Part shown: positions 1-64,000 of the stretch, one piece after another
Numbering within the stretch: position 1 is the first letter of the stretch
How the letters are laid out: every line of letters begins with the position of its first letter
Assembly (NCBI GenBank): GCA_013298025.1
Contig: JAAFJE010000012.1
Span: forward strand, 62,001-126,000
Length of the DNA: 64,000 nt
Reading direction: 5' to 3'
From: Cytophagales bacterium
GTDB taxonomy: Bacteria; Bacteroidota; Bacteroidia; Cytophagales; Spirosomataceae
Notes under the pieces: model-generated
Databases searched by the model: none
Seen by the model: only the letters and a program-made list of their open reading frames with translations
What the model was told of the DNA's origin: nothing
Position numbers and translations under genes: made by a program

Positions 1-2
1 GC

Positions 3-179
3 TACGATGGCTGGGCGGTGTTAGAATGGGAATGTGCTATCAAAGACCCTGTTCAAGGTGCAACAGAAGGAGCTCCATTTATCGCTTCACACATCATCCA
101 AGCTACGTCTAAAGTATTCGACGACTTCGCTGGCGGTGGTGCAGATATTGAATTGAATAAGAAAATTTTGGGAATCTAA
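3..179 (+). CDS. Sugar phosphate isomerase/epimerase family protein, C-terminal part
   Basis: Open reading frame entering from the left edge and ending at TAA 177-179; 58 residues are visible. The stretch YDGWAVLEWECA followed by a GAPFI segment and a helical tail ending in KKILGI resembles the C-terminus of Bacteroidota sugar phosphate isomerase/epimerase (xylose-isomerase-like TIM barrel, IolE/AP-endonuclease-2 fold) proteins. In that family the conserved Glu/Trp near the end lie by the metal site. Substrate cannot be inferred. No start or operon partner is visible. Family assignment is from pattern memory of the tail only. Confidence 0.7.
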   Translation, partial: YDGWAVLEWECAIKDPVQGATEGAPFIASHIIQATSKVFDDFAGGGADIELNKKILGI

Positions 180-208
180 TTTGATTTGGAATTTCGGAAA
201 TACAAAAA

Positions 209-330
209 CCCCACAGCCCTGCAAGGGCGTTATCTGTCAACAATGGGTAATGCCCATTGAAGAAGGCGAAAATGAAAATCCCATAGCCCTGCAAGGGCGA
301 CATCTATCAACAATGGGTAATGCCCATTGA
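209..330 (-). repeat. Two REP-like repeat copies, reverse orientation
   Basis: Two copies (209-259 and 279-330) of a roughly 51-base unit: a GCCCTGCAAGGGC palindrome, a short ATCTATCAAC-type linker, then a second small palindrome AATGGGTAATGCCCATT. They match, in inverted orientation and with divergence, the four units at 415-628. A 19-base spacer separates the two copies. Small ORFs across these repeats are composed of the repeat itself and are not genes. Confidence 0.85.
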
Positions 331-383
331 AAACGTGAACCCTCATATTCACATGAACGTCTTCCACATCTCATAACCACACG

Positions 384-414
384 CCACAGCACAGGGTGTT
401 ACCCTGTGCTGTGG
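384..414. repeat. Perfect 14-bp inverted repeat with 3-base loop
   Basis: Arms 384-397 and 401-414 are exact reverse complements around GTT. It sits at the boundary between the reverse-oriented and forward-oriented REP-like copies. No T-run follows, so it is more likely part of the repeat cluster than a terminator. Confidence 0.8.
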
Positions 415-628
415 GATTTCGCCCTTTCAGGGCTGGGCATAGTAGGGTAGCGGTAGCACAAGGCTTTGCCATGTGTTGATAAATGTCGCCCTTTCAGGGC
501 TGGGCATGGTAGCACAAGGCTTTGCCATGTGTTGATAGATTTCGCCCTTTCAGGGCTGGGCATGGTAGGGTAGCGGCGGCACAAGGCTTTGCCATGTGTT
601 GATGGATTTCGCCCTTTCAGGGCTTGGG
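415..628 (+). repeat. Cluster of REP-like repeats, forward orientation
   Basis: One half unit (415-441) and three full units (457-507, 513-563, 580-628). Each full unit has CACAAGGCTTTGCCATGTG, a TTGAT linker, then the palindrome GCCCTTTCAGGGC and GGGCAT. Spacers are short GGTAG/GCGG-rich pieces of 5 to 16 bases. Such intergenic palindromic repeats are common in Cytophagales genomes. The 180-813 gap holds these repeats and the hairpin at 641-676, and no convincing gene. Confidence 0.85.
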
Positions 629-640
629 TTGGTAGCTGGG

Positions 641-676
641 AACAGTATTTTTTTATTTTTATAAAAAAATACTGTT
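641..676. terminator. Perfect 16-bp AT-rich hairpin, possible bidirectional terminator
   Basis: Arms 641-656 and 661-676 are exact reverse complements around a TTTT loop, and the stem itself contains A7/T7 runs. It lies downstream of the REP cluster and about 140 bases before the next gene. The A/T-only upper stem makes it a weak terminator; it could also be a terminal element of the repeat cluster. Confidence 0.5.
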
Positions 677-813
677 TTAATTGTGAAAATTATAATATAA
701 CTTCACATTTGTTGAAATTGTTAATATAAATTCTGGATTTATAATGATACACTGTGCCAATCGTATCATAAATCTTGATATATAAAATCCACATTCTTCA
801 ATCACAAAATCCC

Positions 814-1248
814 ATGCGACTTTTCCACTCCGAATCTGAAATAGAATCTTTAATCGAAAAATTCAATACTTGTACCTTGCCTCTTGAGGCTTGGACGCAT
901 GAGGCTCATTTGGCAATGGGTGTTTGGTATCTGCGTCAATACAACCTTACGCAGGCGATGCTGTTGGTGCGACAAAGAATTATTTTGTTCAATAGCTCGG
1001 TGGGGGGAGTTGTGAGTTTTGAAAGAGGCTACCACGAAACGCTTACGTGGTTTTGGTTGAAAACGGTGGAGGCTTTTCTGGATAGTTTTGGTAGAGATAA
1101 AGCATTACTTGATACGTGCAATGCTTTTCTCGGTAGCGAATACGCCTTGCGTGACAGGGCTTTGTTATTTTACCAAAAAGAAGAAATTATGTCGCTGGAA
1201 GCACGGACATTTTTGATGATGCCTACCAATACTTCCCGCCCTTTTTGA
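814..1248 (+). CDS. Conserved protein of unknown function
   Basis: 144 residues if it starts at ATG 814; a TTG 13 codons upstream is less likely. The protein is soluble, with no signal peptide or membrane segment. Recognisable family motifs are EAWTHEAHLAMGVWYL near residue 26, an RQRI..FN segment and GYHETLTWFW near residue 72. The pattern WTHxAHL...LWxL...YNxxxG...GYHETIT is one I recall in many uncharacterised bacterial proteins; no function is known to me. The conserved His and Glu residues could bind metal, but that is speculation. The 3' end overlaps the convergent glycosyltransferase gene by 26 bases. Confidence 0.75.
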   Translation: MRLFHSESEIESLIEKFNTCTLPLEAWTHEAHLAMGVWYLRQYNLTQAMLLVRQRIILFNSSVGGVVSFERGYHETLTWFWLKTVEAFLDSFGRDKALLDTCNAFLGSEYALRDRALLFYQKEEIMSLEARTFLMMPTNTSRPF

Positions 1249-1984
1249 GTATGAGTTTGACCCCTCGAATGGTAATTTGAATGTGTGCCAAAATTGCCCC
1301 AAACAAACCAAAATGCTTTTTGAGTACTTCGTAACGGTCGATTAAAGAGCGTTTCAGTTGTTTGTTTGAAATACCACCAACCAAATATTTTGCCACAACA
1401 ATATCCAAAAACTGTACTTTTTTCGCTCGTTTCAAACAAGTAATTTCCCAATCCACATCGGCACTGAGGTTATCTTCTAAGTAAAATGGAGCGATGGATT
1501 TACGGGCAATAAAAGCCTGATGACAAACCAACATTCCCAAATTCATGTCTTGCCATGTAAGGTTTTTAGGTAAACGATGGGGCGTAATTTCCGAACGTAA
1601 ACCTTGAATTGTGCCATTTTCTTCTACAAAATACGTATCGCCATAAAACACATCGGCGTTGGTTGCTGCCAAAGATTGCATAAAAGTTGCTACTACTTCA
1701 CTATCGTTGATTTCGTCGCCAGCGTTCATAAACCAAACAAAGTCGCCCGAAGCCAAACGCAAACCTTTGTTCATGGCATCGTACAAACCTTTGTCGGGTT
1801 CAGACACCAATAGGTTTACTCTTTCGCCGTAGGCTTTGGCAATGGCTAAGGTTGCATCTTTCGATTTTCCATCAATGATAATGTACTCAAAATCTTGGTT
1901 CGATTGAGCCACAATACTCTCGATGGTTCTTTTCAGAAAATATTCGGCATTATAAGTAATGGTAATAATACTTAGTTTTATCAT
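1223..1984 (-). CDS. Family 2 glycosyltransferase
   Basis: 253 residues. The N-terminal LSIITITYNAEYFLKRTIES and the IIIDGKSKDAT segment form the nucleotide-sugar half of a GT-A fold. EPDKGLYDAMNKGL followed by GDFVWFMNAGDEI is the usual acceptor/metal region of the WcaA/PGL-type GT2 family; the DxD position reads NAGDE, as is common there. It probably adds one sugar to a surface polysaccharide or glycoprotein glycan on the cytoplasmic face. Its ATG overlaps the TGA/TAA region of the upstream GT4 gene (1981-1984), so the two are translationally coupled. Donor and acceptor are unknown. Confidence 0.92.
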   Translation of the reverse strand: MIKLSIITITYNAEYFLKRTIESIVAQSNQDFEYIIIDGKSKDATLAIAKAYGERVNLLVSEPDKGLYDAMNKGLRLASGDFVWFMNAGDEINDSEVVATFMQSLAATNADVFYGDTYFVEENGTIQGLRSEITPHRLPKNLTWQDMNLGMLVCHQAFIARKSIAPFYLEDNLSADVDWEITCLKRAKKVQFLDIVVAKYLVGGISNKQLKRSLIDRYEVLKKHFGLFGAILAHIQITIRGVKLILKKGGKYW

Positions 1985-3246
1985 AATGATTCATATAAAG
2001 CTTGGTACTGTTGGGCTACGACTTCTTCGGCATAAGTTGAAACAACTTTTTTTCTTGCATTTTTACAAAGTGATTCATAATCAGCTTGATATAATGTCCA
2101 GAAAATGCCTTTTGCCAGTCCTTCGGCCGATTTGAAAGGAGCTAAATAGCCATTTTGTTGATGCTCAATCATTTCAGGAATGCCTCCCGTTTCAAAGCCA
2201 ACAACGGGCGTTCCGCAGGCCAAAGATTCCATAATAGTATTGGGCAAATTATCTTCTAAAGACGAAATCACAAATACCGAAGCCGCCGAGTACGCCAAGG
2301 AAATGGTTGCTAAGTCGGAAAGTTTACCTAAAGCATTTACTTTAAAAGGTAAGTTTTCAAAATCACTGGCTTGAGTTTGTCCGAAAATAATGAGTTCAAC
2401 TGCCTTGTTATCAACCGAATATTCCTTTTTCAAAATCTCTAAAGCTTCTTTGAAATAAGCAAATCCTTTCCGAACGTCGCTGATTTTGGCCGCCGCAAAA
2501 AGGATGTAGCGTTTGGTAGGGTCTAAGTGAAAATGCTGTTGTGCAATTGGCTTTTCGGTCGGCTTGAACAATGAAGTATCAATTGGGTTTGGAATCGAAA
2601 CAATTTTCTTACCTTTTAATAAAGCACTCGTTTTCGCTTTTTCGGCCAACCATTGGCTACAAGCCACAACGCTGATATTGGCATTTTGCAATAGCTTTTG
2701 TTTGGCTTGCCAAACTTGGTTCGACAAATCGGTAGGGGAGGGTTTTTTCAGAAATTCACTGCAATTGCCACAGCTTTGTTGATACTGCGTACAAGCTCTT
2801 GAATAATGGCAGCCACCCGTAAAAAGCCACATATCGTGCAAAGTCCAAACAATGGGCTTTTGCGTTTCGATAAGTTTTTGGATAGCATCGAGCGAAAGAA
2901 AACCGAAGTTTATCCAATGCAAATGAATAATATCGCTTTTTTGAATCAAAGCATTCTGACTAATATCAATACCAATTTTTGCTTGTGAGAAGCTAAAACG
3001 TACTTGTTTGTTTTTTTCGTACCATACAAAGTGAAGTCGGTCGAAAGCAAAACGTAAGAATGCCCATTTTTGCTGCAACCAGTTGTTTACAATAGATACA
3101 ACCAAAGGATGAGTTGTTTTTTTTTCTTGCACCAACAACCTCACATCATCATTTTGATGACGCAAAGCATTGAGCAATCGGTTGGCTGCAATGGCTGCTC
3201 CTCCGCCTGTGTCGGACGTACTGATAATGGTTACTTTCACTAGCAT
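1981..3246 (-). CDS. Family 4 glycosyltransferase
   Basis: 421 residues, GT-B fold. The N-terminal half has the GGGAAIAANRL loop and IVWTLHDMWLFTGGCHY, then a small Cys cluster (ACTQ...SCGNC) typical of Bacteroidota GT4 enzymes. The C-terminal half has the nucleotide-binding EX7E-type region SSLEDNLPNTIMESLACGTP followed by GFETGGIPEMI. It should transfer a sugar from a nucleotide donor during polysaccharide assembly. It is the first gene of a two-gene minus-strand operon with the GT2 gene (4-base overlap). The M20 gene upstream has its own terminator at 3336-3360, so this operon is probably transcribed separately. Confidence 0.92.
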   Translation of the reverse strand: MLVKVTIISTSDTGGGAAIAANRLLNALRHQNDDVRLLVQEKKTTHPLVVSIVNNWLQQKWAFLRFAFDRLHFVWYEKNKQVRFSFSQAKIGIDISQNALIQKSDIIHLHWINFGFLSLDAIQKLIETQKPIVWTLHDMWLFTGGCHYSRACTQYQQSCGNCSEFLKKPSPTDLSNQVWQAKQKLLQNANISVVACSQWLAEKAKTSALLKGKKIVSIPNPIDTSLFKPTEKPIAQQHFHLDPTKRYILFAAAKISDVRKGFAYFKEALEILKKEYSVDNKAVELIIFGQTQASDFENLPFKVNALGKLSDLATISLAYSAASVFVISSLEDNLPNTIMESLACGTPVVGFETGGIPEMIEHQQNGYLAPFKSAEGLAKGIFWTLYQADYESLCKNARKKVVSTYAEEVVAQQYQALYESL

Positions 3247-3335
3247 ATTTTGGCTAAAAAATCACGTTGTCGCTTGGGCATTACAAGGGCAAAGGTACAA
3301 AAGCCGTTGTGATATTTGTTGGATAGCCCTAAAAA

Positions 3336-3360
3336 AAGCAAAGCCGAGGAGGCTTTGCTT
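3336..3360 (-). terminator. Rho-independent terminator after the M20 amidohydrolase gene
   Basis: Perfect 10-bp stem (3336-3345 with 3351-3360) and a 5-base loop. Read on the minus strand it is followed by a T-run (A-run at 3331-3337 on the plus strand). It lies 9 bases beyond the stop codon of the 3370-4992 gene. Confidence 0.9.
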
Positions 3361-3369
3361 GAGGATGTG

Positions 3370-4992
3370 TTATTTTTCTTTTTTAACGGTGGGGTACGTA
3401 ATGCCGAGTTGTTCGAGGTAGGTTTTGTACTTCGTTGGGTCATAATAATATTTCGACATATCGGGCTTGAATTTCTCCATGATTTGTTTGTTTAGGTGAA
3501 TAGCCGGTTTGTCTTTATCCGAAATCAGGGCTTCGTATTTTACGTCTTTGGTTTGTACGTTTTTGTAATATTCCCAAGCGTTTTTGATTAAATCAGGTTT
3601 TACGAGCATATCAAGCAGGGTAAGTGCTTCTACTTTTGCCCCAGCCGTAATGCCTTTGTGTGCAATAGGCGTTGCCATCGAAATGGCATTGGCCCAGTGG
3701 TGGCCGGGTAATCCGGGCATATTAGAAGGGTAGCGTAGCACCACGGTGGGGAGGTTCCAAGAAATGTCGGCAATGTCGTCGGAACCGCCGCCCATACTCA
3801 CCAATACAGGCTCAATGGTGCTGTCTATTTTCATCGCCAAGCCGTTTTGTTCAGGCGATTTTAGTTCTTTTTGGGTTGCTTTCGCCAAGGTTTGGTCGGC
3901 TTCGCTCCATTGTGGTAGGCCAACTTTTTTGATGTGTTCAAATACATTTTCGGCAATAGGTTTGTTGAAATGCCCTGGCCAAGCACTTCCCAATACTTCG
4001 TAGCTCATGGTAGTGCCTGTCATCATGGCGGCACCTTTGGCGATGGTCACGCCTGCATCGTACAATTCTTTGATTTTCGGATAGGTTCTTTCTCTAAAAT
4101 AATACCAAACCGAGGCTTTAGAAGGCACAACGTTGGGTTGGTCGCCACCGTCCACAATCACATAATGCGAGCGTTGCGAAGGGTACAAATGTTCACGTTT
4201 GTAGTTCCAACCGATGTTCATTAATTCAACGGCATCTAAGGCACTTTTGCCACGCCAAGGAGCACCAGCGGCATGGGCGGCTTCGCCTTCAAAGTTAAAT
4301 TTGACCGACACCAAGCCATTGCCACCGTTGTCGCCCCAGTTTACGCCCAAATTAGAGCCTACGTGTGTAAAAATACAGGCATCAACATTTTTAAAGTAGC
4401 CATCTCTGATGTAAATGGCTTTTGTGCCAACGACTTCTTCGGCAACGCCGGGCCAGAGCATGAGCGTTCCTGAGAGCTTTTCTCTTTCCATGATTTTTTT
4501 GAGTACCAGAGCGGCTGTGAGGTTCAGGGCTTGTCCCGAATTATGCCCTTCGCCGTGTCCGGGTGCACCTTCCACAATGGGGTCGTGGTAGGCAACGCCG
4601 GGCTTTTGCGAAGCCTTCGGAATACAGTCGATGTCGGAACCAATGGCGATGAGCGGTTTGCCACTTCCCCACGTGGCTACCCATGCCGTTGGAATGCCCG
4701 CAATGCCTTTTTGAATGGTAAAACCTTCTTTAGCCAACAAATTGGTGAGGTAATTGGAGGTTTCAACTTCTTGAAAACCCAATTCGGCAAAGCTAAAAAT
4801 CATGTCGTTGACTTGCTGGGAAAAGCTTTGTTTTTTGTCCACTTCTTCGATGATTTCTTTGCGAAGTTTTTCTAATTTTTTGGCATCAATCAGCAGATTT
4901 TCCTTGGGAGCTTCTGTTTTTTTACTTTGGGCAAAACTATTGGCTTGCCAAGTAATCATAATCAAAAAAAGAATAAATATGATTTTTCTCAT
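3370..4992 (-). CDS. Exported M20 family amidohydrolase, AbgB-like
   Basis: 540 residues with a signal peptide (about residues 1-21, ending NSFAQ). The M20 dizinc core is visible: the IAIGSDIDCIP region, GAPGHGEGHNSGQA, and a GVAEEVVG stretch carrying the catalytic and metal-ligand glutamates. EGEAAHAAGAPWRGKSALDA marks the dimerisation/lid domain as in p-aminobenzoyl-glutamate hydrolase subunit B (AbgB) and related peptidases. It would hydrolyse an amide bond of an N-acyl amino acid or p-aminobenzoyl-glutamate-like substrate. The signal peptide puts it outside the cytoplasm, unlike E. coli AbgB. It is monocistronic, with its own terminator. The precise substrate is not determined by the sequence. 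Confidence 0.88.
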   Translation of the reverse strand: MRKIIFILFLIMITWQANSFAQSKKTEAPKENLLIDAKKLEKLRKEIIEEVDKKQSFSQQVNDMIFSFAELGFQEVETSNYLTNLLAKEGFTIQKGIAGIPTAWVATWGSGKPLIAIGSDIDCIPKASQKPGVAYHDPIVEGAPGHGEGHNSGQALNLTAALVLKKIMEREKLSGTLMLWPGVAEEVVGTKAIYIRDGYFKNVDACIFTHVGSNLGVNWGDNGGNGLVSVKFNFEGEAAHAAGAPWRGKSALDAVELMNIGWNYKREHLYPSQRSHYVIVDGGDQPNVVPSKASVWYYFRERTYPKIKELYDAGVTIAKGAAMMTGTTMSYEVLGSAWPGHFNKPIAENVFEHIKKVGLPQWSEADQTLAKATQKELKSPEQNGLAMKIDSTIEPVLVSMGGGSDDIADISWNLPTVVLRYPSNMPGLPGHHWANAISMATPIAHKGITAGAKVEALTLLDMLVKPDLIKNAWEYYKNVQTKDVKYEALISDKDKPAIHLNKQIMEKFKPDMSKYYYDPTKYKTYLEQLGITYPTVKKEK

Positions 4993-5431
4993 ACAATAAA
5001 TAAAGTTTTAGTTTGTGACTTTTTAGGGTAATACACTGATTAAAAATAGACTAAGGATTTTTTTAAACTAAGGTAAAAATTGTATTATAAATATAAAATA
5101 TCATTTGTGTATTCAATAGGCAAAAAACAAATTATTAAGATTTTTTCGCTTAAAAGCTACAAAACGATTATAAACAGCAAGCTTTTTTGAAAAAAAATGT
5201 GTATTTTTACAAAAAACCAGAAAAAAACCAAAAGTCGATTTTCTTCGTAGAGTATAGAGATAAATTGAACTTTTCTTAGAAAATACCCCGAAATTTGTGT
5301 TTTTTCCTAAAAAAAGTTAAAAACAGTGTTAATTGTCTGTAAATTATCGCAATTAATGCAATTTTTTTCTGAAAAATACTGTTAGTGAAGTATATAAACA
5401 AATTGTCTAATCTATAACCTAATTTACAACC
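4993..5431. other. AT-rich intergenic region between divergent genes
   Basis: 439 bases, very A/T-rich with many A and T runs, between the divergent 3370-4992 and 5432-5749 genes. It must contain promoters for both, but I found no exact TAnnTTTG box in either orientation. No convincing ORF, RNA gene or long inverted repeat is visible. Confidence 0.6.
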
Positions 5432-5749
5432 ATGAATATCTTTTTAACTGTACCCTTACTTATTTTGATGTTTTTAAACATAATTTACAACATTCGTGTG
5501 ATTTTAAAAACATCGCAAGACTCAAAAATTATTGCTTTAATTGGCACGGGTCTTTATTTTGCTTGGATTCTTCAGAGCGTTTCTGAACATTTGCGGATGG
5601 TATCGGGTCAAGGTGTAATGCTTGACAAATCGTTGGTTTATGCGTTGTTTTCTTCGACGGCAGTTTATACATTTTTCTGCTGGGTAATCAGGATATTTGG
5701 AAGTACTTCAAAGTTTCGTCATGTACAAACGCCAACTGTAGAACAGTAA
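5432..5749 (+). CDS. Small integral membrane protein of unknown function
   Basis: 105 residues with three predicted membrane segments: about residues 2-25 (FLTVPLLILMFLNIIYNI), 34-51 (IIALIGTGLYFAWIL) and 70-90 (LVYALFSSTAVYTFFCWVI). A short basic tail follows. There is no recognisable motif or family. It is followed by a terminator at 5775-5805, so it is a single-gene unit. It is kept as real because of its length, clean ATG, coherent hydrophobic pattern and dedicated terminator. Confidence 0.7.
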   Translation: MNIFLTVPLLILMFLNIIYNIRVILKTSQDSKIIALIGTGLYFAWILQSVSEHLRMVSGQGVMLDKSLVYALFSSTAVYTFFCWVIRIFGSTSKFRHVQTPTVEQ

Positions 5750-5774
5750 AATGTTTAAGGTGGTAGGGATAAAA

Positions 5775-5805
5775 GGCTAATAGCAATCTTGCTGTTGGCC
5801 TTTTT
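5775..5805 (+). terminator. Rho-independent terminator after the small membrane protein gene
   Basis: 11-bp stem (5775-5785 with 5790-5800) containing two G:U pairs that form only in the plus-strand RNA, a 4-base loop, then five Ts. Confidence 0.85.
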
Positions 5806-5991
5806 GCTTATGTAGGCCTTGGCGTTGCATAAGTAAACATTAAATTTCCCTAAACAAATTTTACTTTTTCTAGTAAATACAGTTAATTTGTGTGATTATA
5901 TAGATTTAGTCTAAAAATGAATCTTCTCATGTCATGGTGTGTTTAAAAAATACCATATTCGTATTTTAACGCACCCAAGAGTACTGATACA

Positions 5992-6483
5992 ATGCCATCG
6001 AACGCCAATTTAGAGTCTGTAAAAAAAATATTTACGGCATATTTAGAAAATAAAGGTCTAAGAAAAACGCCAGAGCGTTTTGCTATTTTAGAAGAGATTT
6101 ACTCACGAGACGACCATTTCGATGTGGAAGAGCTATATATTTCGATGAAAAATAAGAAATATCAGGTTTCTCGTGCCACGGTCTATAATACGCTCGATGT
6201 GCTGGTAGAATGTGATTTGGTAGCCAAACACCAATTTGGTAGAAACATTGCCCAATACGAAAAATCGTATGGCCGTCGCCAACACGACCACCTCATTTGT
6301 ACCGATTGCCACCACGTAACCGAATTTTGCGACCCTCGTGTACAAACCATTCAGTCGATGGTAGGCGAAATGTTGCAGTTCAATGTGATGCACCATTCAC
6401 TTATTTTTTATGGCTCATGTACCAAAACCGACTGCGAGCATAAAAAGGCCTTACAACAGCAATTGTCTGTCAATAACGAATAG
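5992..6483 (+). CDS. fur: Fur family transcriptional regulator
   Basis: 163 residues. The N-terminal winged helix-turn-helix covers about residues 10-85, with [13 protein letters not shown] as recognition helix. The C-terminal dimerisation and metal domain has [18 protein letters not shown] (regulatory-site His/Asp, and C103-x2-C106) and a second pair C143/C148, giving the structural Cys4 zinc site. The protein is a metal-dependent repressor; overall layout fits the iron-responsive Fur branch rather than Zur or PerR, but sub-type is inference. It is monocistronic with its own terminator at 6495-6536. No clear Fur box was found in the window. Confidence 0.9.
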
Positions 6484-6494
6484 GCATTCATCCC

Positions 6495-6536
6495 GATAGC
6501 ATTGCAAAACCCACAGGATCGCAATGCTATCGTTTT
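6495..6536 (+). terminator. Terminator after fur
   Basis: Perfect 11-bp stem (6495-6505 with 6521-6531), 15-base loop, then GTTTTCC. It starts 12 bases after the fur stop codon. Confidence 0.75.
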
Positions 6537-6664
6537 CCTACATGCCTGATTTTCTGCTGTATAATTGAGCAGATAGCCAATAAGCAAAATACGATACACT
6601 GTGCTTCTCTTAGCTCTTTTCTCAAATTTCCACTTACTTACCGTTTTTTTCTTTGAAGATTCCT

Positions 6665-6672
6665 TATCTTTG
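6665..6672 (+). promoter_or_regulatory. Putative Bacteroidota -7 promoter box for purA
   Basis: TATCTTTG matches the Bacteroidota primary sigma -7 consensus TAnnTTTG. The transcript would start near 6679, leaving an 85-base leader before the purA ATG. A clear -33 TTTG at the usual 19-21 base spacing is missing; only a T-run lies there. Confidence 0.5.
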
Positions 6673-6685
6673 TCACTCATTTTGA

Positions 6686-8047
<1,362 letters not shown>

Positions 8048-8092
8048 TATAGGTTTGTGGTTTTTGATGTGTGTTAAACAAAAAGGCTTTAG

Positions 8093-8181
8093 TAATCTGT
8101 AGCGTTGTTTAAATGTATTTTAGTTGGAGAGCTTATATGGCAATAAGCTAACTGAATGCGTTTGAACAACGCTACAGATTA
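8093..8181 (+). repeat. 89-base near-complete hairpin with 17-bp perfect terminal inverted repeats
   Basis: Outer arms 8093-8109 and 8165-8181 are exact reverse complements. The inner arms continue pairing (8110-8125 with 8150-8164) with one bulged T at 8118 and several G:U pairs. An apical 7-bp stem (8130-8136 with 8143-8149) closes an ATGGCA loop. The G:U pairs form only in the plus-strand RNA. No T-run follows, so it is not a standard terminator. It ends 26 bases before the AAA ATPase start codon. It may be a MITE-like element or a structured leader. Confidence 0.8.
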
Positions 8182-8207
8182 AAGATAACTGCTTAATATA
8201 TAAGTAT

Positions 8208-9272
8208 ATGAAAATTAAAAAGTTAGAACTTCATAATTATAAAAAGTTCGTTGCTAAACAAGAATTTTCGTTTACAGACTCAAAAAATGAAGTGAATGAT
8301 TTGACTTTAATAGTTGGCAATAATGGCACAGGAAAATCCTCCTTATTACAGGCAATTGTTGCAATAATAGCACCTTTAACCCGAGATAGGTTTAATGTTT
8401 CATCAATAGATTGGGCAGGATTTGAATACCGTTTTCTACACAGTGGGTCAATGCCATTGCATATCCAAGCTACTATTGAGTTCTCGGAGTTAGAACTAGA
8501 AACCACTATTGACTACGCAAAAAAGCTAAATAAATTAGGCGATAAATTAGGAATACCCAATAAAGAAAAACAGGTAACAGTAACGTTTTCTTATGAAAAA
8601 CAAAGGCCCATTGTACTAGGCAAAGGTGGAGGTAACTTTTTTCAATTCTCAGGATACGAATACGCCAAAAAGCTAACGGCTTTCGAGATTGATAAAACAG
8701 AATTGTTTGAGGGGGTAGGCAATATATATTGGTACACAGAACAGAGAACATCCTACAATGTAAATGATATTTTTAACAAAGAAATACCTCAAATTGACAC
8801 CATTCGCTCCTTTTTGTCAAGTGCATACAGTTTTCATTTAGCCATAACTGAAAAAAGAAGAACCCTTAAAAAAGGGGAATTCGATTTTTATGAAAAATTA
8901 TCAAAATTGTATGCGACCATTTTTACTGATAGAAAGTTTGTTGGGTCTGCTCCTCGTTTTGACCTATTTGAAAAAAGTACAGCCCCTGATTTTTTCTTAA
9001 CAGATGGTAAGCAGCAATATGAACTATCGGAAATGTCTGCTGGTGAAAGAGCTATATTCCCTATTTTAATGGACTTTGCACGGTATAATATCAATAATTC
9101 AATTATAATTATTGATGAGGTAGAATTACACCTACACGCTCCTTTACAACAAGCATTTATTAGAGCTTTACCTAAATTAGGTAAAAACAATCAGTTTATA
9201 TTAACAACCCACTCTGATAATGTGTCAGTAATGTTTGACGAATCTGAAAATCAAATAATTAGATTGAAATAA
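8208..9272 (+). CDS. AAA family ATPase, AriA/OLD-like, putative anti-phage defence
   Basis: 354 residues. SMC/RecF-like ATPase of the AAA_15/AAA_21 type. Walker A is GNNGTGKSS (residues 37-45). The ABC-type signature ELSEMSAGER is at about 272-281, Walker B IIIIDEVELHLH ends in Asp303-Glu304, and the TTHS switch is at 333-336. Between them lies a helical lever region (about 90-260). The gene overlaps the next by one base (TAATG), so the two products are made together. ATPases of this form paired with TOPRIM/DUF4435 proteins sense or transduce infection signals in PARIS, and similar pairs occur in other OLD-like systems. Codons are visibly AT-richer than purA and htpG, suggesting acquisition. 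The ATPase call is firm; the defence role is inferred from architecture. Confidence 0.85.
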   Translation: MKIKKLELHNYKKFVAKQEFSFTDSKNEVNDLTLIVGNNGTGKSSLLQAIVAIIAPLTRDRFNVSSIDWAGFEYRFLHSGSMPLHIQATIEFSELELETTIDYAKKLNKLGDKLGIPNKEKQVTVTFSYEKQRPIVLGKGGGNFFQFSGYEYAKKLTAFEIDKTELFEGVGNIYWYTEQRTSYNVNDIFNKEIPQIDTIRSFLSSAYSFHLAITEKRRTLKKGEFDFYEKLSKLYATIFTDRKFVGSAPRFDLFEKSTAPDFFLTDGKQQYELSEMSAGERAIFPILMDFARYNINNSIIIIDEVELHLHAPLQQAFIRALPKLGKNNQFILTTHSDNVSVMFDESENQIIRLK

Positions 9273-10084
9273 TGGGGAGAATTATAACAATTTATTGCGA
9301 GGGAAAGAAAGGAAGTCACGATTTTGATATTCTTGAAAAAGTAGTAGGTGATTTTGTGACCATTAAACCAATAGGAGGAAAGAAAGGTGCAAATGCGATT
9401 ATTGAACACCTAGAAAAAGGTACTGTGAAGTCGGACTACTATCTTTTTTTTCGAGATAGAGATTTTGACCGTGAAGTGCCTCAACATGAAAACTTAATTT
9501 TTGATGGCAAAAAAACATATTACAGCTACAGAACTACCATTGAAAATTATCTCCTAGATGTTTCGTTGTTTTTTAAATTTATAGAAAAAAAAGGCTTGTC
9601 CAACAAGTATGAAATAGAAACTATTGATGATGTCAAAAATATTTTCATAGCAATAGCGAAGGAATTAAAAAACTACCAAGCTGTAAGGCATACATTAGGA
9701 GCATTGCGATTTGCCAATACATTTGATACAACTTGGATGCGTGAAAGTGGCGACTTGCCTGAAAGATTAGAACTAGAAATATGTCAAACAAATGGCTGGA
9801 ATTTAGTTCAAAATTTTGTAGATAGGACATATCAAGAATGGACAAAATCGAAATTTGATGCTATTTTGAACCAATATCTTGACTTATTCAATGATGATTT
9901 TTTTGAGAATTTACAGTTTCTCGTCTATTATCAAGGGAAAGATTTTTCTAAAATGATAACGAACAAATTGACAGATTTTCCACTGAAAGATTATTATAAA
10001 TTTGCAAAAGAACATTTTAGCTATGAGGCATTTGAAGACCTCAAGGAATTAAGAGCTATTGTAGAACGACAAAGAGAGCTATAA
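9272..10084 (+). CDS. TOPRIM/DUF4435-like protein, AriB-like putative effector
   Basis: 270 residues. The N-terminal IYCEGKKG gives the TOPRIM-type glutamate (Glu10). FFRDRDFDRE supplies the Asp62-x-Asp64 pair, with Asp66 close by. YRTTIENYLLD (about residues 86-96) is the helix typical of DUF4435-like proteins. The C-terminal half is helical with no recognised domain. In PARIS the DUF4435 partner (AriB) is a TOPRIM nuclease held inactive by the ATPase and released on infection. Translation is coupled to the ATPase gene through TAATG. RloB-like TOPRIM proteins are the main alternative family. The pair stands alone and is closed by the terminator at 10099-10136. Confidence 0.75.
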   Translation: MGRIITIYCEGKKGSHDFDILEKVVGDFVTIKPIGGKKGANAIIEHLEKGTVKSDYYLFFRDRDFDREVPQHENLIFDGKKTYYSYRTTIENYLLDVSLFFKFIEKKGLSNKYEIETIDDVKNIFIAIAKELKNYQAVRHTLGALRFANTFDTTWMRESGDLPERLELEICQTNGWNLVQNFVDRTYQEWTKSKFDAILNQYLDLFNDDFFENLQFLVYYQGKDFSKMITNKLTDFPLKDYYKFAKEHFSYEAFEDLKELRAIVERQREL

Positions 10085-10098
10085 AGTTTTGTAAAACC

Positions 10099-10136
10099 AA
10101 CAAGGCCCAATCTTTAACAAAAGATTGGGCCTTGTT
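10099..10136. terminator. Bidirectional terminator between the AAA/TOPRIM pair and htpG
   Basis: Perfect 17-bp stem (10099-10115 with 10120-10136) and an AACA loop, placed between convergent genes 15 bases from each stop codon. It is GC-rich in the stem centre, but T-runs on either side are short. Confidence 0.85.
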
Positions 10137-10150
10137 ATTTGGCTTGAGCC

Positions 10151-11974
10151 TTATGACAAATGCTGGGCTGTTCTTTGGATAAAGGCGGTTAAATCTGCTC
10201 CTGTAAGCAAGTTTTGCGACAATAACGCCAAATCATACACTTGTTTTGCCAAGGCTTTTTGCGTTAGGGCATCGCTTGTTTGAAGGATTTTACCAATAGC
10301 TGGGTGATTGGCGTTGATAGCAATGGTATAATTGCTAGGGAAGCCACCAAACATACCTGCGCTGCCACCCAATTTCGACATATCGCTCATGCGACGCATA
10401 AATTCGTTTTGCGTAACAATGGCCGGAAGCTCGTCCACAGGCATGGCTTCTATTTGTACTACTCTCGATTTGTCGTTGATTACTTCTTCAAAAACAGTTT
10501 TTAGTTGTTCTTTTTCTGTATCCGACAAAACTGCTTCGAGGTTGATTCCTTTGTCGATAAGCTTCTCGATGGTATCGGCATCTACTCGTTTGATAGAAGT
10601 TTTCACAAACTTGCTTTCCAACATATTGATGAAATGCCCGTCGAGTACTTGGTCTAATTTCAACACATCGTAGCCACGTTTGGTAGCCGATTGAATATAG
10701 CCATCTTGCCCTTTGATGTCGCTTGCATAAAGATATACAACGTTTTCGTCTTTGTCTTTCTGGTTTTCCTGTGCAAACTCGGCGTATTCGCTAAAGGTAT
10801 AGTATTTGCCCGCAATGCTTTGCAACAAGCAGAAATCTTTGGCTTTATCATAGAATTTTTCATCTGAAATCATGCCATATTTGACAAATAAGCCAATGTT
10901 TTCAAACTTTTCTTCGTAAGCGGCTCTGTCGTTTTTGAACAAATCGCCTAATTTTTCAGCTACTTTACGAGTAATGTAATTATTGATTTTCTTTACGTTA
11001 GCATCAGCTTGCAAGAAGCTTCTCGATACGTTGAGCGGAATGTCTGGCGAGTCGATTACACCATGTAAGAGCATCAAAAACTCAGGTACAACGTCTTTTA
11101 CTTCGTCTGTAATAAAGACCTGACGGCTGTACAACTGAATTTTTTCTCTTTGTAGCTGTAGCTCGTTTTTCACTTTCGGGAAATACAAAATCCCCGTTAA
11201 GTTGAAAGGATAGTCCACATTGAGGTGAATCCAGAATAGTGGTTTTTCCGACATTGGGTACAATTCTTCGTAGAATTTCAAGTAATCTTCGTCGGTTAAT
11301 TCACTTGGCGATTTTGCCCAAATGGGTGTTGGATTGTTGATGACAGCCTCTTCAAACTCAATTTCGACAGGCAAGAATTTACAATATTTATCTAAAATTT
11401 GCTTGAGTCGGAAGCTTTCCAAAAACTCTACCGAGTCTTCGGCAATGTGCAAAATGATGTCTGTACCTCTACCTTCACGGGTTGCTTCGGTGAGTTCGTA
11501 TTCGGTAGAACCATCGCACGACCATTTTACGGCAGGGGCATCGGCTTTGTACGATTTTGTAATAATATCTACCCGTTCGGCCACCATAAATGCCGAGTAG
11601 AAACCCAAGCCAAAATGTCCGATAATGGCTTTTTCATCCCCTTTATCCTTGTACTTTTCAACAAATTCGGTAGCACCTGAAAAGGCGATTTGGTTGATAT
11701 ATTTTTTCACCTCGTCGGCAGTCATACCGATTCCAGCATCAGCAATCGTAATGGTTTTTTCCTCTTTATTGAACGACACCTTCACTTTCAATTCGCCCAA
11801 TTCTTCGCCGTATTCGCCGATAGCCGACAAGCGTTTGAGCTTTTGAGAAGCATCAACGGCATTAGAAACCAATTCTCTCAAAAAGATTTCGTGGTCGGAA
11901 TACAAGAATTTTTTAATAATCGGGAAAATGTTTTCGGTATGGATGGAAATGTTACCTTTCTCTTGCATAGTCAT
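10151..11974 (-). CDS. htpG: Hsp90-family chaperone HtpG
   Basis: 607 residues from ATG 11974 (a second ATG lies two codons later at 11968). The frame stays open 80 codons upstream, but that part is unlike any HtpG and was discarded. GHKL ATP-binding motifs are present: FLRELVSNAVDA, DAGIGMT, and GHFGLGFYSAFM. The middle domain contains FWIHLNVDYPFNLTGILYFP and the conserved NVSRSFLQ. The C-terminal dimerisation domain ends near FIQRTAQHLS. It is a cytosolic ATP-dependent chaperone for client folding under stress. Monocistronic, convergent with the AAA/TOPRIM pair. No heat-shock control element was recognised upstream. Confidence 0.97.
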   Translation of the reverse strand: MTMQEKGNISIHTENIFPIIKKFLYSDHEIFLRELVSNAVDASQKLKRLSAIGEYGEELGELKVKVSFNKEEKTITIADAGIGMTADEVKKYINQIAFSGATEFVEKYKDKGDEKAIIGHFGLGFYSAFMVAERVDIITKSYKADAPAVKWSCDGSTEYELTEATREGRGTDIILHIAEDSVEFLESFRLKQILDKYCKFLPVEIEFEEAVINNPTPIWAKSPSELTDEDYLKFYEELYPMSEKPLFWIHLNVDYPFNLTGILYFPKVKNELQLQREKIQLYSRQVFITDEVKDVVPEFLMLLHGVIDSPDIPLNVSRSFLQADANVKKINNYITRKVAEKLGDLFKNDRAAYEEKFENIGLFVKYGMISDEKFYDKAKDFCLLQSIAGKYYTFSEYAEFAQENQKDKDENVVYLYASDIKGQDGYIQSATKRGYDVLKLDQVLDGHFINMLESKFVKTSIKRVDADTIEKLIDKGINLEAVLSDTEKEQLKTVFEEVINDKSRVVQIEAMPVDELPAIVTQNEFMRRMSDMSKLGGSAGMFGGFPSNYTIAINANHPAIGKILQTSDALTQKALAKQVYDLALLSQNLLTGADLTAFIQRTAQHLS

Positions 11975-12723
11975 TTTGTCAGAAATTAAAATTAAAACAC
12001 TAAAACGCCGTCTTTTTTGGCTTGCTCCTCGTTGCACAAGTGATGCCACGAAGCACATAAGTGCAGCTTGATGCAAGGACGGCTGATGGCAATGAACTTT
12101 GCAAATACAATTCCAATCCGTTGATATATGCCAAAATGTCAGCAGAAAATATTGGTGTAAAACTGAGGCTAACTCGAAAAGTAAAATCTGCAATTTGTGG
12201 GCTAAAATCTGCAATCCCCTATTTACTTGCGTGAAACTTCAAATTTTTGGTATCCTAATTTGGCGAATCGCACAAGTTTATCGTATTTTTACGAAGGAAA
12301 GATTTATGTCAAATATGTAACTTTTATAAAATAACCAGAAAAGAGGTATTATCCCATCTTTCTTTTATTTGTAAAAACAACAACCCGAACTTACGAGCTG
12401 ATTATCTAGTAATTTATCCCTCTGTTACCTACATTAAGCCAAAGTATATTTTCAAAGAAGTGTTTTCTTGTCAATACGAGTAAATCCTTCTAAGTAGTGA
12501 ACCGATAAATTTACAAGAAAACCATGATGTTATACTTAGCCCCGATACGCACTTGACACGGCGAAGTTTTGTTTGATGGGAAGCTGGATCGTTTGTTCAA
12601 TATTACTAAACGTATAGTTGAAAAAACGTATGCGTAAGTGATGCCCAAAAGAAAATAATCATTCGTTTAACCATAACCACACAATAGCTATATTCCTCTG
12701 TAGTGTATAAAACACGTAAAAGC
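11975..12723. other. Intergenic region between htpG and the T9SS cluster
   Basis: About 750 bases between divergent genes. It is moderately AT-rich, with no long inverted repeat, no exact TAnnTTTG box and no ORF with recognisable coding character. An in-frame upstream extension of htpG (to 12214) covers part of it but looks non-coding. Confidence 0.6.
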
Positions 12724-13629
12724 ATGAACTTATACCAGTCTTTTTTAGCCAAACTACAGTTACTTGGGTTGTTTTCGCTCAGGGCACAACTGTGTTGCGT
12801 TGGCATTATTATGTGTGTAGCCTTTTCAGCAATAGGTCAGAATACACCCAACAATCCTTTGAAATTGAGCCTTAGCACCACTACGCCCGAACGGACTTCT
12901 GATAGTACTTTTCGGGTAAAAATGAGTGTTGTCCTCAAAAATACAGGCAACAGCGATTTGTCTAACGTTATCATGGCTCATAACCTCACGTCGTTGCTGT
13001 ACCAAAATGCCAAATCTTGGGAGTTTCAAGATAAGCCTATTTTGTTGTATGGACGAGTAGTGGCCAATTCGTTTTTCAATGGACTCACCGACACCCTGTT
13101 GATTACCAACGGACAAAACCCTTTGACGCAAGGCGACAGCATTGGCATTGAATATACCTTGATTGTGAACACGCCTTTGAAAGATACGCTTTACACACAA
13201 GCTAATGCTTCGGCACAAAGCCCCAATGCTACTACATTTAAAGTACTTTCAAACGATGTGACAAATACCAATGGCGTTACGCCAAAAGCCAATGTACTCG
13301 TTTTTGGTATTGGCGATTTCTTCATGCCCGATGGTTTCTCTCCGAATGGCGATGGCATCAACGATAAACTTGTGGTGCGTTCTATCAATCCAAGCGAACG
13401 CATGGAGCTAAAAGTATATAACCGTTGGGGCAGTTTGGTATATGCGTCTGAGGATTATCGCAACGACTGGGACGGTACACCCAACCAAGGCGTTACACTG
13501 ATTGGTGGCAATGGCGTAGCCGATGGTAGTTATTTCTACAGTGTGGCTCGTTTCGACAGAACGACCAACAGTGTAATTACGACAAACGGCAAAGCTATTG
13601 TGGTAAAGTTTATTACCATTATACGCTAA
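12724..13629 (+). CDS. T9SS cargo protein with gliding-motility C-terminal (CHU_C) domain
   Basis: 301 residues from ATG 12724; the frame opens seven codons earlier at a GTG. A signal peptide precedes the cut near FSAIGQ. Residues of about 25-170 form an Ig/DUF11-like beta domain (SVVLKNTGNSDLSNVIM). The C-terminus of about 100 residues is the CHU_C domain: FFMPDGFSPNGDGINDK, VYNRWGSLVY, NDWDGT, and the DGSYFYSVARF strand. This type B sorting domain targets proteins for secretion by T9SS and usually needs a PorP/SprF partner, which is the next gene (96 bases downstream). A cell-surface structural role is likely. Confidence 0.88.
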   Translation: MNLYQSFLAKLQLLGLFSLRAQLCCVGIIMCVAFSAIGQNTPNNPLKLSLSTTTPERTSDSTFRVKMSVVLKNTGNSDLSNVIMAHNLTSLLYQNAKSWEFQDKPILLYGRVVANSFFNGLTDTLLITNGQNPLTQGDSIGIEYTLIVNTPLKDTLYTQANASAQSPNATTFKVLSNDVTNTNGVTPKANVLVFGIGDFFMPDGFSPNGDGINDKLVVRSINPSERMELKVYNRWGSLVYASEDYRNDWDGTPNQGVTLIGGNGVADGSYFYSVARFDRTTNSVITTNGKAIVVKFITIIR

Positions 13630-13725
13630 CGCCAGCTTCGACCAAGCTGTGATGATTTTACTTTTTGTACATAACCACCAACTGTCAAATCTTACTTTTT
13701 TTGACATGCTATCAAGACTTTAATC

Positions 13726-14724
13726 ATGAAAACCAAGCTATCGTTTTTCAGCCTAAGTAAAAAGATAGGGCTTTTGATGCTCATTAGCCTTACGAGTAAT
13801 CATATTTTTGCCCAACAAGAAGTGCAGTATTCGCAATATATGTTCAATATGATGGCCATTAACCCTGCCTATGCAGGTAGCCGAGATGTATTGAGCATGA
13901 CGGGACTGTACCGCCAGCAATGGGTAGGCATTGAGGGTGCTCCCGTAACGCAGTCGTTTACCCTCGATATGCCTATTAAACAAGAGCAAATGGGCGTAGG
14001 GCTTCAGGCGTATCACGACCAAATTGGCTATTTCAATAATACGGGTTTGTATTTGTCGTATGCCTACAAAGTGAGCATTTCAGCTAGTACGACGCTATCA
14101 ATGGGAATGCAACTTGGGGCAAGCAATTTGGTAGGCAACCTCGCCGAGGTAAAAAGAACCCTCAACAACAACGACATCGACCCTGCTTTCAAGGGAACTA
14201 CAAGCAAATGGTTGCCCAACGTAGGAGCGGGGCTTTACCTGAGCAACGACAAGGGCTATATCGGTATTGCTGTGCCATCGCTCATCAGAAATCCGCTACG
14301 AGATTATGCTGGAGCAACAGACACCGCTGCAAGAGCCAAGCAAGAAAGACACTATTTTTTGATGGCTGGGATGGCATTTCCGCTCAACGAAATGCTGGTG
14401 CTGAAGCCTTCGGTATTGGTGAAAGCTACCAAAGAAGCAACCGCTTTAGACCTTAACATCAACCTCTGGATTCAAGACCGCTTGGCGGTAGGGGCTTCTT
14501 GGCGAACCAACAACCGCAAATTTTCGTCGCCTTTCTCTAACCAAAACGGCGATGCCATCATCGGAATGTTAGAAGTGCAGGCAAATGACCAATTCCGGAT
14601 TGGTTACTCTTACGATTTTATGCTCAATGCCCTGCAATCGGCTCAAAAAGGTACGCATGAAATTATGCTTCGATATGAGTTTGGATTTAGAAAATCAAAA
14701 ATTATTACGCCAAGATATTTTTAA
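13726..14724 (+). CDS. PorP/SprF family type IX secretion outer-membrane protein
   Basis: 332 residues with a signal peptide (about 1-29, ending HIFAQ). The family hallmark QYSQYMFNMMAINPAYAGSR follows directly, then alternating strands (QQWVGIEGAPVTQSFTLDMP) typical of the 14-strand PorP/SprF barrel. The protein ends in an aromatic-rich strand. PorP binds PorE and the PorK/N ring; SprF-like paralogues serve particular CHU_C cargo such as SprB. The neighbouring CHU_C gene upstream and PorE-like gene downstream fit this. A repeat-rich 371-base gap follows. Confidence 0.93.
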   Translation: MKTKLSFFSLSKKIGLLMLISLTSNHIFAQQEVQYSQYMFNMMAINPAYAGSRDVLSMTGLYRQQWVGIEGAPVTQSFTLDMPIKQEQMGVGLQAYHDQIGYFNNTGLYLSYAYKVSISASTTLSMGMQLGASNLVGNLAEVKRTLNNNDIDPAFKGTTSKWLPNVGAGLYLSNDKGYIGIAVPSLIRNPLRDYAGATDTAARAKQERHYFLMAGMAFPLNEMLVLKPSVLVKATKEATALDLNINLWIQDRLAVGASWRTNNRKFSSPFSNQNGDAIIGMLEVQANDQFRIGYSYDFMLNALQSAQKGTHEIMLRYEFGFRKSKIITPRYF

Positions 14725-14845
14725 AAAATAAAAACCAAGGAAACGACTTACATTTTGTCAGATTTCCTATATGCCTTGTGTGGCAATGTAAAATTGCGAA
14801 TGAGTGTTGTACGAAAGTTTGGTTTTATCTTTCAAACACAATTGA

Positions 14846-14906
14846 GGTAGCGGCAACCCTTGCGGTTGCCACATTCCCAATGGCAACCGCAAGGGTTGCC
14901 GCTACC
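14846..14906. repeat. Perfect 26-bp inverted repeat, REP-like
   Basis: Arms 14846-14871 and 14881-14906 are exact reverse complements around a 9-base loop. Each arm holds its own small palindrome (GGCAACC-CTTGC-GGTTGCC), so the element can fold as one long stem or a cruciform. It is much more GC-rich than its surroundings. The rest of the 14725-15095 gap holds only the inverted repeat at 15004-15054. Confidence 0.85.
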
Positions 14907-15003
14907 CCAAAAAATGCGAATAATAAGCACGCTTTTGAATAAAATCCTTCGTGCAGCACTAATCACTCAATAGCTTAAAACCATATTATATTATTCTTTT
15001 TAT

Positions 15004-15054
15004 GAGCAAGCAAAAAACCTAATCAACTATACCAACAACTGCTTTTGCTTGCTC
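15004..15054. repeat. 12-bp inverted repeat upstream of the PorE-like gene
   Basis: Arms 15004-15015 and 15043-15054 match exactly (GAGCAAGCAAAA and its complement) around a 27-base loop. It lies 42 bases before the next start codon, so it could be an operator or leader structure. No T-run follows it. Confidence 0.5.
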
Positions 15055-15095
15055 GTAAATTTATGCTAAGTAGTTGTAAAACATATATTTGACTG

Positions 15096-17522
15096 ATGAA
15101 TAACCTTCGTAAATTGGGTCTTGTGCTACTCTTTTGGTGTATGGCACAAGCAACAACAATTGCCCAAACCCTGAAAGAAGCAACGACAGAGTTCGATAAA
15201 ATGAGCTATGTCACGGCTGCCGAACTTTTTGAAAAAGCCCTTCAAGGAAAGCTTGTAGATAGCGTTAAAACCGAAACGCAACTCAAGTTGGTTTACTGCT
15301 ATAGACAAATGCGTAACCCTGAAAAGGTAGAAAAGCTGTGTCAAGCACTCATCGACGCTAAAGCCGATGTGTCTGCCGAACCTAAATTTTACCTGTACTT
15401 TGCTCAAGCACTTGCCTCCAATAGCAAATACAAAGAAGCTCAACAGGCTTTCGACCAATACAATGCCGTACTCGCCAAAGCTTCGACCAAACCCAAAAAT
15501 ATCGTTAAAAAACGCTATGATGACCCTGTGGCTTTTCAGAAAAATGCCCAGTGTTATCAGGTAGAACCTTTGCCTATCAATACCAACAAAGCGGAGTTTA
15601 GCCCTATGTATTACCAAAAAGGCTTGGTATTTGCATCGTCGAGAATAGAGAAAAAAGGAGTAGAAAGGGTTTTTGCTTGGGATAATTCTAATTTTTTAGA
15701 CCTATTTTTTATCAAAGACCTCAAACAATTATCTATCATAACGCCAGCCGCCAAAGTGGGTGGAACAGCAGGGAATAAGCCCGAAACCAGTAAAATTACG
15801 ATTGGTAGCGACGAATACACCCCTCAAACCCCCAACGATACCAAAACAATCGGTTCTTATAACATGGTGTATAAAGGCTACGCTTCAGGGGCTAGTCCGA
15901 CACCAACGACTGATTCTTTGAGCAAAAACTTTGGTATGCCTATCAATAGCAAATACCACGAAGGAGCAGCTACGTTTACCAACGATTTCAAAACCATTCT
16001 TTTTACCCGTAACAATTACGCCAAAAATCAACTGAAAACTAGCCAAGACCGTGTTGTAAAACTCAAAATTTATACAGCCCAAGACCCACAGGCCAATGGT
16101 CATTGGCAAAATGTACAAGAATTGAGCATCAATGATGACGAATATTCGGTGGGGCATCCAGCCTTGAGTCGAGATAATAAATGGCTGTATTTTGTGTCGG
16201 ATAAACCGGGCGGTTTTGGCGGTACAGATATTTACATGGTGGCGTACAACAATGGCAAACTTGGCAAACCCATGAATTTGGGTGCGGCCATCAATACCGA
16301 AGGTAACGAAATGTTTCCGTTCATAGACGAAGACGGCAACTTGTACTTTGCGTCTGATGGTCATTTGGGTCTTGGGGGCTTAGATGTTTTCTACGTAGAA
16401 CTTACCGAAGGAAACAAAGTAATGTCGAAAGCTCGCAACCTTGGTGCACCTATCAACTCTGCCAAAGACGACTTTGGCTTGATTACTGATGCCAATCGAA
16501 AAGAAGGATTCTTTAGTTCTAATCGTAAAAATGGAGGCAACGACGACGACTTGTATCGCTTTACTCGTACCTGCGAAGAACAGCCCAATTGTAATGAATT
16601 GCAGGTGATTGTATTTGATGCTGTATCGAAATTGCCACTCGACAACGCCGATGTTGAAGTAAGTGCCAATGGTAAAGCGGAACGGAAAAAGACTGATTCA
16701 AACGGTACGTTTAAAATCTGTTTGGCCGATAACCAAACTTATCTGCTCAAAGCGTCGAGAGAAGGCTACAATCCCAACGCAATAGGTTATAGTGCTAAAG
16801 ACCAACTGAATAATAGCACGACCATCGATATTCCTTTGCAGCCACAAGACGACTGGAGCAATGACTCGGTGACAAATACCTTGCCTTGTAAAATAACAAC
16901 ACTAAGAGGCCGAGTGACATCGAATAATGATAAAACCCCAATGGCTGGCGTGACTGTTACGCTTAAAAACGATTGTGACAACAGCATACAACAAGTTGTT
17001 ACAAAAGAAGATGGTAAATATCAATTTGATATATGCGAAGGCTGTGATTATACACTTGATGCTGCCAAAAATAACTACGCTTCAAAAGGCAGTAAAATTG
17101 CCAAGGTTGATAAAACCGCACCCAAGTTTATCCATGCTAATGTGAGCTTGTTTGAAAAAGGCGAAGTGGTAGCAATCGACAATATTTATTATGATTATGG
17201 GCGTAGCCAAATCAGAAGAGATGCTGCTTTGGAATTGGATAAATTGGTAGCTTTGATGAAAAACTACCCTGCTATGAAAATTGAAATTCGCTCACATACC
17301 GACTGTCGCTCATCAGCCGAGTTCAACCAGCAATTATCCGAAAATCGTTCTAAAGCTGTTGTAACTTACCTCCAAAAAAGAGGAATTGAGTCGAGTAGAA
17401 TGCAGTCGATGGGCTTAGGCGAAAAAGAATTGCTCAACGAATGTGCCGATGGCGTAGAATGTACCGAAGAACAACATCAAATCAACCGAAGAACCGAGTT
17501 TAAGGTGATTCAACTAAAATAG
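15096..17522 (+). CDS. PorE-like OmpA-family protein (TPR, beta-propeller, CRD, OmpA)
   Basis: 808 residues with a signal peptide (1-24, ending TIAQ). A TPR-like helical region (about 25-140) is followed by PD40/WD40-like blades (about 160-490; PALSRDNKWLYFVSDKPGG, NLYFASDG). Two carboxypeptidase-regulatory-like beta domains (about 505-570 and 595-680) come next. The C-terminal OmpA domain (about 690-808) has IYYDYGRSQIRRDAALELDK and the peptidoglycan-binding IEIRSHTDCRSS...LSENRSKAV. This is the domain order of PorE, which links the T9SS trans-envelope complex to peptidoglycan via PorP. It sits between two PorP/SprF genes. Whether it is the core PorE or a paralogue cannot be told here. Confidence 0.88.
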   Translation: MNNLRKLGLVLLFWCMAQATTIAQTLKEATTEFDKMSYVTAAELFEKALQGKLVDSVKTETQLKLVYCYRQMRNPEKVEKLCQALIDAKADVSAEPKFYLYFAQALASNSKYKEAQQAFDQYNAVLAKASTKPKNIVKKRYDDPVAFQKNAQCYQVEPLPINTNKAEFSPMYYQKGLVFASSRIEKKGVERVFAWDNSNFLDLFFIKDLKQLSIITPAAKVGGTAGNKPETSKITIGSDEYTPQTPNDTKTIGSYNMVYKGYASGASPTPTTDSLSKNFGMPINSKYHEGAATFTNDFKTILFTRNNYAKNQLKTSQDRVVKLKIYTAQDPQANGHWQNVQELSINDDEYSVGHPALSRDNKWLYFVSDKPGGFGGTDIYMVAYNNGKLGKPMNLGAAINTEGNEMFPFIDEDGNLYFASDGHLGLGGLDVFYVELTEGNKVMSKARNLGAPINSAKDDFGLITDANRKEGFFSSNRKNGGNDDDLYRFTRTCEEQPNCNELQVIVFDAVSKLPLDNADVEVSANGKAERKKTDSNGTFKICLADNQTYLLKASREGYNPNAIGYSAKDQLNNSTTIDIPLQPQDDWSNDSVTNTLPCKITTLRGRVTSNNDKTPMAGVTVTLKNDCDNSIQQVVTKEDGKYQFDICEGCDYTLDAAKNNYASKGSKIAKVDKTAPKFIHANVSLFEKGEVVAIDNIYYDYGRSQIRRDAALELDKLVALMKNYPAMKIEIRSHTDCRSSAEFNQQLSENRSKAVVTYLQKRGIESSRMQSMGLGEKELLNECADGVECTEEQHQINRRTEFKVIQLK

Positions 17523-17545
17523 TAACCCGACCCTTGATTCAATGA

Positions 17546-17584
17546 AAACCCTCCCAGTACTTTACTGGTGAGGGTTTATTTTTT
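17546..17584 (+). terminator. Terminator after the PorE-like gene
   Basis: Stem of AACCCTC/GAGGGTT plus CCAGTA/TACTGG with a single-base bulge and short loop, followed by TTATTTTTTAG. It starts about 25 bases after the stop codon. Confidence 0.8.
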
Positions 17585-17636
17585 AGCATAAAGCCTGCCA
17601 TGCTAAACCATAAACCTCAAGTAAGTTGCCTCATGC

Positions 17637-17891
17637 TTAGAGCATTTTTCTGTATTTGTATTTAAAAAACAAAATTACCAACGACAAAAGCAAGGTAACG
17701 GCATTGGCAATAATGACGGGAAAAGCGTTGGTCTTGATACCATATACCAACCAAAGCATAACGCCCGAAGTAAAGATTAAAAACATAGCCAACGAAACAT
17801 CTTTCGCCGATTTTGTTTTATAAATTTGCATGACCTGCGGAATGAAGGCTACTGTAGTGAGTATGCCTGCAAAATAACCAAGTGTTTCCAT
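17637..17891 (-). CDS. SemiSWEET sugar transporter
   Basis: 84 residues, the normal size for the family. Three membrane helices are visible: 3-24 (TLGYFAGILTTVAFIPQVMQIY), 35-53 and 58-77. The PQ-loop signature FIPQVMQIYKTKSAKDVS is at about residues 17-34, with Trp52 and Asn63 (FPVIIANAVTL) near the substrate pocket. SemiSWEETs dimerise to make a facilitative sugar carrier in the inner membrane. The gene is transcribed against the flanking T9SS genes, so it is not part of their operon. Confidence 0.93.
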   Translation of the reverse strand: METLGYFAGILTTVAFIPQVMQIYKTKSAKDVSLAMFLIFTSGVMLWLVYGIKTNAFPVIIANAVTLLLSLVILFFKYKYRKML

Positions 17892-18128
17892 ACGAATAAA
17901 TAAAGAAGTTATAGTTGAAATTTATACGTTACGTATTGATTTTTTCCTAAAAATAAAAAAAGAATAAGTAACCTTTTTACTTACCAATAAAACGGAATAA
18001 TTATATTAATTAGTTCATTTGTGTTTTAAATTATTTAAAAAATACAATTATTGAGTAATCTTGTTCAAGTTTTTATAATCCTTGTGCTTCAAGGTTTTGT
18101 CGTATATTTGTTTGCAAATAAAAAATCT

Positions 18129-19043
18129 ATGAAAAAGCCTATCTTTATTTTTGCTCTGTGCTGTTTGATGAGCTTCAATGCCTCCATTGGTCTTGCCCAA
18201 CAAGACCAACTCTTTATGGTGTATCCATTTATGCCTTTAGCCATCAATCCTGCTTATGCTGGAGCAAAAGAGGTGATAAATTTTACAGGCGTTTACCGCA
18301 AACGCCCCTTGTTCAATACCCTTGGTGTTGCCAGTACCAATCAGCAGTATTTTACATTCGATATGCCTCTTGCACAAGAAAAAATAGGCATAGGTTTTCA
18401 GGCGTACAACACCGACCAATCGCTCGGACAAAACGGTTTGTTGTTGGGAAATTTGGGTCTTTACGGCGATGTTGCTTACCGTATTCCTATGCCCAACGAC
18501 GGCAAATTGGCGGTAGGCCTACAGCTAGGCATTACCCAAGTCCCAGCAATTTTGATTGGAAGCAATGATAATAAGCGTTTTTGGACAAACCTAGGTTTAG
18601 GTTTATATTACAAGAATGATGACTGGTTTGCAGGGTTATCTTTACCCAACATCAATGCAAGCGAAGGATACAGCAATCCGATGTTTCTGACGGCAGGCCA
18701 TTGGTTTGCACTCAACAACAATTTTACCCTAAAAACAGGCTTATTGCTCAGGCATACGGTTCAAAATGTACAGCCCACGGCATTAGATATAAACGCTACT
18801 TTATGGATAAAAGAACAGTTTGGCATCGGTTTTTGGTACCAAAACACTGGTTCTGAGTTTAATACCAAAGCCTTGCTCGGTTCGCTCGAAGTACAATTAA
18901 GCAAAATGCGTATTGGTTACAGCTACGATTTTCAAGGAGCTAATACCCAAACCAATTCGCCTATCGACCAAGGTTTTCACCAAATTATGCTCCGCTTCGA
19001 CTTTGATGCAGGCAATGGAAAATCCGCCGTTTTTCAGTACTAA
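18129..19043 (+). CDS. PorP/SprF family type IX secretion outer-membrane protein (second copy)
   Basis: 304 residues from ATG 18129; the frame is open 26 codons upstream to a TTG, but MKKPIFIFALCCL is an obvious signal peptide start, cut near IGLAQ. The motif VYPFMPLAINPAYAGAKE matches the PorP/SprF hallmark, and barrel strands follow (FTFDMPLAQEKIGIGFQAY). It is clearly diverged from the 13726-14724 copy. It is placed after the PorE-like gene with the SemiSWEET gene in between. It may serve a different CHU_C cargo. Confidence 0.92.
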   Translation: MKKPIFIFALCCLMSFNASIGLAQQDQLFMVYPFMPLAINPAYAGAKEVINFTGVYRKRPLFNTLGVASTNQQYFTFDMPLAQEKIGIGFQAYNTDQSLGQNGLLLGNLGLYGDVAYRIPMPNDGKLAVGLQLGITQVPAILIGSNDNKRFWTNLGLGLYYKNDDWFAGLSLPNINASEGYSNPMFLTAGHWFALNNNFTLKTGLLLRHTVQNVQPTALDINATLWIKEQFGIGFWYQNTGSEFNTKALLGSLEVQLSKMRIGYSYDFQGANTQTNSPIDQGFHQIMLRFDFDAGNGKSAVFQY

Positions 19044-19055
19044 AAACACACGATA

Positions 19056-19084
19056 AAGCCGTAGCATCAGCGACACTACGGCTT
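19056..19084 (+). terminator. Hairpin after the second PorP/SprF gene
   Basis: Perfect 9-bp stem AAGCCGTAG/CTACGGCTT (19056-19064, 19076-19084) with an 11-base loop, 12 bases after the stop codon. Only a short T stretch (AGTTTCC) follows. Confidence 0.65.
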
Positions 19085-19317
19085 AGTTTCCATAAATAAG
19101 TAAGGAATATAATTATACGAATGCTTTGTTAATTTGTTGATTTACAATAAAATAAAGTATCACTTTAGCGTGTTAGCTATTGCTTATACTCGCCTTTAAC
19201 AAAGAACCATTACCCAAAATTATGATTCCTACTTCGGAGTCTTGATTTTTTTCGATAAACTGTCGTTTTTTAACGGTAGTAAGTATTTTTTAGGGTATTT
19301 ATACTTAGTTGAGCAGT

Positions 19318-20940
19318 TTAATTTTTTACGATTTTTAAAGTTAAATCTTCGTTAGGAAGAGAGATTTTTAAGAAAAACATCCCTCTCGCAACCTGAGCAA
19401 GCGATAAAGTAGTGATAGCACTGTTGCAATTGCCTGTCATGACTGTATTGCCCAAATGGTCGATGAGGCGGAAAGGATAGTTAAAAGACGTTTCGGCAGT
19501 ATTGAGTATTATTTTGACGGCATCGGTTGTAGGATTGGGAAAAATAAATGCTTTGGCTTCGCTGGCTACTTTTTGATTCATGAGCATCACTGCACTCGCA
19601 CTCGGAATGCCGTAGCCCAATTGGGCTGTAGGGCTATTGTATAAATTCCCTGATTTTTTCACGAATGTAATCAGTTCTTGGGCTTTCAACTTGGGGTATG
19701 CTTGCCACAAATCGGCAACCATTCCACACAAAATCGGGGCGGAAAATGACGTGCCACTGGCGGTAGAAACGCTCCCAAGGGTATTGACAATGGCAACGCT
19801 TTGTCCCATCGCTACTACATCGGGTTTTATGCGTCCGTCGGCACTGGGGCCAATAGAGCTAAAAATCGCATAGTTTTGTAAAGAATTGACAGCCCCTACC
19901 GCCAAAATAGAATCGGCATCGGCCGGAGAACCGATGTATCGCCAAGCGTCTGCTCCTTCGTTGCCAGCACTCACTACACAAATGATGCCCTTGGCTGCTG
20001 CCCAAGCGGCGGCTCTGGCTACAATGGTTGTTTTTCCGTTCAAATCGCTGTAAGTATGGTTGGTGCTGGCATCGTCGAAAGTGGTATAGCCCAACGAAGA
20101 ACTAATCATATCAACGCCAACGCTGTCGGCATATTCGGCGGCTACCAGCCAATTGACTTCCTCCAAAACCGATTCTGTGGCTACGTCTTCGGTTCGGAGT
20201 AGGAGGTAAGAAGCTTGTGGGGCTGTTCCGATGTAGGTATTAGACAGTTGGGCGGCTAGGCACGACAACACGTGTGTGCCGTGTGTGTCATCTTCATAAA
20301 CCGATTTTTCGTTTTGCACAAAGTCGTAGGTAGCTACAATTTTGTTGCTCGTAAATAAATGATTAAACGCCAACATGGCGGAGGCATTTTGAAACCCACT
20401 GTCTAATACGCCAATCAGAATGCCTTCGCCTGTATAACCGTTTTGGTGCAGTACATCTACGCCTAGCATTTTGTTTTGGGTATTGGCCAATCCAAAATTG
20501 GGACTTTCGGCTTCTGTTGCAAATTTATACCCTTGTCGTAAACTGCCCGTTGGTGTGTGGTTGAGCTTGAGCGGTCGATTTCCTTCGATGCCTTTTACAA
20601 AACTCAATGCCAATACCTGATTCAATTGGTTGGTGGTGGCTTCTATCAAAACGGCATTCATCCAACGAGAAGTGTACCAAACTTTTGCCCCTGTAGCTTG
20701 AATACTTTTGGTATAGGCTGGATTGACGGGCAAGTCTTGGGTACTTAGACTGATGCCTTGTGTTTGTCGCCTTTGAATGGCACGCTTCGATAGATAAGCG
20801 TCGGGTTGAGTGGTGCTAAAAGGACTGTTATTTTTGTCTTTGAGTAAAACTAAATACTTGAGCGTTTGGGCCTGCATACTCGAAGCAAGCAACAACAATG
20901 CGAATACAATAAGCCCTTTTGCAGGTTTATTCTTTACCAT
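19318..20940 (-). CDS. Subtilisin-like (S8) serine protease with T9SS C-terminal sorting domain
   Basis: 540 residues from ATG 20940 (a TTG two codons upstream is also in frame). Signal peptide ends near SSMQAQ. A propeptide region (about 28-150; KRAIQRR) precedes the catalytic domain. The triad is intact: Asp180 in GVLDSGF, His220 in HGTHV and Ser398 in SGTSFSAP, with the oxyanion Asn327 in SAGNEG. The C-terminal 80 residues (FIFPNPTTDAVKIIL ... GMFFLKI) are a type A T9SS sorting domain, so the protease is secreted and probably surface-attached. The start overlaps the lipoprotein gene upstream by 14 bases, indicating an operon. Confidence 0.93.
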   Translation of the reverse strand: MVKNKPAKGLIVFALLLLASSMQAQTLKYLVLLKDKNNSPFSTTQPDAYLSKRAIQRRQTQGISLSTQDLPVNPAYTKSIQATGAKVWYTSRWMNAVLIEATTNQLNQVLALSFVKGIEGNRPLKLNHTPTGSLRQGYKFATEAESPNFGLANTQNKMLGVDVLHQNGYTGEGILIGVLDSGFQNASAMLAFNHLFTSNKIVATYDFVQNEKSVYEDDTHGTHVLSCLAAQLSNTYIGTAPQASYLLLRTEDVATESVLEEVNWLVAAEYADSVGVDMISSSLGYTTFDDASTNHTYSDLNGKTTIVARAAAWAAAKGIICVVSAGNEGADAWRYIGSPADADSILAVGAVNSLQNYAIFSSIGPSADGRIKPDVVAMGQSVAIVNTLGSVSTASGTSFSAPILCGMVADLWQAYPKLKAQELITFVKKSGNLYNSPTAQLGYGIPSASAVMLMNQKVASEAKAFIFPNPTTDAVKIILNTAETSFNYPFRLIDHLGNTVMTGNCNSAITTLSLAQVARGMFFLKISLPNEDLTLKIVKN

Positions 20941-21619
20941 AATCAATCAGTTTATATCGAATAATTTTACCAAAATCTATCTGTGATGTCCCCACACAAC
21001 CTGCTTGGTAGCAATATTGCACGTCGGTGATTTCTTGATACGCCATGCCTACGCCTGTCAAATACAATTGCCTGCTGACCTGATTGGCTACGGCTGTCGA
21101 GTCTTGGTAGCTTGTCACCAACAAGGCTTCATCGAAATTTTGCCCTTGCCATTGGTACTTGAAATACCGTTGTTGGATGCTTGCTAATTGGGTTTTTTGG
21201 GTATTGTATAAATTGCTATTCCATTGATTATGAGCAACTAAAGGTGTGCGTAAAAGACATACAGGTGTATTTTGCTGTATGCTCACCAACACTTGTGTCG
21301 AAACCAAGCTTTGTATGGTTTCAAGGGCTTTCCATGCTTGCGTTGTATCGTTGCGGGTGTATAGTTGTATCAGGTATTTTTTATACAACAACGAATCGGA
21401 AAGAGATGTTACCACATACCGAAGCCAATAAACCTGAGATTCAACGCTTTTTCCTAAAGCATATTGCTTACTTTCGACCTCATAAACGCAAAATTGTCCT
21501 TTTTGAGTAAAATAGAAAGAAAGGGGAGAAAGGCTGGGCTGGTTGGCTTCTTCTCGAATGGTGTAATGACAGGCAACACTCCCGATGCCTAGCAATAATA
21601 GATAGTAGAACTTTTTCAT
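20927..21619 (-). CDS. Putative lipoprotein of unknown function
   Basis: 230 residues. MKKFYYLLLLGIGSVAC is a lipoprotein signal with lipobox GSVAC (Cys17). The mature part is predicted mainly beta, rich in Tyr and Gln, and has a C-x-x-x-x-x-C pair (QYCYQAGCVG) near the C-terminus. I recognise no family. It is the first gene of a two-gene operon with the S8 protease (14-base overlap), so it may be an inhibitor, partner or surface anchor for it; that is inference. A strong hairpin lies only three bases before its start codon. Confidence 0.8.
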   Translation of the reverse strand: MKKFYYLLLLGIGSVACHYTIREEANQPSLSPLSFYFTQKGQFCVYEVESKQYALGKSVESQVYWLRYVVTSLSDSLLYKKYLIQLYTRNDTTQAWKALETIQSLVSTQVLVSIQQNTPVCLLRTPLVAHNQWNSNLYNTQKTQLASIQQRYFKYQWQGQNFDEALLVTSYQDSTAVANQVSRQLYLTGVGMAYQEITDVQYCYQAGCVGTSQIDFGKIIRYKLIDYGKE

Positions 21620-21622
21620 AAA

Positions 21623-21653
21623 AATAGCTCAATCGTTGTAGGATTGAGCTATT
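21623..21653 (-). terminator. Hairpin with T-run ending just before the lipoprotein start codon
   Basis: Perfect 12-bp stem (21623-21634 with 21642-21653) and 7-base loop. On the minus strand it is followed by TTT and then directly by the ATG at 21619. It looks like the terminator of the upstream M61 gene (stop at 21690) but also occupies the ribosome-binding region of the lipoprotein gene. Confidence 0.75.
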
Positions 21654-21689
21654 AAGTTAAGCAAAAAAAATGATTTTTCTAGGAAAAAC

Positions 21690-23555
21690 CTACGGACGCA
21701 ACCATGCTTTTTGCAAGTTGAGTTGGGCTTCGGTAGGTGCTTCTGCCAGTTTTAATAAGTTTTTCTCCGTAATTTCAGGAATAAACAAAGCCGTAGAAAG
21801 CTTTACTTCTACACGTTTGTCGCCTTCTTTACGTATCACAATGGCTTCGATGGTATCGTTTTCTTTGGTGTTTTGCATAAAATCGCTGCGGGTAGCTCGG
21901 AAACTGCTCAAGTCGAGTGGTTTGCCATTGAGCGATACAAATTCGTCGCCAGCCTTGTAGCCCAATTTTTTACCAAATTCATCAATGCCGTCTTCGTCGA
22001 TGATAAACACCTTGTTGGTTTCAGGATTGATGCCCAAGTGGAACAACGAAACGCCGATGGTTTTTTCTTTGAGTTTAACCGATTTTTGGTATTCGATGCC
22101 TACGCTTTTCAATATTTCTTCTAAAGGCAATGGCTCGTTTCCTTCTACATAGCGTTTGAAGAATGTTCTGATTTCAGGGAATTTTGTAATTTCTGTGATT
22201 TTATCAAACAACTCAGCATCTTGAAACGACTTGTCTTTGCCGTAATATTTCGACAAATCACGCATCAAATTTTGTGTGCCGTATTTTCCTCCCGAAAGTT
22301 CTCTTAATTTAATATCAAGACACAAGCCAATCAACGCTCCTTTTTCATATACATTTTGGTATTGCTCTTTGTATTTGTCGAGTACGCCCAAGCTCATTTC
22401 TGTAAATGGCAAATCGTCCTTGTAGCGGTCGGTCATGTTGTTGATTTTGCTACGAATCATCGACAAATACTGTGGCAACGAAATCAAATCGTATTTCATT
22501 TGCATGTGACCAGCGGCGTATTCGGTCGTGCCTTCATACAACCAAAGGTGCTTCGACATTTTAGGTTGATTGAAATCGAAATTGCCAATTTCTTCTGAGT
22601 GGATGCTCAGAGGCGTTACAATATGGAAAAACTCATGTGCACACACATCTTTGACGGTCTGCGTAAGTTCGTCGGCAGAGCCTTCTGGCAAGTAATAAAA
22701 CGACGAATACGAGTGTTCTAAAGCCCCATAGCTTCCGTTTTTCAGGTTATCGGAAAGGATAATCAAAAAGGCGTATTTTTTAATAGGTAAAGTTCCGCCT
22801 AGGTACTCTTTTTGGGCTTCGAGCAAGGTTTTTACATTGTCAGCTATTTCGCTAGAAGTCAGTTTTTTATTGGGCGAATACACCGAAATAAGAATATCTG
22901 CACCACCTACTTTTAGCACGGTTGTATCTGGCTTCGAGTACATGATGGGGGCATCTACCAAGTCCATGTAATTGCTACTCGTAAAAGTATCGCTGTTGGC
23001 GTTGCTTTTGCTGGCAATCATCGACGTAGCACCATAAAACCCTTTGGGCTTATTAAACGTCACTTGGTAAGTGAGTTTTTTGAGGTTGTCGAAGTAGCCA
23101 AAAAAGCCATGCGTATTGATGGCAAAAAGCGTATCTTTTTCGATGTCGGTACCAGCAGGCTCAAAAATGTATTCGCCTTTGATTTCGGGCGAATCCCAGG
23201 AGTCGTCAACAAGGTACGATACTTTGTAAAGCGTTTTAGCTTTCTTGATTTTATAACTATTGGCATTTACTTTTTCAACAGGCAGCGGTTTGCCGGCTGC
23301 ATCGAAAGCCTTAAAATTTGAAACATACCGACCAAAATCATAGTTGGCATAAGTCCCCGGTACTATTTTAGGAAGGTTGTAAATGGCTTCTTCTTGTGTA
23401 AGTTTTGGCACTACAAGCGATACCTCTAGCTTATCGTTTTGGACTTTGTTTAAATCAACAAAAAATTGGTAACTGGTGTTCTGAGTAACTTTTTGAGCAA
23501 AAACATGCAGGCACAAAGTCATTGCCCAAAGAATTAAAGCGGGTCTTTTTTTCAT
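21690..23555 (-). CDS. M61 family (glycyl aminopeptidase-like) metallopeptidase with PDZ domain
   Basis: 621 residues from ATG 23555; the open frame extends 32 codons further but MKKRPALILWAM is a clear signal peptide start, ending near HVFAQ. An N-terminal beta domain (about 25-230) is followed by the thermolysin-like domain with GALEHSYSSFYYLP (about 278-290), zinc motif HEFFH (307-311) and the third ligand in WLYEGTTEY (338-346). A PDZ domain (about 520-600; GYKAGDEFVSLNGKPLD) follows. M61 enzymes remove N-terminal residues, often glycine or acidic ones, from peptides outside the cytoplasm. Monocistronic, with a recognisable promoter upstream. Confidence 0.93.
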   Translation of the reverse strand: MKKRPALILWAMTLCLHVFAQKVTQNTSYQFFVDLNKVQNDKLEVSLVVPKLTQEEAIYNLPKIVPGTYANYDFGRYVSNFKAFDAAGKPLPVEKVNANSYKIKKAKTLYKVSYLVDDSWDSPEIKGEYIFEPAGTDIEKDTLFAINTHGFFGYFDNLKKLTYQVTFNKPKGFYGATSMIASKSNANSDTFTSSNYMDLVDAPIMYSKPDTTVLKVGGADILISVYSPNKKLTSSEIADNVKTLLEAQKEYLGGTLPIKKYAFLIILSDNLKNGSYGALEHSYSSFYYLPEGSADELTQTVKDVCAHEFFHIVTPLSIHSEEIGNFDFNQPKMSKHLWLYEGTTEYAAGHMQMKYDLISLPQYLSMIRSKINNMTDRYKDDLPFTEMSLGVLDKYKEQYQNVYEKGALIGLCLDIKLRELSGGKYGTQNLMRDLSKYYGKDKSFQDAELFDKITEITKFPEIRTFFKRYVEGNEPLPLEEILKSVGIEYQKSVKLKEKTIGVSLFHLGINPETNKVFIIDEDGIDEFGKKLGYKAGDEFVSLNGKPLDLSSFRATRSDFMQNTKENDTIEAIVIRKEGDKRVEVKLSTALFIPEITEKNLLKLAEAPTEAQLNLQKAWLRP

Positions 23556-23648
23556 AAATTGAAAATAAAATGATGATGATATACAACAACTAAATGAGTT
23601 GTTTGAGATTGAAAATAAACCTGTTTTAGATAAAACTGAGGTAACTGT

Positions 23649-23683
23649 CAAAGTTAAGCAACTTTAACCGCATAATAACGAAA
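23649..23683 (-). promoter_or_regulatory. Promoter of the M61 peptidase gene
   Basis: On the minus strand TTTCG (23683-23679), 22 bases, then TAACTTTG (23656-23649), fitting the Bacteroidota TTTG / TAnnTTTG promoter. Transcription would start near 23643, an 88-base leader before ATG 23555. This also supports the downstream start codon chosen. Confidence 0.6.
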
Positions 23684-23767
23684 CTTAGGCGTGGAAAGTG
23701 TTTAAGTAGTATAAATGGTCGGAAAAAAGTATGATTGGAAAACTAGCTTGATAGATTTGATATGAGC

Positions 23768-23798
23768 AAAAACTAGCATGGGTAAGATGCTAGTTTTT
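23768..23798 (-). terminator. Terminator after the thioredoxin-like gene
   Basis: Perfect 12-bp stem (23768-23779 with 23787-23798), 7-base loop; on the minus strand the stem ends in five Ts. It begins 8 bases after the stop codon at 23806. Confidence 0.9.
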
Positions 23799-23805
23799 GG
23801 GGATA

Positions 23806-25146
23806 TTACTTCATTTTTTCAAGAGCAGAGGTAAACTTCTGCGTATCTATTTTTTCTCGAAGAGCCAATTCGTAGGCTTGCTGCTCAATGTCTAGGGCTT
23901 GTTGTTTTTCTCCCATTTTCAGCATCAATTGGGCATAGGAGTGAAAATAATCGGGGTTTTCAACCAACTCTATGGCTCTTTTAATCCAAGGTACGGCTTT
24001 TTGCAACAAGGCTTTGTCGGTTACTTGTTCGTAGAAAGTTTTCACCACGTCGTTGAGTTCATTGCCAGTAAGGCGAGCCAAGGTAAACTTGCCATTCTTT
24101 TTGATGTTTTGGTACAGCGCTGCTCCAGTGCCAGTAGAGTCTTTTATGCCCAAGCGGTAGGCTTGCATCATTTTGTCGTATTCCCACAAATCTTGTTTGC
24201 GGATGCTTTCTACTTGCACAAACATGACGTACTGGTTGAGGTAATTTTCGGCGGCTGCCACAAAATGTTCGGTATCTTTTATGGCCATATAAAAAGCCAA
24301 TTTGTTCTTATCATTCACACGGTCGGCGGTATTGGGCAAGGCTTTAAGGTTGGCCCGAAGTACTTTTTCAAAAAGCTTTTCGTCTTTGGCTTCGATGGCT
24401 TGATAAAAGGCTTCGTTGACACTTACCGAAAAAGCTTCGTTCACTTTTTCAACGCCTCCTTCAAAAAGACTTTCGGCTTTTTCTCTGAATTTCATCAAAA
24501 TCTCAAAAGCTTTGCCATCTATTTTAAAGCCGTTGTTAACAACCAAACGCAATACTTTGTCTGACGACTGCTGTGCTGGTGGCACAACTTTGACGTATTC
24601 TTCCACCAAAGCCATGTTGTCGAGTTTATACCTTGCTCTTTTGGCAATGTATTCATACAAAAACTCGGCATCACGCTTGCCTTCGTTGTACAGCTTGTCG
24701 TAAGTATAAATGGGTTTGCTATCCGACTGGTTTTGCAAGACCAAATCGGCTTCTTTGAGCAAGTCGGTTGAGCCTAAATATCCTTCTTGTTTGTACACCA
24801 AATTTTCGCTGTTGTCGATAAACAAACACGTAGGATACGAGTTGACATTATACCGTTTGGCAAGGGTAATACCAAAGCCCTTCTCGGCATCGAGCTTGTA
24901 GTTGATAAAACGAGCATTGAACTTATCGCCGACTGTAGTTTCGGAGAAAGTTTTCTTGTCCATTTCTTTACAAGGCCTGCACCAAGTAGTGTAAATATCA
25001 ACAAATATCAATTTGTTTTGTGCTTTGGCTTGGGCCAGCACATTTTGCCAATCATCTTGTCGAAAATTGATGCCTTGCGAGAAACTGTGGGCGTGTACCA
25101 ACAGCAAAGCTCCCCAGAGGCATAGCAACAGGTGATTCGATTTCAT
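23806..25146 (-). CDS. Exported thioredoxin-domain protein with helical C-terminal region
   Basis: 446 residues with a signal peptide (about 1-24, ending SFSQ). A thioredoxin-like domain (about 26-150) carries the active site WCRPC (Cys56, Cys59) and the cis-Pro in NSYPTCLF. The remaining 290 residues are helical and TPR-like (VEYVKVVPPAQQ, FHSYAQLMLKMGEKQQAL). The protein is probably a periplasmic thiol-disulphide oxidoreductase or reductant of the DUF255/thioredoxin_7 sort; targets unknown. Monocistronic with its own terminator. A 900-base AT-rich gap lies upstream. Confidence 0.9.
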   Translation of the reverse strand: MKSNHLLLCLWGALLLVHAHSFSQGINFRQDDWQNVLAQAKAQNKLIFVDIYTTWCRPCKEMDKKTFSETTVGDKFNARFINYKLDAEKGFGITLAKRYNVNSYPTCLFIDNSENLVYKQEGYLGSTDLLKEADLVLQNQSDSKPIYTYDKLYNEGKRDAEFLYEYIAKRARYKLDNMALVEEYVKVVPPAQQSSDKVLRLVVNNGFKIDGKAFEILMKFREKAESLFEGGVEKVNEAFSVSVNEAFYQAIEAKDEKLFEKVLRANLKALPNTADRVNDKNKLAFYMAIKDTEHFVAAAENYLNQYVMFVQVESIRKQDLWEYDKMMQAYRLGIKDSTGTGAALYQNIKKNGKFTLARLTGNELNDVVKTFYEQVTDKALLQKAVPWIKRAIELVENPDYFHSYAQLMLKMGEKQQALDIEQQAYELALREKIDTQKFTSALEKMK

Positions 25147-26053
25147 TGTGTTTATGGGTTAATAAAGCATATCAGATGCCTTGTAAATATACTCAAATTC
25201 TATGGCTAAATGTACATCGTATTCAATTAAAATGTTAATTGAAGAATTAGTTTTATAACTTTCAACTTTTACTTGCTTATCTTGTTTAAAAGCTATAACA
25301 TTGGTTTTGGTAAATTAACTATTGAAATAATGCAACGAATATATTTGTATTATCTTATTCTTACAACCCTGCAAAGTATTATAGTTTACCTCTAAAAAGT
25401 GTGTATTGGTGTTTAACAAATCACTAAATTCCTCAAAATAAATCTTTTATCAAGCCAGTTACACGTACCAATTTATCGAAGCACAGCAAAGCAACACGCC
25501 AAAGTTTTGGGGCTAAAATTAGGATTTTTTTGTTCATCTCGTACAAGTATCAGAAAAACAAAATAAAAAACTTATTGTAGCACAAGGGCGGTTGTCGTTT
25601 GAGCTACCGTTTACAAAAACAACCACAACGAATAAAACTTGCGAAAAGCGTATGGTTAAAACAAGGGTAAGAGGCAAGAAGTAAGAGATTTTATCAGAAA
25701 AAAAAGCAATCTACGTAAGCAATGACTACCTTTGTAAAATTAAAAAAAAGCCTTTTTAATTGCTTAAAGCAAAATCGTTAAAATAAGGATTTTGTTAATT
25801 TAAAATATAACTATTTTAATTTTCAAACATCTCTTTAAAATAGATTTTTTTTACTATATTAATTTGGCAAAATTCCTGTAAAAAACAAATAAAATTTTAT
25901 GTTTTAATTAGCAGGCATAGCGTAACTTTGCCGTAATTATCCTATTTATAATAATAGATTAAATCCAGAAAACCAATCTCTTTGTACTTTATTCGTAGAT
26001 ATAAAGTGTTTTTTTGACGAATAAGCTAAACAAAATAACGATTAACGCCAGTT
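25147..26053. other. Long AT-rich intergenic region upstream of sucA
   Basis: 907 bases between divergent genes with no supported ORF or long inverted repeat. Two exact -7-type boxes occur on the plus strand: TACCTTTG at 25727-25734 and TAACTTTG at 25923-25930. Neither has a good -33 partner. The second would give sucA a leader of about 118 bases. Nothing else is recognised. Confidence 0.55.
25923..25930 (+). promoter_or_regulatory. Possible -7 box for sucA
   Basis: TAACTTTG matches TAnnTTTG. It lies in the expected direction 124 bases before the sucA ATG. The -33 region is only TTTTATG, so support is weak. Confidence 0.35.
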
Positions 26054-28819
26054 ATGGACCAATTTTCATACATTGCCAACGCCGATACCGCAGTCATTGC
26101 TGACTTGTACGAGTCGTATCTGCAAGACCCTAATTCGGTTGATGTAAGTTGGCAGAATTTTTTCAAAGGTTTTGATTTTTATACTTCTTGGAACGCCAAC
26201 GGCTCATCTGAAGTAAGTCCTTTAACCAACGGAGTAGCAACCAAAGCAGGTGCTGCTACGGCTGATGTCTTGACAATCCAGAAGGAAATGTCGGTTATCA
26301 GTTTGATAAAGGCATTTCGTTCGAGAGGGCACTTATTATCAAAAACCAACCCTGTTCGTGAACGCAAAGACCGCCGCCCTCGCCTCGATTTGCAAGACTA
26401 TGCTCTGTCGGATGCCGACTTAGACACCGTTTTTCAAGCGGGTAATTTCTTGGGAATTGGCCCTGCAAGTTTGCGTACTATCCTTGCTTCGCTTCATAAA
26501 ATTTATGCAGGCTCTATCGGTTTTGAATATGCTTACATTCGTGAAGCGGATGTAAAAGAATGGCTTCGCAACAAAATCGAGCGTGAAGCGTTGGCATTCA
26601 ATCCGCCTGTGGAAGAGAAAAAGCAAATTTTACAGAAACTCAACGAAGCTGTAGTATTTGAAAATTTCTTGGGAACGAAGTATCTGGGTCAAAAACGCTT
26701 TGGCTTGGAAGGTGGCGAAAGTACCATTCCTGCACTTGATGCCATCATCAACCGCTCTGCCGAATTAGGCGTGAAAGAGGCGATGATAGGCATGGCTCAC
26801 AGAGGTCGTTTGAACGTGTTGGCCAATATCATGCACAAGTCTTACGAATCTATCTTCGATGGTTTTGAAGGAAATATTCCTGACCAAATTCATGGTGATG
26901 GCGACGTAAAATACCACTTGGGGTATTCGTCTAAGCATATCACTCCTTCGGGTGTTGAAATTTCGTTGAAATTGGCTCCAAACCCTTCGCACCTCGAAGC
27001 TGTAAACCCTTTGGTAGAAGGTTTCTGTCGTGCTCGTGCCGATGCTCATTTTGACGGAGATTACGATAAAATTTTACCTATCTTGATTCACGGTGATGCG
27101 GCTGTGGCAGGACAAGGCATTGTATATGAAGTGACACAAATGGCGAAGTTGCGTGGCTATGAAACGGGCGGAACAATCCATTTTGTCATCAACAACCAAG
27201 TTGGTTTTACAACCGACTTTGAAGATGCTCGTTCGTCTATCTACTGTACAGACGTAGCCAAAATCATCGACGCACCAGTATTCCACGTTAATGGCGACGA
27301 CCCCGAAGCGGTAGTGTTTGTGTCGAGAATTGCAGCAGAGTTCCGCCAGCAATTCAACCGTGATGTGTTTATCGACATGGTTTGCTACCGTCGTAACGGT
27401 CACAACGAATCGGACGAACCAAGATTTACGCAACCAACTTTATACAAAAATATTACGAACCATCCGAACCCACGAGAAATCTATACACAAAAATTGATTG
27501 CTCGTGGCGATATTGATGCGGCCTTGGCGGCTCAAATGGATGCCGAGTTTAAAGCTGAATTGCAGGCTCGTTTAGACCAAGTAAAACAAAAGATTCGTCC
27601 CGACTATGTGCCATTGAAATTGGACAACCGTTGGGCAAGCTTGAGCTATGCTACAGCAGAAGATTTTGAGCAATCGCCTCAAACAGGTATCACAAAAGAA
27701 ACCATTGAGAAAATTGCGAGTGCATTGACTAAGCTTCCTGAAGGATTCCATGCCCTCAAACAAATCGAAAAAGTGCTATCAGACCGTAAAGCCTATTTCG
27801 ATAATGGTCAACTCAACTGGGCTACAGCCGAAGCCTTGGCGTATGGCTCAATTTTGTTAGATGGCAAAGTGGTGCGTGTATCGGGGCAAGACGTACAAAG
27901 AGGTACATTCTCGCACCGTCATGCTGTATTGCACGATGCTGTAACAAACGATTCTTATACTTCACTCAACCATATCTCACCAGAGCAAGAAAAACTTCAA
28001 ATTTATAACTCGTTACTTTCGGAGTATGGCGTTTTAGGGTTTGAGTTTGGTTACGCTTTGGCAAACCCTGATGCCTTGGTGATTTGGGAAGCACAGTTTG
28101 GTGACTTCTCGAATGGTGCTCAAACCATGATTGACCAATTCGTTGCTTCTTGCGAATCGAAATGGGGAACAATGAACGGTTTGGTGATGCAATTGCCACA
28201 TGGCTATGAAGGACAAGGCCCAGAACACTCAAATGCTCGTCCAGAACGTTATTTGCAATTGGCAGCCGAAGAGAACATCGTGGTGGCAAACCTTACTACG
28301 CCAGCCAATATTTTCCACGCTTTGCGTCGTCAATTAGCTTGGCATTTCCGTAAGCCATTGATTATCATGTCGCCTAAATCGTTGTTCCGTCATCCAAAAG
28401 TACTTTCTCCAATCGAAGAGTTTATCAGTGGCTCGTTCCAAGAGGTGTACGGCGATACGTATGTAGAAGACAAAAAAGTGAAAAAAGTATTGCTTTGCTC
28501 AGGTAAAGTATATTTTGATTTATTAGAAAAACAACAAAAAGAAGGCCGCAAAGATGTAGCCGTTGTTCGTGTAGAACAGTTGCATCCGTTCCCTGCGACC
28601 AAAGTCAAAGCCGAATTGGCTAAATACCCTAAAGCCAAAGTGTACTGGGTGCAAGAAGAGCCAGAAAACATGGGTTATTGGTCGTTTGTCGCACGTGATT
28701 TTGGTTGGAAGTCGTTTGAAGATGTGATTGCCCGTAAGAAATCGGCTTCACCTGCCACAGGCTTCTTGAAAGTGCATAACGAAGAACAAGCAGCTTTAGT
28801 AGAAAGAGCTTTTTCATAA
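26054..28819 (+). CDS. sucA: 2-oxoglutarate dehydrogenase E1 component
   Basis: 921 residues, normal length. The E1 decarboxylates 2-oxoglutarate using thiamine diphosphate and passes the succinyl group to the E2 lipoyl arm. The N-terminal SYIANADTAVIADLYESYLQ is the E2-docking segment. IGMAHRGRLNVLAN, the GDAAVAGQGIVYE region with VINNQVGFTT (thiamine diphosphate and Mg2+ contacts), RRNGHNESDEP, and SGQDVQRGTFSHRHAVLHD are all present. The C-terminus has EEPENMGYWSF as in other OdhA/SucA enzymes. sucB and lpd follow on the same strand, each separated by a terminator-containing gap. Confidence 0.97.
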   Translation: MDQFSYIANADTAVIADLYESYLQDPNSVDVSWQNFFKGFDFYTSWNANGSSEVSPLTNGVATKAGAATADVLTIQKEMSVISLIKAFRSRGHLLSKTNPVRERKDRRPRLDLQDYALSDADLDTVFQAGNFLGIGPASLRTILASLHKIYAGSIGFEYAYIREADVKEWLRNKIEREALAFNPPVEEKKQILQKLNEAVVFENFLGTKYLGQKRFGLEGGESTIPALDAIINRSAELGVKEAMIGMAHRGRLNVLANIMHKSYESIFDGFEGNIPDQIHGDGDVKYHLGYSSKHITPSGVEISLKLAPNPSHLEAVNPLVEGFCRARADAHFDGDYDKILPILIHGDAAVAGQGIVYEVTQMAKLRGYETGGTIHFVINNQVGFTTDFEDARSSIYCTDVAKIIDAPVFHVNGDDPEAVVFVSRIAAEFRQQFNRDVFIDMVCYRRNGHNESDEPRFTQPTLYKNITNHPNPREIYTQKLIARGDIDAALAAQMDAEFKAELQARLDQVKQKIRPDYVPLKLDNRWASLSYATAEDFEQSPQTGITKETIEKIASALTKLPEGFHALKQIEKVLSDRKAYFDNGQLNWATAEALAYGSILLDGKVVRVSGQDVQRGTFSHRHAVLHDAVTNDSYTSLNHISPEQEKLQIYNSLLSEYGVLGFEFGYALANPDALVIWEAQFGDFSNGAQTMIDQFVASCESKWGTMNGLVMQLPHGYEGQGPEHSNARPERYLQLAAEENIVVANLTTPANIFHALRRQLAWHFRKPLIIMSPKSLFRHPKVLSPIEEFISGSFQEVYGDTYVEDKKVKKVLLCSGKVYFDLLEKQQKEGRKDVAVVRVEQLHPFPATKVKAELAKYPKAKVYWVQEEPENMGYWSFVARDFGWKSFEDVIARKKSASPATGFLKVHNEEQAALVERAFS

Positions 28820-28833
28820 TAATAGCATGAGTC

Positions 28834-28863
28834 CTTGAGCAAATGTGTTGGCATTTGCTCAAG
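28834..28863 (+). terminator. Terminator after sucA
   Basis: Perfect 12-bp stem (28834-28845 with 28852-28863) with a 6-base loop, followed by ATTCCTTTTTG. It starts 15 bases after the sucA stop codon, suggesting sucB has its own promoter or depends on read-through. Confidence 0.85.
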
Positions 28864-29065
28864 ATTCCTTTTTGACTTAACAACAATAATGCAGAATGGT
28901 GAATGGTCAATTGTGCATGAATGTTTTGATTTTCTGAAATTTACGACTTGTGTTACTTGACAGAGTTTTAAGTATTTGAAAATGAAAAACTTAACTCACG
29001 ATTCACTCAAACACTCATTCACTCAATAACTTTAATCTGTATTCTAAATTATACAATCAAACAAA

Positions 29066-30598
29066 ATGGCAATCGAAATGAAAGTACCGCCGGTGGGCGA
29101 GTCTATAACTGAGGTCACTATTGCCTCATGGAATAAAAAAGATGGGGATGTAGTGAAAATGGATGAGGTGCTATGCGAATTAGAATCAGACAAAGCTACA
29201 TTTGAACTTCCTGCCGAAGCCGAAGGTATTTTGCGTATTGTAGCCAAAGAAGGCGATACTCTGCCTATCGGTGCTGTCATTTGTACAATCGAAGCGGCTG
29301 GAGCTGCTCAAGCACCTGCGGCACCTGCTCCTGTAGCCACGGCTGCCCCTGTGGCACCTGCACCAGCAGTAACAGCAGCGGCACAAGTAATCGAAATCAA
29401 AGTACCAGCCGTTGGCGAATCTATTTCGGAAGTGACGGTATCTTCTTGGAACAAAAAAGAAGGAGATAACGTAAACATGGACGAAGTGCTTTGCGAATTG
29501 GAATCGGACAAAGCAACTTTTGAACTTCCTGCCGAAGCCGCAGGAACATTACATATCATTGCCGAAGCAGGTACAACCTTGCCTATCGGAGGTTTGGTCG
29601 CTACGATTACGGTAGGTGCTGGTGCTGCGGTAGCACCTGTGGCTGCTCCAAGTACACCTGCTCCAACGGCACAAGAAACAGCTTCGGGCAACTACGCTGC
29701 TGGACACGCTTCGCCTGCTGCGGCTAAAATTTTGGCAGAAAAAGGTGTCGATGCCGCTGCCGTACAAGGTAGTGGTGTGGGTGGTCGCATCACGAAAGAA
29801 GATGCACAAAATGCACAAAAACCTGCTCCTGCCCCTGCTGCCAAAGCAGCAACGCCTGCCCCAGCACCTGCTTCGGCGGTAAGTGCAGTACCGGGTTCAA
29901 GAAACCAAAGAAGAGAAAAAATGTCGTCGCTTCGTAAAACGGTAGCACGTCGTTTGGTGCAAGTGAAAAATGAAACGGCTATGTTGACTACCTTCAACGA
30001 GGTGGACATGAAGCCTATCATGGATTTACGTGCAAAATATAAAGATAAATTTAAAGAGAAACATGGCGTAGGCTTAGGCTTTATGTCGTTCTTTACCAAA
30101 GCGGTCTGTGTAGCCTTGAAAGAATTCCCTGCGGTGAATGCTTCGATTGATGGCGACCAAATTGTATATAACGACTACTGTGATGTATCTATCGCCGTAT
30201 CTGCTCCGAAAGGATTGGTAGTGCCTGTTATCCGTAATGCCGAGCAGTTATCGTTGGCAGGTATCGAAGCCGAAGTGATTCGTTTGGCTACTCGTGCAAG
30301 AGATAACAAACTCACACTTGACGAAATGACTGGCGGTACATTTACAATTACTAACGGCGGTGTATTTGGCTCGATGCTTTCAACGCCAATTATCAACGCT
30401 CCACAAGTAGCTATTTTGGGTATGCACAACATCGTTGAGCGTCCTGTGGTAGTGGCTGGTCAAGTGGTGGTTCGTCCGATTATGTACCTTGCACTTTCTT
30501 ACGACCACCGCATCATCGACGGTCGTGAGTCGGTAAGCTTCTTGGTACGTGTAAAACAATTGCTAGAAGACCCAACACGCTTATTACTAGACGTATAA
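29066..30598 (+). CDS. sucB: Dihydrolipoyl succinyltransferase (E2) with two lipoyl domains
   Basis: 510 residues. Two tandem lipoyl domains (about 1-76 and 107-182) each contain the lipoylated Lys in [15 protein letters not shown]. They are joined by an Ala/Pro-rich flexible linker. A peripheral-subunit binding domain follows (about 210-245; [27 protein letters not shown]). The acyltransferase domain (about 275-510) ends in the catalytic [10 protein letters not shown]. It takes the succinyl group from SucA to CoA. The lipoyl domains are nearly identical in protein and DNA, a recent or homogenised duplication; most SucB proteins have one. Confidence 0.96.
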
Positions 30599-30616
30599 GC
30601 CGTCATTCTTATAACG

Positions 30617-30650
30617 AAAGCAAAGACACGTACAGCGTGTCTTTGCTTTT
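30617..30650 (+). terminator. Terminator after sucB
   Basis: Perfect 14-bp stem (30617-30630 with 30636-30649), 5-base loop, ending in a T-run. It starts 18 bases after the sucB stop codon. Confidence 0.92.
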
Positions 30651-30795
30651 TGCACAAATGCCTATCGGCAATGCTGCAAAGGTGTATAAATCATTGAAAG
30701 TGTAGTAAAAATTCCTACTAATCAAGCATTTATTATTACTCAACTGACCAATTATTCGAGCATAATTCTGCTCAAAACCTGAAAACAACTCTAGT

Positions 30796-32199
30796 ATGCA
30801 ATACGACGTAATAGTTATCGGCTCGGGACCTGGTGGTTATGTGGCTGCTATCCGTTCTGCTCAATTGGGCTTAAAAACGGCCATCATCGAAAAATACTCT
30901 GTATTGGGTGGTACTTGTTTGAACGTAGGATGTATCCCTTCAAAAGCTTTGTTAGACTCGTCAGAGCATTTCTATAATGCCAAACATTCGTTTGCCGAGC
31001 ATGGTATCGAACTTGAGAACCTGCAAGTAAATTTGGCACAAATGATTACTCGTAAAAAAGGTGTTATCGAGAAAATGAATAACGGTATTGCCTTTTTGAT
31101 GAAGAAAAATAAAATTACGGTTTACAATGGATTCGGTTCTTTTGTTGATAAAAACACCGTAAACATTGCCAAAGCTGATGGTTCGGCTGAACAAATTACG
31201 GGTAAAAATATCATCATTGCAACAGGCTCAAAACCAACGATTTTACCTTTTATTCCAGTCGATAAAAAACGTGTGATTACTTCTACCGAAGCACTTAATC
31301 TGCAAGAAGTACCCAAACATCTTATCGTTATTGGGGCTGGTGTGATTGGTGCTGAATTGGGCTCAGTTTATGCACGCTTAGGTGCTAAAGTGAGTTTTGT
31401 AGAATTTGCCGATTCGATGATTCCTACGATGGATAAAACGATGGGAAAAGAGCTACAAAAGGCTATCAAAAAACTCGGAGCAGAATATTACTTTAGCCAC
31501 AAAGTAACAGGCGTTGTCAATAATGGCGACGATGTAACCGTAACAGCTAAAAATGCTAAAGACGAAGACGTAAGCATCACTGGCGACTATGTGTTGGTTT
31601 GTATTGGTCGTCGTCCTTATACCGATAACCTCAACTTAGCGGCGGCTGGTTTGGTCACAGACGCTCGTGGCAAAATAGAAGTAAATGAGCATACGCTTCA
31701 AACAAGTGTAGGCAATATTTATGCTATCGGCGATGTGATTCGTGGAGCGATGTTGGCCCATAAAGCTGAGGAGGAAGGCGTATTTGTGGCTGAAACTATC
31801 GCCGGACAAAAACCGCACATCAATTACAACTTGATTCCGGGTGTAGTTTATACATGGCCAGAAGTGGCTTCGGTAGGTAAAACCGAAGAAGAATTGAAAG
31901 CGGCTGGTAAAGCTTACAAAGTAGGTTCGTTTCCATTCAAGGCATTAGGTCGTGCTACAGCTTCGATGGATACCGACGGCTTGGTGAAAGTATTGGCTGA
32001 TAAAGCAACCGACGAAATTTTAGGGGTACATATCATTGGTGCAAGAGCCGCCGACATGATTGCGGAGGCTGTAGTGGCAATGGAATACCGTGCATCGGCC
32101 GAAGACGTAGCTCGTATGTCGCACGCACACCCAACTTATACAGAAGCGATGAAAGAGGCTTGTTTGGCAGCAACCGAAAACCGTGCCTTGCACGCATAG
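30796..32199 (+). CDS. lpd: Dihydrolipoyl dehydrogenase (E3)
   Basis: 467 residues, normal length. The FAD-binding GSGPGGYVAA (about 9-18), the redox disulphide GGTCLNVGCIPSK (Cys41/Cys46), the NAD-binding IGAGVIGAELGSVYARLG (about 176-193) and the C-terminal active-site base region HAHPTYTEAMKEA are intact. It reoxidises the dihydrolipoyl group of E2 to give NADH. Its place after sucA and sucB makes it the E3 of this complex, though it may also serve pyruvate dehydrogenase and glycine cleavage. Confidence 0.97.
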   Translation: MQYDVIVIGSGPGGYVAAIRSAQLGLKTAIIEKYSVLGGTCLNVGCIPSKALLDSSEHFYNAKHSFAEHGIELENLQVNLAQMITRKKGVIEKMNNGIAFLMKKNKITVYNGFGSFVDKNTVNIAKADGSAEQITGKNIIIATGSKPTILPFIPVDKKRVITSTEALNLQEVPKHLIVIGAGVIGAELGSVYARLGAKVSFVEFADSMIPTMDKTMGKELQKAIKKLGAEYYFSHKVTGVVNNGDDVTVTAKNAKDEDVSITGDYVLVCIGRRPYTDNLNLAAAGLVTDARGKIEVNEHTLQTSVGNIYAIGDVIRGAMLAHKAEEEGVFVAETIAGQKPHINYNLIPGVVYTWPEVASVGKTEEELKAAGKAYKVGSFPFKALGRATASMDTDGLVKVLADKATDEILGVHIIGARAADMIAEAVVAMEYRASAEDVARMSHAHPTYTEAMKEACLAATENRALHA

Positions 32200-32232
32200 T
32201 TTTGCTCAAGAGCTGATTTTTATTGTTAGAGG

Positions 32233-32268
32233 CATAACGCTATCAGGTTTAGGCTTGATAGCGTTGTG
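32233..32268 (+). terminator. Terminator after lpd
   Basis: 13-bp stem with one G:U pair (32233-32245 with 32256-32268) and a 10-base loop, followed by CTTTTC, 33 bases after the stop codon. Confidence 0.75.
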
Positions 32269-32400
32269 CTTTTCTAGCTAAAATATACTGAGAAGCAGGG
32301 CTAAATTTTGCATGAGAAAGCTGTAAGAAAGTTGGAAAAAGGACTGAATGAGCTATTTTACTAAAATTTCTTGCCTATTTTCAACAAAGGCAAAATGCTG

Positions 32401-32408
32401 TATCTTTG
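32401..32408 (+). promoter_or_regulatory. Putative -7 promoter box for the serine recombinase
   Basis: TATCTTTG matches TAnnTTTG and lies 14 bases before ATG 32423, implying a very short leader. It argues against the upstream in-frame ATG at 32348. A T-rich TTTTCA at about 19 bases upstream is the only -33 candidate. Confidence 0.5.
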
Positions 32409-32422
32409 AAAAAAATACGTTT

Positions 32423-33034
32423 ATGAAAATTGGCTACGCACGAGTAAGTACACAAGAACAGACCTTAGATTTACAGATAGACGCACTCAAAAAACATGGT
32501 TGTGAGGCTATTTATACCGATAAAATATCGGGTACAAAAACGGAAAAACCCAATTTTGAAGAATTGATGAAGTTTATCAGGGCGGGCGATACGTTGGTTA
32601 TCTGGAAACTCGACAGGCTAGGGCGTTCAACCAAGCACCTCATCGAGCTTGTTGCCGAACTCGAAAAACGGCAAGTCAACTTGGTTTCGCTCAACGACCC
32701 TATCGATACCACTTCTCCGAGTGGGATTTTGGTTTTTCAAATTTTTTGTGCTTTAGCCGAACACGAACGCAACATTATTGTGCAACGCACCAAGGCTGGT
32801 TTGGCTGCTGCCAGAGCAAGGGGGCGTAATGGTGGTCGTCCTAAAGGACTTTTACCCGAATACCAAGCGATTGCTCCGGCTGTAAAAGAGCTTTACGATG
32901 CTCAAAAGCTTTCGACTGCCCAGATTATGAAAGCGTTTAAAATTGGCAGTCGAAGAACTTTCTACAAAATCTTGGCCCATGCAGGTGTACAAGTGAAAGG
33001 TTTTGTGAAAAAACCAAGCAAACGAAAAGAGTAA
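32423..33034 (+). CDS. Serine recombinase (resolvase/invertase family)
   Basis: 203 residues from ATG 32423; an in-frame ATG at 32348 would add 25 residues not found in the family. KIGYARVSTQEQ carries the nucleophile Ser9. WKLDRLGRSTKHL and the ALAEHERNIIVQRTKAGLAAARARGR long helix (in part) complete the catalytic domain. The C-terminal HTH_7 domain (about 145-190) has LSTAQIMKAFKIGSRRTFYKIL. Such enzymes resolve transposon cointegrates or invert DNA segments. No transposase or inverted crossover sites were seen next to it, so the gene looks solitary. Confidence 0.93.
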   Translation: MKIGYARVSTQEQTLDLQIDALKKHGCEAIYTDKISGTKTEKPNFEELMKFIRAGDTLVIWKLDRLGRSTKHLIELVAELEKRQVNLVSLNDPIDTTSPSGILVFQIFCALAEHERNIIVQRTKAGLAAARARGRNGGRPKGLLPEYQAIAPAVKELYDAQKLSTAQIMKAFKIGSRRTFYKILAHAGVQVKGFVKKPSKRKE

Positions 33035-33081
33035 ATACCCACACCAAGTGGAGTAATAGTTAGCGTTTGAAAGCCAATTTT

Positions 33082-34701
33082 CTAGTAAAGAATTTTGGTT
33101 CTTTCTATTGGCATTCCATTGTGTTGATAGTCAATGATATAAGCCTTATGCTGTAAAGTGGCATTGAGCGGAATCGTATAAGTGCCTGCCGCTTGGTTTT
33201 CGGCCACAAGGGTTTGTATTTTTTGTCCTGCCAAATCGTACAATTCTAGCTGTACAAAGCCTTTTTCGAGTACCTCATAACGCACCTGCGAATGTGTTTG
33301 GATAGGATTCGGAAATACTTCTAGCGAAGGTCTGGCTACAGCCAAAGGTTCGTTGCCAAGTACAATGGCTTTGCTTTCAAATTGTGCGTCGAGCCATACA
33401 CTTCTCGAACGAATCCATTCTTTCAGAAAAAACACTTCGTCTTGATAGCTATACCCCACATAGTAATTAGGCCAAACTTTATTGCCTAATACGCCCGTCC
33501 ATCGGCTAAAATTGCGTTGTACGGCTGGGGTAATAACACTTGCCGTAGAGTCAATCCATTGATTGATTTTATCGGTTTGTAAAACTGTTTTTCTCAGTTG
33601 TTGCCAACGATAGGCGGCTCTATTCACAAAGTCGGGGTCTTGTACCAGCGATTCCCACCAAAATGGCGACCAGAAGGCATCGTTCGGAGCAAGCGTATTA
33701 ATTTTGTATTGCCAGCCAGATGTTTTATAGCCGTCATAATAATCGGCATTACCAAAAGCAAGGTTATAGTCCCAGGCAGGACCCATTTTTAGCCGACCGT
33801 CTTTGCTATCTTTATCTTTATAAAAATAAGTACTAAGCCGATAGCCATCTACGTTTTTGGTAAGCTCTGTTAATAAGAAATAATCTACAAACGAATCCAT
33901 ATCTACTTTGCTTCGCCAAGCGGCTTGTGGGTCGAGAAAAGTAGGCGAAGCAAGTTCTTTTTCCCAGTTATCAACAAAGTTTTTGATGTAATTGAGTTGT
34001 GCATCTGTCAGGTCGGTATATTTAGGCGAATCGACTTGGAATAAAACCTTATTCGTTGCTTTGCTGTTCCAAGACCAAGCAGGCGAGCCGTTGGTTTTAT
34101 CAATTTTAATAATATAACCTCCCGTAAGGTCGTCGCCAGTGTTATCAGTTGGTTTGAGGTTAGCAATATTGACCCGATTTTTATCTCGTTTGATTTTTTC
34201 CATGACAATATATACTCCTTCGTACTTGCCATTGAGCATCAGTTCGCAATAGCGTGTACGGGTGGCATACCGTCCCATTTGGTTGGCAATCCGATACGCC
34301 AATACATCACGCATAAAGGTTTTATCGTTGTAGCTGGCATTTAAAACCCAGTCAGATTCTTGTGGCATTCCCAACATCACAAGATTTTGGCTCGTTCCCA
34401 AGGTGTCTTTCCAAAGCTCAAATCCATAAGGTTTCTTGGGAAAAAACTCTCTTGAGGTTGAGCCACGTTGTTCAATGCCAATGAGTCCGTTGTAGCCATT
34501 GGGTGTATCATTCACGAAATTGATGGCATTTGTTCCGTTATCAATAACCTGAAGATTGGCTATAATTTTAGGTTCATCAGGAATAGCCTGTTGATTACGG
34601 GTGGTTATCTTGAGAATGGGCAGGTTCGACTGCGTAAAGGTTTGTCCGTTTACCAGTTTGCCGATTATGATGAAGTATGACAAAAGTATAATTTTTTTCA
34701 T
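33082..34701 (-). CDS. CotH-family protein with T9SS C-terminal sorting domain
   Basis: 539 residues from ATG 34701 (eight more codons are open upstream). Signal peptide about 1-20 (LVNGQ). The CotH kinase-like domain spans about 25-420: IEQRGSTSREFFPKKPYGFE, DWVLNASYNDKTFMRD and the GRLKMGPAWDYNLAFGN segment with the metal-binding Asp. The C-terminal 80 residues (LEVFPNPIQTHSQVRYEV ... AGTYTIPL) form a type A T9SS sorting domain, so it is secreted. CotH of Bacillus phosphorylates spore-coat proteins; here the target is unknown. It converges on the recombinase gene, with no operon partner. Confidence 0.9.
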   Translation of the reverse strand: MKKIILLSYFIIIGKLVNGQTFTQSNLPILKITTRNQQAIPDEPKIIANLQVIDNGTNAINFVNDTPNGYNGLIGIEQRGSTSREFFPKKPYGFELWKDTLGTSQNLVMLGMPQESDWVLNASYNDKTFMRDVLAYRIANQMGRYATRTRYCELMLNGKYEGVYIVMEKIKRDKNRVNIANLKPTDNTGDDLTGGYIIKIDKTNGSPAWSWNSKATNKVLFQVDSPKYTDLTDAQLNYIKNFVDNWEKELASPTFLDPQAAWRSKVDMDSFVDYFLLTELTKNVDGYRLSTYFYKDKDSKDGRLKMGPAWDYNLAFGNADYYDGYKTSGWQYKINTLAPNDAFWSPFWWESLVQDPDFVNRAAYRWQQLRKTVLQTDKINQWIDSTASVITPAVQRNFSRWTGVLGNKVWPNYYVGYSYQDEVFFLKEWIRSRSVWLDAQFESKAIVLGNEPLAVARPSLEVFPNPIQTHSQVRYEVLEKGFVQLELYDLAGQKIQTLVAENQAAGTYTIPLNATLQHKAYIIDYQHNGMPIERTKILY

Positions 34702-34763
34702 AAATTTTAGTATAAAATCTAACAAATATAAGCAAATAACTAAGATGTCAGTTGGGTTTTACA

Positions 34764-34795
34764 TAAAAAAAGCACCTCTGAAAAGAAGTGCTTTT
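34764..34795 (-). terminator. Terminator after the TolB-like/beta-barrel gene
   Basis: 12-bp stem with one wobble pair (34768-34779 with 34784-34795) and 4-base loop; on the minus strand it ends in seven Ts. It starts 20 bases after the stop codon at 34816. Confidence 0.9.
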
Positions 34796-34815
34796 GCGTC
34801 ATGCTTTGTATCAAA

Positions 34816-37800
34816 CTAAAAATCGTAACCAAGTGTAAGATAAGATATAGGCTTTTTCACCTCTCTATTTTCAAGCCCCCAACCTACATCAAATTTAACG
34901 AAATAGCCTAAAATGGTAGTACGCACGCCACCGCCATAGCCTATCAAGAAAGGATTTCTAAAGTCGGTTACAGTGGCACGCAAAGGAGCACTAATACCCT
35001 GTGCGATTTGGTCGGCGGTGAGGACTGGTAAAACGTAAGTATTGAATGAGTTTCTTCTGGCAAAAGGACTGCCGCCTGTCCAAGCTGTTCCAACATCGGT
35101 AAAGGCTGAAAACTGTAAATTTTTAAAGAAATTAGAGTAAATCGGCCCTGAATATAAATATCGAGCTATAGGAAAACGTATTTCTGTATTGAACGACATA
35201 TAAGAAACGCCTGCAATTTTATTGAGGTTGAAGCCCCTGAGCGGCGTGGCAAAATCAACGAACAAAAGGTCTTTTTCAATTGATTTTGAAGAAAAAGGGT
35301 CGTTCTTGTTTGTACTGTTGTCGTAGGCGTGTTCTACCCAATTGTCCATGCCTCCCATTACCGTAGTTTTGGGTGCATTGCCAAACGAATGCCCTGCTGC
35401 ACCTCTGAAAGCAAAGGTAAGTCCTTTGCCGATGCGAATGTAATGTCTGAGGTCGAGGTTGATTTTATTGAATCCATCAGCCGCCGAGGTGATGCCTGTA
35501 TAATGCTCAAATTTTGCTTTCAAGCGAGTACCAGCCCATTGATTGATGCCATAGCTGATGGTATTGTCATACACAAACTCGGCTTTTGCCCCTACATAAT
35601 CGGCTGCTACTTCTGCGAAATAAGGCGTTGTATTGCCTGTGAGCAAATCGAATGGATAGTAGCGTGTGGTTATAAAAAATGGCGAGAAACTTACCCTTGT
35701 GTTGGTATTGATTGGATAAGAAGCCATCAACGCAATTTTGTTCATACGATACTTAAACTCTCGCATTTCGTCAGAATCTGTTACCACCCTTCTATCAACT
35801 CGAATGCTGTAGTCAATCTTTTGTCCTAAATAGGCATATTCAGCCCATAAATCCGAATTTTTAAGACTTGGCGTAATAAACCCTCCCACTTTCAATAAAT
35901 GATTTTCGAGTAAATCATTCATGTTCAGGTTGAGCTTCAAACCAAAACCTCTTTGGGGAAGTGGGTCTATGACAAAATCGGTTTCAGTGCCATTTACAAC
36001 GAACGCATTTTGGTAATCAAACGGCCCTTTGATTTTGAGATTGCTGTCTTTACGTAATAATTTCGATGAAATGATGCGTTCAGACTTGGTTTTTTTCTCT
36101 GGTTTTTTAGCATCGGTACTTGGCGTATTTTTGATATTTGTGTTGTCAAATTGGTAATTATCGGTATCAATTTCACCTTCTTCCAATTTTAACGGAGAAA
36201 CCACAGGTGCCTCCACCACTGGCGTTGGGGCAGGCGTGCTGGCTGATGTTTTACTGACCGTCAGCCCATACAAACGAATATTACGATTGGTAAAAGGAAG
36301 GTCTGGTTTGGCACTCAGGGTAGCCTGATTTTGATAAGCCAAAATTTCTTGTCCGTTATCTAAATAACGATACACCAAACTATTTTTTTCTGAGTTATAA
36401 TCAAAATCTTGTATATCTCCTCTAAAATCTGAAAGTTGCTGTATGGTTTTATTCCCAACATCAAGACGATAAATGTTCTTGATGCCTTTTTCATCACTGA
36501 GGAAATAAATGGTGTTTTCATTGACAACCAAGGGGTTGGTCGTATTGCCCAACGAATCGACCAAGGTACTTACCACGGCTGTTTTGGCTTTGCCTTCGTG
36601 TAATACCAATTTAAAAGGATTATTCAAATGCTTGTAACTACCCTTGTCGGTGTCTAAAGAATCTTTCAAACGATTGGTAGAAAAAACAATTTTATTGGTT
36701 TTGCCGATAAAACGAGGCGTAAGGTCGTCATAAAAATCGTTGGTCAATTGCGTAAGCGTTCCTCTGCTCATGTCGAGCAAAAATAAATCGTTTTGTCCTT
36801 TGTTCTGAGCACTCAAGACCATGGTAGCTCCATTGCTTGAAATGTCGAAATCGGAGATTTGCTCAAACTGTTTAATCACTTTACGTGTTTCTAAACGACC
36901 CGTTAAATCTTTTTCCGAAATATTAGAGAAAATATAGTAAACCACTTGGCCAGCTTCTTCCGAAACTACTGCCAGCGAACCGCTTTTTGTCCAAGCAAGT
37001 AATGGAATATGGTAATCGACCGATTGATTGAGCGTTTTGAAACCAGCACTGAGTAACGTGCGCGTAGTTTTGGTTTTTAAATTAACGATTTCTACACTCG
37101 ATTTACCCATATCATTTTTGGAATAAGCCAAAAAATTACCATCGGGACTAAGCTTAAATTTATTGAATTTAGACGTAGCATTGAGGGCTGCTACGGTGAT
37201 TTTGGTATCAAACTGGGGCAAATGATACGCCGCATTGGTGGCTTCTACATTGGCTTTGTAGTATTCTCTCCATTCTTTCAAAAAGCGAGAAAAGGGCATT
37301 CCCATGGTACTGGCAATGGCTGTTTGCTCGTTTCTGATGATACGAGTGAGGTTGAGAATATTAGAAATATTATCTCTGCCGTATTTTTCGGCAACAAAAT
37401 TCCAAATAGATTGCCCTACCAATTCCGACTCTTTGCCCGTAGTGAGATTGGGGCGTTTGAGGTATTGATTCAAAATGGCATCGGTCATGAAGGCATCCAT
37501 TTCGGTGGTCCAGCCCTCGGCAATATAGGCTGTGATGCCATTCATAAACCACTCAGGAACAGAGAGTAAAAGCGAGTTTTGAAGCGACTCTTTGATGCTT
37601 CCGCCATACAGCATATCGTGGATAAACACCCGTGCAATTTCTCGTATCAAATCTTTTCTGAAAGCCTGTGCATTGCCCGAATAGGCAATTTCGATGCGTG
37701 ATTTCGACAAGTTTTCTTCCCTTACTTCCTTTTCGCTCGACAAACTCAGCCCTACATTGCTTTGATGTAAGTCTTGTACGGCATTGTAAATAAAGATTTT

Positions 37801-38055
37801 GGTACGGCTAAAAGGCGAATACCCTAGCACTTCTGTGATTCTATCGAATTCATTTTCAGCCAATTGAATAGCCAATGTGGCGGTTTGTTGCCCACCTTCA
37901 TGAAAGTAAACTTCAAAATTTTGGGTATTCAGTACTTTCCAATGAAAAGTACGATACTGGATTCTATTTTTACCAAAAGTTTCTTGTGTTGGAAAAGCAT
38001 TTTGGGCTTGTACCATCACAGGCATCAGGCACACGAATAGTAAGAATTTTCTCAT
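34816..38055 (-). CDS. TolB-like protein with peptidase-MA-like N-terminus and outer-membrane barrel C-terminus
   Basis: 1079 residues with a signal peptide (about 1-18, MVQAQ). The N-terminal domain (about 25-270) resembles peptidase-MA/gluzincin folds: NFEVYFHEGG, then VPEWFMNGITAYIAEGW, which resembles the third-ligand helix. The zinc-motif position reads IREIARVFIHDML, so HExxH is lost and it is probably not a peptidase. A TolB-type beta-propeller (about 290-600) has FKLSPDGNFLAYSKND and FSTNRLKD. The C-terminal half (about 690-1079) is an outer-membrane barrel with glycine/aromatic strands, ending YLTLGYDF. It is probably outer-membrane anchored; function unknown. Confidence 0.85.
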   Translation of the reverse strand: MRKFLLFVCLMPVMVQAQNAFPTQETFGKNRIQYRTFHWKVLNTQNFEVYFHEGGQQTATLAIQLAENEFDRITEVLGYSPFSRTKIFIYNAVQDLHQSNVGLSLSSEKEVREENLSKSRIEIAYSGNAQAFRKDLIREIARVFIHDMLYGGSIKESLQNSLLLSVPEWFMNGITAYIAEGWTTEMDAFMTDAILNQYLKRPNLTTGKESELVGQSIWNFVAEKYGRDNISNILNLTRIIRNEQTAIASTMGMPFSRFLKEWREYYKANVEATNAAYHLPQFDTKITVAALNATSKFNKFKLSPDGNFLAYSKNDMGKSSVEIVNLKTKTTRTLLSAGFKTLNQSVDYHIPLLAWTKSGSLAVVSEEAGQVVYYIFSNISEKDLTGRLETRKVIKQFEQISDFDISSNGATMVLSAQNKGQNDLFLLDMSRGTLTQLTNDFYDDLTPRFIGKTNKIVFSTNRLKDSLDTDKGSYKHLNNPFKLVLHEGKAKTAVVSTLVDSLGNTTNPLVVNENTIYFLSDEKGIKNIYRLDVGNKTIQQLSDFRGDIQDFDYNSEKNSLVYRYLDNGQEILAYQNQATLSAKPDLPFTNRNIRLYGLTVSKTSASTPAPTPVVEAPVVSPLKLEEGEIDTDNYQFDNTNIKNTPSTDAKKPEKKTKSERIISSKLLRKDSNLKIKGPFDYQNAFVVNGTETDFVIDPLPQRGFGLKLNLNMNDLLENHLLKVGGFITPSLKNSDLWAEYAYLGQKIDYSIRVDRRVVTDSDEMREFKYRMNKIALMASYPINTNTRVSFSPFFITTRYYPFDLLTGNTTPYFAEVAADYVGAKAEFVYDNTISYGINQWAGTRLKAKFEHYTGITSAADGFNKINLDLRHYIRIGKGLTFAFRGAAGHSFGNAPKTTVMGGMDNWVEHAYDNSTNKNDPFSSKSIEKDLLFVDFATPLRGFNLNKIAGVSYMSFNTEIRFPIARYLYSGPIYSNFFKNLQFSAFTDVGTAWTGGSPFARRNSFNTYVLPVLTADQIAQGISAPLRATVTDFRNPFLIGYGGGVRTTILGYFVKFDVGWGLENREVKKPISYLTLGYDF

Positions 38056-38116
38056 TGTTATGAATAGCTTGAAACGATGAGTAATGAAATACAGGTAAAT
38101 TGGCTTGGGTTATTTC

Positions 38117-39205
38117 TCATTTCTCATGACCTAAATATAACGAAGTGAAACGATTTATATTGACTTCGGGGTCAAGTTCTTTTTGATTAACCAAAAAATC
38201 GACAAAATGTTGGGCAAAATACGGGGCTAAAGAAACGCCTTTCGAGCCAAGTCCGTTGAAAATACCCACTTGCCCGTAAGTAGGATGTAGCCCCAAAAAA
38301 GGCCGACGGTCTTTGGTGGCGGGTCGTACTCCTGCCAGATGGTTTAGTACCGAAATGCTTGGCTTCATCAATTTTTTATACTTATCTATCAACTCCTCTT
38401 GGGCTGTTGGTGTAGGAGTCCAGTCTAATTGATGCCAACTGTACGTAGCTCCCAACCGAGCGGTATGATGGGTCAATGGTACAACAAAAGCCCCTTGGTT
38501 AATGATATGCTGTAGGGCGATGGGTTCGTCGAAACGCACGGTTAAAACTTCCCCTTTCACAGGGCTAAAAGGTAGCCAATTGAACCAAGGATTTTGATGA
38601 GCTAAAAAGCCTTCACAGAAGATAACTTTCTCGAAATTAATTACTTGGGTAGCAGTGGTATAAGTGTTATCTGCCAACTGACAAGCCGCCCAGTCGAAAC
38701 TATCAGACAGCAGCAGGTTGTTTTTTTGAAAATATCGTTGAAACGCTTCTAGCAACACGGGCAAATCAACCCATCCCGAATGTTGCGTAACGATGCCCCC
38801 CAATTCGTTGGCAACCACATTTTTGTACATAGGCAAGTCGCTCACGACTGTGCCAAAATAACGAAAATTTTCATGCGTTTCGGGTTCGGCAAAATAGCGC
38901 TGAATATTGGCATTAGGGAATGGCCGATACGAATGAATCGGATGGAAAAAATGGGCTTGCAGGCTTGTTTCTAATTGCTGGTAATGGTTTTCGAGAAAAG
39001 GAAAAATAGTATCGGCCAACCACGTTTTCACAAACTTTCGACCCGTCACAGGATTATAAATACCCGCCGCAACCTTCGACGAAGATTGAAACTCATATTT
39101 ATCCATCACTAGCACACTTTTGCCTGCTTGCAGCAAAGCCCAAGCAAGCGTAGAACCAGCCAATCCTTGTCCAACAATCAAATAATCTGTTTGTGTTTTT
39201 GTCAT
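38117..39205 (-). CDS. FAD-dependent oxidoreductase (DAO family)
   Basis: 362 residues. The N-terminal dinucleotide-binding motif IVGQGLAGSTLAWALLQAGK (about 9-28) and the acidic end of strand 2 (VMDKYE) bind FAD. AAGIYNPVTGRKFVKTW follows. The C-terminal LAGVRPATKDRRPFLG and FNGLGSKGVSLAPYFAQHF match D-amino-acid-oxidase-fold enzymes, including the MnmC oxidase domain. It is cytosolic, with no signal peptide. The substrate cannot be told. It starts a short distance upstream of the TolB-like gene in the opposite reading order (62-base gap), so they may or may not be co-transcribed. Confidence 0.88.
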   Translation of the reverse strand: MTKTQTDYLIVGQGLAGSTLAWALLQAGKSVLVMDKYEFQSSSKVAAGIYNPVTGRKFVKTWLADTIFPFLENHYQQLETSLQAHFFHPIHSYRPFPNANIQRYFAEPETHENFRYFGTVVSDLPMYKNVVANELGGIVTQHSGWVDLPVLLEAFQRYFQKNNLLLSDSFDWAACQLADNTYTTATQVINFEKVIFCEGFLAHQNPWFNWLPFSPVKGEVLTVRFDEPIALQHIINQGAFVVPLTHHTARLGATYSWHQLDWTPTPTAQEELIDKYKKLMKPSISVLNHLAGVRPATKDRRPFLGLHPTYGQVGIFNGLGSKGVSLAPYFAQHFVDFLVNQKELDPEVNINRFTSLYLGHEK

Positions 39206-39356
39206 GCTGTAAATAGAAAGTTAAATGAGATGTTAGATGGTAAAAAATACGACATCTCCGTATCAAACAGAAAAGGCTTGGCGATGCCTGTTGAACATTT
39301 ATACAAACACTCAAAGTCAAATTTCCATAATTAATTATCAACAGGATGTTAGACAG

Positions 39357-40232
39357 TTATTTATGTAATAATTTCGTTCTAATTTCTTCAATTTGTTCAG
39401 TTGTCAAGCCTGTCAAGTCAGTAATAGTTGCGTTATCGAAACCTTTTGCAATGGCAATGCTCGTAAGTTTTACTTTTTCATCATATCTAATGCTGTCTTC
39501 TGCTTGTGCCTGTAAAGAAAGTATTTCGCTCGCTTTATAGTGCAAATAATCTAAGTAACGATTGTATCTAAATTGGTCGTCTTGTGGAAGCCTCATGTAA
39601 TCTAAAACCTCACCAGCTTCTTTAAGCCCTTTTGCTTTAAATTCATCTTTTACCTCGCTATTTTTCAAAAAATAAATCCATTCATCTAATGTATCTTGGG
39701 CAGTGTTATTAAACTTATTTACTTTGATTATGTAAAACTCTGGAAAAATATCAGAAACTTTCTCCTTGGAAAAGGCTATTTTTTGTCTATCAGAAAGAGC
39801 CAGTGTGTCATGTTGATGTAACCCATAAAAGTTTGTACTACCTTTATATACATAATCCAAGCCTTGTCCAAGGTCAAAATAGACAATATTGATAGAAATG
39901 ACTTTTTTTATTGCTGAATATGCTTGTCCCAATGAAAGGTTTTCTGTTAGTGCTTTAGAAGCTCCAAAAGCCATTCTATGAAAAAAGTCAATCTCAAAGG
40001 TATTTTGAATCTCGACAACAATTAACTCATTTTTAGAGTTTTGAGTCAAAATATCCACCCTGTTAAACTTATCATCCTCCGTTTCTTGGTTACTTTCACT
40101 TTCTAATATTTGTTCAATACGAATATCATCAAATAAAAGTTCGCTTAGGAAGCCTTCTAAGATGGCAAAATTAGCTTTATTTCGTAGCAATTTTTTCACT
40201 GCCCAGTCAAATCGAATTAGTTTTTTGCTCAT
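39357..40232 (-). CDS. Rpn/PD-(D/E)XK nuclease family transposase-like protein
   Basis: 291 residues. The N-terminus FDWAVKKLLRNKANFAILEG is the start of the PDDEXK_2/Rpn family. The nuclease core has NRVDILTQ (catalytic Asp) and ELIVVEIQNT (E-x-Q variant of ExK). FHRMAFGASKAL and YSAIKKVISINIVYFD are conserved blocks. The C-terminal LTGLTTEQIEEIRTKL is the short helical tail typical of this family. Rpn proteins promote recombination or act as DNA nucleases in E. coli; Bacteroidota genomes carry many copies. The gene is AT-rich and isolated. Confidence 0.88.
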   Translation of the reverse strand: MSKKLIRFDWAVKKLLRNKANFAILEGFLSELLFDDIRIEQILESESNQETEDDKFNRVDILTQNSKNELIVVEIQNTFEIDFFHRMAFGASKALTENLSLGQAYSAIKKVISINIVYFDLGQGLDYVYKGSTNFYGLHQHDTLALSDRQKIAFSKEKVSDIFPEFYIIKVNKFNNTAQDTLDEWIYFLKNSEVKDEFKAKGLKEAGEVLDYMRLPQDDQFRYNRYLDYLHYKASEILSLQAQAEDSIRYDEKVKLTSIAIAKGFDNATITDLTGLTTEQIEEIRTKLLHK

Positions 40233-40424
40233 TGTCGCTTACATTTTGTATAGTTATTGAAAGTTACCAATCTGCCTAAAGACCAATAAAACTGATTATC
40301 AACAAAGTCTCCTTCCAAAAAAATAGCCAGAGCTTAGTGTTTTTAGCTACAAAACGACTACTGTAAAGAAAAGATGATATATTAAAGAACATTTAATAAA
40401 TGTCCCATCTCTACCTTTACTTCA

Positions 40425-41111
40425 CTATCCCAATTTTTCAACAATTGCATGATGATGATTTACGACAAAAGCCACTTGTTCGTCGAGGGTCATATAAGAC
40501 GTATCTAATAAAATGGCATCGTCGGCTTGCACCAATGGGCTTTCGGCACGGGTCGAATCCTGCAAATCTCGTTGTTGGAGGTTTTCTAAAATTTCGGCTA
40601 AAGGCACATCATCCCCTTTTTGTAGCAATTCTAATCTACGGCGTTCGGCACGAATAACAGGGTCGGCGGTCATAAAAATTTTGAGTTCGGCTTCTGGAAA
40701 AACCTTCGTCCCAATATCTCGCCCATCCATGACAATCCCTTTTTGTTTGCCCATTTCTTGTTGTTGGGCAACCATTGCTTTTCTTACCGAGGCAATAGAA
40801 CTTACTTGGCTCACCAATTGCGAAATATACATTTTTCTGATTTCGCTTTCCACATTTACCCCATTGAGATACACATCACTAGCCCCTCTTTCCTCGTTGA
40901 ACTGAAACGAAATTTGGATATTGGCTAAGGCTTGTTCAACCGCCTCTGCATGGGTATAATCAATTTGATTTTCGTATAAATAAAGACTCACAGCCCTGTA
41001 CATAGCACCTGTATCAATAAAGGCATAGCCCAACTGAGCAGCTACACGTTTGGCTGTAGAGCTTTTCCCACAACTAGAATAACCATCGAGTGCGATAATG
41101 ATTTTTTTCAT
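40425..41111 (-). CDS. cmk: Cytidylate kinase
   Basis: 228 residues, standard length. It phosphorylates CMP and dCMP with ATP. The P-loop is DGYSSCGKSSTAK (about 9-21), and FIDTGAMYRAVSLYLY gives the CMP-binding region. MDGRDIGTKVFPEAELKIF binds the nucleotide, and the lid contains DLQDSTRAESPL. It is divergent from adenine deaminase (102-base gap). In the minus direction it is followed by a 192-base gap before the Rpn-like gene. Cytosolic. Confidence 0.96.
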   Translation of the reverse strand: MKKIIIALDGYSSCGKSSTAKRVAAQLGYAFIDTGAMYRAVSLYLYENQIDYTHAEAVEQALANIQISFQFNEERGASDVYLNGVNVESEIRKMYISQLVSQVSSIASVRKAMVAQQQEMGKQKGIVMDGRDIGTKVFPEAELKIFMTADPVIRAERRRLELLQKGDDVPLAEILENLQQRDLQDSTRAESPLVQADDAILLDTSYMTLDEQVAFVVNHHHAIVEKLG

Positions 41112-41154
41112 GAAATAGCTATTTTGTATAAAGATAAGTAAATTGTGAAATAGA

Positions 41155-41162
41155 TACGTTTG
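41155..41162 (+). promoter_or_regulatory. Putative -7 promoter box for ade
   Basis: TACGTTTG matches TAnnTTTG in the short divergent region with cmk, giving a leader of about 45 bases before the ade ATG. No good -33 element at standard spacing. Confidence 0.4.
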
Positions 41163-41212
41163 CTACTCTTTCTATCTAAAAAAGACGCAATAAACAACAT
41201 TTATCAGATATT

Positions 41213-42865
41213 ATGCAATTAGAAGCCAACTTCATTAACATTTTTGAGAAAAAAATCAGTTTTGTGCAACTTACCATCGAGCAACAACGCATTGCTTCTA
41301 TCCAAGAAATAAGCCCCTCGCCAAGGGCAGGGCAGCCTTATATTTTACCCGGATTTGTCGATGCACACGTCCATATCGAAAGCTCGATGCTCACACCTGT
41401 ACAGTTTGCTCGCTTGGCGGTGGTACATGGCACGGTAGCCACCGTGTCGGACCCCCACGAAATAGCCAACGTATTGGGCGTAGCAGGGGTAGAATATATG
41501 TTAGAAAATGCTGCTCAAAGTCCGTTTAATTTTTGTTTTGGTGCACCCTCTTGTGTGCCAGCCACCGTTTTTGAAACCGCTGGTGCAACTGTTACGCCCG
41601 ACGACATCGCCTATTTATTTGAGAAATACCCAACCATAGGATATTTGGCCGAAGTCATGAATTTTCCGGGCGTACTCAACAACGACCCCGATATGCTCGC
41701 CAAAATCGCTTTAGCCAAACAATACAACAAGCCTATCGACGGCCATGCCCCAGGCTTACGAGGCGTACAAGCCCAGCAGTACATTGCGGCAGGTTGCCAA
41801 ACCGACCACGAGTGCTTTACGATAGAAGAAGCCCTAGATAAATTGTCGTTTGGCATGAAAATATTGATTCGAGAAGGCTCTGCTGCCAAAAACTTTGAGG
41901 CACTTATTCCCTTGCTTCCTGAGCATTATGCCAATTTGATGTTTTGTTCGGACGACAAGCATCCCGACAACCTTGTAGAAGGACATATCAATCAGCTTGT
42001 CAAGCGAGCCTTACAGCAATATCCAGCACAGTTGTTTGAAGTCTTGCAAATGGCCTGTATCAACCCCGTGTTGCATTATCAGTTGCCTGTTGGATTGCTC
42101 AGAGAAGGCGACAGTGCCGATTTCATTCTGCTCGATTCGCTCGAACAGCTAAACGTTACGCACACCTATTTGAAAGGGACACTGGTGGCTCACGATGGCA
42201 AAACCCTTTTGCCCGACTTACCTAGTGCAGTAGTCAATCAATTCAATTGCGATTACGTCCCTGCCGAGCGTTTGGCATTACCTGTAAACTTTTCTGAAAA
42301 AAAAATAGCAAAAGTCATTGTTGTTTTAGACGGACAATTAGTAACTTTAAGTAAATCTTACGAACTAAAGCAAGAAAATGGCTATTTCGTTGCCGACACT
42401 GAGCGAGATTTATTAAAAATAGTGGTGGTAAATAGGTATAAAAATGCTCCGCCAGCCATTGCTTTCATTCAAAACTTTGGTCTAAAACAAGGAGCAATCG
42501 CCTCTTCGGTAGCCCACGATTCGCATAATATAGTAGCCGTAGGCTGCGATGACGAAAGCCTTGCCGAAGCCATCAATGCAGTGATAAAAGCCAAAGGAGG
42601 CATTGCAGCCACTGATGGAAAAGAACAAAATAAAATTTTGCCTTTACCCATTGCAGGGCTTATGTCGGGAGAAAACGGACAGACCATTGCAAATAATTAT
42701 GCAGAAATTGATATATTTGCCAAACAATTAGGAAGTACGCTTCAATCGCCCTTTATGAGCCTATCTTTTATGGCACTATTGGTAATTCCTGAATTAAAAT
42801 TATCTGATTTGGGTCTATTTGATGGCAAAGCGTTCGGTTTGATTGATTTAATAGAAAAAGGATAA
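41213..42865 (+). CDS. ade: Adenine deaminase
   Basis: 550 residues, normal for the AdeC-type amidohydrolase. It hydrolyses adenine to hypoxanthine and ammonia for purine salvage. The metal site is visible: GFVDAHVHIESSML (His52, His54), EVMNFPGVLNNDP (Glu), GHAPGLRG (His), DHECFT (His) and CSDDKHPDNL (Asp). The C-terminal region (SVAHDSHNIVAVGCDDESLA and PLPIAGLMSG) is the second domain typical of this family. A terminator-like hairpin lies 140 bases downstream. Confidence 0.96.
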   Translation: MQLEANFINIFEKKISFVQLTIEQQRIASIQEISPSPRAGQPYILPGFVDAHVHIESSMLTPVQFARLAVVHGTVATVSDPHEIANVLGVAGVEYMLENAAQSPFNFCFGAPSCVPATVFETAGATVTPDDIAYLFEKYPTIGYLAEVMNFPGVLNNDPDMLAKIALAKQYNKPIDGHAPGLRGVQAQQYIAAGCQTDHECFTIEEALDKLSFGMKILIREGSAAKNFEALIPLLPEHYANLMFCSDDKHPDNLVEGHINQLVKRALQQYPAQLFEVLQMACINPVLHYQLPVGLLREGDSADFILLDSLEQLNVTHTYLKGTLVAHDGKTLLPDLPSAVVNQFNCDYVPAERLALPVNFSEKKIAKVIVVLDGQLVTLSKSYELKQENGYFVADTERDLLKIVVVNRYKNAPPAIAFIQNFGLKQGAIASSVAHDSHNIVAVGCDDESLAEAINAVIKAKGGIAATDGKEQNKILPLPIAGLMSGENGQTIANNYAEIDIFAKQLGSTLQSPFMSLSFMALLVIPELKLSDLGLFDGKAFGLIDLIEKG

Positions 42866-43229
42866 TAAAACTAATATTTTCATCAACTAAATTAAATGTA
42901 CAGTAGTAGCGGCATTATATGTCTTGCTACAATATGATGACGTGCCTACTGTATTGTAAAAATCATGATAAAACTTATACATATTCCCTTAACTTGTATT
43001 TTATCAAAAACAAGCGACGCTTGTTTTTTCCGACGACAATCTCTTCCAATCGTCATACAATAACCCAAATATTTCCTAATCACAATTGCTGTTAAAACAT
43101 ACAGCATAACCTTACCGTAATTCATACACAACAGTGTTCTTACCACTGGAGTTGATATTGTTGGCTGGTATTGTTGTATAGCATTTGTATTTTCAATTAC
43201 AATTAACTATAAAACCGTTCATTTCTATT
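42866..43229. other. Intergenic region upstream of the SusC gene
   Basis: 364 bases. It contains the hairpin at 43006-43028 and a loose self-complementary stretch near 42899-42956 (TACAGTAG with CTACTGTA). The susC promoter should lie near 43140-43200, but only imperfect boxes (TAGCATTTG) are visible. No ORF supported. Confidence 0.5.
43006..43028 (+). terminator. Terminator-like hairpin between ade and susC
   Basis: Perfect 10-bp stem AAAAACAAGC/GCTTGTTTTT with a 3-base loop, ending in Ts. It is far (140 bases) from the ade stop codon. Confidence 0.65.
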
Positions 43230-46200
43230 ATGAGAAAACTCTTACTGCTTACTGCTGTATTTTTATTAGTACAGTTGGGTAAAACATTTGCTCAAGACAG
43301 GCAAGTGACGGGAAAAGTGACATCTTCTGAAGATGGCTCACCACTCCCAGGCGTTAGTATTGCTGTGAAAGGTACATCCAAAGGAACAACAACCTCTGCT
43401 GATGGTACTTATAAGATTAGTGTTAATGCCAAAGATATTTTAACTTTTTCATTTGTAGGATTCGATACACAGACCATTACTGTTGGAACACAAAGCAAAA
43501 TCAATGTGGTGCTTAGTACGAATACCTCTCAACTACAAGAAGTAGTTGTAACAGCCCTGGGGGTGCAACGCCAGAAAGAATCGCTTGGCTACGCTGCTAC
43601 TACAGTAAAAGGCTCGGAAATTAACCAAGCTAAGGCTGTATCGGTTACAAGTGCTTTACAAGGTAAAGTATCTGGTTTACAAATTAACATTGTGAATAAC
43701 GGTATTAATCCAAGTAGCCGTGTAATCTTGCGTGGAAACCGTTCATTATTAGGAAACAACGAAGCTCTTGTTGTAATTGATGGTTCTGTTTCAACTTCAG
43801 ATGCCTTGAATTACTTAAACCCTAATGACATTGATGATGTGACGGTATTGAAGGGTGCAAACGCTGCTGCAATTTATGGCTCAGATGCTTCAAACGGGGC
43901 GTTAATTATTACAACGAAAAAAGGCTCGGCGGGTGCTCCGAAGATTTCTGTTTCAAACACTACTTATATAGAAGAAATCAGCTTCATGCCCAAATTCCAA
44001 GAAAGATTTGGCGGAGGAACAGAATCTTTTAGCCGTGTATATATCCCTTTTGAGAACCAGTCTTATGGACCAGCATATACCAATGAATCGGTAAATCTAG
44101 GGATGCCATTAGAAGATGGTTCGTACCAAAAAACACCTTATTCGTATAAATCTAATGCCAAACTTAACTCATTTGACAAAGGCGTAACTACGCAATCATC
44201 TGTATCGCTTTCTGTAGGTGATAAAGCGAGTTCTTTTTATATTTCGGCTCAACAAAACGACTCGAAAGGGGTTGTGCCTGGAGATAATAAGCAACAAACA
44301 GCCCTACGCATGAACGCTTCTCATGAATACAGCAAATTCAAAGGAGCATTTAATATTGGCTATACAACCAATAATATTGATTTTACAACGTCTGATTTTT
44401 ACAATACGGTGTTGAATACGCCTGGTCAAGTACCATTAGACCAATATAGAGATTGGAGAAACTTTAAAAATGCCGACGGTTCGCTAAATTATGCCAACCC
44501 CAACAACTATTTTAATGCCTATTTCTATTCTCCATTTTTCAATAAAGACGTAAACCGTAGAAAAGAGTTTAACTCTACTTTATCAGGAAACGTAGAATTA
44601 ACTTACAAAGCAACAAAATGGTTGTCTTTCTTAGGTCGTGTGGGTATTACGAAAAAAGATTACAACGGTAAAGCGATACAAGAGAAATTCAAATATAGTG
44701 CCTATGCAAAAAGTGTAGCTGATTTCTCAGAAGCACAAAACGATTTGAATGGTTTTGCTTTTGATTACAACTATACAGATTATCGTATCACTTCTGACTT
44801 TTTCTTAACAGCAGATAAGAAATTTGGTAAGTTTTCAGCTACGTTTATCGCAGGTATTAACAATAAAGAAAACACCCAAAAATTCGTAAGTACACAGGCC
44901 AACTCGCTTGTAATTCCTGGTTTGTACAATGTGTCTAACCGTGTAGGAGAGGCAGGGGCATCAGAAAGTGATGCTAAAACTCGCTTGGTGGGTGTGTATG
45001 GCGATTTGACTGTAGGGTATAAAAACTTCGTTTACCTTCATTTATCAGGACGTAACGACTGGAGCTCGCTGCTAGGAAAAGACAATCGTTCTTTCTTTTA
45101 TCCGGGAGGAGACGTATCTGTTGTGTTGACAGAAGCAGTTCCTGCTTTGAAAGAACTATCTTTCTTAAGCTTTGCGAAAGTTAGAGGTTCATTAACCAAG
45201 GTTGGAGGTATCAACGTGGGCCCTTATGCTCTTCAAACTTCATTTGGTACGGGTAGCTTCCCTTATGGTAGTTTGGCTGGTTTCTCGGTTGGAAACACAC
45301 TTCCTGACCCTAACTTAACACCAGAATTTACCAATTCATTTGAAGTTGGGGGAGAGTTTGGTTTCTTAAATAACCGTGTAAACTTAGAACTTGCTTATTA
45401 TACACAAAAGACTACAGGACAAACTGTATCTATTAGTACTTCACAGGCTACGGGATATAGTAATGCTTTGATTAACGCTGGTTCTGTACAAAATACAGGT
45501 TTTGAATTAGACCTTAAAACGACCCCTATTAAACTAGCCAATGGTTTTTCTTGGGATTTTAATGTAAACTTTAGCCAAGTTGATAATAAAGTATTGGAGT
45601 TATATCAAGGCATCAATGAGTTGAATCTTTCTAATTATTATGGTCTTACCTCAGATGCTTCACTAGGCCAAGTATTTGCTACTGTTGGCGAACAGTATCC
45701 TACAATCAAAGTGGTGGCTTATAAAAGAGACCCAGATGGCCGTGTAATTGTCAATTCAGAAACAGGGTATCCTTCGGTTGCTACTTCATTGAAAACGATA
45801 GGTCAATCAAATCCAAAATATAGATTAGGGCTAACAACAACCTTGAAATACAAAGGATTTGGTTTGAATGCCGTAGCAGAATACAGAGGAGGAAACTATA
45901 TCTACCATGGTCTTGCTAGTACTGTATGGTTTACAGGTGTGGCTGAAGCTACTGCTGCTTATGGTCGTGAAAGATTTGTATTCCCTAATTCTGTAATTCA
46001 AAATGCTGATGGAACTTTTACTCCAAATACCACTGTAACAGTGAAAGATGGGGGCTTAGGTGCTTGGGATAGTAACTTGCGTCGTTATGGCGAAAACTTT
46101 GTAACAAGTGCTGCGTTCTGGAAATTAAGAGAGGTAGCTTTAACTTATAATGTACCAGCTAGAATTTTAGCTTCTACCAAATTTATTAAGAGTGCATCTG

Positions 46201-46361
46201 TTGGTCTTGTTGGACGTAACTTGATTACACTTTTACCTAAAGAGAACCTTTATACTGACCCAGAATTTGCTAACACTACGTCGAACGCTGTTGGTTTGAA
46301 CAGTAATGCTCAAACACCACCAACTCGTACATACGGATTTACTGTAAATCTTGGATTCTAA
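43230..46361 (+). CDS. SusC/RagA-type TonB-linked outer-membrane transporter
   Basis: 1043 residues from ATG 43230. Signal peptide about 1-22 (LGKTFAQ). A carboxypeptidase-regulatory-like domain (about 25-105; GSPLPGVSIAVKGTSKGTT) precedes the TonB box and plug (LQEVVVTALGVQRQKESLGY; VLKGANAAAIYGSDASNGAL). A 22-strand barrel ends in YGFTVNLGF with terminal Phe. It imports a ligand captured by the SusD partner encoded 48 bases downstream. No glycoside hydrolase, sulphatase or regulator is nearby, so the substrate is unknown. Confidence 0.96.
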   Translation: MRKLLLLTAVFLLVQLGKTFAQDRQVTGKVTSSEDGSPLPGVSIAVKGTSKGTTTSADGTYKISVNAKDILTFSFVGFDTQTITVGTQSKINVVLSTNTSQLQEVVVTALGVQRQKESLGYAATTVKGSEINQAKAVSVTSALQGKVSGLQINIVNNGINPSSRVILRGNRSLLGNNEALVVIDGSVSTSDALNYLNPNDIDDVTVLKGANAAAIYGSDASNGALIITTKKGSAGAPKISVSNTTYIEEISFMPKFQERFGGGTESFSRVYIPFENQSYGPAYTNESVNLGMPLEDGSYQKTPYSYKSNAKLNSFDKGVTTQSSVSLSVGDKASSFYISAQQNDSKGVVPGDNKQQTALRMNASHEYSKFKGAFNIGYTTNNIDFTTSDFYNTVLNTPGQVPLDQYRDWRNFKNADGSLNYANPNNYFNAYFYSPFFNKDVNRRKEFNSTLSGNVELTYKATKWLSFLGRVGITKKDYNGKAIQEKFKYSAYAKSVADFSEAQNDLNGFAFDYNYTDYRITSDFFLTADKKFGKFSATFIAGINNKENTQKFVSTQANSLVIPGLYNVSNRVGEAGASESDAKTRLVGVYGDLTVGYKNFVYLHLSGRNDWSSLLGKDNRSFFYPGGDVSVVLTEAVPALKELSFLSFAKVRGSLTKVGGINVGPYALQTSFGTGSFPYGSLAGFSVGNTLPDPNLTPEFTNSFEVGGEFGFLNNRVNLELAYYTQKTTGQTVSISTSQATGYSNALINAGSVQNTGFELDLKTTPIKLANGFSWDFNVNFSQVDNKVLELYQGINELNLSNYYGLTSDASLGQVFATVGEQYPTIKVVAYKRDPDGRVIVNSETGYPSVATSLKTIGQSNPKYRLGLTTTLKYKGFGLNAVAEYRGGNYIYHGLASTVWFTGVAEATAAYGRERFVFPNSVIQNADGTFTPNTTVTVKDGGLGAWDSNLRRYGENFVTSAAFWKLREVALTYNVPARILASTKFIKSASVGLVGRNLITLLPKENLYTDPEFANTTSNAVGLNSNAQTPPTRTYGFTVNLGF

Positions 46362-46409
46362 TCTATGTAATCATAAAGTTTAGGTATTCATTAATTTTTA
46401 GAATCAATC

Positions 46410-47873
46410 ATGAAAAGAAAAATATATTCTATCTTGGCAGCAAGTGCTTTATTACTGGCAAGCTGCACAGGAAGTTATCTTGATATAAACGATAACCCTA
46501 ACGCTGCGGTTTCTGCTACTCCTGAATTAGTACTTTCAAATGCTTTGAATGTTACAGCAGGAAGACTAACACATAACCAGATTGGTAACTTTTTTGGGGG
46601 CTACTGGGCTCCATCAGGTAGTTACTCTGGCTTCGTTGAGGAACGTCAATTTGATTATGGTGCTACGTATGGCACGGGAGTTTGGTCTAGCTGCTATGAT
46701 AATTTGCAAGATTATCAGTACATTATAGACAAAGCGGAAGCTCAAAGTTGGAAAGCCGTTTCTGGTATAGCTAAAGTAATGAAAGCTTATAACTACCAAA
46801 TTTTAGTAGATGCTTATAATAACGTTCCATTCTCAGATGCCTTGAAAGGAACAACAGCTATTCGTCCCAAGTATGATGACGCTCAAACAGTTTATAATGA
46901 ACTAATAAAAATCTTAGATGCGGCCTCTACCGATTTAAAAGTACCTATTTCGGGTGCAAACCCTAGTCCTGGTGCACAAGATATTGTGTATAAAGGTGAT
47001 TTGACCAAGTGGAGACAATTTGCTAATACCCTTCGTTTGCGTATTATCATGCGTCAGACAAATGTATCTGGCAAAGATTTAAAATCGGAAGTAGCTAAAG
47101 TTGTGGCTGAAGGAGCGGGCTTCTTAGGTGCTGGTGGAACGGTGAACTCAACGCCGGGTTACTTGAAAACAGCAGGTAAGCAAAATCCATTTTGGGAAAC
47201 TTATGTACAACAGGCTTCGGGTGCAGATGCTGGTTCTAAACAAGCGTATGTTTGTTCTGCATTTTTTATCACTACTTTACAAACAGATTTAAAAGACCCT
47301 CGTTTGGCTCGTTTAGCTGCTAAAAATAATGCAGGTATTTATGTAGGTGTTCCTTTAGGCGATGGTAACGATGATAATTTGTTCCCAAAACGTTCGTGGT
47401 TTGGCCCTGCAATTATTAAGTCATTTGACCAACCAATGGTATTGATGACGGCTGCCGAAAGTTTCTTCTTACAAGCAGAGGCTGCTCAAAGAGGTTATAC
47501 TACTGGCGATGCTAAAGCCTTGTATGAAGCTGGAATTACGGAAGCGTTTACTGCCGCAGGCTTAACAGCAACCGATGCTTCAACGTATTATAATACAGCA
47601 ACTAAGAATGTGAGTTGGGCAGCATCAACAGATAAAATAGAAGCAATTATCACTCAAAAATGGGTTGCTATGTTTAGTTTAACAGGTTTTGAAGCATGGT
47701 GCGAATTCCGTAGAACTGGATTCCCTAAAGTTCCTGTGGCTACGAAAGCAATTCAACAAAAAAATCCTGCACGTTTGTTTTATCCAACATCTGAAATCTC
47801 AACAAATTCAGATAACGTTTCAGCACAGAATGTAACTAGCCAATTTGACAATAAGATTTTCTGGGCAAAATAA
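46410..47873 (+). CDS. SusD/RagB-family substrate-binding lipoprotein
   Basis: 487 residues. The lipobox LLASC puts the lipidated Cys at residue 19, followed by TGSYLDINDNPNAA, the usual SusD N-terminus. TPR-like helices (AVSGIAKVMKAYNYQILVDA; DALKGTTAIRPKYDDAQTVY) form the scaffold, and the C-terminus has WVAMFSLTGFEAWCEFRRTGF as in the SusD_2-like subgroup. It covers the SusC barrel and hands over ligand at the cell surface. It lies in the operon susC-susD-DUF1735. Confidence 0.95.
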   Translation: MKRKIYSILAASALLLASCTGSYLDINDNPNAAVSATPELVLSNALNVTAGRLTHNQIGNFFGGYWAPSGSYSGFVEERQFDYGATYGTGVWSSCYDNLQDYQYIIDKAEAQSWKAVSGIAKVMKAYNYQILVDAYNNVPFSDALKGTTAIRPKYDDAQTVYNELIKILDAASTDLKVPISGANPSPGAQDIVYKGDLTKWRQFANTLRLRIIMRQTNVSGKDLKSEVAKVVAEGAGFLGAGGTVNSTPGYLKTAGKQNPFWETYVQQASGADAGSKQAYVCSAFFITTLQTDLKDPRLARLAAKNNAGIYVGVPLGDGNDDNLFPKRSWFGPAIIKSFDQPMVLMTAAESFFLQAEAAQRGYTTGDAKALYEAGITEAFTAAGLTATDASTYYNTATKNVSWAASTDKIEAIITQKWVAMFSLTGFEAWCEFRRTGFPKVPVATKAIQQKNPARLFYPTSEISTNSDNVSAQNVTSQFDNKIFWAK

Positions 47874-47932
47874 AAAAGATAAAACGATTTCGTTTATCAT
47901 AATAGATTTATCTTATAATTTGAAATAGCATT

Positions 47933-48799
47933 ATGACAATGAAAAAAATATTTAAAACCAGTCTAGCACTATTAGCCACAATCATTGGGCTTAGTAGTTG
48001 TTTAGAAGACAAAGGCTACACAGACTTAATCAATTCTGTTGGGGCTGAACCAATTGTAAGTATTTTCGGAAATTATGGCGGTAGCTTACAAACTGGCAAA
48101 TTCAAAATTGATACGCTTGTAGAGATTACGTATCCCGTAAACTTAGGCTCTATTAATACCTTGGATAAGGATGTTGCTGTTACAATGGGTGTGACTACAG
48201 CCGCAACTAACTTTCTCAATGCAACCAATACCAAAAGAGTTGCAGCAGGAGATGACCCTTATGCTGTTTTACCAACAACGGAATATACTTTAGTAAACCC
48301 AGTCATTAAAGCTGGTACACGTGATGCCAATTTCTCTATCAAAGTTAAGCTTTCAAAGACATTGGATTTTACTAAAGAATACGTAATTCCTGTGGGTATT
48401 TCTGATGCTAGTGGCTTGAAAATCAGCAGTAACCTTGGCTTTATGAATGTCTTTGTTGGAGGTACGCCCAACAAGTATGATGGTGTTTATCAATCAACGG
48501 GCTATTTCTCTCACCCTTCTCTTCCTAGAGCTATTGACAGAGTTAAAACCTTAACAACGATTGACAAAACCACTTCAGAAACTGAATTTGCCGATTTGGG
48601 TTCTGCTGCAAAAATGTGGCTTAAAGTAGCCAAAGACAATACGGTTACTATTATTCCTAAAGGTTCGGCAGAAACGCTGGCTGGTCCATTTGAACAAACA
48701 GGTGTAAATAAGTATGACCCTGCTACCAAAACATTTACACTAAATTATCAGTATAATGTTGGTACTCGTGTGATTACAGAAGTAATTAAGAAGAATTAA
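47933..48799 (+). CDS. DUF1735 (BT_3987-like N-terminal) domain lipoprotein
   Basis: 288 residues from ATG 47933, or 286 from the ATG at 47939. Lipoprotein signal with lipobox LSSC. A DUF1735-like Ig-type domain (about 35-165; TYPVNLGSINTLDKDVAVTM, RDANFSIKVKLSKTLDF) is followed by a second domain starting GTPNKYDGVYQSTGYF (about residue 180). Proteins of this type accompany SusC/SusD pairs as extra surface glycan-binding lipoproteins. It is the last gene of the operon, closed by the terminator at 48822-48850. Confidence 0.88.
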   Translation: MTMKKIFKTSLALLATIIGLSSCLEDKGYTDLINSVGAEPIVSIFGNYGGSLQTGKFKIDTLVEITYPVNLGSINTLDKDVAVTMGVTTAATNFLNATNTKRVAAGDDPYAVLPTTEYTLVNPVIKAGTRDANFSIKVKLSKTLDFTKEYVIPVGISDASGLKISSNLGFMNVFVGGTPNKYDGVYQSTGYFSHPSLPRAIDRVKTLTTIDKTTSETEFADLGSAAKMWLKVAKDNTVTIIPKGSAETLAGPFEQTGVNKYDPATKTFTLNYQYNVGTRVITEVIKKN

Positions 48800-48821
48800 A
48801 ATGTAATGTTTTAATTCCAAC

Positions 48822-48850
48822 AAAAAACCCTAGCTTGGCTAGGGTTTTTT
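48822..48850. terminator. Bidirectional terminator between the Sus operon and the phosphohexomutase gene
   Basis: Perfect 13-bp stem (48822-48834 with 48838-48850) with a 3-base loop; A6 before and T6 after make it work in both directions between convergent genes. Confidence 0.95.
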
Positions 48851-48875
48851 TATTGATATACTCAAAAACAAATGC

Positions 48876-50630
48876 CTATTTCAAACCTAAATCTTCTTGA
48901 ATGGCCGATACTTTGGCTTTCATTTGCTCGAAGGTTTCGTAAAATGCCGATGGACTTGTTAACGGAGCATTTACCGAAACATAAAACTTAATTTTAGGTT
49001 CTGTTCCCGACGGGCGAGCCGATACTTTTGAGCCGTCTGCCAAAATCAACTGAATTACGTTTGATGCTTCAACACCCAAGCCTACCGCAATTGGCGTGAC
49101 ATCGCCTGTTTTTAAGTCGGTTGCCGTAAGTGCTTTGTAGTCGAGTACTTGTACTGGCTCAGAACCTGCTACAGAAGCGGGCAAATTGGCACGTAAATTG
49201 GCCATCATTTGTTGAATTTCTTCGGCACCTGCTTTGCCTTTTTTCGTTAAAGAAATCAAGCCTTCGTAATAGAAGTTATGCGTTTGGTACATTTCTGTAA
49301 GGAAATCAAACAACGACTTGCCGTTGTCTTTGGCATAAGCTGTAAGCTCGGCAATCATCGCACAAGAGGCCACAGCGTCTTTATCTCTTACGGCATCGCC
49401 AATCAAATATCCATACGATTCTTCTCCACCACCAATAAATTGCTCTTGGCCTTCTAGCTCACGAATAACCGCCGCAATGTATTTAAAGCCCGTAAGGGTG
49501 TTGTAGCAATTGACCCCTTTACTAGCACAGATTTTGTCGATAATATCAGTTGTTACAATCGTTTTGGCAACAAACTCTTTTCCTGTAAGTTTACCTGCTT
49601 TTTCCCAGGCATCTAACAAATAGTAAATAATCAAACTTGCCATTTGGTTGCCGTTGAGCAATACCCAGTCGCCAGCAGCATTTTTTACGGCTGCCCCAAC
49701 ACGGTCGGCATCGGGGTCGGTAGCAATAACCAAATCGGCATCAATTTCTTTTGCCAAATTTACGGCTAAATTCATGGCTTCGGTTTCTTCGGGGTTTGGA
49801 TACACCACCGTTGGGAAATCGCCATTTGGTTCGGCTTGTGCTTCTACTACGTTTACGTTTTCAAAACCCAACAAAGCCAAGGCTTTTGGCACAAGCGTAA
49901 TGCCTGTTCCGTGGATAGAAGAATAAACAATTTTCAAATCCTTTTGGCGTTCAATTACGGCTGGATTGATGCTATTCTTCTGGATTGTTTTGAGGTATTC
50001 TGTATCAATTTCTTCGTCAATCAAGGTAATCAACGCTTCGTTTCCTGCAAAATTGATGTCGTCAACCGAAGTGATGTTGTTTACTTCTGTCACGATGTTT
50101 TTATCGTGCGGTGCCACCACTTGCGAGCCATCGCCCCAATAGGCTTTGTAGCCATTGTATTCACGAGGGTTGTGCGAAGCCGTGATAACCAAACCAGCAT
50201 CGCAACCCAAATAGCGTACAGCAAACGACAATTCGGGCGTTGGGCGAAGGGCTGAAAATAAATATACTTTGATACCATTGGCCGAGAAAATATCGGCACA
50301 AGTGCGGGCAAAAAACGGAGAGTTATTGCGAGAATCGTGGGCAATAGCTACTTTGATTTCTTTGTCAGGAAAGCTCTTTTTAAGGTAATTAGAAAAACCT
50401 TGCGTAGCAGCCCCAACGGTGTATTTATTCATACGGTTTGAGCCTACTCCCATTTCTCCTCTCATGCCACCTGTACCAAATTCTAAAGCTTTGTAAAATG
50501 AATCGGTAAGCTCGGTTTCCTTGCCTTCGTCAATCAACTGACGAATTTTGGCTTTTGTTTCTTCATCATAGTTACCTGATAGCCACGCATCAATATTCGT
50601 TTGGGTAAGAGCATCTAAACCTGTTGACAT
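48876..50630 (-). CDS. Phosphoglucomutase/phosphomannomutase family enzyme
   Basis: 584 residues. Four-domain alpha-D-phosphohexomutase: FGTGGMRGEMGVG at the N-terminus, the phosphoserine loop VITASHNPREYNGYK (Ser152), the metal loop ATDPDADRVG, the sugar-recognition loop GGGEESYGYLIG and the phosphate-binding SARPSGTEPKIKFY. Its length and motifs fit the PgcA-like phosphoglucomutase group that interconverts glucose-1- and glucose-6-phosphate, supplying polysaccharide precursors. Monocistronic; the exact sugar preference is not determined. Confidence 0.94.
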   Translation of the reverse strand: MSTGLDALTQTNIDAWLSGNYDEETKAKIRQLIDEGKETELTDSFYKALEFGTGGMRGEMGVGSNRMNKYTVGAATQGFSNYLKKSFPDKEIKVAIAHDSRNNSPFFARTCADIFSANGIKVYLFSALRPTPELSFAVRYLGCDAGLVITASHNPREYNGYKAYWGDGSQVVAPHDKNIVTEVNNITSVDDINFAGNEALITLIDEEIDTEYLKTIQKNSINPAVIERQKDLKIVYSSIHGTGITLVPKALALLGFENVNVVEAQAEPNGDFPTVVYPNPEETEAMNLAVNLAKEIDADLVIATDPDADRVGAAVKNAAGDWVLLNGNQMASLIIYYLLDAWEKAGKLTGKEFVAKTIVTTDIIDKICASKGVNCYNTLTGFKYIAAVIRELEGQEQFIGGGEESYGYLIGDAVRDKDAVASCAMIAELTAYAKDNGKSLFDFLTEMYQTHNFYYEGLISLTKKGKAGAEEIQQMMANLRANLPASVAGSEPVQVLDYKALTATDLKTGDVTPIAVGLGVEASNVIQLILADGSKVSARPSGTEPKIKFYVSVNAPLTSPSAFYETFEQMKAKVSAIQEDLGLK

Positions 50631-50772
50631 AGTTTTACGTTAAATGTTTGAGTATTATATAAAAAATCAGTGCTATGACCAACATAGCAAAGCAAATATA
50701 AAAATTATTCTCAACTTAGAGATTTCCGTAAAATAATTTTATCGAAAAAGACCAAAATCTCTTTTAATAATA

Positions 50773-50809
50773 CAAAAAGCTACTGATATTCTCTATCAGT
50801 AGCTTTTTG
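50773..50809 (-). terminator. Terminator after the ketoacyl synthase III gene
   Basis: Perfect 16-bp stem (50773-50788 with 50794-50809) with a 5-base loop and T5 on the minus strand, 22 bases beyond the stop codon at 50832. Confidence 0.93.
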
Positions 50810-50831
50810 TTGGTATTATTTTGTGATTTAT

Positions 50832-51776
50832 TTATACTTCTACAAGCATTGCTCCATAAGAATATCCTCCGCCAAATACTGTTACGATGATTTTATCGCC
50901 TGCAACAAATTTTGTTTTGTTTTCGTCTAAAGCAATGGCACAACCAGCACAACCAGTATTGCCAAGGTATTGGATATTAGAAATCATTTTTTCGTCGGGA
51001 ACGCCCAAGGTATTAGCCACATTTTTGGTAATGCGTAAATTGGCTTGGTGCGGAATCACATAAGCGATGTCTTCTACCGTAACGCCATTGCGTTCCATCA
51101 CTTGCTTGCTCACTTTGGGCATATAGGTACAGGCGTTGATAAACACATCTTTACCAAAAGGCATAATCAAGCCTCTGTGCAAAGGTTTGAGCGTAACGCC
51201 TTCCGATGCCTTTCCTACATTGCCAGCCCCGCCAGTGATGAGGTCTTTTATCAACCAATTTTGTACACCTGCTTTTTCTTTCGACAACGACAAAACCGCT
51301 GCCCCATCGCCCCACAAATGCCCTGCCTTGGTGTCGTCTTCGTTGTTGTAGGCGGTGTTATGTTCCGATACCACCACCAACGCTTTGGCGGCTTTATTCA
51401 ACGCAAAATAGCCTTGCACAATTTCGATGGCATTCAACAACGACGAGCAAGCCGCCGAAATAGTCACAACTGGAATCTCCGATACATTTAAGGCGTGCTG
51501 AATGGCGTGTCCTAACGTAAAAATATTATCGTGTGGTGTATAAGTGGCTGCTACAATCAAATCTACTTCTGATATATCATACGGTAATATGTCCTTGATT
51601 TTCTGAGCCGCCTCGATTGCCATTGTATGCGTATTTTCGCTAGAAGATGCTTTGCGACGCTCACGAATACCTGTTCGCTCAATAATCCATTCGTCTGTCA
51701 AACCATTTAATTCTTCAAAATATGCGTTTGTAATGACTTGTTCGGGCAGATAGCTTGTAATTGCGTTAATGTACAT
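50832..51776 (-). CDS. 3-oxoacyl-ACP synthase III family protein (FabH-like)
   Basis: 314 residues. Thiolase-fold condensing enzyme with the KAS III triad Cys110 (ISAACSSLL), His243 (IPHQANLRI) and Asn273 (LGNTGCAG). TDEWIIERTGIRERR and the C-terminal VFGGGYSYGAMLVEV are also typical. It would condense an acyl-CoA with malonyl-ACP at initiation of fatty acid or related aryl-polyene/flexirubin synthesis. No acyl carrier protein or other fab gene is adjacent, so it may be a secondary FabH rather than the main one. Monocistronic. Confidence 0.93.
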   Translation of the reverse strand: MYINAITSYLPEQVITNAYFEELNGLTDEWIIERTGIRERRKASSSENTHTMAIEAAQKIKDILPYDISEVDLIVAATYTPHDNIFTLGHAIQHALNVSEIPVVTISAACSSLLNAIEIVQGYFALNKAAKALVVVSEHNTAYNNEDDTKAGHLWGDGAAVLSLSKEKAGVQNWLIKDLITGGAGNVGKASEGVTLKPLHRGLIMPFGKDVFINACTYMPKVSKQVMERNGVTVEDIAYVIPHQANLRITKNVANTLGVPDEKMISNIQYLGNTGCAGCAIALDENKTKFVAGDKIIVTVFGGGYSYGAMLVEV

Positions 51777-52342
51777 TACGTGTTAGTTTAGGATATTGAA
51801 ACTTGAATAGTATGATAACCTCGCTATATGTTATGCTATCCTTTTTTCCTAGTCGATTACCTCAACATGTCATAAGAATAAGCCGACCGTTGCTTGCGAA
51901 TGATATGCTTCACACCAGTGCTTGGGCAACTTTCCAACAATCAAAGCTTTGTAAGGTATTTGTCTATTTCTCTAATTTTTATACAAAGGAAAATAATGTT
52001 TTAGCATAGTACAAGAAAATATAAAAAATATATAATTTATACTTTTAAAAGTACTATGGTTTTTTGTATTATTTTGATGTTTTTTGTATAAATCTTATAA
52101 GTCGAAATTTTCGGCACAATATTACTAAAAACTCCTAGACTATCAAATGCGTATAGATGTTTATTATTATTGTTTGTTATGGGTGTATCTGTTATCTGTA
52201 TATCTGTTTCGCCCTTGTTTGAGTTATTTCCAACGAAGACGGCAACAAAACATCGTGTGATGCAATCTTCCTGCAAGTTGCAGGGGAAAAACATCGCACT
52301 CATGGCATGACTGATAATAGATTGGTTATACTCAAAATAACC
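51777..52342. other. AT-rich intergenic region upstream of the ketoacyl synthase III gene
   Basis: The 51777-52588 gap is 812 bases. This left part is AT-rich with no gene I can support; a 88-codon minus-strand frame at 52037-52303 has no family motif. A small palindrome CTGCAAGTTGCAG lies near 52271. The right part is the repeat cluster at 52343-52566. Confidence 0.5.
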
Positions 52343-52566
52343 CTCGCTATTCCAAGTTTAAGAACTTGGAATGCCCAATAAAAAGCAGTCTCCGACTGCG
52401 ACCTTGCTCAAATTGAACCTACTAAAGTATTCAATCTTTGCTATTGGTTGTGCTGGTGGTGCAGTCGGAGACTGCACTTGATTTGTTGTTCCAAGTTCTT
52501 AAACTTGAAACAGCGAGAGACTGCACTTGATTGATTGTTCCAAGTTGTTAAACTTGAAACAGCGAG
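52343..52566. repeat. 57-bp inverted repeat plus a 50-bp direct duplication
   Basis: Left arm 52343-52399 is an imperfect reverse complement of 52461-52517; both carry the palindromes TTCCAAGTTTAAGAACTTGG and GCAGTCTCCGACTGC. A 61-base loop separates the arms. The right half (52468-52517) is repeated directly at 52517-52566 with only two or three changes. The element family differs from the repeats at 209-628 and 14846-14906. Confidence 0.85.
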
Positions 52567-52588
52567 GAAATTGAGGCGGGTGGTTTCT

Positions 52589-54334
52589 TCATCGAATCAA
52601 TAAAATAGCCCCATTGCGTTGGTAACTTGTGCCGTCGAGCAATTCGACCTCCAACGCATAAGCATAACTACCCGATTGCATGGGCGTACCTTTGTATGTG
52701 CCATCCCAGCCTGTAGAAACATCGGTAGCAGAAAGGTTTTCACGCCAAAACAACAACTCGCCCCATCGGTCGAAAACTCGAAGGTTTTTGATTTGTTTCA
52801 CACAGCCAGAGCCATAAACAAAAAAGAAATCGTTTTGATTGTCATGATTAGGAGTAAAAGCCTGCGGAATAAAAACCAATTCACAGTTTCTGACACTTAC
52901 ATTGACAAGTTCGACATCTTTACAAGTAGCATTTTCGGTACTCGTGACCATCACCATATATTGACGGCTCTGTTGGGGTTTTGCCCAAGTTTCGGCACAC
53001 GTAGGACAAGCCAAATCGGTAGCAGGACTCCATAGATACGTCACAAAAGGCGTACCTACCGAAGCTTTCAGTAATACACTTTCGCCAGCAATGAGACTAT
53101 AATCTTTGGCGGCTAAAGTAATGCTTACGTCTATTACTTTTAAGTTGGTTGTGACGATACTATCGCATTTCCCGATTCGTTTGATGGTAGTGATATATGT
53201 TCCTGTAGTTGTATAAGTATTGCTTCCTACCGTAAAACTACTCCCAGTACAGATATTGACATTTTGTGTATAACGTGCTTTGGGAAGTACCGTCAGGTTG
53301 AGCGTAACGGTACTATCGCAAATACCAGCTTTACTAATATTGACGACATACTGCCCCGTCGTTTTATACGCATTACTTCCTACCACAAACGATTCATCTT
53401 CACAAATGGTAGCATCAACGGTATTATAAGGATGTTTGTATTGAATGGTATAAGAAAGTTGAAATTCGCAAGAAGCGTCTAAGCTAGAAAGAGGTAGTAC
53501 TTTTACAGTATAAGTGCTACCAACGATTGCTTTTACTTTAATAGAAGACGTTGTAGCTCCGTTGCTCCACGTATATTTAGCAAAACCATCAGGTGCTTTC
53601 AAGGTCATATTGCCATCGGCATCGGGGCAACTAGAGGTAGAAATGACTTCAGATTTACTACATTGGGCATCGAAATACACATAGCCAAAGTGCTTTTGTT
53701 TGGTACATCCGTGGGATGTCACTTGGATATAAATGCGTTGCCCGATATAATTATGCAAATCAATCGCTCCTGTTGTCCAGTTTTTGTATTCGATAATGCC
53801 ATCAGCATAGGATTGTGTGCTAAACGTAGCGGCCGTTCCTGACGACGACAACTGCACATCGAAATAACTGCAAGGAAGCGAATTGCCATTTTGGTCTGTA
53901 ATTTGAATATTGAATCCCGGTTTTTGAAAATCTTTATGCCCAGCATTATCATTAGCAAGCAATACGGCAAAGCGATATTGAAAAAGTGTATTATCTTGTG
54001 TCACCACAAACGATGTTCGCAACCGTTGGTAGCTACCCCCTTGCGTAGTGCTGCCAAGGCGGATGGCATAATTACTTCCAGAAGCCACCATCGGGATTTT
54101 TTCTTGGGTCACTTTGGTATCATTGCCATCGTTTGCCTTAGTAATTTGATAGATAGCTCCCGATACCTCGGCACCATAAACTGCCTTTGTGCCATCGTCG
54201 GTGAGCGTACCACTACTGAGCGTCCAGCCGTCGGTATTGCCTAGTTCAAAGCCAATATTGGTACAATCGGTTTGGGCAAAAGAAACGGTTTTTGCCAAGA
54301 ATATAATGCCTAAAAAAAGTAATAATCGCTGCAT
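52589..54334 (-). CDS. Large T9SS cargo protein with CHU_C gliding-motility C-terminal domain
   Basis: 581 residues from ATG 54334; the frame is open 40 codons further but MQRLLLFLGIIFLAKTVSFA is a typical signal peptide. A lectin/jelly-roll-like domain (about 22-225; NIGFELGNTDGW) comes first. A beta region and two tandem repeats of about 47 residues follow (CEDESFVVGSNAYKTTGQY and CTGSSFTVGSNTYTTTGTY, each ending near G-x-CDS-x-VT-x-NL). The C-terminus is a CHU_C domain (FIPQAFTPNHDNQNDFFFVY, VFDRWGELLFW, GWDGTYKGTPMQSGSYAY). It should be secreted by T9SS and act at the surface, perhaps as an adhesin. Monocistronic. Confidence 0.9.
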   Translation of the reverse strand: MQRLLLFLGIIFLAKTVSFAQTDCTNIGFELGNTDGWTLSSGTLTDDGTKAVYGAEVSGAIYQITKANDGNDTKVTQEKIPMVASGSNYAIRLGSTTQGGSYQRLRTSFVVTQDNTLFQYRFAVLLANDNAGHKDFQKPGFNIQITDQNGNSLPCSYFDVQLSSSGTAATFSTQSYADGIIEYKNWTTGAIDLHNYIGQRIYIQVTSHGCTKQKHFGYVYFDAQCSKSEVISTSSCPDADGNMTLKAPDGFAKYTWSNGATTSSIKVKAIVGSTYTVKVLPLSSLDASCEFQLSYTIQYKHPYNTVDATICEDESFVVGSNAYKTTGQYVVNISKAGICDSTVTLNLTVLPKARYTQNVNICTGSSFTVGSNTYTTTGTYITTIKRIGKCDSIVTTNLKVIDVSITLAAKDYSLIAGESVLLKASVGTPFVTYLWSPATDLACPTCAETWAKPQQSRQYMVMVTSTENATCKDVELVNVSVRNCELVFIPQAFTPNHDNQNDFFFVYGSGCVKQIKNLRVFDRWGELLFWRENLSATDVSTGWDGTYKGTPMQSGSYAYALEVELLDGTSYQRNGAILLIR

Positions 54335-54372
54335 GGTAATAGATTTATCAGGAGGATAATTTAGGAAAATAT

Positions 54373-54380
54373 CAAACATA
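54373..54380 (-). promoter_or_regulatory. Putative -7 box for the large CHU_C gene
   Basis: Minus-strand TATGTTTG (54380-54373) matches TAnnTTTG, 38 bases before ATG 54334. It supports that start over the longer frame beginning at 54454. No clear -33 element. Confidence 0.45.
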
Positions 54381-54530
54381 AGATTTATTGTATAAGACCT
54401 ATGAATGGGGGGAAAACGTTGCGTGAATGGAGAGGTTTTAGTGAAATAAAGCAATAATGGTAATGGAAAATTTACCTAAATAAGAGAGATAAAAAGGCGA
54501 CACCTGCTGACAGATGAGAATAAATTTATC

Positions 54531-54538
54531 TATTTTTG
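54531..54538 (+). promoter_or_regulatory. Putative -7 box for the methyltransferase gene
   Basis: TATTTTTG matches TAnnTTTG and lies 21 bases before ATG 54560; transcription would begin around 54545. Confidence 0.4.
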
Positions 54539-54559
54539 TGAAATATGTGGTTTGACTAA

Positions 54560-55468
54560 ATGAGTATAAGTGTTAGACAACGCATTATTTTGTGGACAAA
54601 AATTACGCTAAATTTAACTTTTAACAACTATTCTGTAATGAAAAAAATCATACTTCCTATGTTGAGGGTACTGAAAAGAGTAAGGGCAATCAACTTTTTA
54701 CGAAGAATATATGCTGCCTCTAAATATTACAATTATCGGTATAGCCAAATTTTAACTTGGGGGATTCATTCTAAAGAAGATACAAACTATACTTACACCT
54801 TAACCGAAATGAATATGCTTTACCTAGCCAATACTATCGCTGTGGTAACAGGAAAGACCGTTCAAGAGGTGACGGCTTACATAGAGGAGGCTGCTAATAA
54901 CCAAGAAATAAAGCAACACGTCATCAATATTACACAAGCGTCACCTGAAAGGTTTTCTGCTGACTTACGTTGTGATTTTGGGAAAAGATTAGGTTGGTAT
55001 GCTTTTGCCCGAATTTTGAAGCCAAAAGTAATTATAGAAACAGGGGTTGACAAAGGTTTGGGAGGCGTTTTATTATGTGAGGCCTTATTACGTAACAAAG
55101 CAGAAGGCTTTGATGGAGCATACTATGGAACAGATATTAATCCAGCCGCAGGGTATCTGATTACAGGAAAATACGCCACTGTTGGCAAACTGTTATATGG
55201 CGATTCAATCGAAAGTTTACAAAAATTTCCTGAAAAAATAGATTTATTTATCAACGATAGCGACCACTCTTCTGAATACGAATACAGAGAATACCAAACA
55301 ATTGTTCATAAATTGAGTGCCAATAGCATCATTTTAGGCGATAATTCTCACGTGACAGACAAACTGGTAAGATTTTCGTATGAACAAGGGCGTAAGTTTG
55401 TATTTTTCAAAGAAGAACCTAAAAACCATTGGTATCCGGGGGCAGGTATCGGTATTTCGTATCAATAA
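54560..55468 (+). CDS. Class I SAM-dependent methyltransferase
   Basis: 302 residues from ATG 54560; ATG 54638 (26 codons later, MKKIILPMLRVLKRV) is an alternative start. The Rossmann core begins at KPKVIIETGVDKGLGGVLLC (SAM-binding motif I) with GTDINPAAGY (motif II acidic residue) and LFINDSDHSSEYEYREYQTI (motif IV), as in Methyltransf_24-type enzymes that modify sugars or small molecules. The N-terminal 100 residues are helical and basic. No operon partner; substrate unknown, though polysaccharide O-methylation would fit the glycosyltransferases elsewhere in the window. Confidence 0.85.
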   Translation: MSISVRQRIILWTKITLNLTFNNYSVMKKIILPMLRVLKRVRAINFLRRIYAASKYYNYRYSQILTWGIHSKEDTNYTYTLTEMNMLYLANTIAVVTGKTVQEVTAYIEEAANNQEIKQHVINITQASPERFSADLRCDFGKRLGWYAFARILKPKVIIETGVDKGLGGVLLCEALLRNKAEGFDGAYYGTDINPAAGYLITGKYATVGKLLYGDSIESLQKFPEKIDLFINDSDHSSEYEYREYQTIVHKLSANSIILGDNSHVTDKLVRFSYEQGRKFVFFKEEPKNHWYPGAGIGISYQ

Positions 55469-55472
55469 AATG

Positions 55473-55521
55473 GTAGAGCCGAGGCAATAATGGTAGAGCC
55501 GAGGCATTGCCTCGGCTCTAC
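55473..55521. repeat. REP-like palindrome with one extra half copy
   Basis: Perfect 14-bp inverted repeat GTAGAGCCGAGGCA/TGCCTCGGCTCTAC at 55493-55521 with a single central base. A direct copy of the left arm sits at 55473-55486, so ATGGTAGAGCCGAGGCA occurs twice in tandem. It lies 4 bases beyond the methyltransferase stop codon, between convergent genes, and may also terminate transcription. Confidence 0.85.
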
Positions 55522-55533
55522 GGGAGGGATGGG

Positions 55534-56775
55534 TTATGCCACCACGCTTCTATAATACAAGGTAGAACAATTCTCTGGACGAAAAACTTGTTTGGATGCC
55601 TCTACTAAACGGCTCATATCAACCGCTTGAATTTTTTCTGCTTCTTGGTTTACGCCTGCTGCATTGCCTGCGTTGGCCGCAAATGCCAAGTTCATGGCCC
55701 TATTGAGTAGCTCTACTTCCGAAAAAGCAAGGGTTGATTCGGCTTGGTTTTTTACTTTTTGCAATTCTGCTTCGTGAATAGGATTGTTCAAAAAATCGCT
55801 TAACAAGGCTTCTATGGCAGCTTCGCCTTCTTCTATGCTTACGCCTTTGTTAAGATTGCCCTGAATGACCACCAAACCGGGGTCTAACGAACCCGTTGGA
55901 AATGCCCCAATTGAGTTGAAAAGCTTTTCTTCCTTGACCAATTTGTTGTAAAGTCGTGACGACTTGCTGCGGCCTAATATGTCTGCGGCTAAGTCTATGG
56001 CGTAAAATTGCTCTTCATGGCGTGCAGGACAATGATACGCTTTATAGATAGAATCTAAAGGAACTTGGGCTTGTACTTCGAGTTTGCGGGCTTGGGTTTG
56101 CTTAGGTTCTTGTGGCAAAGCCCTGGGTTTTATTGCTCCTGCTGGAATGGGCTCGAACCATTTTTTACATAGTTGTTTTACTTGGTTTACTTGCACGTCG
56201 CCGGCTACTACCAAAATGGCATTGTTGGGTACATAATGTTTGTAAAAAAATGCCTTCACGTCGTCCATCGTAGCGTGTTCGATATGCGAAATATCTTTGC
56301 CAATGGTGGCCCATTTGTACGGATGCGTTGTATAGGCCAATGGACGTAACTTGAGCCATACGTCGCCATAGGGCTGGTTGAGATAGCGTTGTTTGAACTC
56401 TTCTATCACTACTTTTTGTTGTACTTCTAATACTTTAGGGTCGAACGACAGCGAGAGCATTCGGTCTGATTCTAGCCAAAAAGCTGTTTCGAGGTTTACG
56501 CTGGGCAAGGTGATGTAATAGTTGGTTACGTCGGGCGAGGTAAAGGCATTGTTTTCACCTCCTACTTTTTGTAAAGGCGTATCGTAAGAGGGAACGTGCT
56601 TTGAGCCACCAAACATCAAATGCTCAAACAAATGAGCAAAGCCTGTTTTTTGTTCGTCCTCATCTCTCGAACCCACGTTATACACAAGGTTGAAGGCCGC
56701 CATTGGCGTAGCATGGTCTTCGTGTACATATACTTGAAGGCCGTTATCTAAAACAAAATGTTCGTAGCTAATCAT
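55534..56775 (-). CDS. M16 family (pitrilysin-like) zinc peptidase
   Basis: 413 residues, one M16 half-barrel. The inverted zinc motif HLFEHLMFGGS gives His48, Glu51 and His52, with the third ligand Glu in QQKVVIEEFKQRYLNQ about 75 residues on. The C-terminal M16_C domain has the YRSV ending but its R/Y substrate-binding pair needs checking. There is no signal peptide, so it may be cytosolic, as in one-domain PqqL/MPP-beta-like peptidases. It could process peptides or work with a catalytically inactive partner; none is adjacent here. Confidence 0.92.
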   Translation of the reverse strand: MISYEHFVLDNGLQVYVHEDHATPMAAFNLVYNVGSRDEDEQKTGFAHLFEHLMFGGSKHVPSYDTPLQKVGGENNAFTSPDVTNYYITLPSVNLETAFWLESDRMLSLSFDPKVLEVQQKVVIEEFKQRYLNQPYGDVWLKLRPLAYTTHPYKWATIGKDISHIEHATMDDVKAFFYKHYVPNNAILVVAGDVQVNQVKQLCKKWFEPIPAGAIKPRALPQEPKQTQARKLEVQAQVPLDSIYKAYHCPARHEEQFYAIDLAADILGRSKSSRLYNKLVKEEKLFNSIGAFPTGSLDPGLVVIQGNLNKGVSIEEGEAAIEALLSDFLNNPIHEAELQKVKNQAESTLAFSEVELLNRAMNLAFAANAGNAAGVNQEAEKIQAVDMSRLVEASKQVFRPENCSTLYYRSVVA

Positions 56776-56916
56776 ATTTTAACAGATGGCTGAATGGTTT
56801 GTGAGTCTGAATAGGATTAAAACAACAAATGTACACAAATCAGTTCGATTTGCATGACGTGTTGCTTGTGCCTATCTTGCTATAAAATTTAATAGACTGC
56901 TTATTTTTACTTAATA

Positions 56917-56950
56917 TTTCGTTAATCTAAAAGGTATCGTTATACTTTTG
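56917..56950 (+). promoter_or_regulatory. Promoter of the TPR protein gene
   Basis: TTTCG (56917-56921), 21 bases, then TACTTTTG (56943-56950), a good fit to the Bacteroidota promoter. It leaves a leader of about 40 bases before ATG 56996. Confidence 0.55.
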
Positions 56951-56995
56951 GTATGAACCCTACTTTGCGTGCATCAACGACAAACAGACAATTTT

Positions 56996-58108
56996 ATGAA
57001 AAAAACGCTCTTTATACTGCTCTTAGGCTATTTGCTCCCAAACTTTACACAGGCTCAAGTATTGACAGACGCACAAGTTAGAACGCTCGTGCAAACGGGT
57101 TTAGAAAAAATGTACAGCTACGATTTTAAAGAATCGGCCGAAACTTTTGCCAAAATCAAAGCTAAATACCCACATCATCCTGCTTATTATTTACTGATGG
57201 CTTTGCATACCGAATTACAGTATTTTCCTTTGAAAGACTATCCTGCTCAACAAAAAAACTATTTGGCGTATTTAAACCAAAGTCGGGCCTTGGCGGAGGA
57301 AATGCTCGAAAAAAACGAAGATGATACCGAAGCTAATTTTTTTGAATTGGCGGTTTTGGGCTATTTGGCGGCCTTCGATGCCGATAACCAAGATTTTATG
57401 AAAGCCGTTGGCGTTGCCAAAAAAGCCTATTCTTTTATGAAAAAAGCCTTGGTTTCAAACGAAAAACAACACGAATTTCTTTACTCATCGGGTATCTATA
57501 ATTACTACCGCATCGAATACCCCGAAACGCATACGCTTATCAAGCCTTTTATGTTTTTCTTTGCCGATGGAAACAAAAAATTGGGCTTACAACAATTGGA
57601 TTTGGCAACAAAAAAAACGCTTTTTGTCAAACACGAAGCCCTTATTTATGCAGGATATGTGTATATGAAATACGAATCAAATCCGCATAAAGCCTTGTAT
57701 TATAATACTTTTTTGTATGAAAAATATCCAGAAAATTTGTTGTTCTCCATGCAACGAACCGACTTCCTTGTGGCAACGGGCAAGTATGAAGAAGGGGAGG
57801 AGATAGCTCAAAAATTACTCAAACAAAAAAGTGTGATGTTTCAATGTGCAGGCACAATTTTTAAAGGATTGATTGCCGAAAAAGCCCACAAAGACGATAA
57901 AACCGCCGAGGCATATTTGTTGAAAGGAGTAAAAATGCCTTATGATGAACGGTTTACCAAAGACTACCACGGGCTCGCCTACGTAGCCTTGGCACGCATC
58001 GCCAAACGAGCGGGGCAAGCCAATAAAGTAAAAGAATATGCCAAAAAAGCCATCAAAATGGCTGAATATAAATCGACTGTTGCCGAGGCAAAGGCTTTGC
58101 TTGACTAA
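56996..58108 (+). CDS. Exported TPR-type protein of unknown function
   Basis: 370 residues from ATG 56996 (a GTG nine codons earlier is also in frame). Signal peptide about 1-20 (LPNFTQAQ). The remainder is helical with tetratricopeptide-like pairs: MYSYDFKESAETFAKIKAKY, EAEILEY-like helices in the middle, HEALIYAGYVYMKYESNPHK and a C-terminal AYVALARIAKRAGQANKVKE. It is probably periplasmic or envelope-associated and binds other proteins. It has its own promoter; the polysaccharide operon 64 bases downstream also has a -7 box, so co-transcription is optional. Confidence 0.82.
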   Translation: MKKTLFILLLGYLLPNFTQAQVLTDAQVRTLVQTGLEKMYSYDFKESAETFAKIKAKYPHHPAYYLLMALHTELQYFPLKDYPAQQKNYLAYLNQSRALAEEMLEKNEDDTEANFFELAVLGYLAAFDADNQDFMKAVGVAKKAYSFMKKALVSNEKQHEFLYSSGIYNYYRIEYPETHTLIKPFMFFFADGNKKLGLQQLDLATKKTLFVKHEALIYAGYVYMKYESNPHKALYYNTFLYEKYPENLLFSMQRTDFLVATGKYEEGEEIAQKLLKQKSVMFQCAGTIFKGLIAEKAHKDDKTAEAYLLKGVKMPYDERFTKDYHGLAYVALARIAKRAGQANKVKEYAKKAIKMAEYKSTVAEAKALLD

Positions 58109-58115
58109 TTATTTG

Positions 58116-58123
58116 TACCTTTG
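58116..58123 (+). promoter_or_regulatory. Putative -7 box for the flippase operon
   Basis: TACCTTTG matches TAnnTTTG. A CTTTG element lies at 58095-58099, 16 bases upstream, slightly close. Leader of about 43 bases before ATG 58172. Confidence 0.45.
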
Positions 58124-58171
58124 TCGAAATTATAGCCTCGACCATCGGCTACATTTGTACATATATCAGTT

Positions 58172-59677
58172 ATGAGCATTATCAAACGACAAACCATTTT
58201 GGGTACTTTGTACTCATTTTTGGGTATATTTTTAGGGGCATTTACACAAATTATCTTATTCGGTAATTTTTTCTCGGTATCCGAAAACGGGCTTGTGCAG
58301 ATTTTATCTCGTTGGGTCACGACCTTTGCGTACTTTATTTGTTTGGGTTTTCCGAGTGCAGGCATTCGTTATTTTCATTATTTTCGTGACCCCGAAAAAA
58401 AACATACGGGTTTTTTGTTTGTGGGCTTGATGTACTTTCTGATTGGGGCGATTATCACCATGGTGGGTATCTATTTTTTTAAACCTAATATTGTGGCTTC
58501 GCAAGGAAAAGACAGCCAACTTTTCGTCGAATATTATTACTTATTGTATCCTTGTGTGCTGTTGTCGGGCTTGTTTTTTCTGTTTGAAAACTACACCAAA
58601 GGTTTGTACGATACGCTTGCCAGTACATTTTTACAAAATATTTTACAAAGAATTGTCGTATTCGTTGGGGCGGTGTTGTACGCTTTTCAGTGGATTAGTT
58701 TTTTTCAGTTCTTGCTTATTTGGGCATCGGCTTTTGCGATTACGTCGGTGTTGATGTTGCTTAGTGCCATTAAATTAGGTGATTTTTCTATCAAACCTGT
58801 TGCCTTTTTTTGGAAAGCACCTTTCCGAAATGAGTTTATTCGGTATTCGCTCATTAGTATCGTGACGGGCGTTGCTTCGTTTATTATTGCAACCCTCGAT
58901 TCGCTAATGGTATATGCTCATTTGGGATTAGGACAAACGGGTATTTATAACCTTTGTTTGTTTTTTGGTACGGTCATGACCATGTCTTATACCAGCAATT
59001 TAAAAGCTTCTACGGGCTTAGTCGTGGACTTTATGCACACGGGGGAGTTTGTGAAAATTAGAGAAATATTCAAGAAAAGTAGTGTAACACAATTTATTTT
59101 TGGACTCAGTTTATTGATTCCTGTGGTAAGCTCGCTCGATGTGCTGTTTATGTTTTTAAAACCTGAGTACAGTCAAGGTAAATACGTACTACTGATTATT
59201 GGCTTTGCCAGACTTTACGATATAAGTTCGGGTTTAAATTCGGTCATGCTCTCTTATTCAAAATATTATAGGTTAGATTCTTTCATTATTATTACCTTTG
59301 TGGGCTTGCTTTTTGGCTTGAATTATTACCTCATTCCTCTGTGGGGCATTAATGGAGCAGGCATTGCTACGCTCATCGCCATTGTGTATCTCAATACGGT
59401 TCGCAATACCATTATTTACTACAAATACAAAATCCAACCTTTTTCGGTTAAACACATTCAGCTATTTGCTCTTGGTTTGGTATGTATGACAATCGGCTAT
59501 TTTTTACCCAATTTGACCGATAATTTTGTTGTAAGAAGCATTTCTTTGGTGTATAAATCAGCCCTTACGACAGGCTTGTTTATTGTAATCGTTTATTTTT
59601 TAGGCTTTTCTAAAGAAATCAATGGTTTGATAGACAGTGTATTAGTTAAGGCTAAGAAGATGTTTTTTCCTAAATAA
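58172..59677 (+). CDS. Oligosaccharide flippase (Wzx/MATE-like polysaccharide transporter)
   Basis: 501 residues with about 12-14 membrane helices (for example GTLYSFLGIFLGAFTQIILF, FVGLMYFLIGAIITMVGIYF, FNYYLIPLWGINGAGIATL-like stretches). NYYLIPLWGINGAGIATLIA near the C-terminal third is typical of the polysaccharide synthesis/flippase family. It would move lipid-linked oligosaccharide across the inner membrane. It heads a run of three tightly spaced genes: 11 bases separate it from the glycosyltransferase. No Wzy polymerase is in view. Confidence 0.9.
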   Translation: MSIIKRQTILGTLYSFLGIFLGAFTQIILFGNFFSVSENGLVQILSRWVTTFAYFICLGFPSAGIRYFHYFRDPEKKHTGFLFVGLMYFLIGAIITMVGIYFFKPNIVASQGKDSQLFVEYYYLLYPCVLLSGLFFLFENYTKGLYDTLASTFLQNILQRIVVFVGAVLYAFQWISFFQFLLIWASAFAITSVLMLLSAIKLGDFSIKPVAFFWKAPFRNEFIRYSLISIVTGVASFIIATLDSLMVYAHLGLGQTGIYNLCLFFGTVMTMSYTSNLKASTGLVVDFMHTGEFVKIREIFKKSSVTQFIFGLSLLIPVVSSLDVLFMFLKPEYSQGKYVLLIIGFARLYDISSGLNSVMLSYSKYYRLDSFIIITFVGLLFGLNYYLIPLWGINGAGIATLIAIVYLNTVRNTIIYYKYKIQPFSVKHIQLFALGLVCMTIGYFLPNLTDNFVVRSISLVYKSALTTGLFIVIVYFLGFSKEINGLIDSVLVKAKKMFFPK

Positions 59678-59688
59678 ATAGTGGCAAA

Positions 59689-60891
59689 ATGGCAAAGAGA
59701 ATATTACTATACGATACCAGTCCTTCGGCACATTTACTTGATTTTATAGATTTTATCTTGCAATATTTTTGCCTTCATTCCTTCCCTGAAATAGAAGTAG
59801 AATTATTGTTCCATCCACATACATTTGAGCGTTTACCACAAGAAACCTTAGACCGAATTGTACCTTCGGGCATCAAAATACAAGTGGTAGAACCTGATTG
59901 GCGTGCCAAAATGGATGTATGCAAATCGTTGAACGAAAGAACAATCGTAGAAGAAGCTTATCTTACAGACTTGTTGACAAAAAGGCATTTCGATCATCTT
60001 ATTTTACTACAATTAGATTACTGCTATCAGCTACTTTTAGGCAAATGGGCTGTGAAAAATAGCTTTAAAGAATTGAAAATGAGTGGTGTGCTACTCCGCC
60101 CTTACACCCGTATTCCGTTTAGTTGGCAAAAAGATGTGCTTGCGACAAAACTGATTCGTTGGGCAAAAAATAGAATTATGCTTTTAAACAAAGGATTGGT
60201 CAAGGTATTTTTATTCAACGATGACAAAAGTGTAAATGCGTTTAATCGAAAACCTTTTCTTTCGGCAAGGTTTGAATATTTGCCCGACCCTGTAGCAGTG
60301 CGGCCTTTCAGTGTGACCGACATCCGACAAAAATATGGCATTGCGGCTGATAAACACTTGTTGGTACAAGTAGGAGGGGTGCAACGACGGAAAAATATTC
60401 TTACCATCATAGAAGCCCTCAACAAGCTAACGCCTGCACAGCAAGCAAATACGTGTTTTTTGATTGCAGGTTATTGTGAAGAAAAAGCCTTTGAACAAAG
60501 CATTTTGGAACGCATAGACAACAGTGCTGTACAAATCATTTTTGACAATACTTTTATTGATAACGATTTGTTTGAGTCGGCTATTCAGCAGGCCGATTTG
60601 GTGTTTACGGTGTATCAAGATTTTTATTGGTCGAGTGGTATTGTGGGAAATGTGGCCAAACATGGCACGGCTTTGCTGGCATCGAGCGAGGGTGTAATGG
60701 GCGATATTATTCGACAATATGGCTTGGGCTTGACCGTCAACCCGAACGACGTACAAGCGATGACCCAACAAATAGCCCAGTTTTTGGCCCAACCCAAGCA
60801 CGACAAAACGCCTAATCAGGCATTTTTGGAGGCACATCATTATTTAAAATTTGCCGAGAAATTGATTCAAACAGCCCTAGAATACGCATGA
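59689..60891 (+). CDS. Glycosyltransferase, GT-B fold (GT4-like)
   Basis: 400 residues. The C-terminal half shows the GT4-like donor-binding domain: VQVGGVQRRKNILTIIEALN (about 225-245), then an ADLVFTVYQDFYWSSGIVGN region and ASSEGVMGDIIRQYGLGLTV, which take the place of the usual EX7E motif and are diverged. The N-terminal half (about 1-200) is an acceptor domain with an HLLDFIDFILQYF start. It probably adds a sugar on the lipid-linked glycan that the upstream flippase moves. It overlaps the next gene by 4 bases. Confidence 0.85.
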   Translation: MAKRILLYDTSPSAHLLDFIDFILQYFCLHSFPEIEVELLFHPHTFERLPQETLDRIVPSGIKIQVVEPDWRAKMDVCKSLNERTIVEEAYLTDLLTKRHFDHLILLQLDYCYQLLLGKWAVKNSFKELKMSGVLLRPYTRIPFSWQKDVLATKLIRWAKNRIMLLNKGLVKVFLFNDDKSVNAFNRKPFLSARFEYLPDPVAVRPFSVTDIRQKYGIAADKHLLVQVGGVQRRKNILTIIEALNKLTPAQQANTCFLIAGYCEEKAFEQSILERIDNSAVQIIFDNTFIDNDLFESAIQQADLVFTVYQDFYWSSGIVGNVAKHGTALLASSEGVMGDIIRQYGLGLTVNPNDVQAMTQQIAQFLAQPKHDKTPNQAFLEAHHYLKFAEKLIQTALEYA

Positions 60892-61616
60892 AAAAACATA
60901 AGATATGCTTGTTGCTCACGGCTTGTATAGCACCGCCACAAACGAGCCATCGCTTGAACAGGAACAAGGCGGAAGAACGAGAACAAGATTATTATACGGC
61001 TCTGCAACAATGGCTGCCAATGGGCTATCCGATTGTTTTTTGTGAAAGTTCTTTGTATCAATCCGAACGCATACAAGCGTTGGTTGCCCAATATCCGAAT
61101 CAAGTTGAATACCTGAGTTTTATGACCCAAAAAAGTGTATTGGGAAAAGGTAATGGCGAAGCCGAAATCTTGGAATATGCGTTTGAACATTCAACTTTTG
61201 TACAAGCAACCGAATGGGTTGCTAAAGTAACAGGGCGTTTGTTTGTGCCCAACTTTAAGCAAGTACTTGGCAATTTATCTCAATATCCTCAAGCCCAAGT
61301 TATCAGCGATTTGAATATCTTTTTGAGCTATGCCGATACCCGTTTGGTGATTTTTAGACCAAGCTTTTACCCTTATTTTCAACATTTTTTCGACCAAATC
61401 AACGAAAATCAGGGCTTGTATTTTGAACACGCCTTTGTCAAAGCGATTCATCTTTGCCTCACCGAACACCTCCACGCATGGCGTATGTTTGCCGAAAAGC
61501 CTATCATTGTGGGCATTTCGGGTACATCGAACGAGCTATACGGTTATCCGAATGTTGCACAACGACTTAGAATCCGTTTAGCCTATGCCTTGAAAAAATA
61601 TCTAGTGAGTAAATAG
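60888..61616 (+). CDS. Glycosyltransferase-like protein of unknown specificity
   Basis: 242 residues, no signal peptide although the N-terminus (ICLLLTACIA) is hydrophobic. VLGKGNGEAEILEYAFEH and ATEWVAKVTGRLFVPNF resemble conserved blocks I recall from small GT-A-like proteins in polysaccharide loci; DLNIFLSYADTR may hold the acidic donor site. I cannot assign a CAZy family. It overlaps the upstream glycosyltransferase by 4 bases (ATGA), so it belongs to the same operon, and it is the last gene before the hairpin at 61669-61701. A role in the same glycan is inferred from position. Confidence 0.75.
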   Translation: MKKHKICLLLTACIAPPQTSHRLNRNKAEEREQDYYTALQQWLPMGYPIVFCESSLYQSERIQALVAQYPNQVEYLSFMTQKSVLGKGNGEAEILEYAFEHSTFVQATEWVAKVTGRLFVPNFKQVLGNLSQYPQAQVISDLNIFLSYADTRLVIFRPSFYPYFQHFFDQINENQGLYFEHAFVKAIHLCLTEHLHAWRMFAEKPIIVGISGTSNELYGYPNVAQRLRIRLAYALKKYLVSK

Positions 61617-61668
61617 GTGGGTAGCACGTAGGGTTATTATTCCTTTTTCAAAACTATCTCATTTGGGC

Positions 61669-61701
61669 ATTTGGGTAAAAATCAAAGCCTTTTACCCAAA
61701 T
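61669..61701. terminator. Hairpin between the polysaccharide operon and the molybdo-enzyme gene
   Basis: Perfect 12-bp stem ATTTGGGTAAAA/TTTTACCCAAAT with a 9-base loop between convergent genes. T-runs are inside the stem, so it could work in either direction. Confidence 0.75.
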
Positions 61702-61745
61702 ACTCTTGCAACTATGCTACAAAATCTATTAGAAAAATTAGCACT

Positions 61746-63938
61746 TTAGCTCAACTTCTCAATATCAAATGGCATTTTGCGTACTCTTATACCTGTGGCT
61801 GCAAAAATGGCATTCGCCAAGGCTGGTGCAACGGGCGGAAGTCCGGGCTCGCCTACGCCTTTGATGTTTTTGCCGCCGCCAGCCGTCGCTGCTTCGGCTA
61901 AAATATGTACTTCTATTTGTGGCACTTCGCTGATGCGTAACACAGGATTGTCGTGAAAATTACTTTGCTCTACTTTTCCCTCGGCGAAAGTAATACCGTT
62001 TTTAATGGCCGCCGTAATGCCCATTACTATCCCTCCTTCTACTTGTGCTTTCACGGTATCTGGATTCACGACTGTACCTAAATCTATTACGGCATAAACT
62101 TTGTCAATTTTTACCGCATTGTTCGATAATTTGGTCACTTCTACCACATGACCGCCCAAACCTGCAAAAAATTCCCATTGTGCCACGCCACGCCCTTTTC
62201 CTTTGGGCAAAGGCGTATCCCAGTTTGATACTTCTTTGAGTTTATTTAACACTCGTTTGGTATCCGAATCTTTGGTAAGCATTGCCAAACGGAAAGCCAT
62301 CGGGTCTTTGCCTGCGGCGTGGGCCAATTCGTCGATAAAACATTCATGCGAAAACGCCAAGGTCGAACTCGTCACCGAACGCCACCAAAACATCGGAATA
62401 TGAATATCGGCATAGACAAACAGGTTTTTCATGTTGGGTATTTCATAAGCCTGATGACTGATACCTTCGGTCATGCTTCCATCTAATTTCGTTTTGTCAT
62501 TGTTCGGATTCAAAAATGACATAATGGTTGGCGAAATTACTTTGTGCTGCAATGCTACCAATTTGCCATCTTCCGCAATTGCTCCTTTCAAAGCTGAGAA
62601 TGTCGGCGGACGGAAAGGCCCCAATTGGGTATCGTCTTCTCTTGTCCAAACCATTTTCACAGGCTTTTTCAAGGCTTTTGCCAAATTAACAGCTTCTATG
62701 ATAAAGTCAATTGCTAATCTGCGTCCAAAACCTCCTCCACTAAAAGCTGTATGAAGTGTTACATCATCTGCTTTTAAGCCAAAACGAGTAGGAATATCTC
62801 GCATCACATCGGAAGGCACTTGTGTTGAAGTCCAGATTTCTAAGGTATTGTTTTCTTTCCAATGAGCCGTGCAGTTCATGGCTTCCATTGGCGAATGCGA
62901 AACAAAAGGCGTTTCGTAAAAGGCTTCTACTTTTTTCGTCGATTCTCCAAAACTTTTTTCAAAATCACCAACGTTGCTATCTATTACGCCTTCTTTTTTA
63001 GCTAATTCATGCAGTGTTTGGGTGTATGCTTGCGAGCTAAAGTTGTCATTTCCTTGAAAATCCCAGTTTACTTTCAGGGCTTTTCTTCCTTTGAGTGCCG
63101 CCCAATAGTTTTTGGCAATCACGGCTACGCCCGTAGCTTTATACACGCCAAATACTCTTTCTACTTCCAATACTTGCTCGACTCCTGCTACTTTCATGGC
63201 AGCGGTTTTGTCGAAATCTTTCAATTTTGCTCCGAAAACGGGACAATGTTCTACCGAAGCATACACCATGTTGGGCAATTCGGCATCTATCCCAAAAACA
63301 GCTTTGCCCGATACTTTTAAGGGTACATCTTGGCGTTTGACCGATTTACCCAAAATATTAAAATCTTTGGCATCTTTCAAGGTCGGATTTTTGGGTACTT
63401 CTAAAGTTGAAGCGGTTTCCGCCAATTCGCCATAAGTCAAACTTTTGCCTGATGGTTTATGGTAAACTTTGGCTTCTTTGGCATAACATTCCGAAACGGC
63501 TACATTCCATTGTTTGCTGGCTGCCGTAATCAGCATTTCACGAGCAGACGCTCCTGCTTTTCGTAAATCATTATAACTTGAACGAACGGAAAAACTTCCG
63601 CCTGAAAACTGAGCTGGGCCAAATTTGCTTTCTCCGCCTGTTTGTTTTACGCTGTATTGTTCTGGTGAAAGTTCCAATTCTTCGGCAATCAAGGCAGGAA
63701 TGGATTGAAACGTGCCTTGTCCGATTTCTGGTTTTGAATTGAAAAGGGTTATTTTTCCTGTGTTTTCAATAATAATATAAGGCGTAAAATTGAATGGTAC
63801 AGACGTTGCATGCAACGTCTTTTCTGCATGCAACGTCTCTACATGGGCGGATGAATGATTTATTCCTAAAACAAATGCCGTTCCCGATAAACCTGCATAT
63901 CGTAAAAAATCACGGCGATTGACGCTATTATTTGACAT
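61746..63938 (-). CDS. Tat-exported xanthine dehydrogenase-family molybdopterin-binding subunit (IorB-like)
   Basis: 730 residues. The N-terminus SVNRRDFLRYAG is a twin-arginine signal. Two aldehyde oxidase/xanthine dehydrogenase molybdopterin domains follow: GSFSVRSSYNDLRKAGASAR, FGIDAELPNMVYASVEHCPV, FSGGGFGRRLAIDFIIEA, and the C-terminal GGIVMGITAAIKNG with KNIKGVGEPGLPPVAPALAN, where the Glu is the likely catalytic base. This layout is that of the large subunit of isoquinoline 1-oxidoreductase-type hydroxylases, which need a small 2Fe-2S subunit. Residues 33-46 (VETLHAEKTLHATS) are encoded by a REP-like palindrome. The substrate is unknown. Confidence 0.93.
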   Translation of the reverse strand: MSNNSVNRRDFLRYAGLSGTAFVLGINHSSAHVETLHAEKTLHATSVPFNFTPYIIIENTGKITLFNSKPEIGQGTFQSIPALIAEELELSPEQYSVKQTGGESKFGPAQFSGGSFSVRSSYNDLRKAGASAREMLITAASKQWNVAVSECYAKEAKVYHKPSGKSLTYGELAETASTLEVPKNPTLKDAKDFNILGKSVKRQDVPLKVSGKAVFGIDAELPNMVYASVEHCPVFGAKLKDFDKTAAMKVAGVEQVLEVERVFGVYKATGVAVIAKNYWAALKGRKALKVNWDFQGNDNFSSQAYTQTLHELAKKEGVIDSNVGDFEKSFGESTKKVEAFYETPFVSHSPMEAMNCTAHWKENNTLEIWTSTQVPSDVMRDIPTRFGLKADDVTLHTAFSGGGFGRRLAIDFIIEAVNLAKALKKPVKMVWTREDDTQLGPFRPPTFSALKGAIAEDGKLVALQHKVISPTIMSFLNPNNDKTKLDGSMTEGISHQAYEIPNMKNLFVYADIHIPMFWWRSVTSSTLAFSHECFIDELAHAAGKDPMAFRLAMLTKDSDTKRVLNKLKEVSNWDTPLPKGKGRGVAQWEFFAGLGGHVVEVTKLSNNAVKIDKVYAVIDLGTVVNPDTVKAQVEGGIVMGITAAIKNGITFAEGKVEQSNFHDNPVLRISEVPQIEVHILAEAATAGGGKNIKGVGEPGLPPVAPALANAIFAATGIRVRKMPFDIEKLS
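63801..63838. repeat. REP-like palindrome inside the coding region of the molybdo-enzyme gene
   Basis: AGACGTTGCATGCAACGTCT at 63801-63820 is a perfect 20-base palindrome; a second copy of TGCATGCAACGTCT is at 63825-63838, followed by CTACATG. It encodes the linker between Tat signal and mature protein without breaking the frame. The CTCTAC end is shared with the palindrome at 55493-55521. Confidence 0.85.
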
Positions 63939-63949
63939 AGTAGTAATGA

Positions 63950-64000
63950 TTAACGGGTTGCTTTAACGGTTTTGCTTTTACTTTTTTCCAACTTCAATTC
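63950..64000 (-). CDS. C-terminal end of an upstream gene, probably the 2Fe-2S subunit partner
   Basis: The minus-strand frame entering at 64000 reads ELKLEKSKSKTVKATR and then stops (63950-63952). It ends 11 bases before the molybdo-enzyme start codon. In this enzyme family the gene directly upstream normally encodes the small (2Fe-2S)-binding subunit (IorA-like). Only a lysine-rich tail of 16 residues is visible, so the assignment rests on position alone. Confidence 0.45.
   Translation of the reverse strand, partial: ELKLEKSKSKTVKATR

Follow-up and report, generated by a model that had tools for sequence, protein, structure and literature searches.

In PARIS, AriB is kept sequestered in a ring of the ATPase AriA; once Ocr or a comparable trigger binds, AriB cuts tRNA (PMC11455837; PMC12409363). 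The published rule for recognizing PARIS, that of Rousset 2022, calls for an AAA_15 match of 32 bits or an AAA_21 match of 27 bits, plus an adjacent DUF4435 match of 27 bits (PMC9122126). Related arrangements have been described. TOPRIM-linked OLD-ABC pairs are recruited to BREX and BREX-related loci, according to PMC12839542. In Gabija, the ATPase and the Toprim domain are fused in GajA, which is accompanied by the GajB helicase (PMC12839542 and PMC10952713).

In this report, we examined a two-gene pair in a stretch of 64,000 nucleotides (hereafter, the window) and found that it is most likely a stripped-down relative of PARIS that the published rule narrowly misses. As in PARIS, an ABC ATPase adjoins a Toprim protein of predicted AriB fold, with the ATPase gene first (Table 1). 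The two genes form a unit, with one base of the sequence TAATG common to the end of ORF1 and the start of ORF2. ORF1 carries a Walker A motif (GNNGTGKSS, residues 37-45), an ABC signature (MSAGER, residues 276-281), a Walker B motif (IIIIDE, with D303/E304) and H335; its core motif residues are invariant in 10 of 10 aligned sequences, the window's included. In ORF2, E10, RDRDFD (61-66) and ENYL (91-94) are invariant in 12 of 12, again counting the window's. The GC content of the pair, 32.4%, is the lowest among 311 segments of the same length (step 200 nt; mean 40.1%, sd 2.6). The initial annotation had described just such a pair, AT-rich and overlapping by one base, in which an ATPase with Walker A, ABC signature and Walker B DE precedes a partner with a Toprim-type Glu, an Asp-x-Asp and an IENYLL helix, and each of these points is borne out. 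Its label of "AAA ATPase" calls for a correction: the motifs assign the protein to the ABC/OLD type and not to the AAA+ class, in the classification of PMC12839542.

Table 1. Features of the pair and its borders (window coordinates).
Feature	Position	Strand	Size or arms
Compact OLD/AAA_15-type ABC ATPase, AriA/PtuA-like putative sensor (ORF1)	8208..9272	+	354 aa
AriB-like Toprim (DUF4435-like) putative nuclease (ORF2)	9272..10084	+	270 aa
Imperfect 89-nt hairpin between purA and the pair, judged outside the module	8093..8181	.	arms 27 nt, 89% complementary
Perfect inverted repeat, probable terminator, convergent pair vs htpG	10099..10136	.	17 nt arms, 100% complementary

The predicted fold of ORF2 is AriB-like: in the structure comparison, the AriB match extends over 220 of the 270 residues and its lead exceeds 4 Z units, whereas matches to OLD, Eco8 and GajA cover 122-142. 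Judging from the start of the structural alignment, E10 would be the equivalent of the catalytic Toprim Glu of AriB, E26. Identity to AriB is just 14-15%, and a profile of the 12 nucleases reaches AriB at an E of 0.059 only. PADLOC profiles for AriAB (1.5e-6) and AriB (1.4e-5) match ORF2, and no PHROGs family does so at 0.01. With respect to the published rule, ORF1 passes the ATPase half (AAA_15, 89.5 bits; AAA_21, 75 bits), and ORF2, at 26.8 bits, falls 0.2 bit under the DUF4435 cut-off of 27 and so escapes it. When compact nucleases are scored singly, one of nine passes this cut-off (L007, at 37.2); thus, 8 of the 9 compact pairs are missed by the rule. Seven of the 12 nuclease rows match DUF4435 at E 0.01, a joint tally that is the only count to take in three further rows. 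The interpretation first put forward for this locus is supported in part. In favor of its PARIS-like reading are the AriB fold, the layout of AAA_15 with a DUF4435-like partner, and the sporadic presence described below.

The same comparisons bear on whether the pair is instead an OLD/Gabija-like defense module, whose Toprim protein would nick or cut DNA upon nucleotide depletion or exposure to DNA ends and not in response to an anti-restriction protein. The pair resembles that class in joining an OLD-type ATPase to a Toprim nuclease, but here the two reside in separate genes, no helicase is found among the six scanned neighbors, and the fold match is the weaker one. We consider this alternative rather unlikely.

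The ATPase is somewhat nearer to PtuA than to AriA in its sequence. PtuA is its best PADLOC match (5.3e-28, 96.7 bits), followed by AriA (4.9e-26, 90.4 bits), a general AAA_15-sized profile that covers residues 1-338. Its best sequence matches in the PDB are 9n69_A, named only as an AAA family ATPase, and then the ATPases of retrons Ec83 and Ec78; AriA is matched at 7.2e-7, with the best stretch at residues 247-344, and other ATPases score better. In PHROGs, ORF1 matches 19 families, mostly of unknown function. Its AlphaFold2 model (pLDDT 41.7) was too poor for use in a fold search. Compact ATPases are about 100 residues shorter than AriA: the complete ones among our genome_contigs loci have 348-369 residues, versus 464 for AriA in the PDB and 457 in L102, a two-gene pair from the same phylum. 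In the latter pair, the ATPase aligns with AriA over residues 8-443 (8.5e-15), and the partner reaches 53.3 against DUF4435; therefore, PARIS of canonical length coexists with the compact form in this phylum.

The early remark that ORF1 is short for an AriA is thus accurate, but its extension to a single distinct type has no backing from the ATPase tree (17 rows), in which compact forms appear to either side of the drawn root, mixed with fused, 457-aa and Calothrix ATPases. Good support is confined to 4 of the 14 inner branches, and a warning about meeting long branches was issued by the program, so that this tree decides little; it was built without L002 (cut), L003 (in-frame stop), L009 (frame change), L017, L103, L108 and L110. 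Because the compact forms are left un-united, we speak of "compact pairs" and not of a proven clade. In the nuclease tree, eight close Bacteroidota rows group at 90/99, below the program's mark of 95/80; this tree, too, carries a long-branch warning and decides little, and it omits L017, L103, L105 (cut), L108 and L110.

Septu systems and PtuA retrons are defined by a neighboring HNH protein, PtuB, or a reverse transcriptase. Could the pair be a system of this kind, with ORF1 as PtuA and the 89-nt hairpin as a functional non-coding RNA? The top rank of PtuA among the PADLOC matches and the presence of retron ATPases among the best PDB matches are consistent with this idea. However, the six neighbors scanned in Pfam (FUR, purA, htpG, CHU_C, PorP_SprF and one without a family) include neither an HNH nor a reverse-transcriptase gene, and the predicted fold of the partner is that of AriB. 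The hairpin region (8085-8195) has a folding z of -8.5, but the element has no other full match in its own genome, is lacking from the 58 other genomes among the 59 searched, and has no comparable fold upstream of five other pairs (in the leaders of L004, L005, L007, L008 and L009). On these grounds we reject it as an RNA of the module or as a repeat, and we find the retron or Septu alternative extremely improbable.

At the window locus, the pair is preceded by a 160-nt leader, and Pfam confirms purA and htpG as the flanking genes. The pair had been described as bounded by a hairpin and a terminator; both elements are present, but the hairpin does not mark a boundary of the module. The probable role of the inverted repeat is inferred from its position between convergent genes. 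No defense gene occurs among the six Pfam-scanned neighbors. The proposal that the pair is an island acquired within a purA-htpG locus did not hold up as a clean insertion, given that all four congeners have purA and htpG at a distance of about 24-27 kb from each other. This differing synteny rules out a simple empty-site insertion between the two genes. Further, the gene that adjoins purA in the congeners lies here on another contig (C51, not C4), and the two facts together place the pair at a synteny breakpoint. Upstream in the window, 5001-5749 is very AT-rich (23.6% GC at 5001-5500) and runs into a 105-aa ORF (5432-5749) that matches no Pfam family at 1e-5.

A scan of genome_contigs yielded eight nuclease loci, seven of them at 47-63% identity over nearly the full nuclease; at the eighth, L009, the match comprises the first 27 residues and then the contig ends. 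A matching ATPase lies directly upstream of the nuclease in all eight; it is truncated where the contig begins in L002 and L006, interrupted by an in-frame stop in L003 and affected by a frame change in L009. In the last two, both metagenome-assembled (L003, 983-2040; L009, 2086-3145), the disruption is near the C-terminus, with the L003 nuclease open, and is either real or an assembly error. The two proteins are inherited together: their distances correlate with an r of 0.98 over ten pairs, three of which are near-identical plasmid copies (0 of 9,999 permutations); among six close pairs, r is 0.91 (4 of 720 permutations). They are also under purifying selection, with dN/dS at 0.09-0.20 in 8 of 11 comparisons (three of these at dS >2; the other three are saturated).

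Purifying selection, a chromosomal-type contig and housekeeping genes on either side would also suit a housekeeping or repair gene pair of the lineage that has no part in defense. Its distribution argues otherwise. In a single-sequence search of 99 relatives, the nuclease was found in one, its own genome, with no match in the other 98. In a phylum sample of 395 genomes, three matched by single sequence (its own and two weak) and ten by profile, among which the strong matches besides its own were G376 and a contig-end copy in G122 only. We therefore view a housekeeping function as very unlikely. Both G376 and G122 have an ATPase of the compact type (369 aa and a 380-aa reading frame, respectively). 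Profile matches within longer frames of 542-1185 aa (G088, G435, G439, G219 and G260) and the 457-aa ATPase type of G451 were not counted as compact pairs. The G357 match (L015) is partial, and its stretch L111, which matches neither the ATPase nor the nuclease profile, was dropped; a divergent pair in G411 (L101, 376 + 267 aa; 60.8 and 30.2 bits) was used in trees only. In G376 (L104, 2874-6177), a third same-strand gene after the pair encodes another AAA_15-type ATPase. A phage origin of the pair was rejected: no nuclease relative was present in viral_contigs or phages, and the search of phages with the ATPase was likewise negative at 1e-8. The 40 matches that the ATPase has in viral sequences are distant, their best segments being 23-51% identical.

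Nuclease relatives also occur in 4 of 72,556 plasmid records, at 25-30% identity (43% for the ATPase), and we inspected three of these. In Nostoc sp. UHCC 0926 and Trichormus variabilis ATCC 29413, the pair sits between an annotated DNA methyltransferase and drmA; the corresponding flanks in Nostoc carneum are annotated as a hypothetical protein and a helicase-like protein. All three share a 4-nt overlap between the preceding gene and the start of the ATPase. On one of these DISARM records, PADLOC matched DrmMI, which marks type I DISARM, as well as DrmA and DrmB, and gave no match for the nuclease at 1e-5. A plasmid of Calothrix sp. PCC 7716 encodes a compact-kind ATPase (366 aa, 30% identity) and no nuclease match. 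There (L100, 889-7262), two genes without a Pfam family lie downstream of the ATPase, which adjoins genes with TnsA-like, Mu-transposase-C and TniQ domains.

The restriction-type context of the DISARM cases is a further likeness to PARIS, and to the OLD-ABC/Toprim pairs recruited to BREX, which also lie within a restriction-type locus; the loci here, in contrast, are DISARM or housekeeping genes. The general idea is thus already known from those BREX pairs (PMC12839542, in whose main text the word DISARM has zero occurrences). Within the literature searched, the points that seem to be new are an ATPase of compact size, a nuclease scoring below the threshold, and the locations in DISARM and in operons; no description of DISARM with such a pair was found in the titles, abstract openings and term counts of open-licence PMC articles.

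By analogy with AriA-AriB, in which an AriA hexamer holds AriB, we propose that PARIS logic operates here in a smaller form. The ATPase would most likely keep the AriB-like nuclease inactive until a phage protein that blocks a restriction-type defense appeared; it might then change shape, releasing or activating the nuclease. The freed nuclease would cut RNA, most likely tRNA, and the infected cell would cease growth before phage release. We think it reasonably probable that the pair is such a compact, PARIS-like abortive-infection module. Counting against it are the short, PtuA-nearer ATPase, the 0.2-bit miss, the 14-15% identity to AriB, the profile E of 0.059, the un-united ATPase tree and the absence of a defense gene among the six scanned neighbors. 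A role in guarding restriction fits the DISARM placement of relatives and ten N6_Mtase matches above cut-off in the window's own genome (contigs C45, C53, C4, C8, C34 and C21, the two on C8 probably being one gene), though these are common genes, present in 13 of 14 controls. If the proposal is true, the published rule overlooks compact pairs in Bacteroidota and cyanobacteria, and DISARM, like BREX as already described, carries an embedded second-line suicide switch. Further, the small ATPase would reveal what AriA can do without when it holds AriB and lets it go.

Other relatives lie between closely spaced genes. The ATPase of L008 starts 2 nt past the stop codon of an A-type V-ATPase gene, and an ATG that we read as the V-ATPase B-type start lies 7 nt past the nuclease stop. 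The two V-ATPase genes directly adjoin in G078, where they share one base; the A-type gene of that genome is 65% identical. In L003, there is a 4-nt overlap between the end of a NuoF-like gene and the pair, which is followed after 6 nt by the start of a Fer2_4 gene. L003 and L008 are both metagenome-assembled genomes, in which mis-assembly at these sites is possible. A tentative broader reading is that compact pairs with a PtuA-like ATPase move about as bare two-gene cassettes that settle in DISARM and, within core operons, between genes that lie close together (those for V-ATPase A/B, the NuoF-like and the Fer2 protein). They would borrow host promoters, serve as a built-in alarm for blocked restriction and go mostly unseen by the PARIS rule. 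The lack of a single compact clade in the ATPase tree makes this reading a little less probable.

A short two-gene unit that turns up in unrelated settings, both on plasmids and next to host genes, is also what would be expected of a toxin-antitoxin or addiction module that is maintained to further its own spread and contributes little to defense, the ATPase being the antitoxin; indeed, PARIS itself is classed as a toxin-antitoxin system in one commentary (PMC11455837). Yet relatives are located inside DISARM operons, and deletion of either gene of published PARIS was non-toxic (PMC9122126). The open nuclease of L003 beside an ATPase with an in-frame stop points the same way, unless the stop arose in assembly or leaves a shortened ATPase that is still functional. 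We regard an addiction module as unlikely. The remaining sites are looser: the pairs lie beside NAD-binding and DUF6268 genes (L004), a transposase (L005), galT (L007) and gyrA (L006). The last of these genes (L006, 2046-5927) carries intein-splicing and LAGLIDADG domains.
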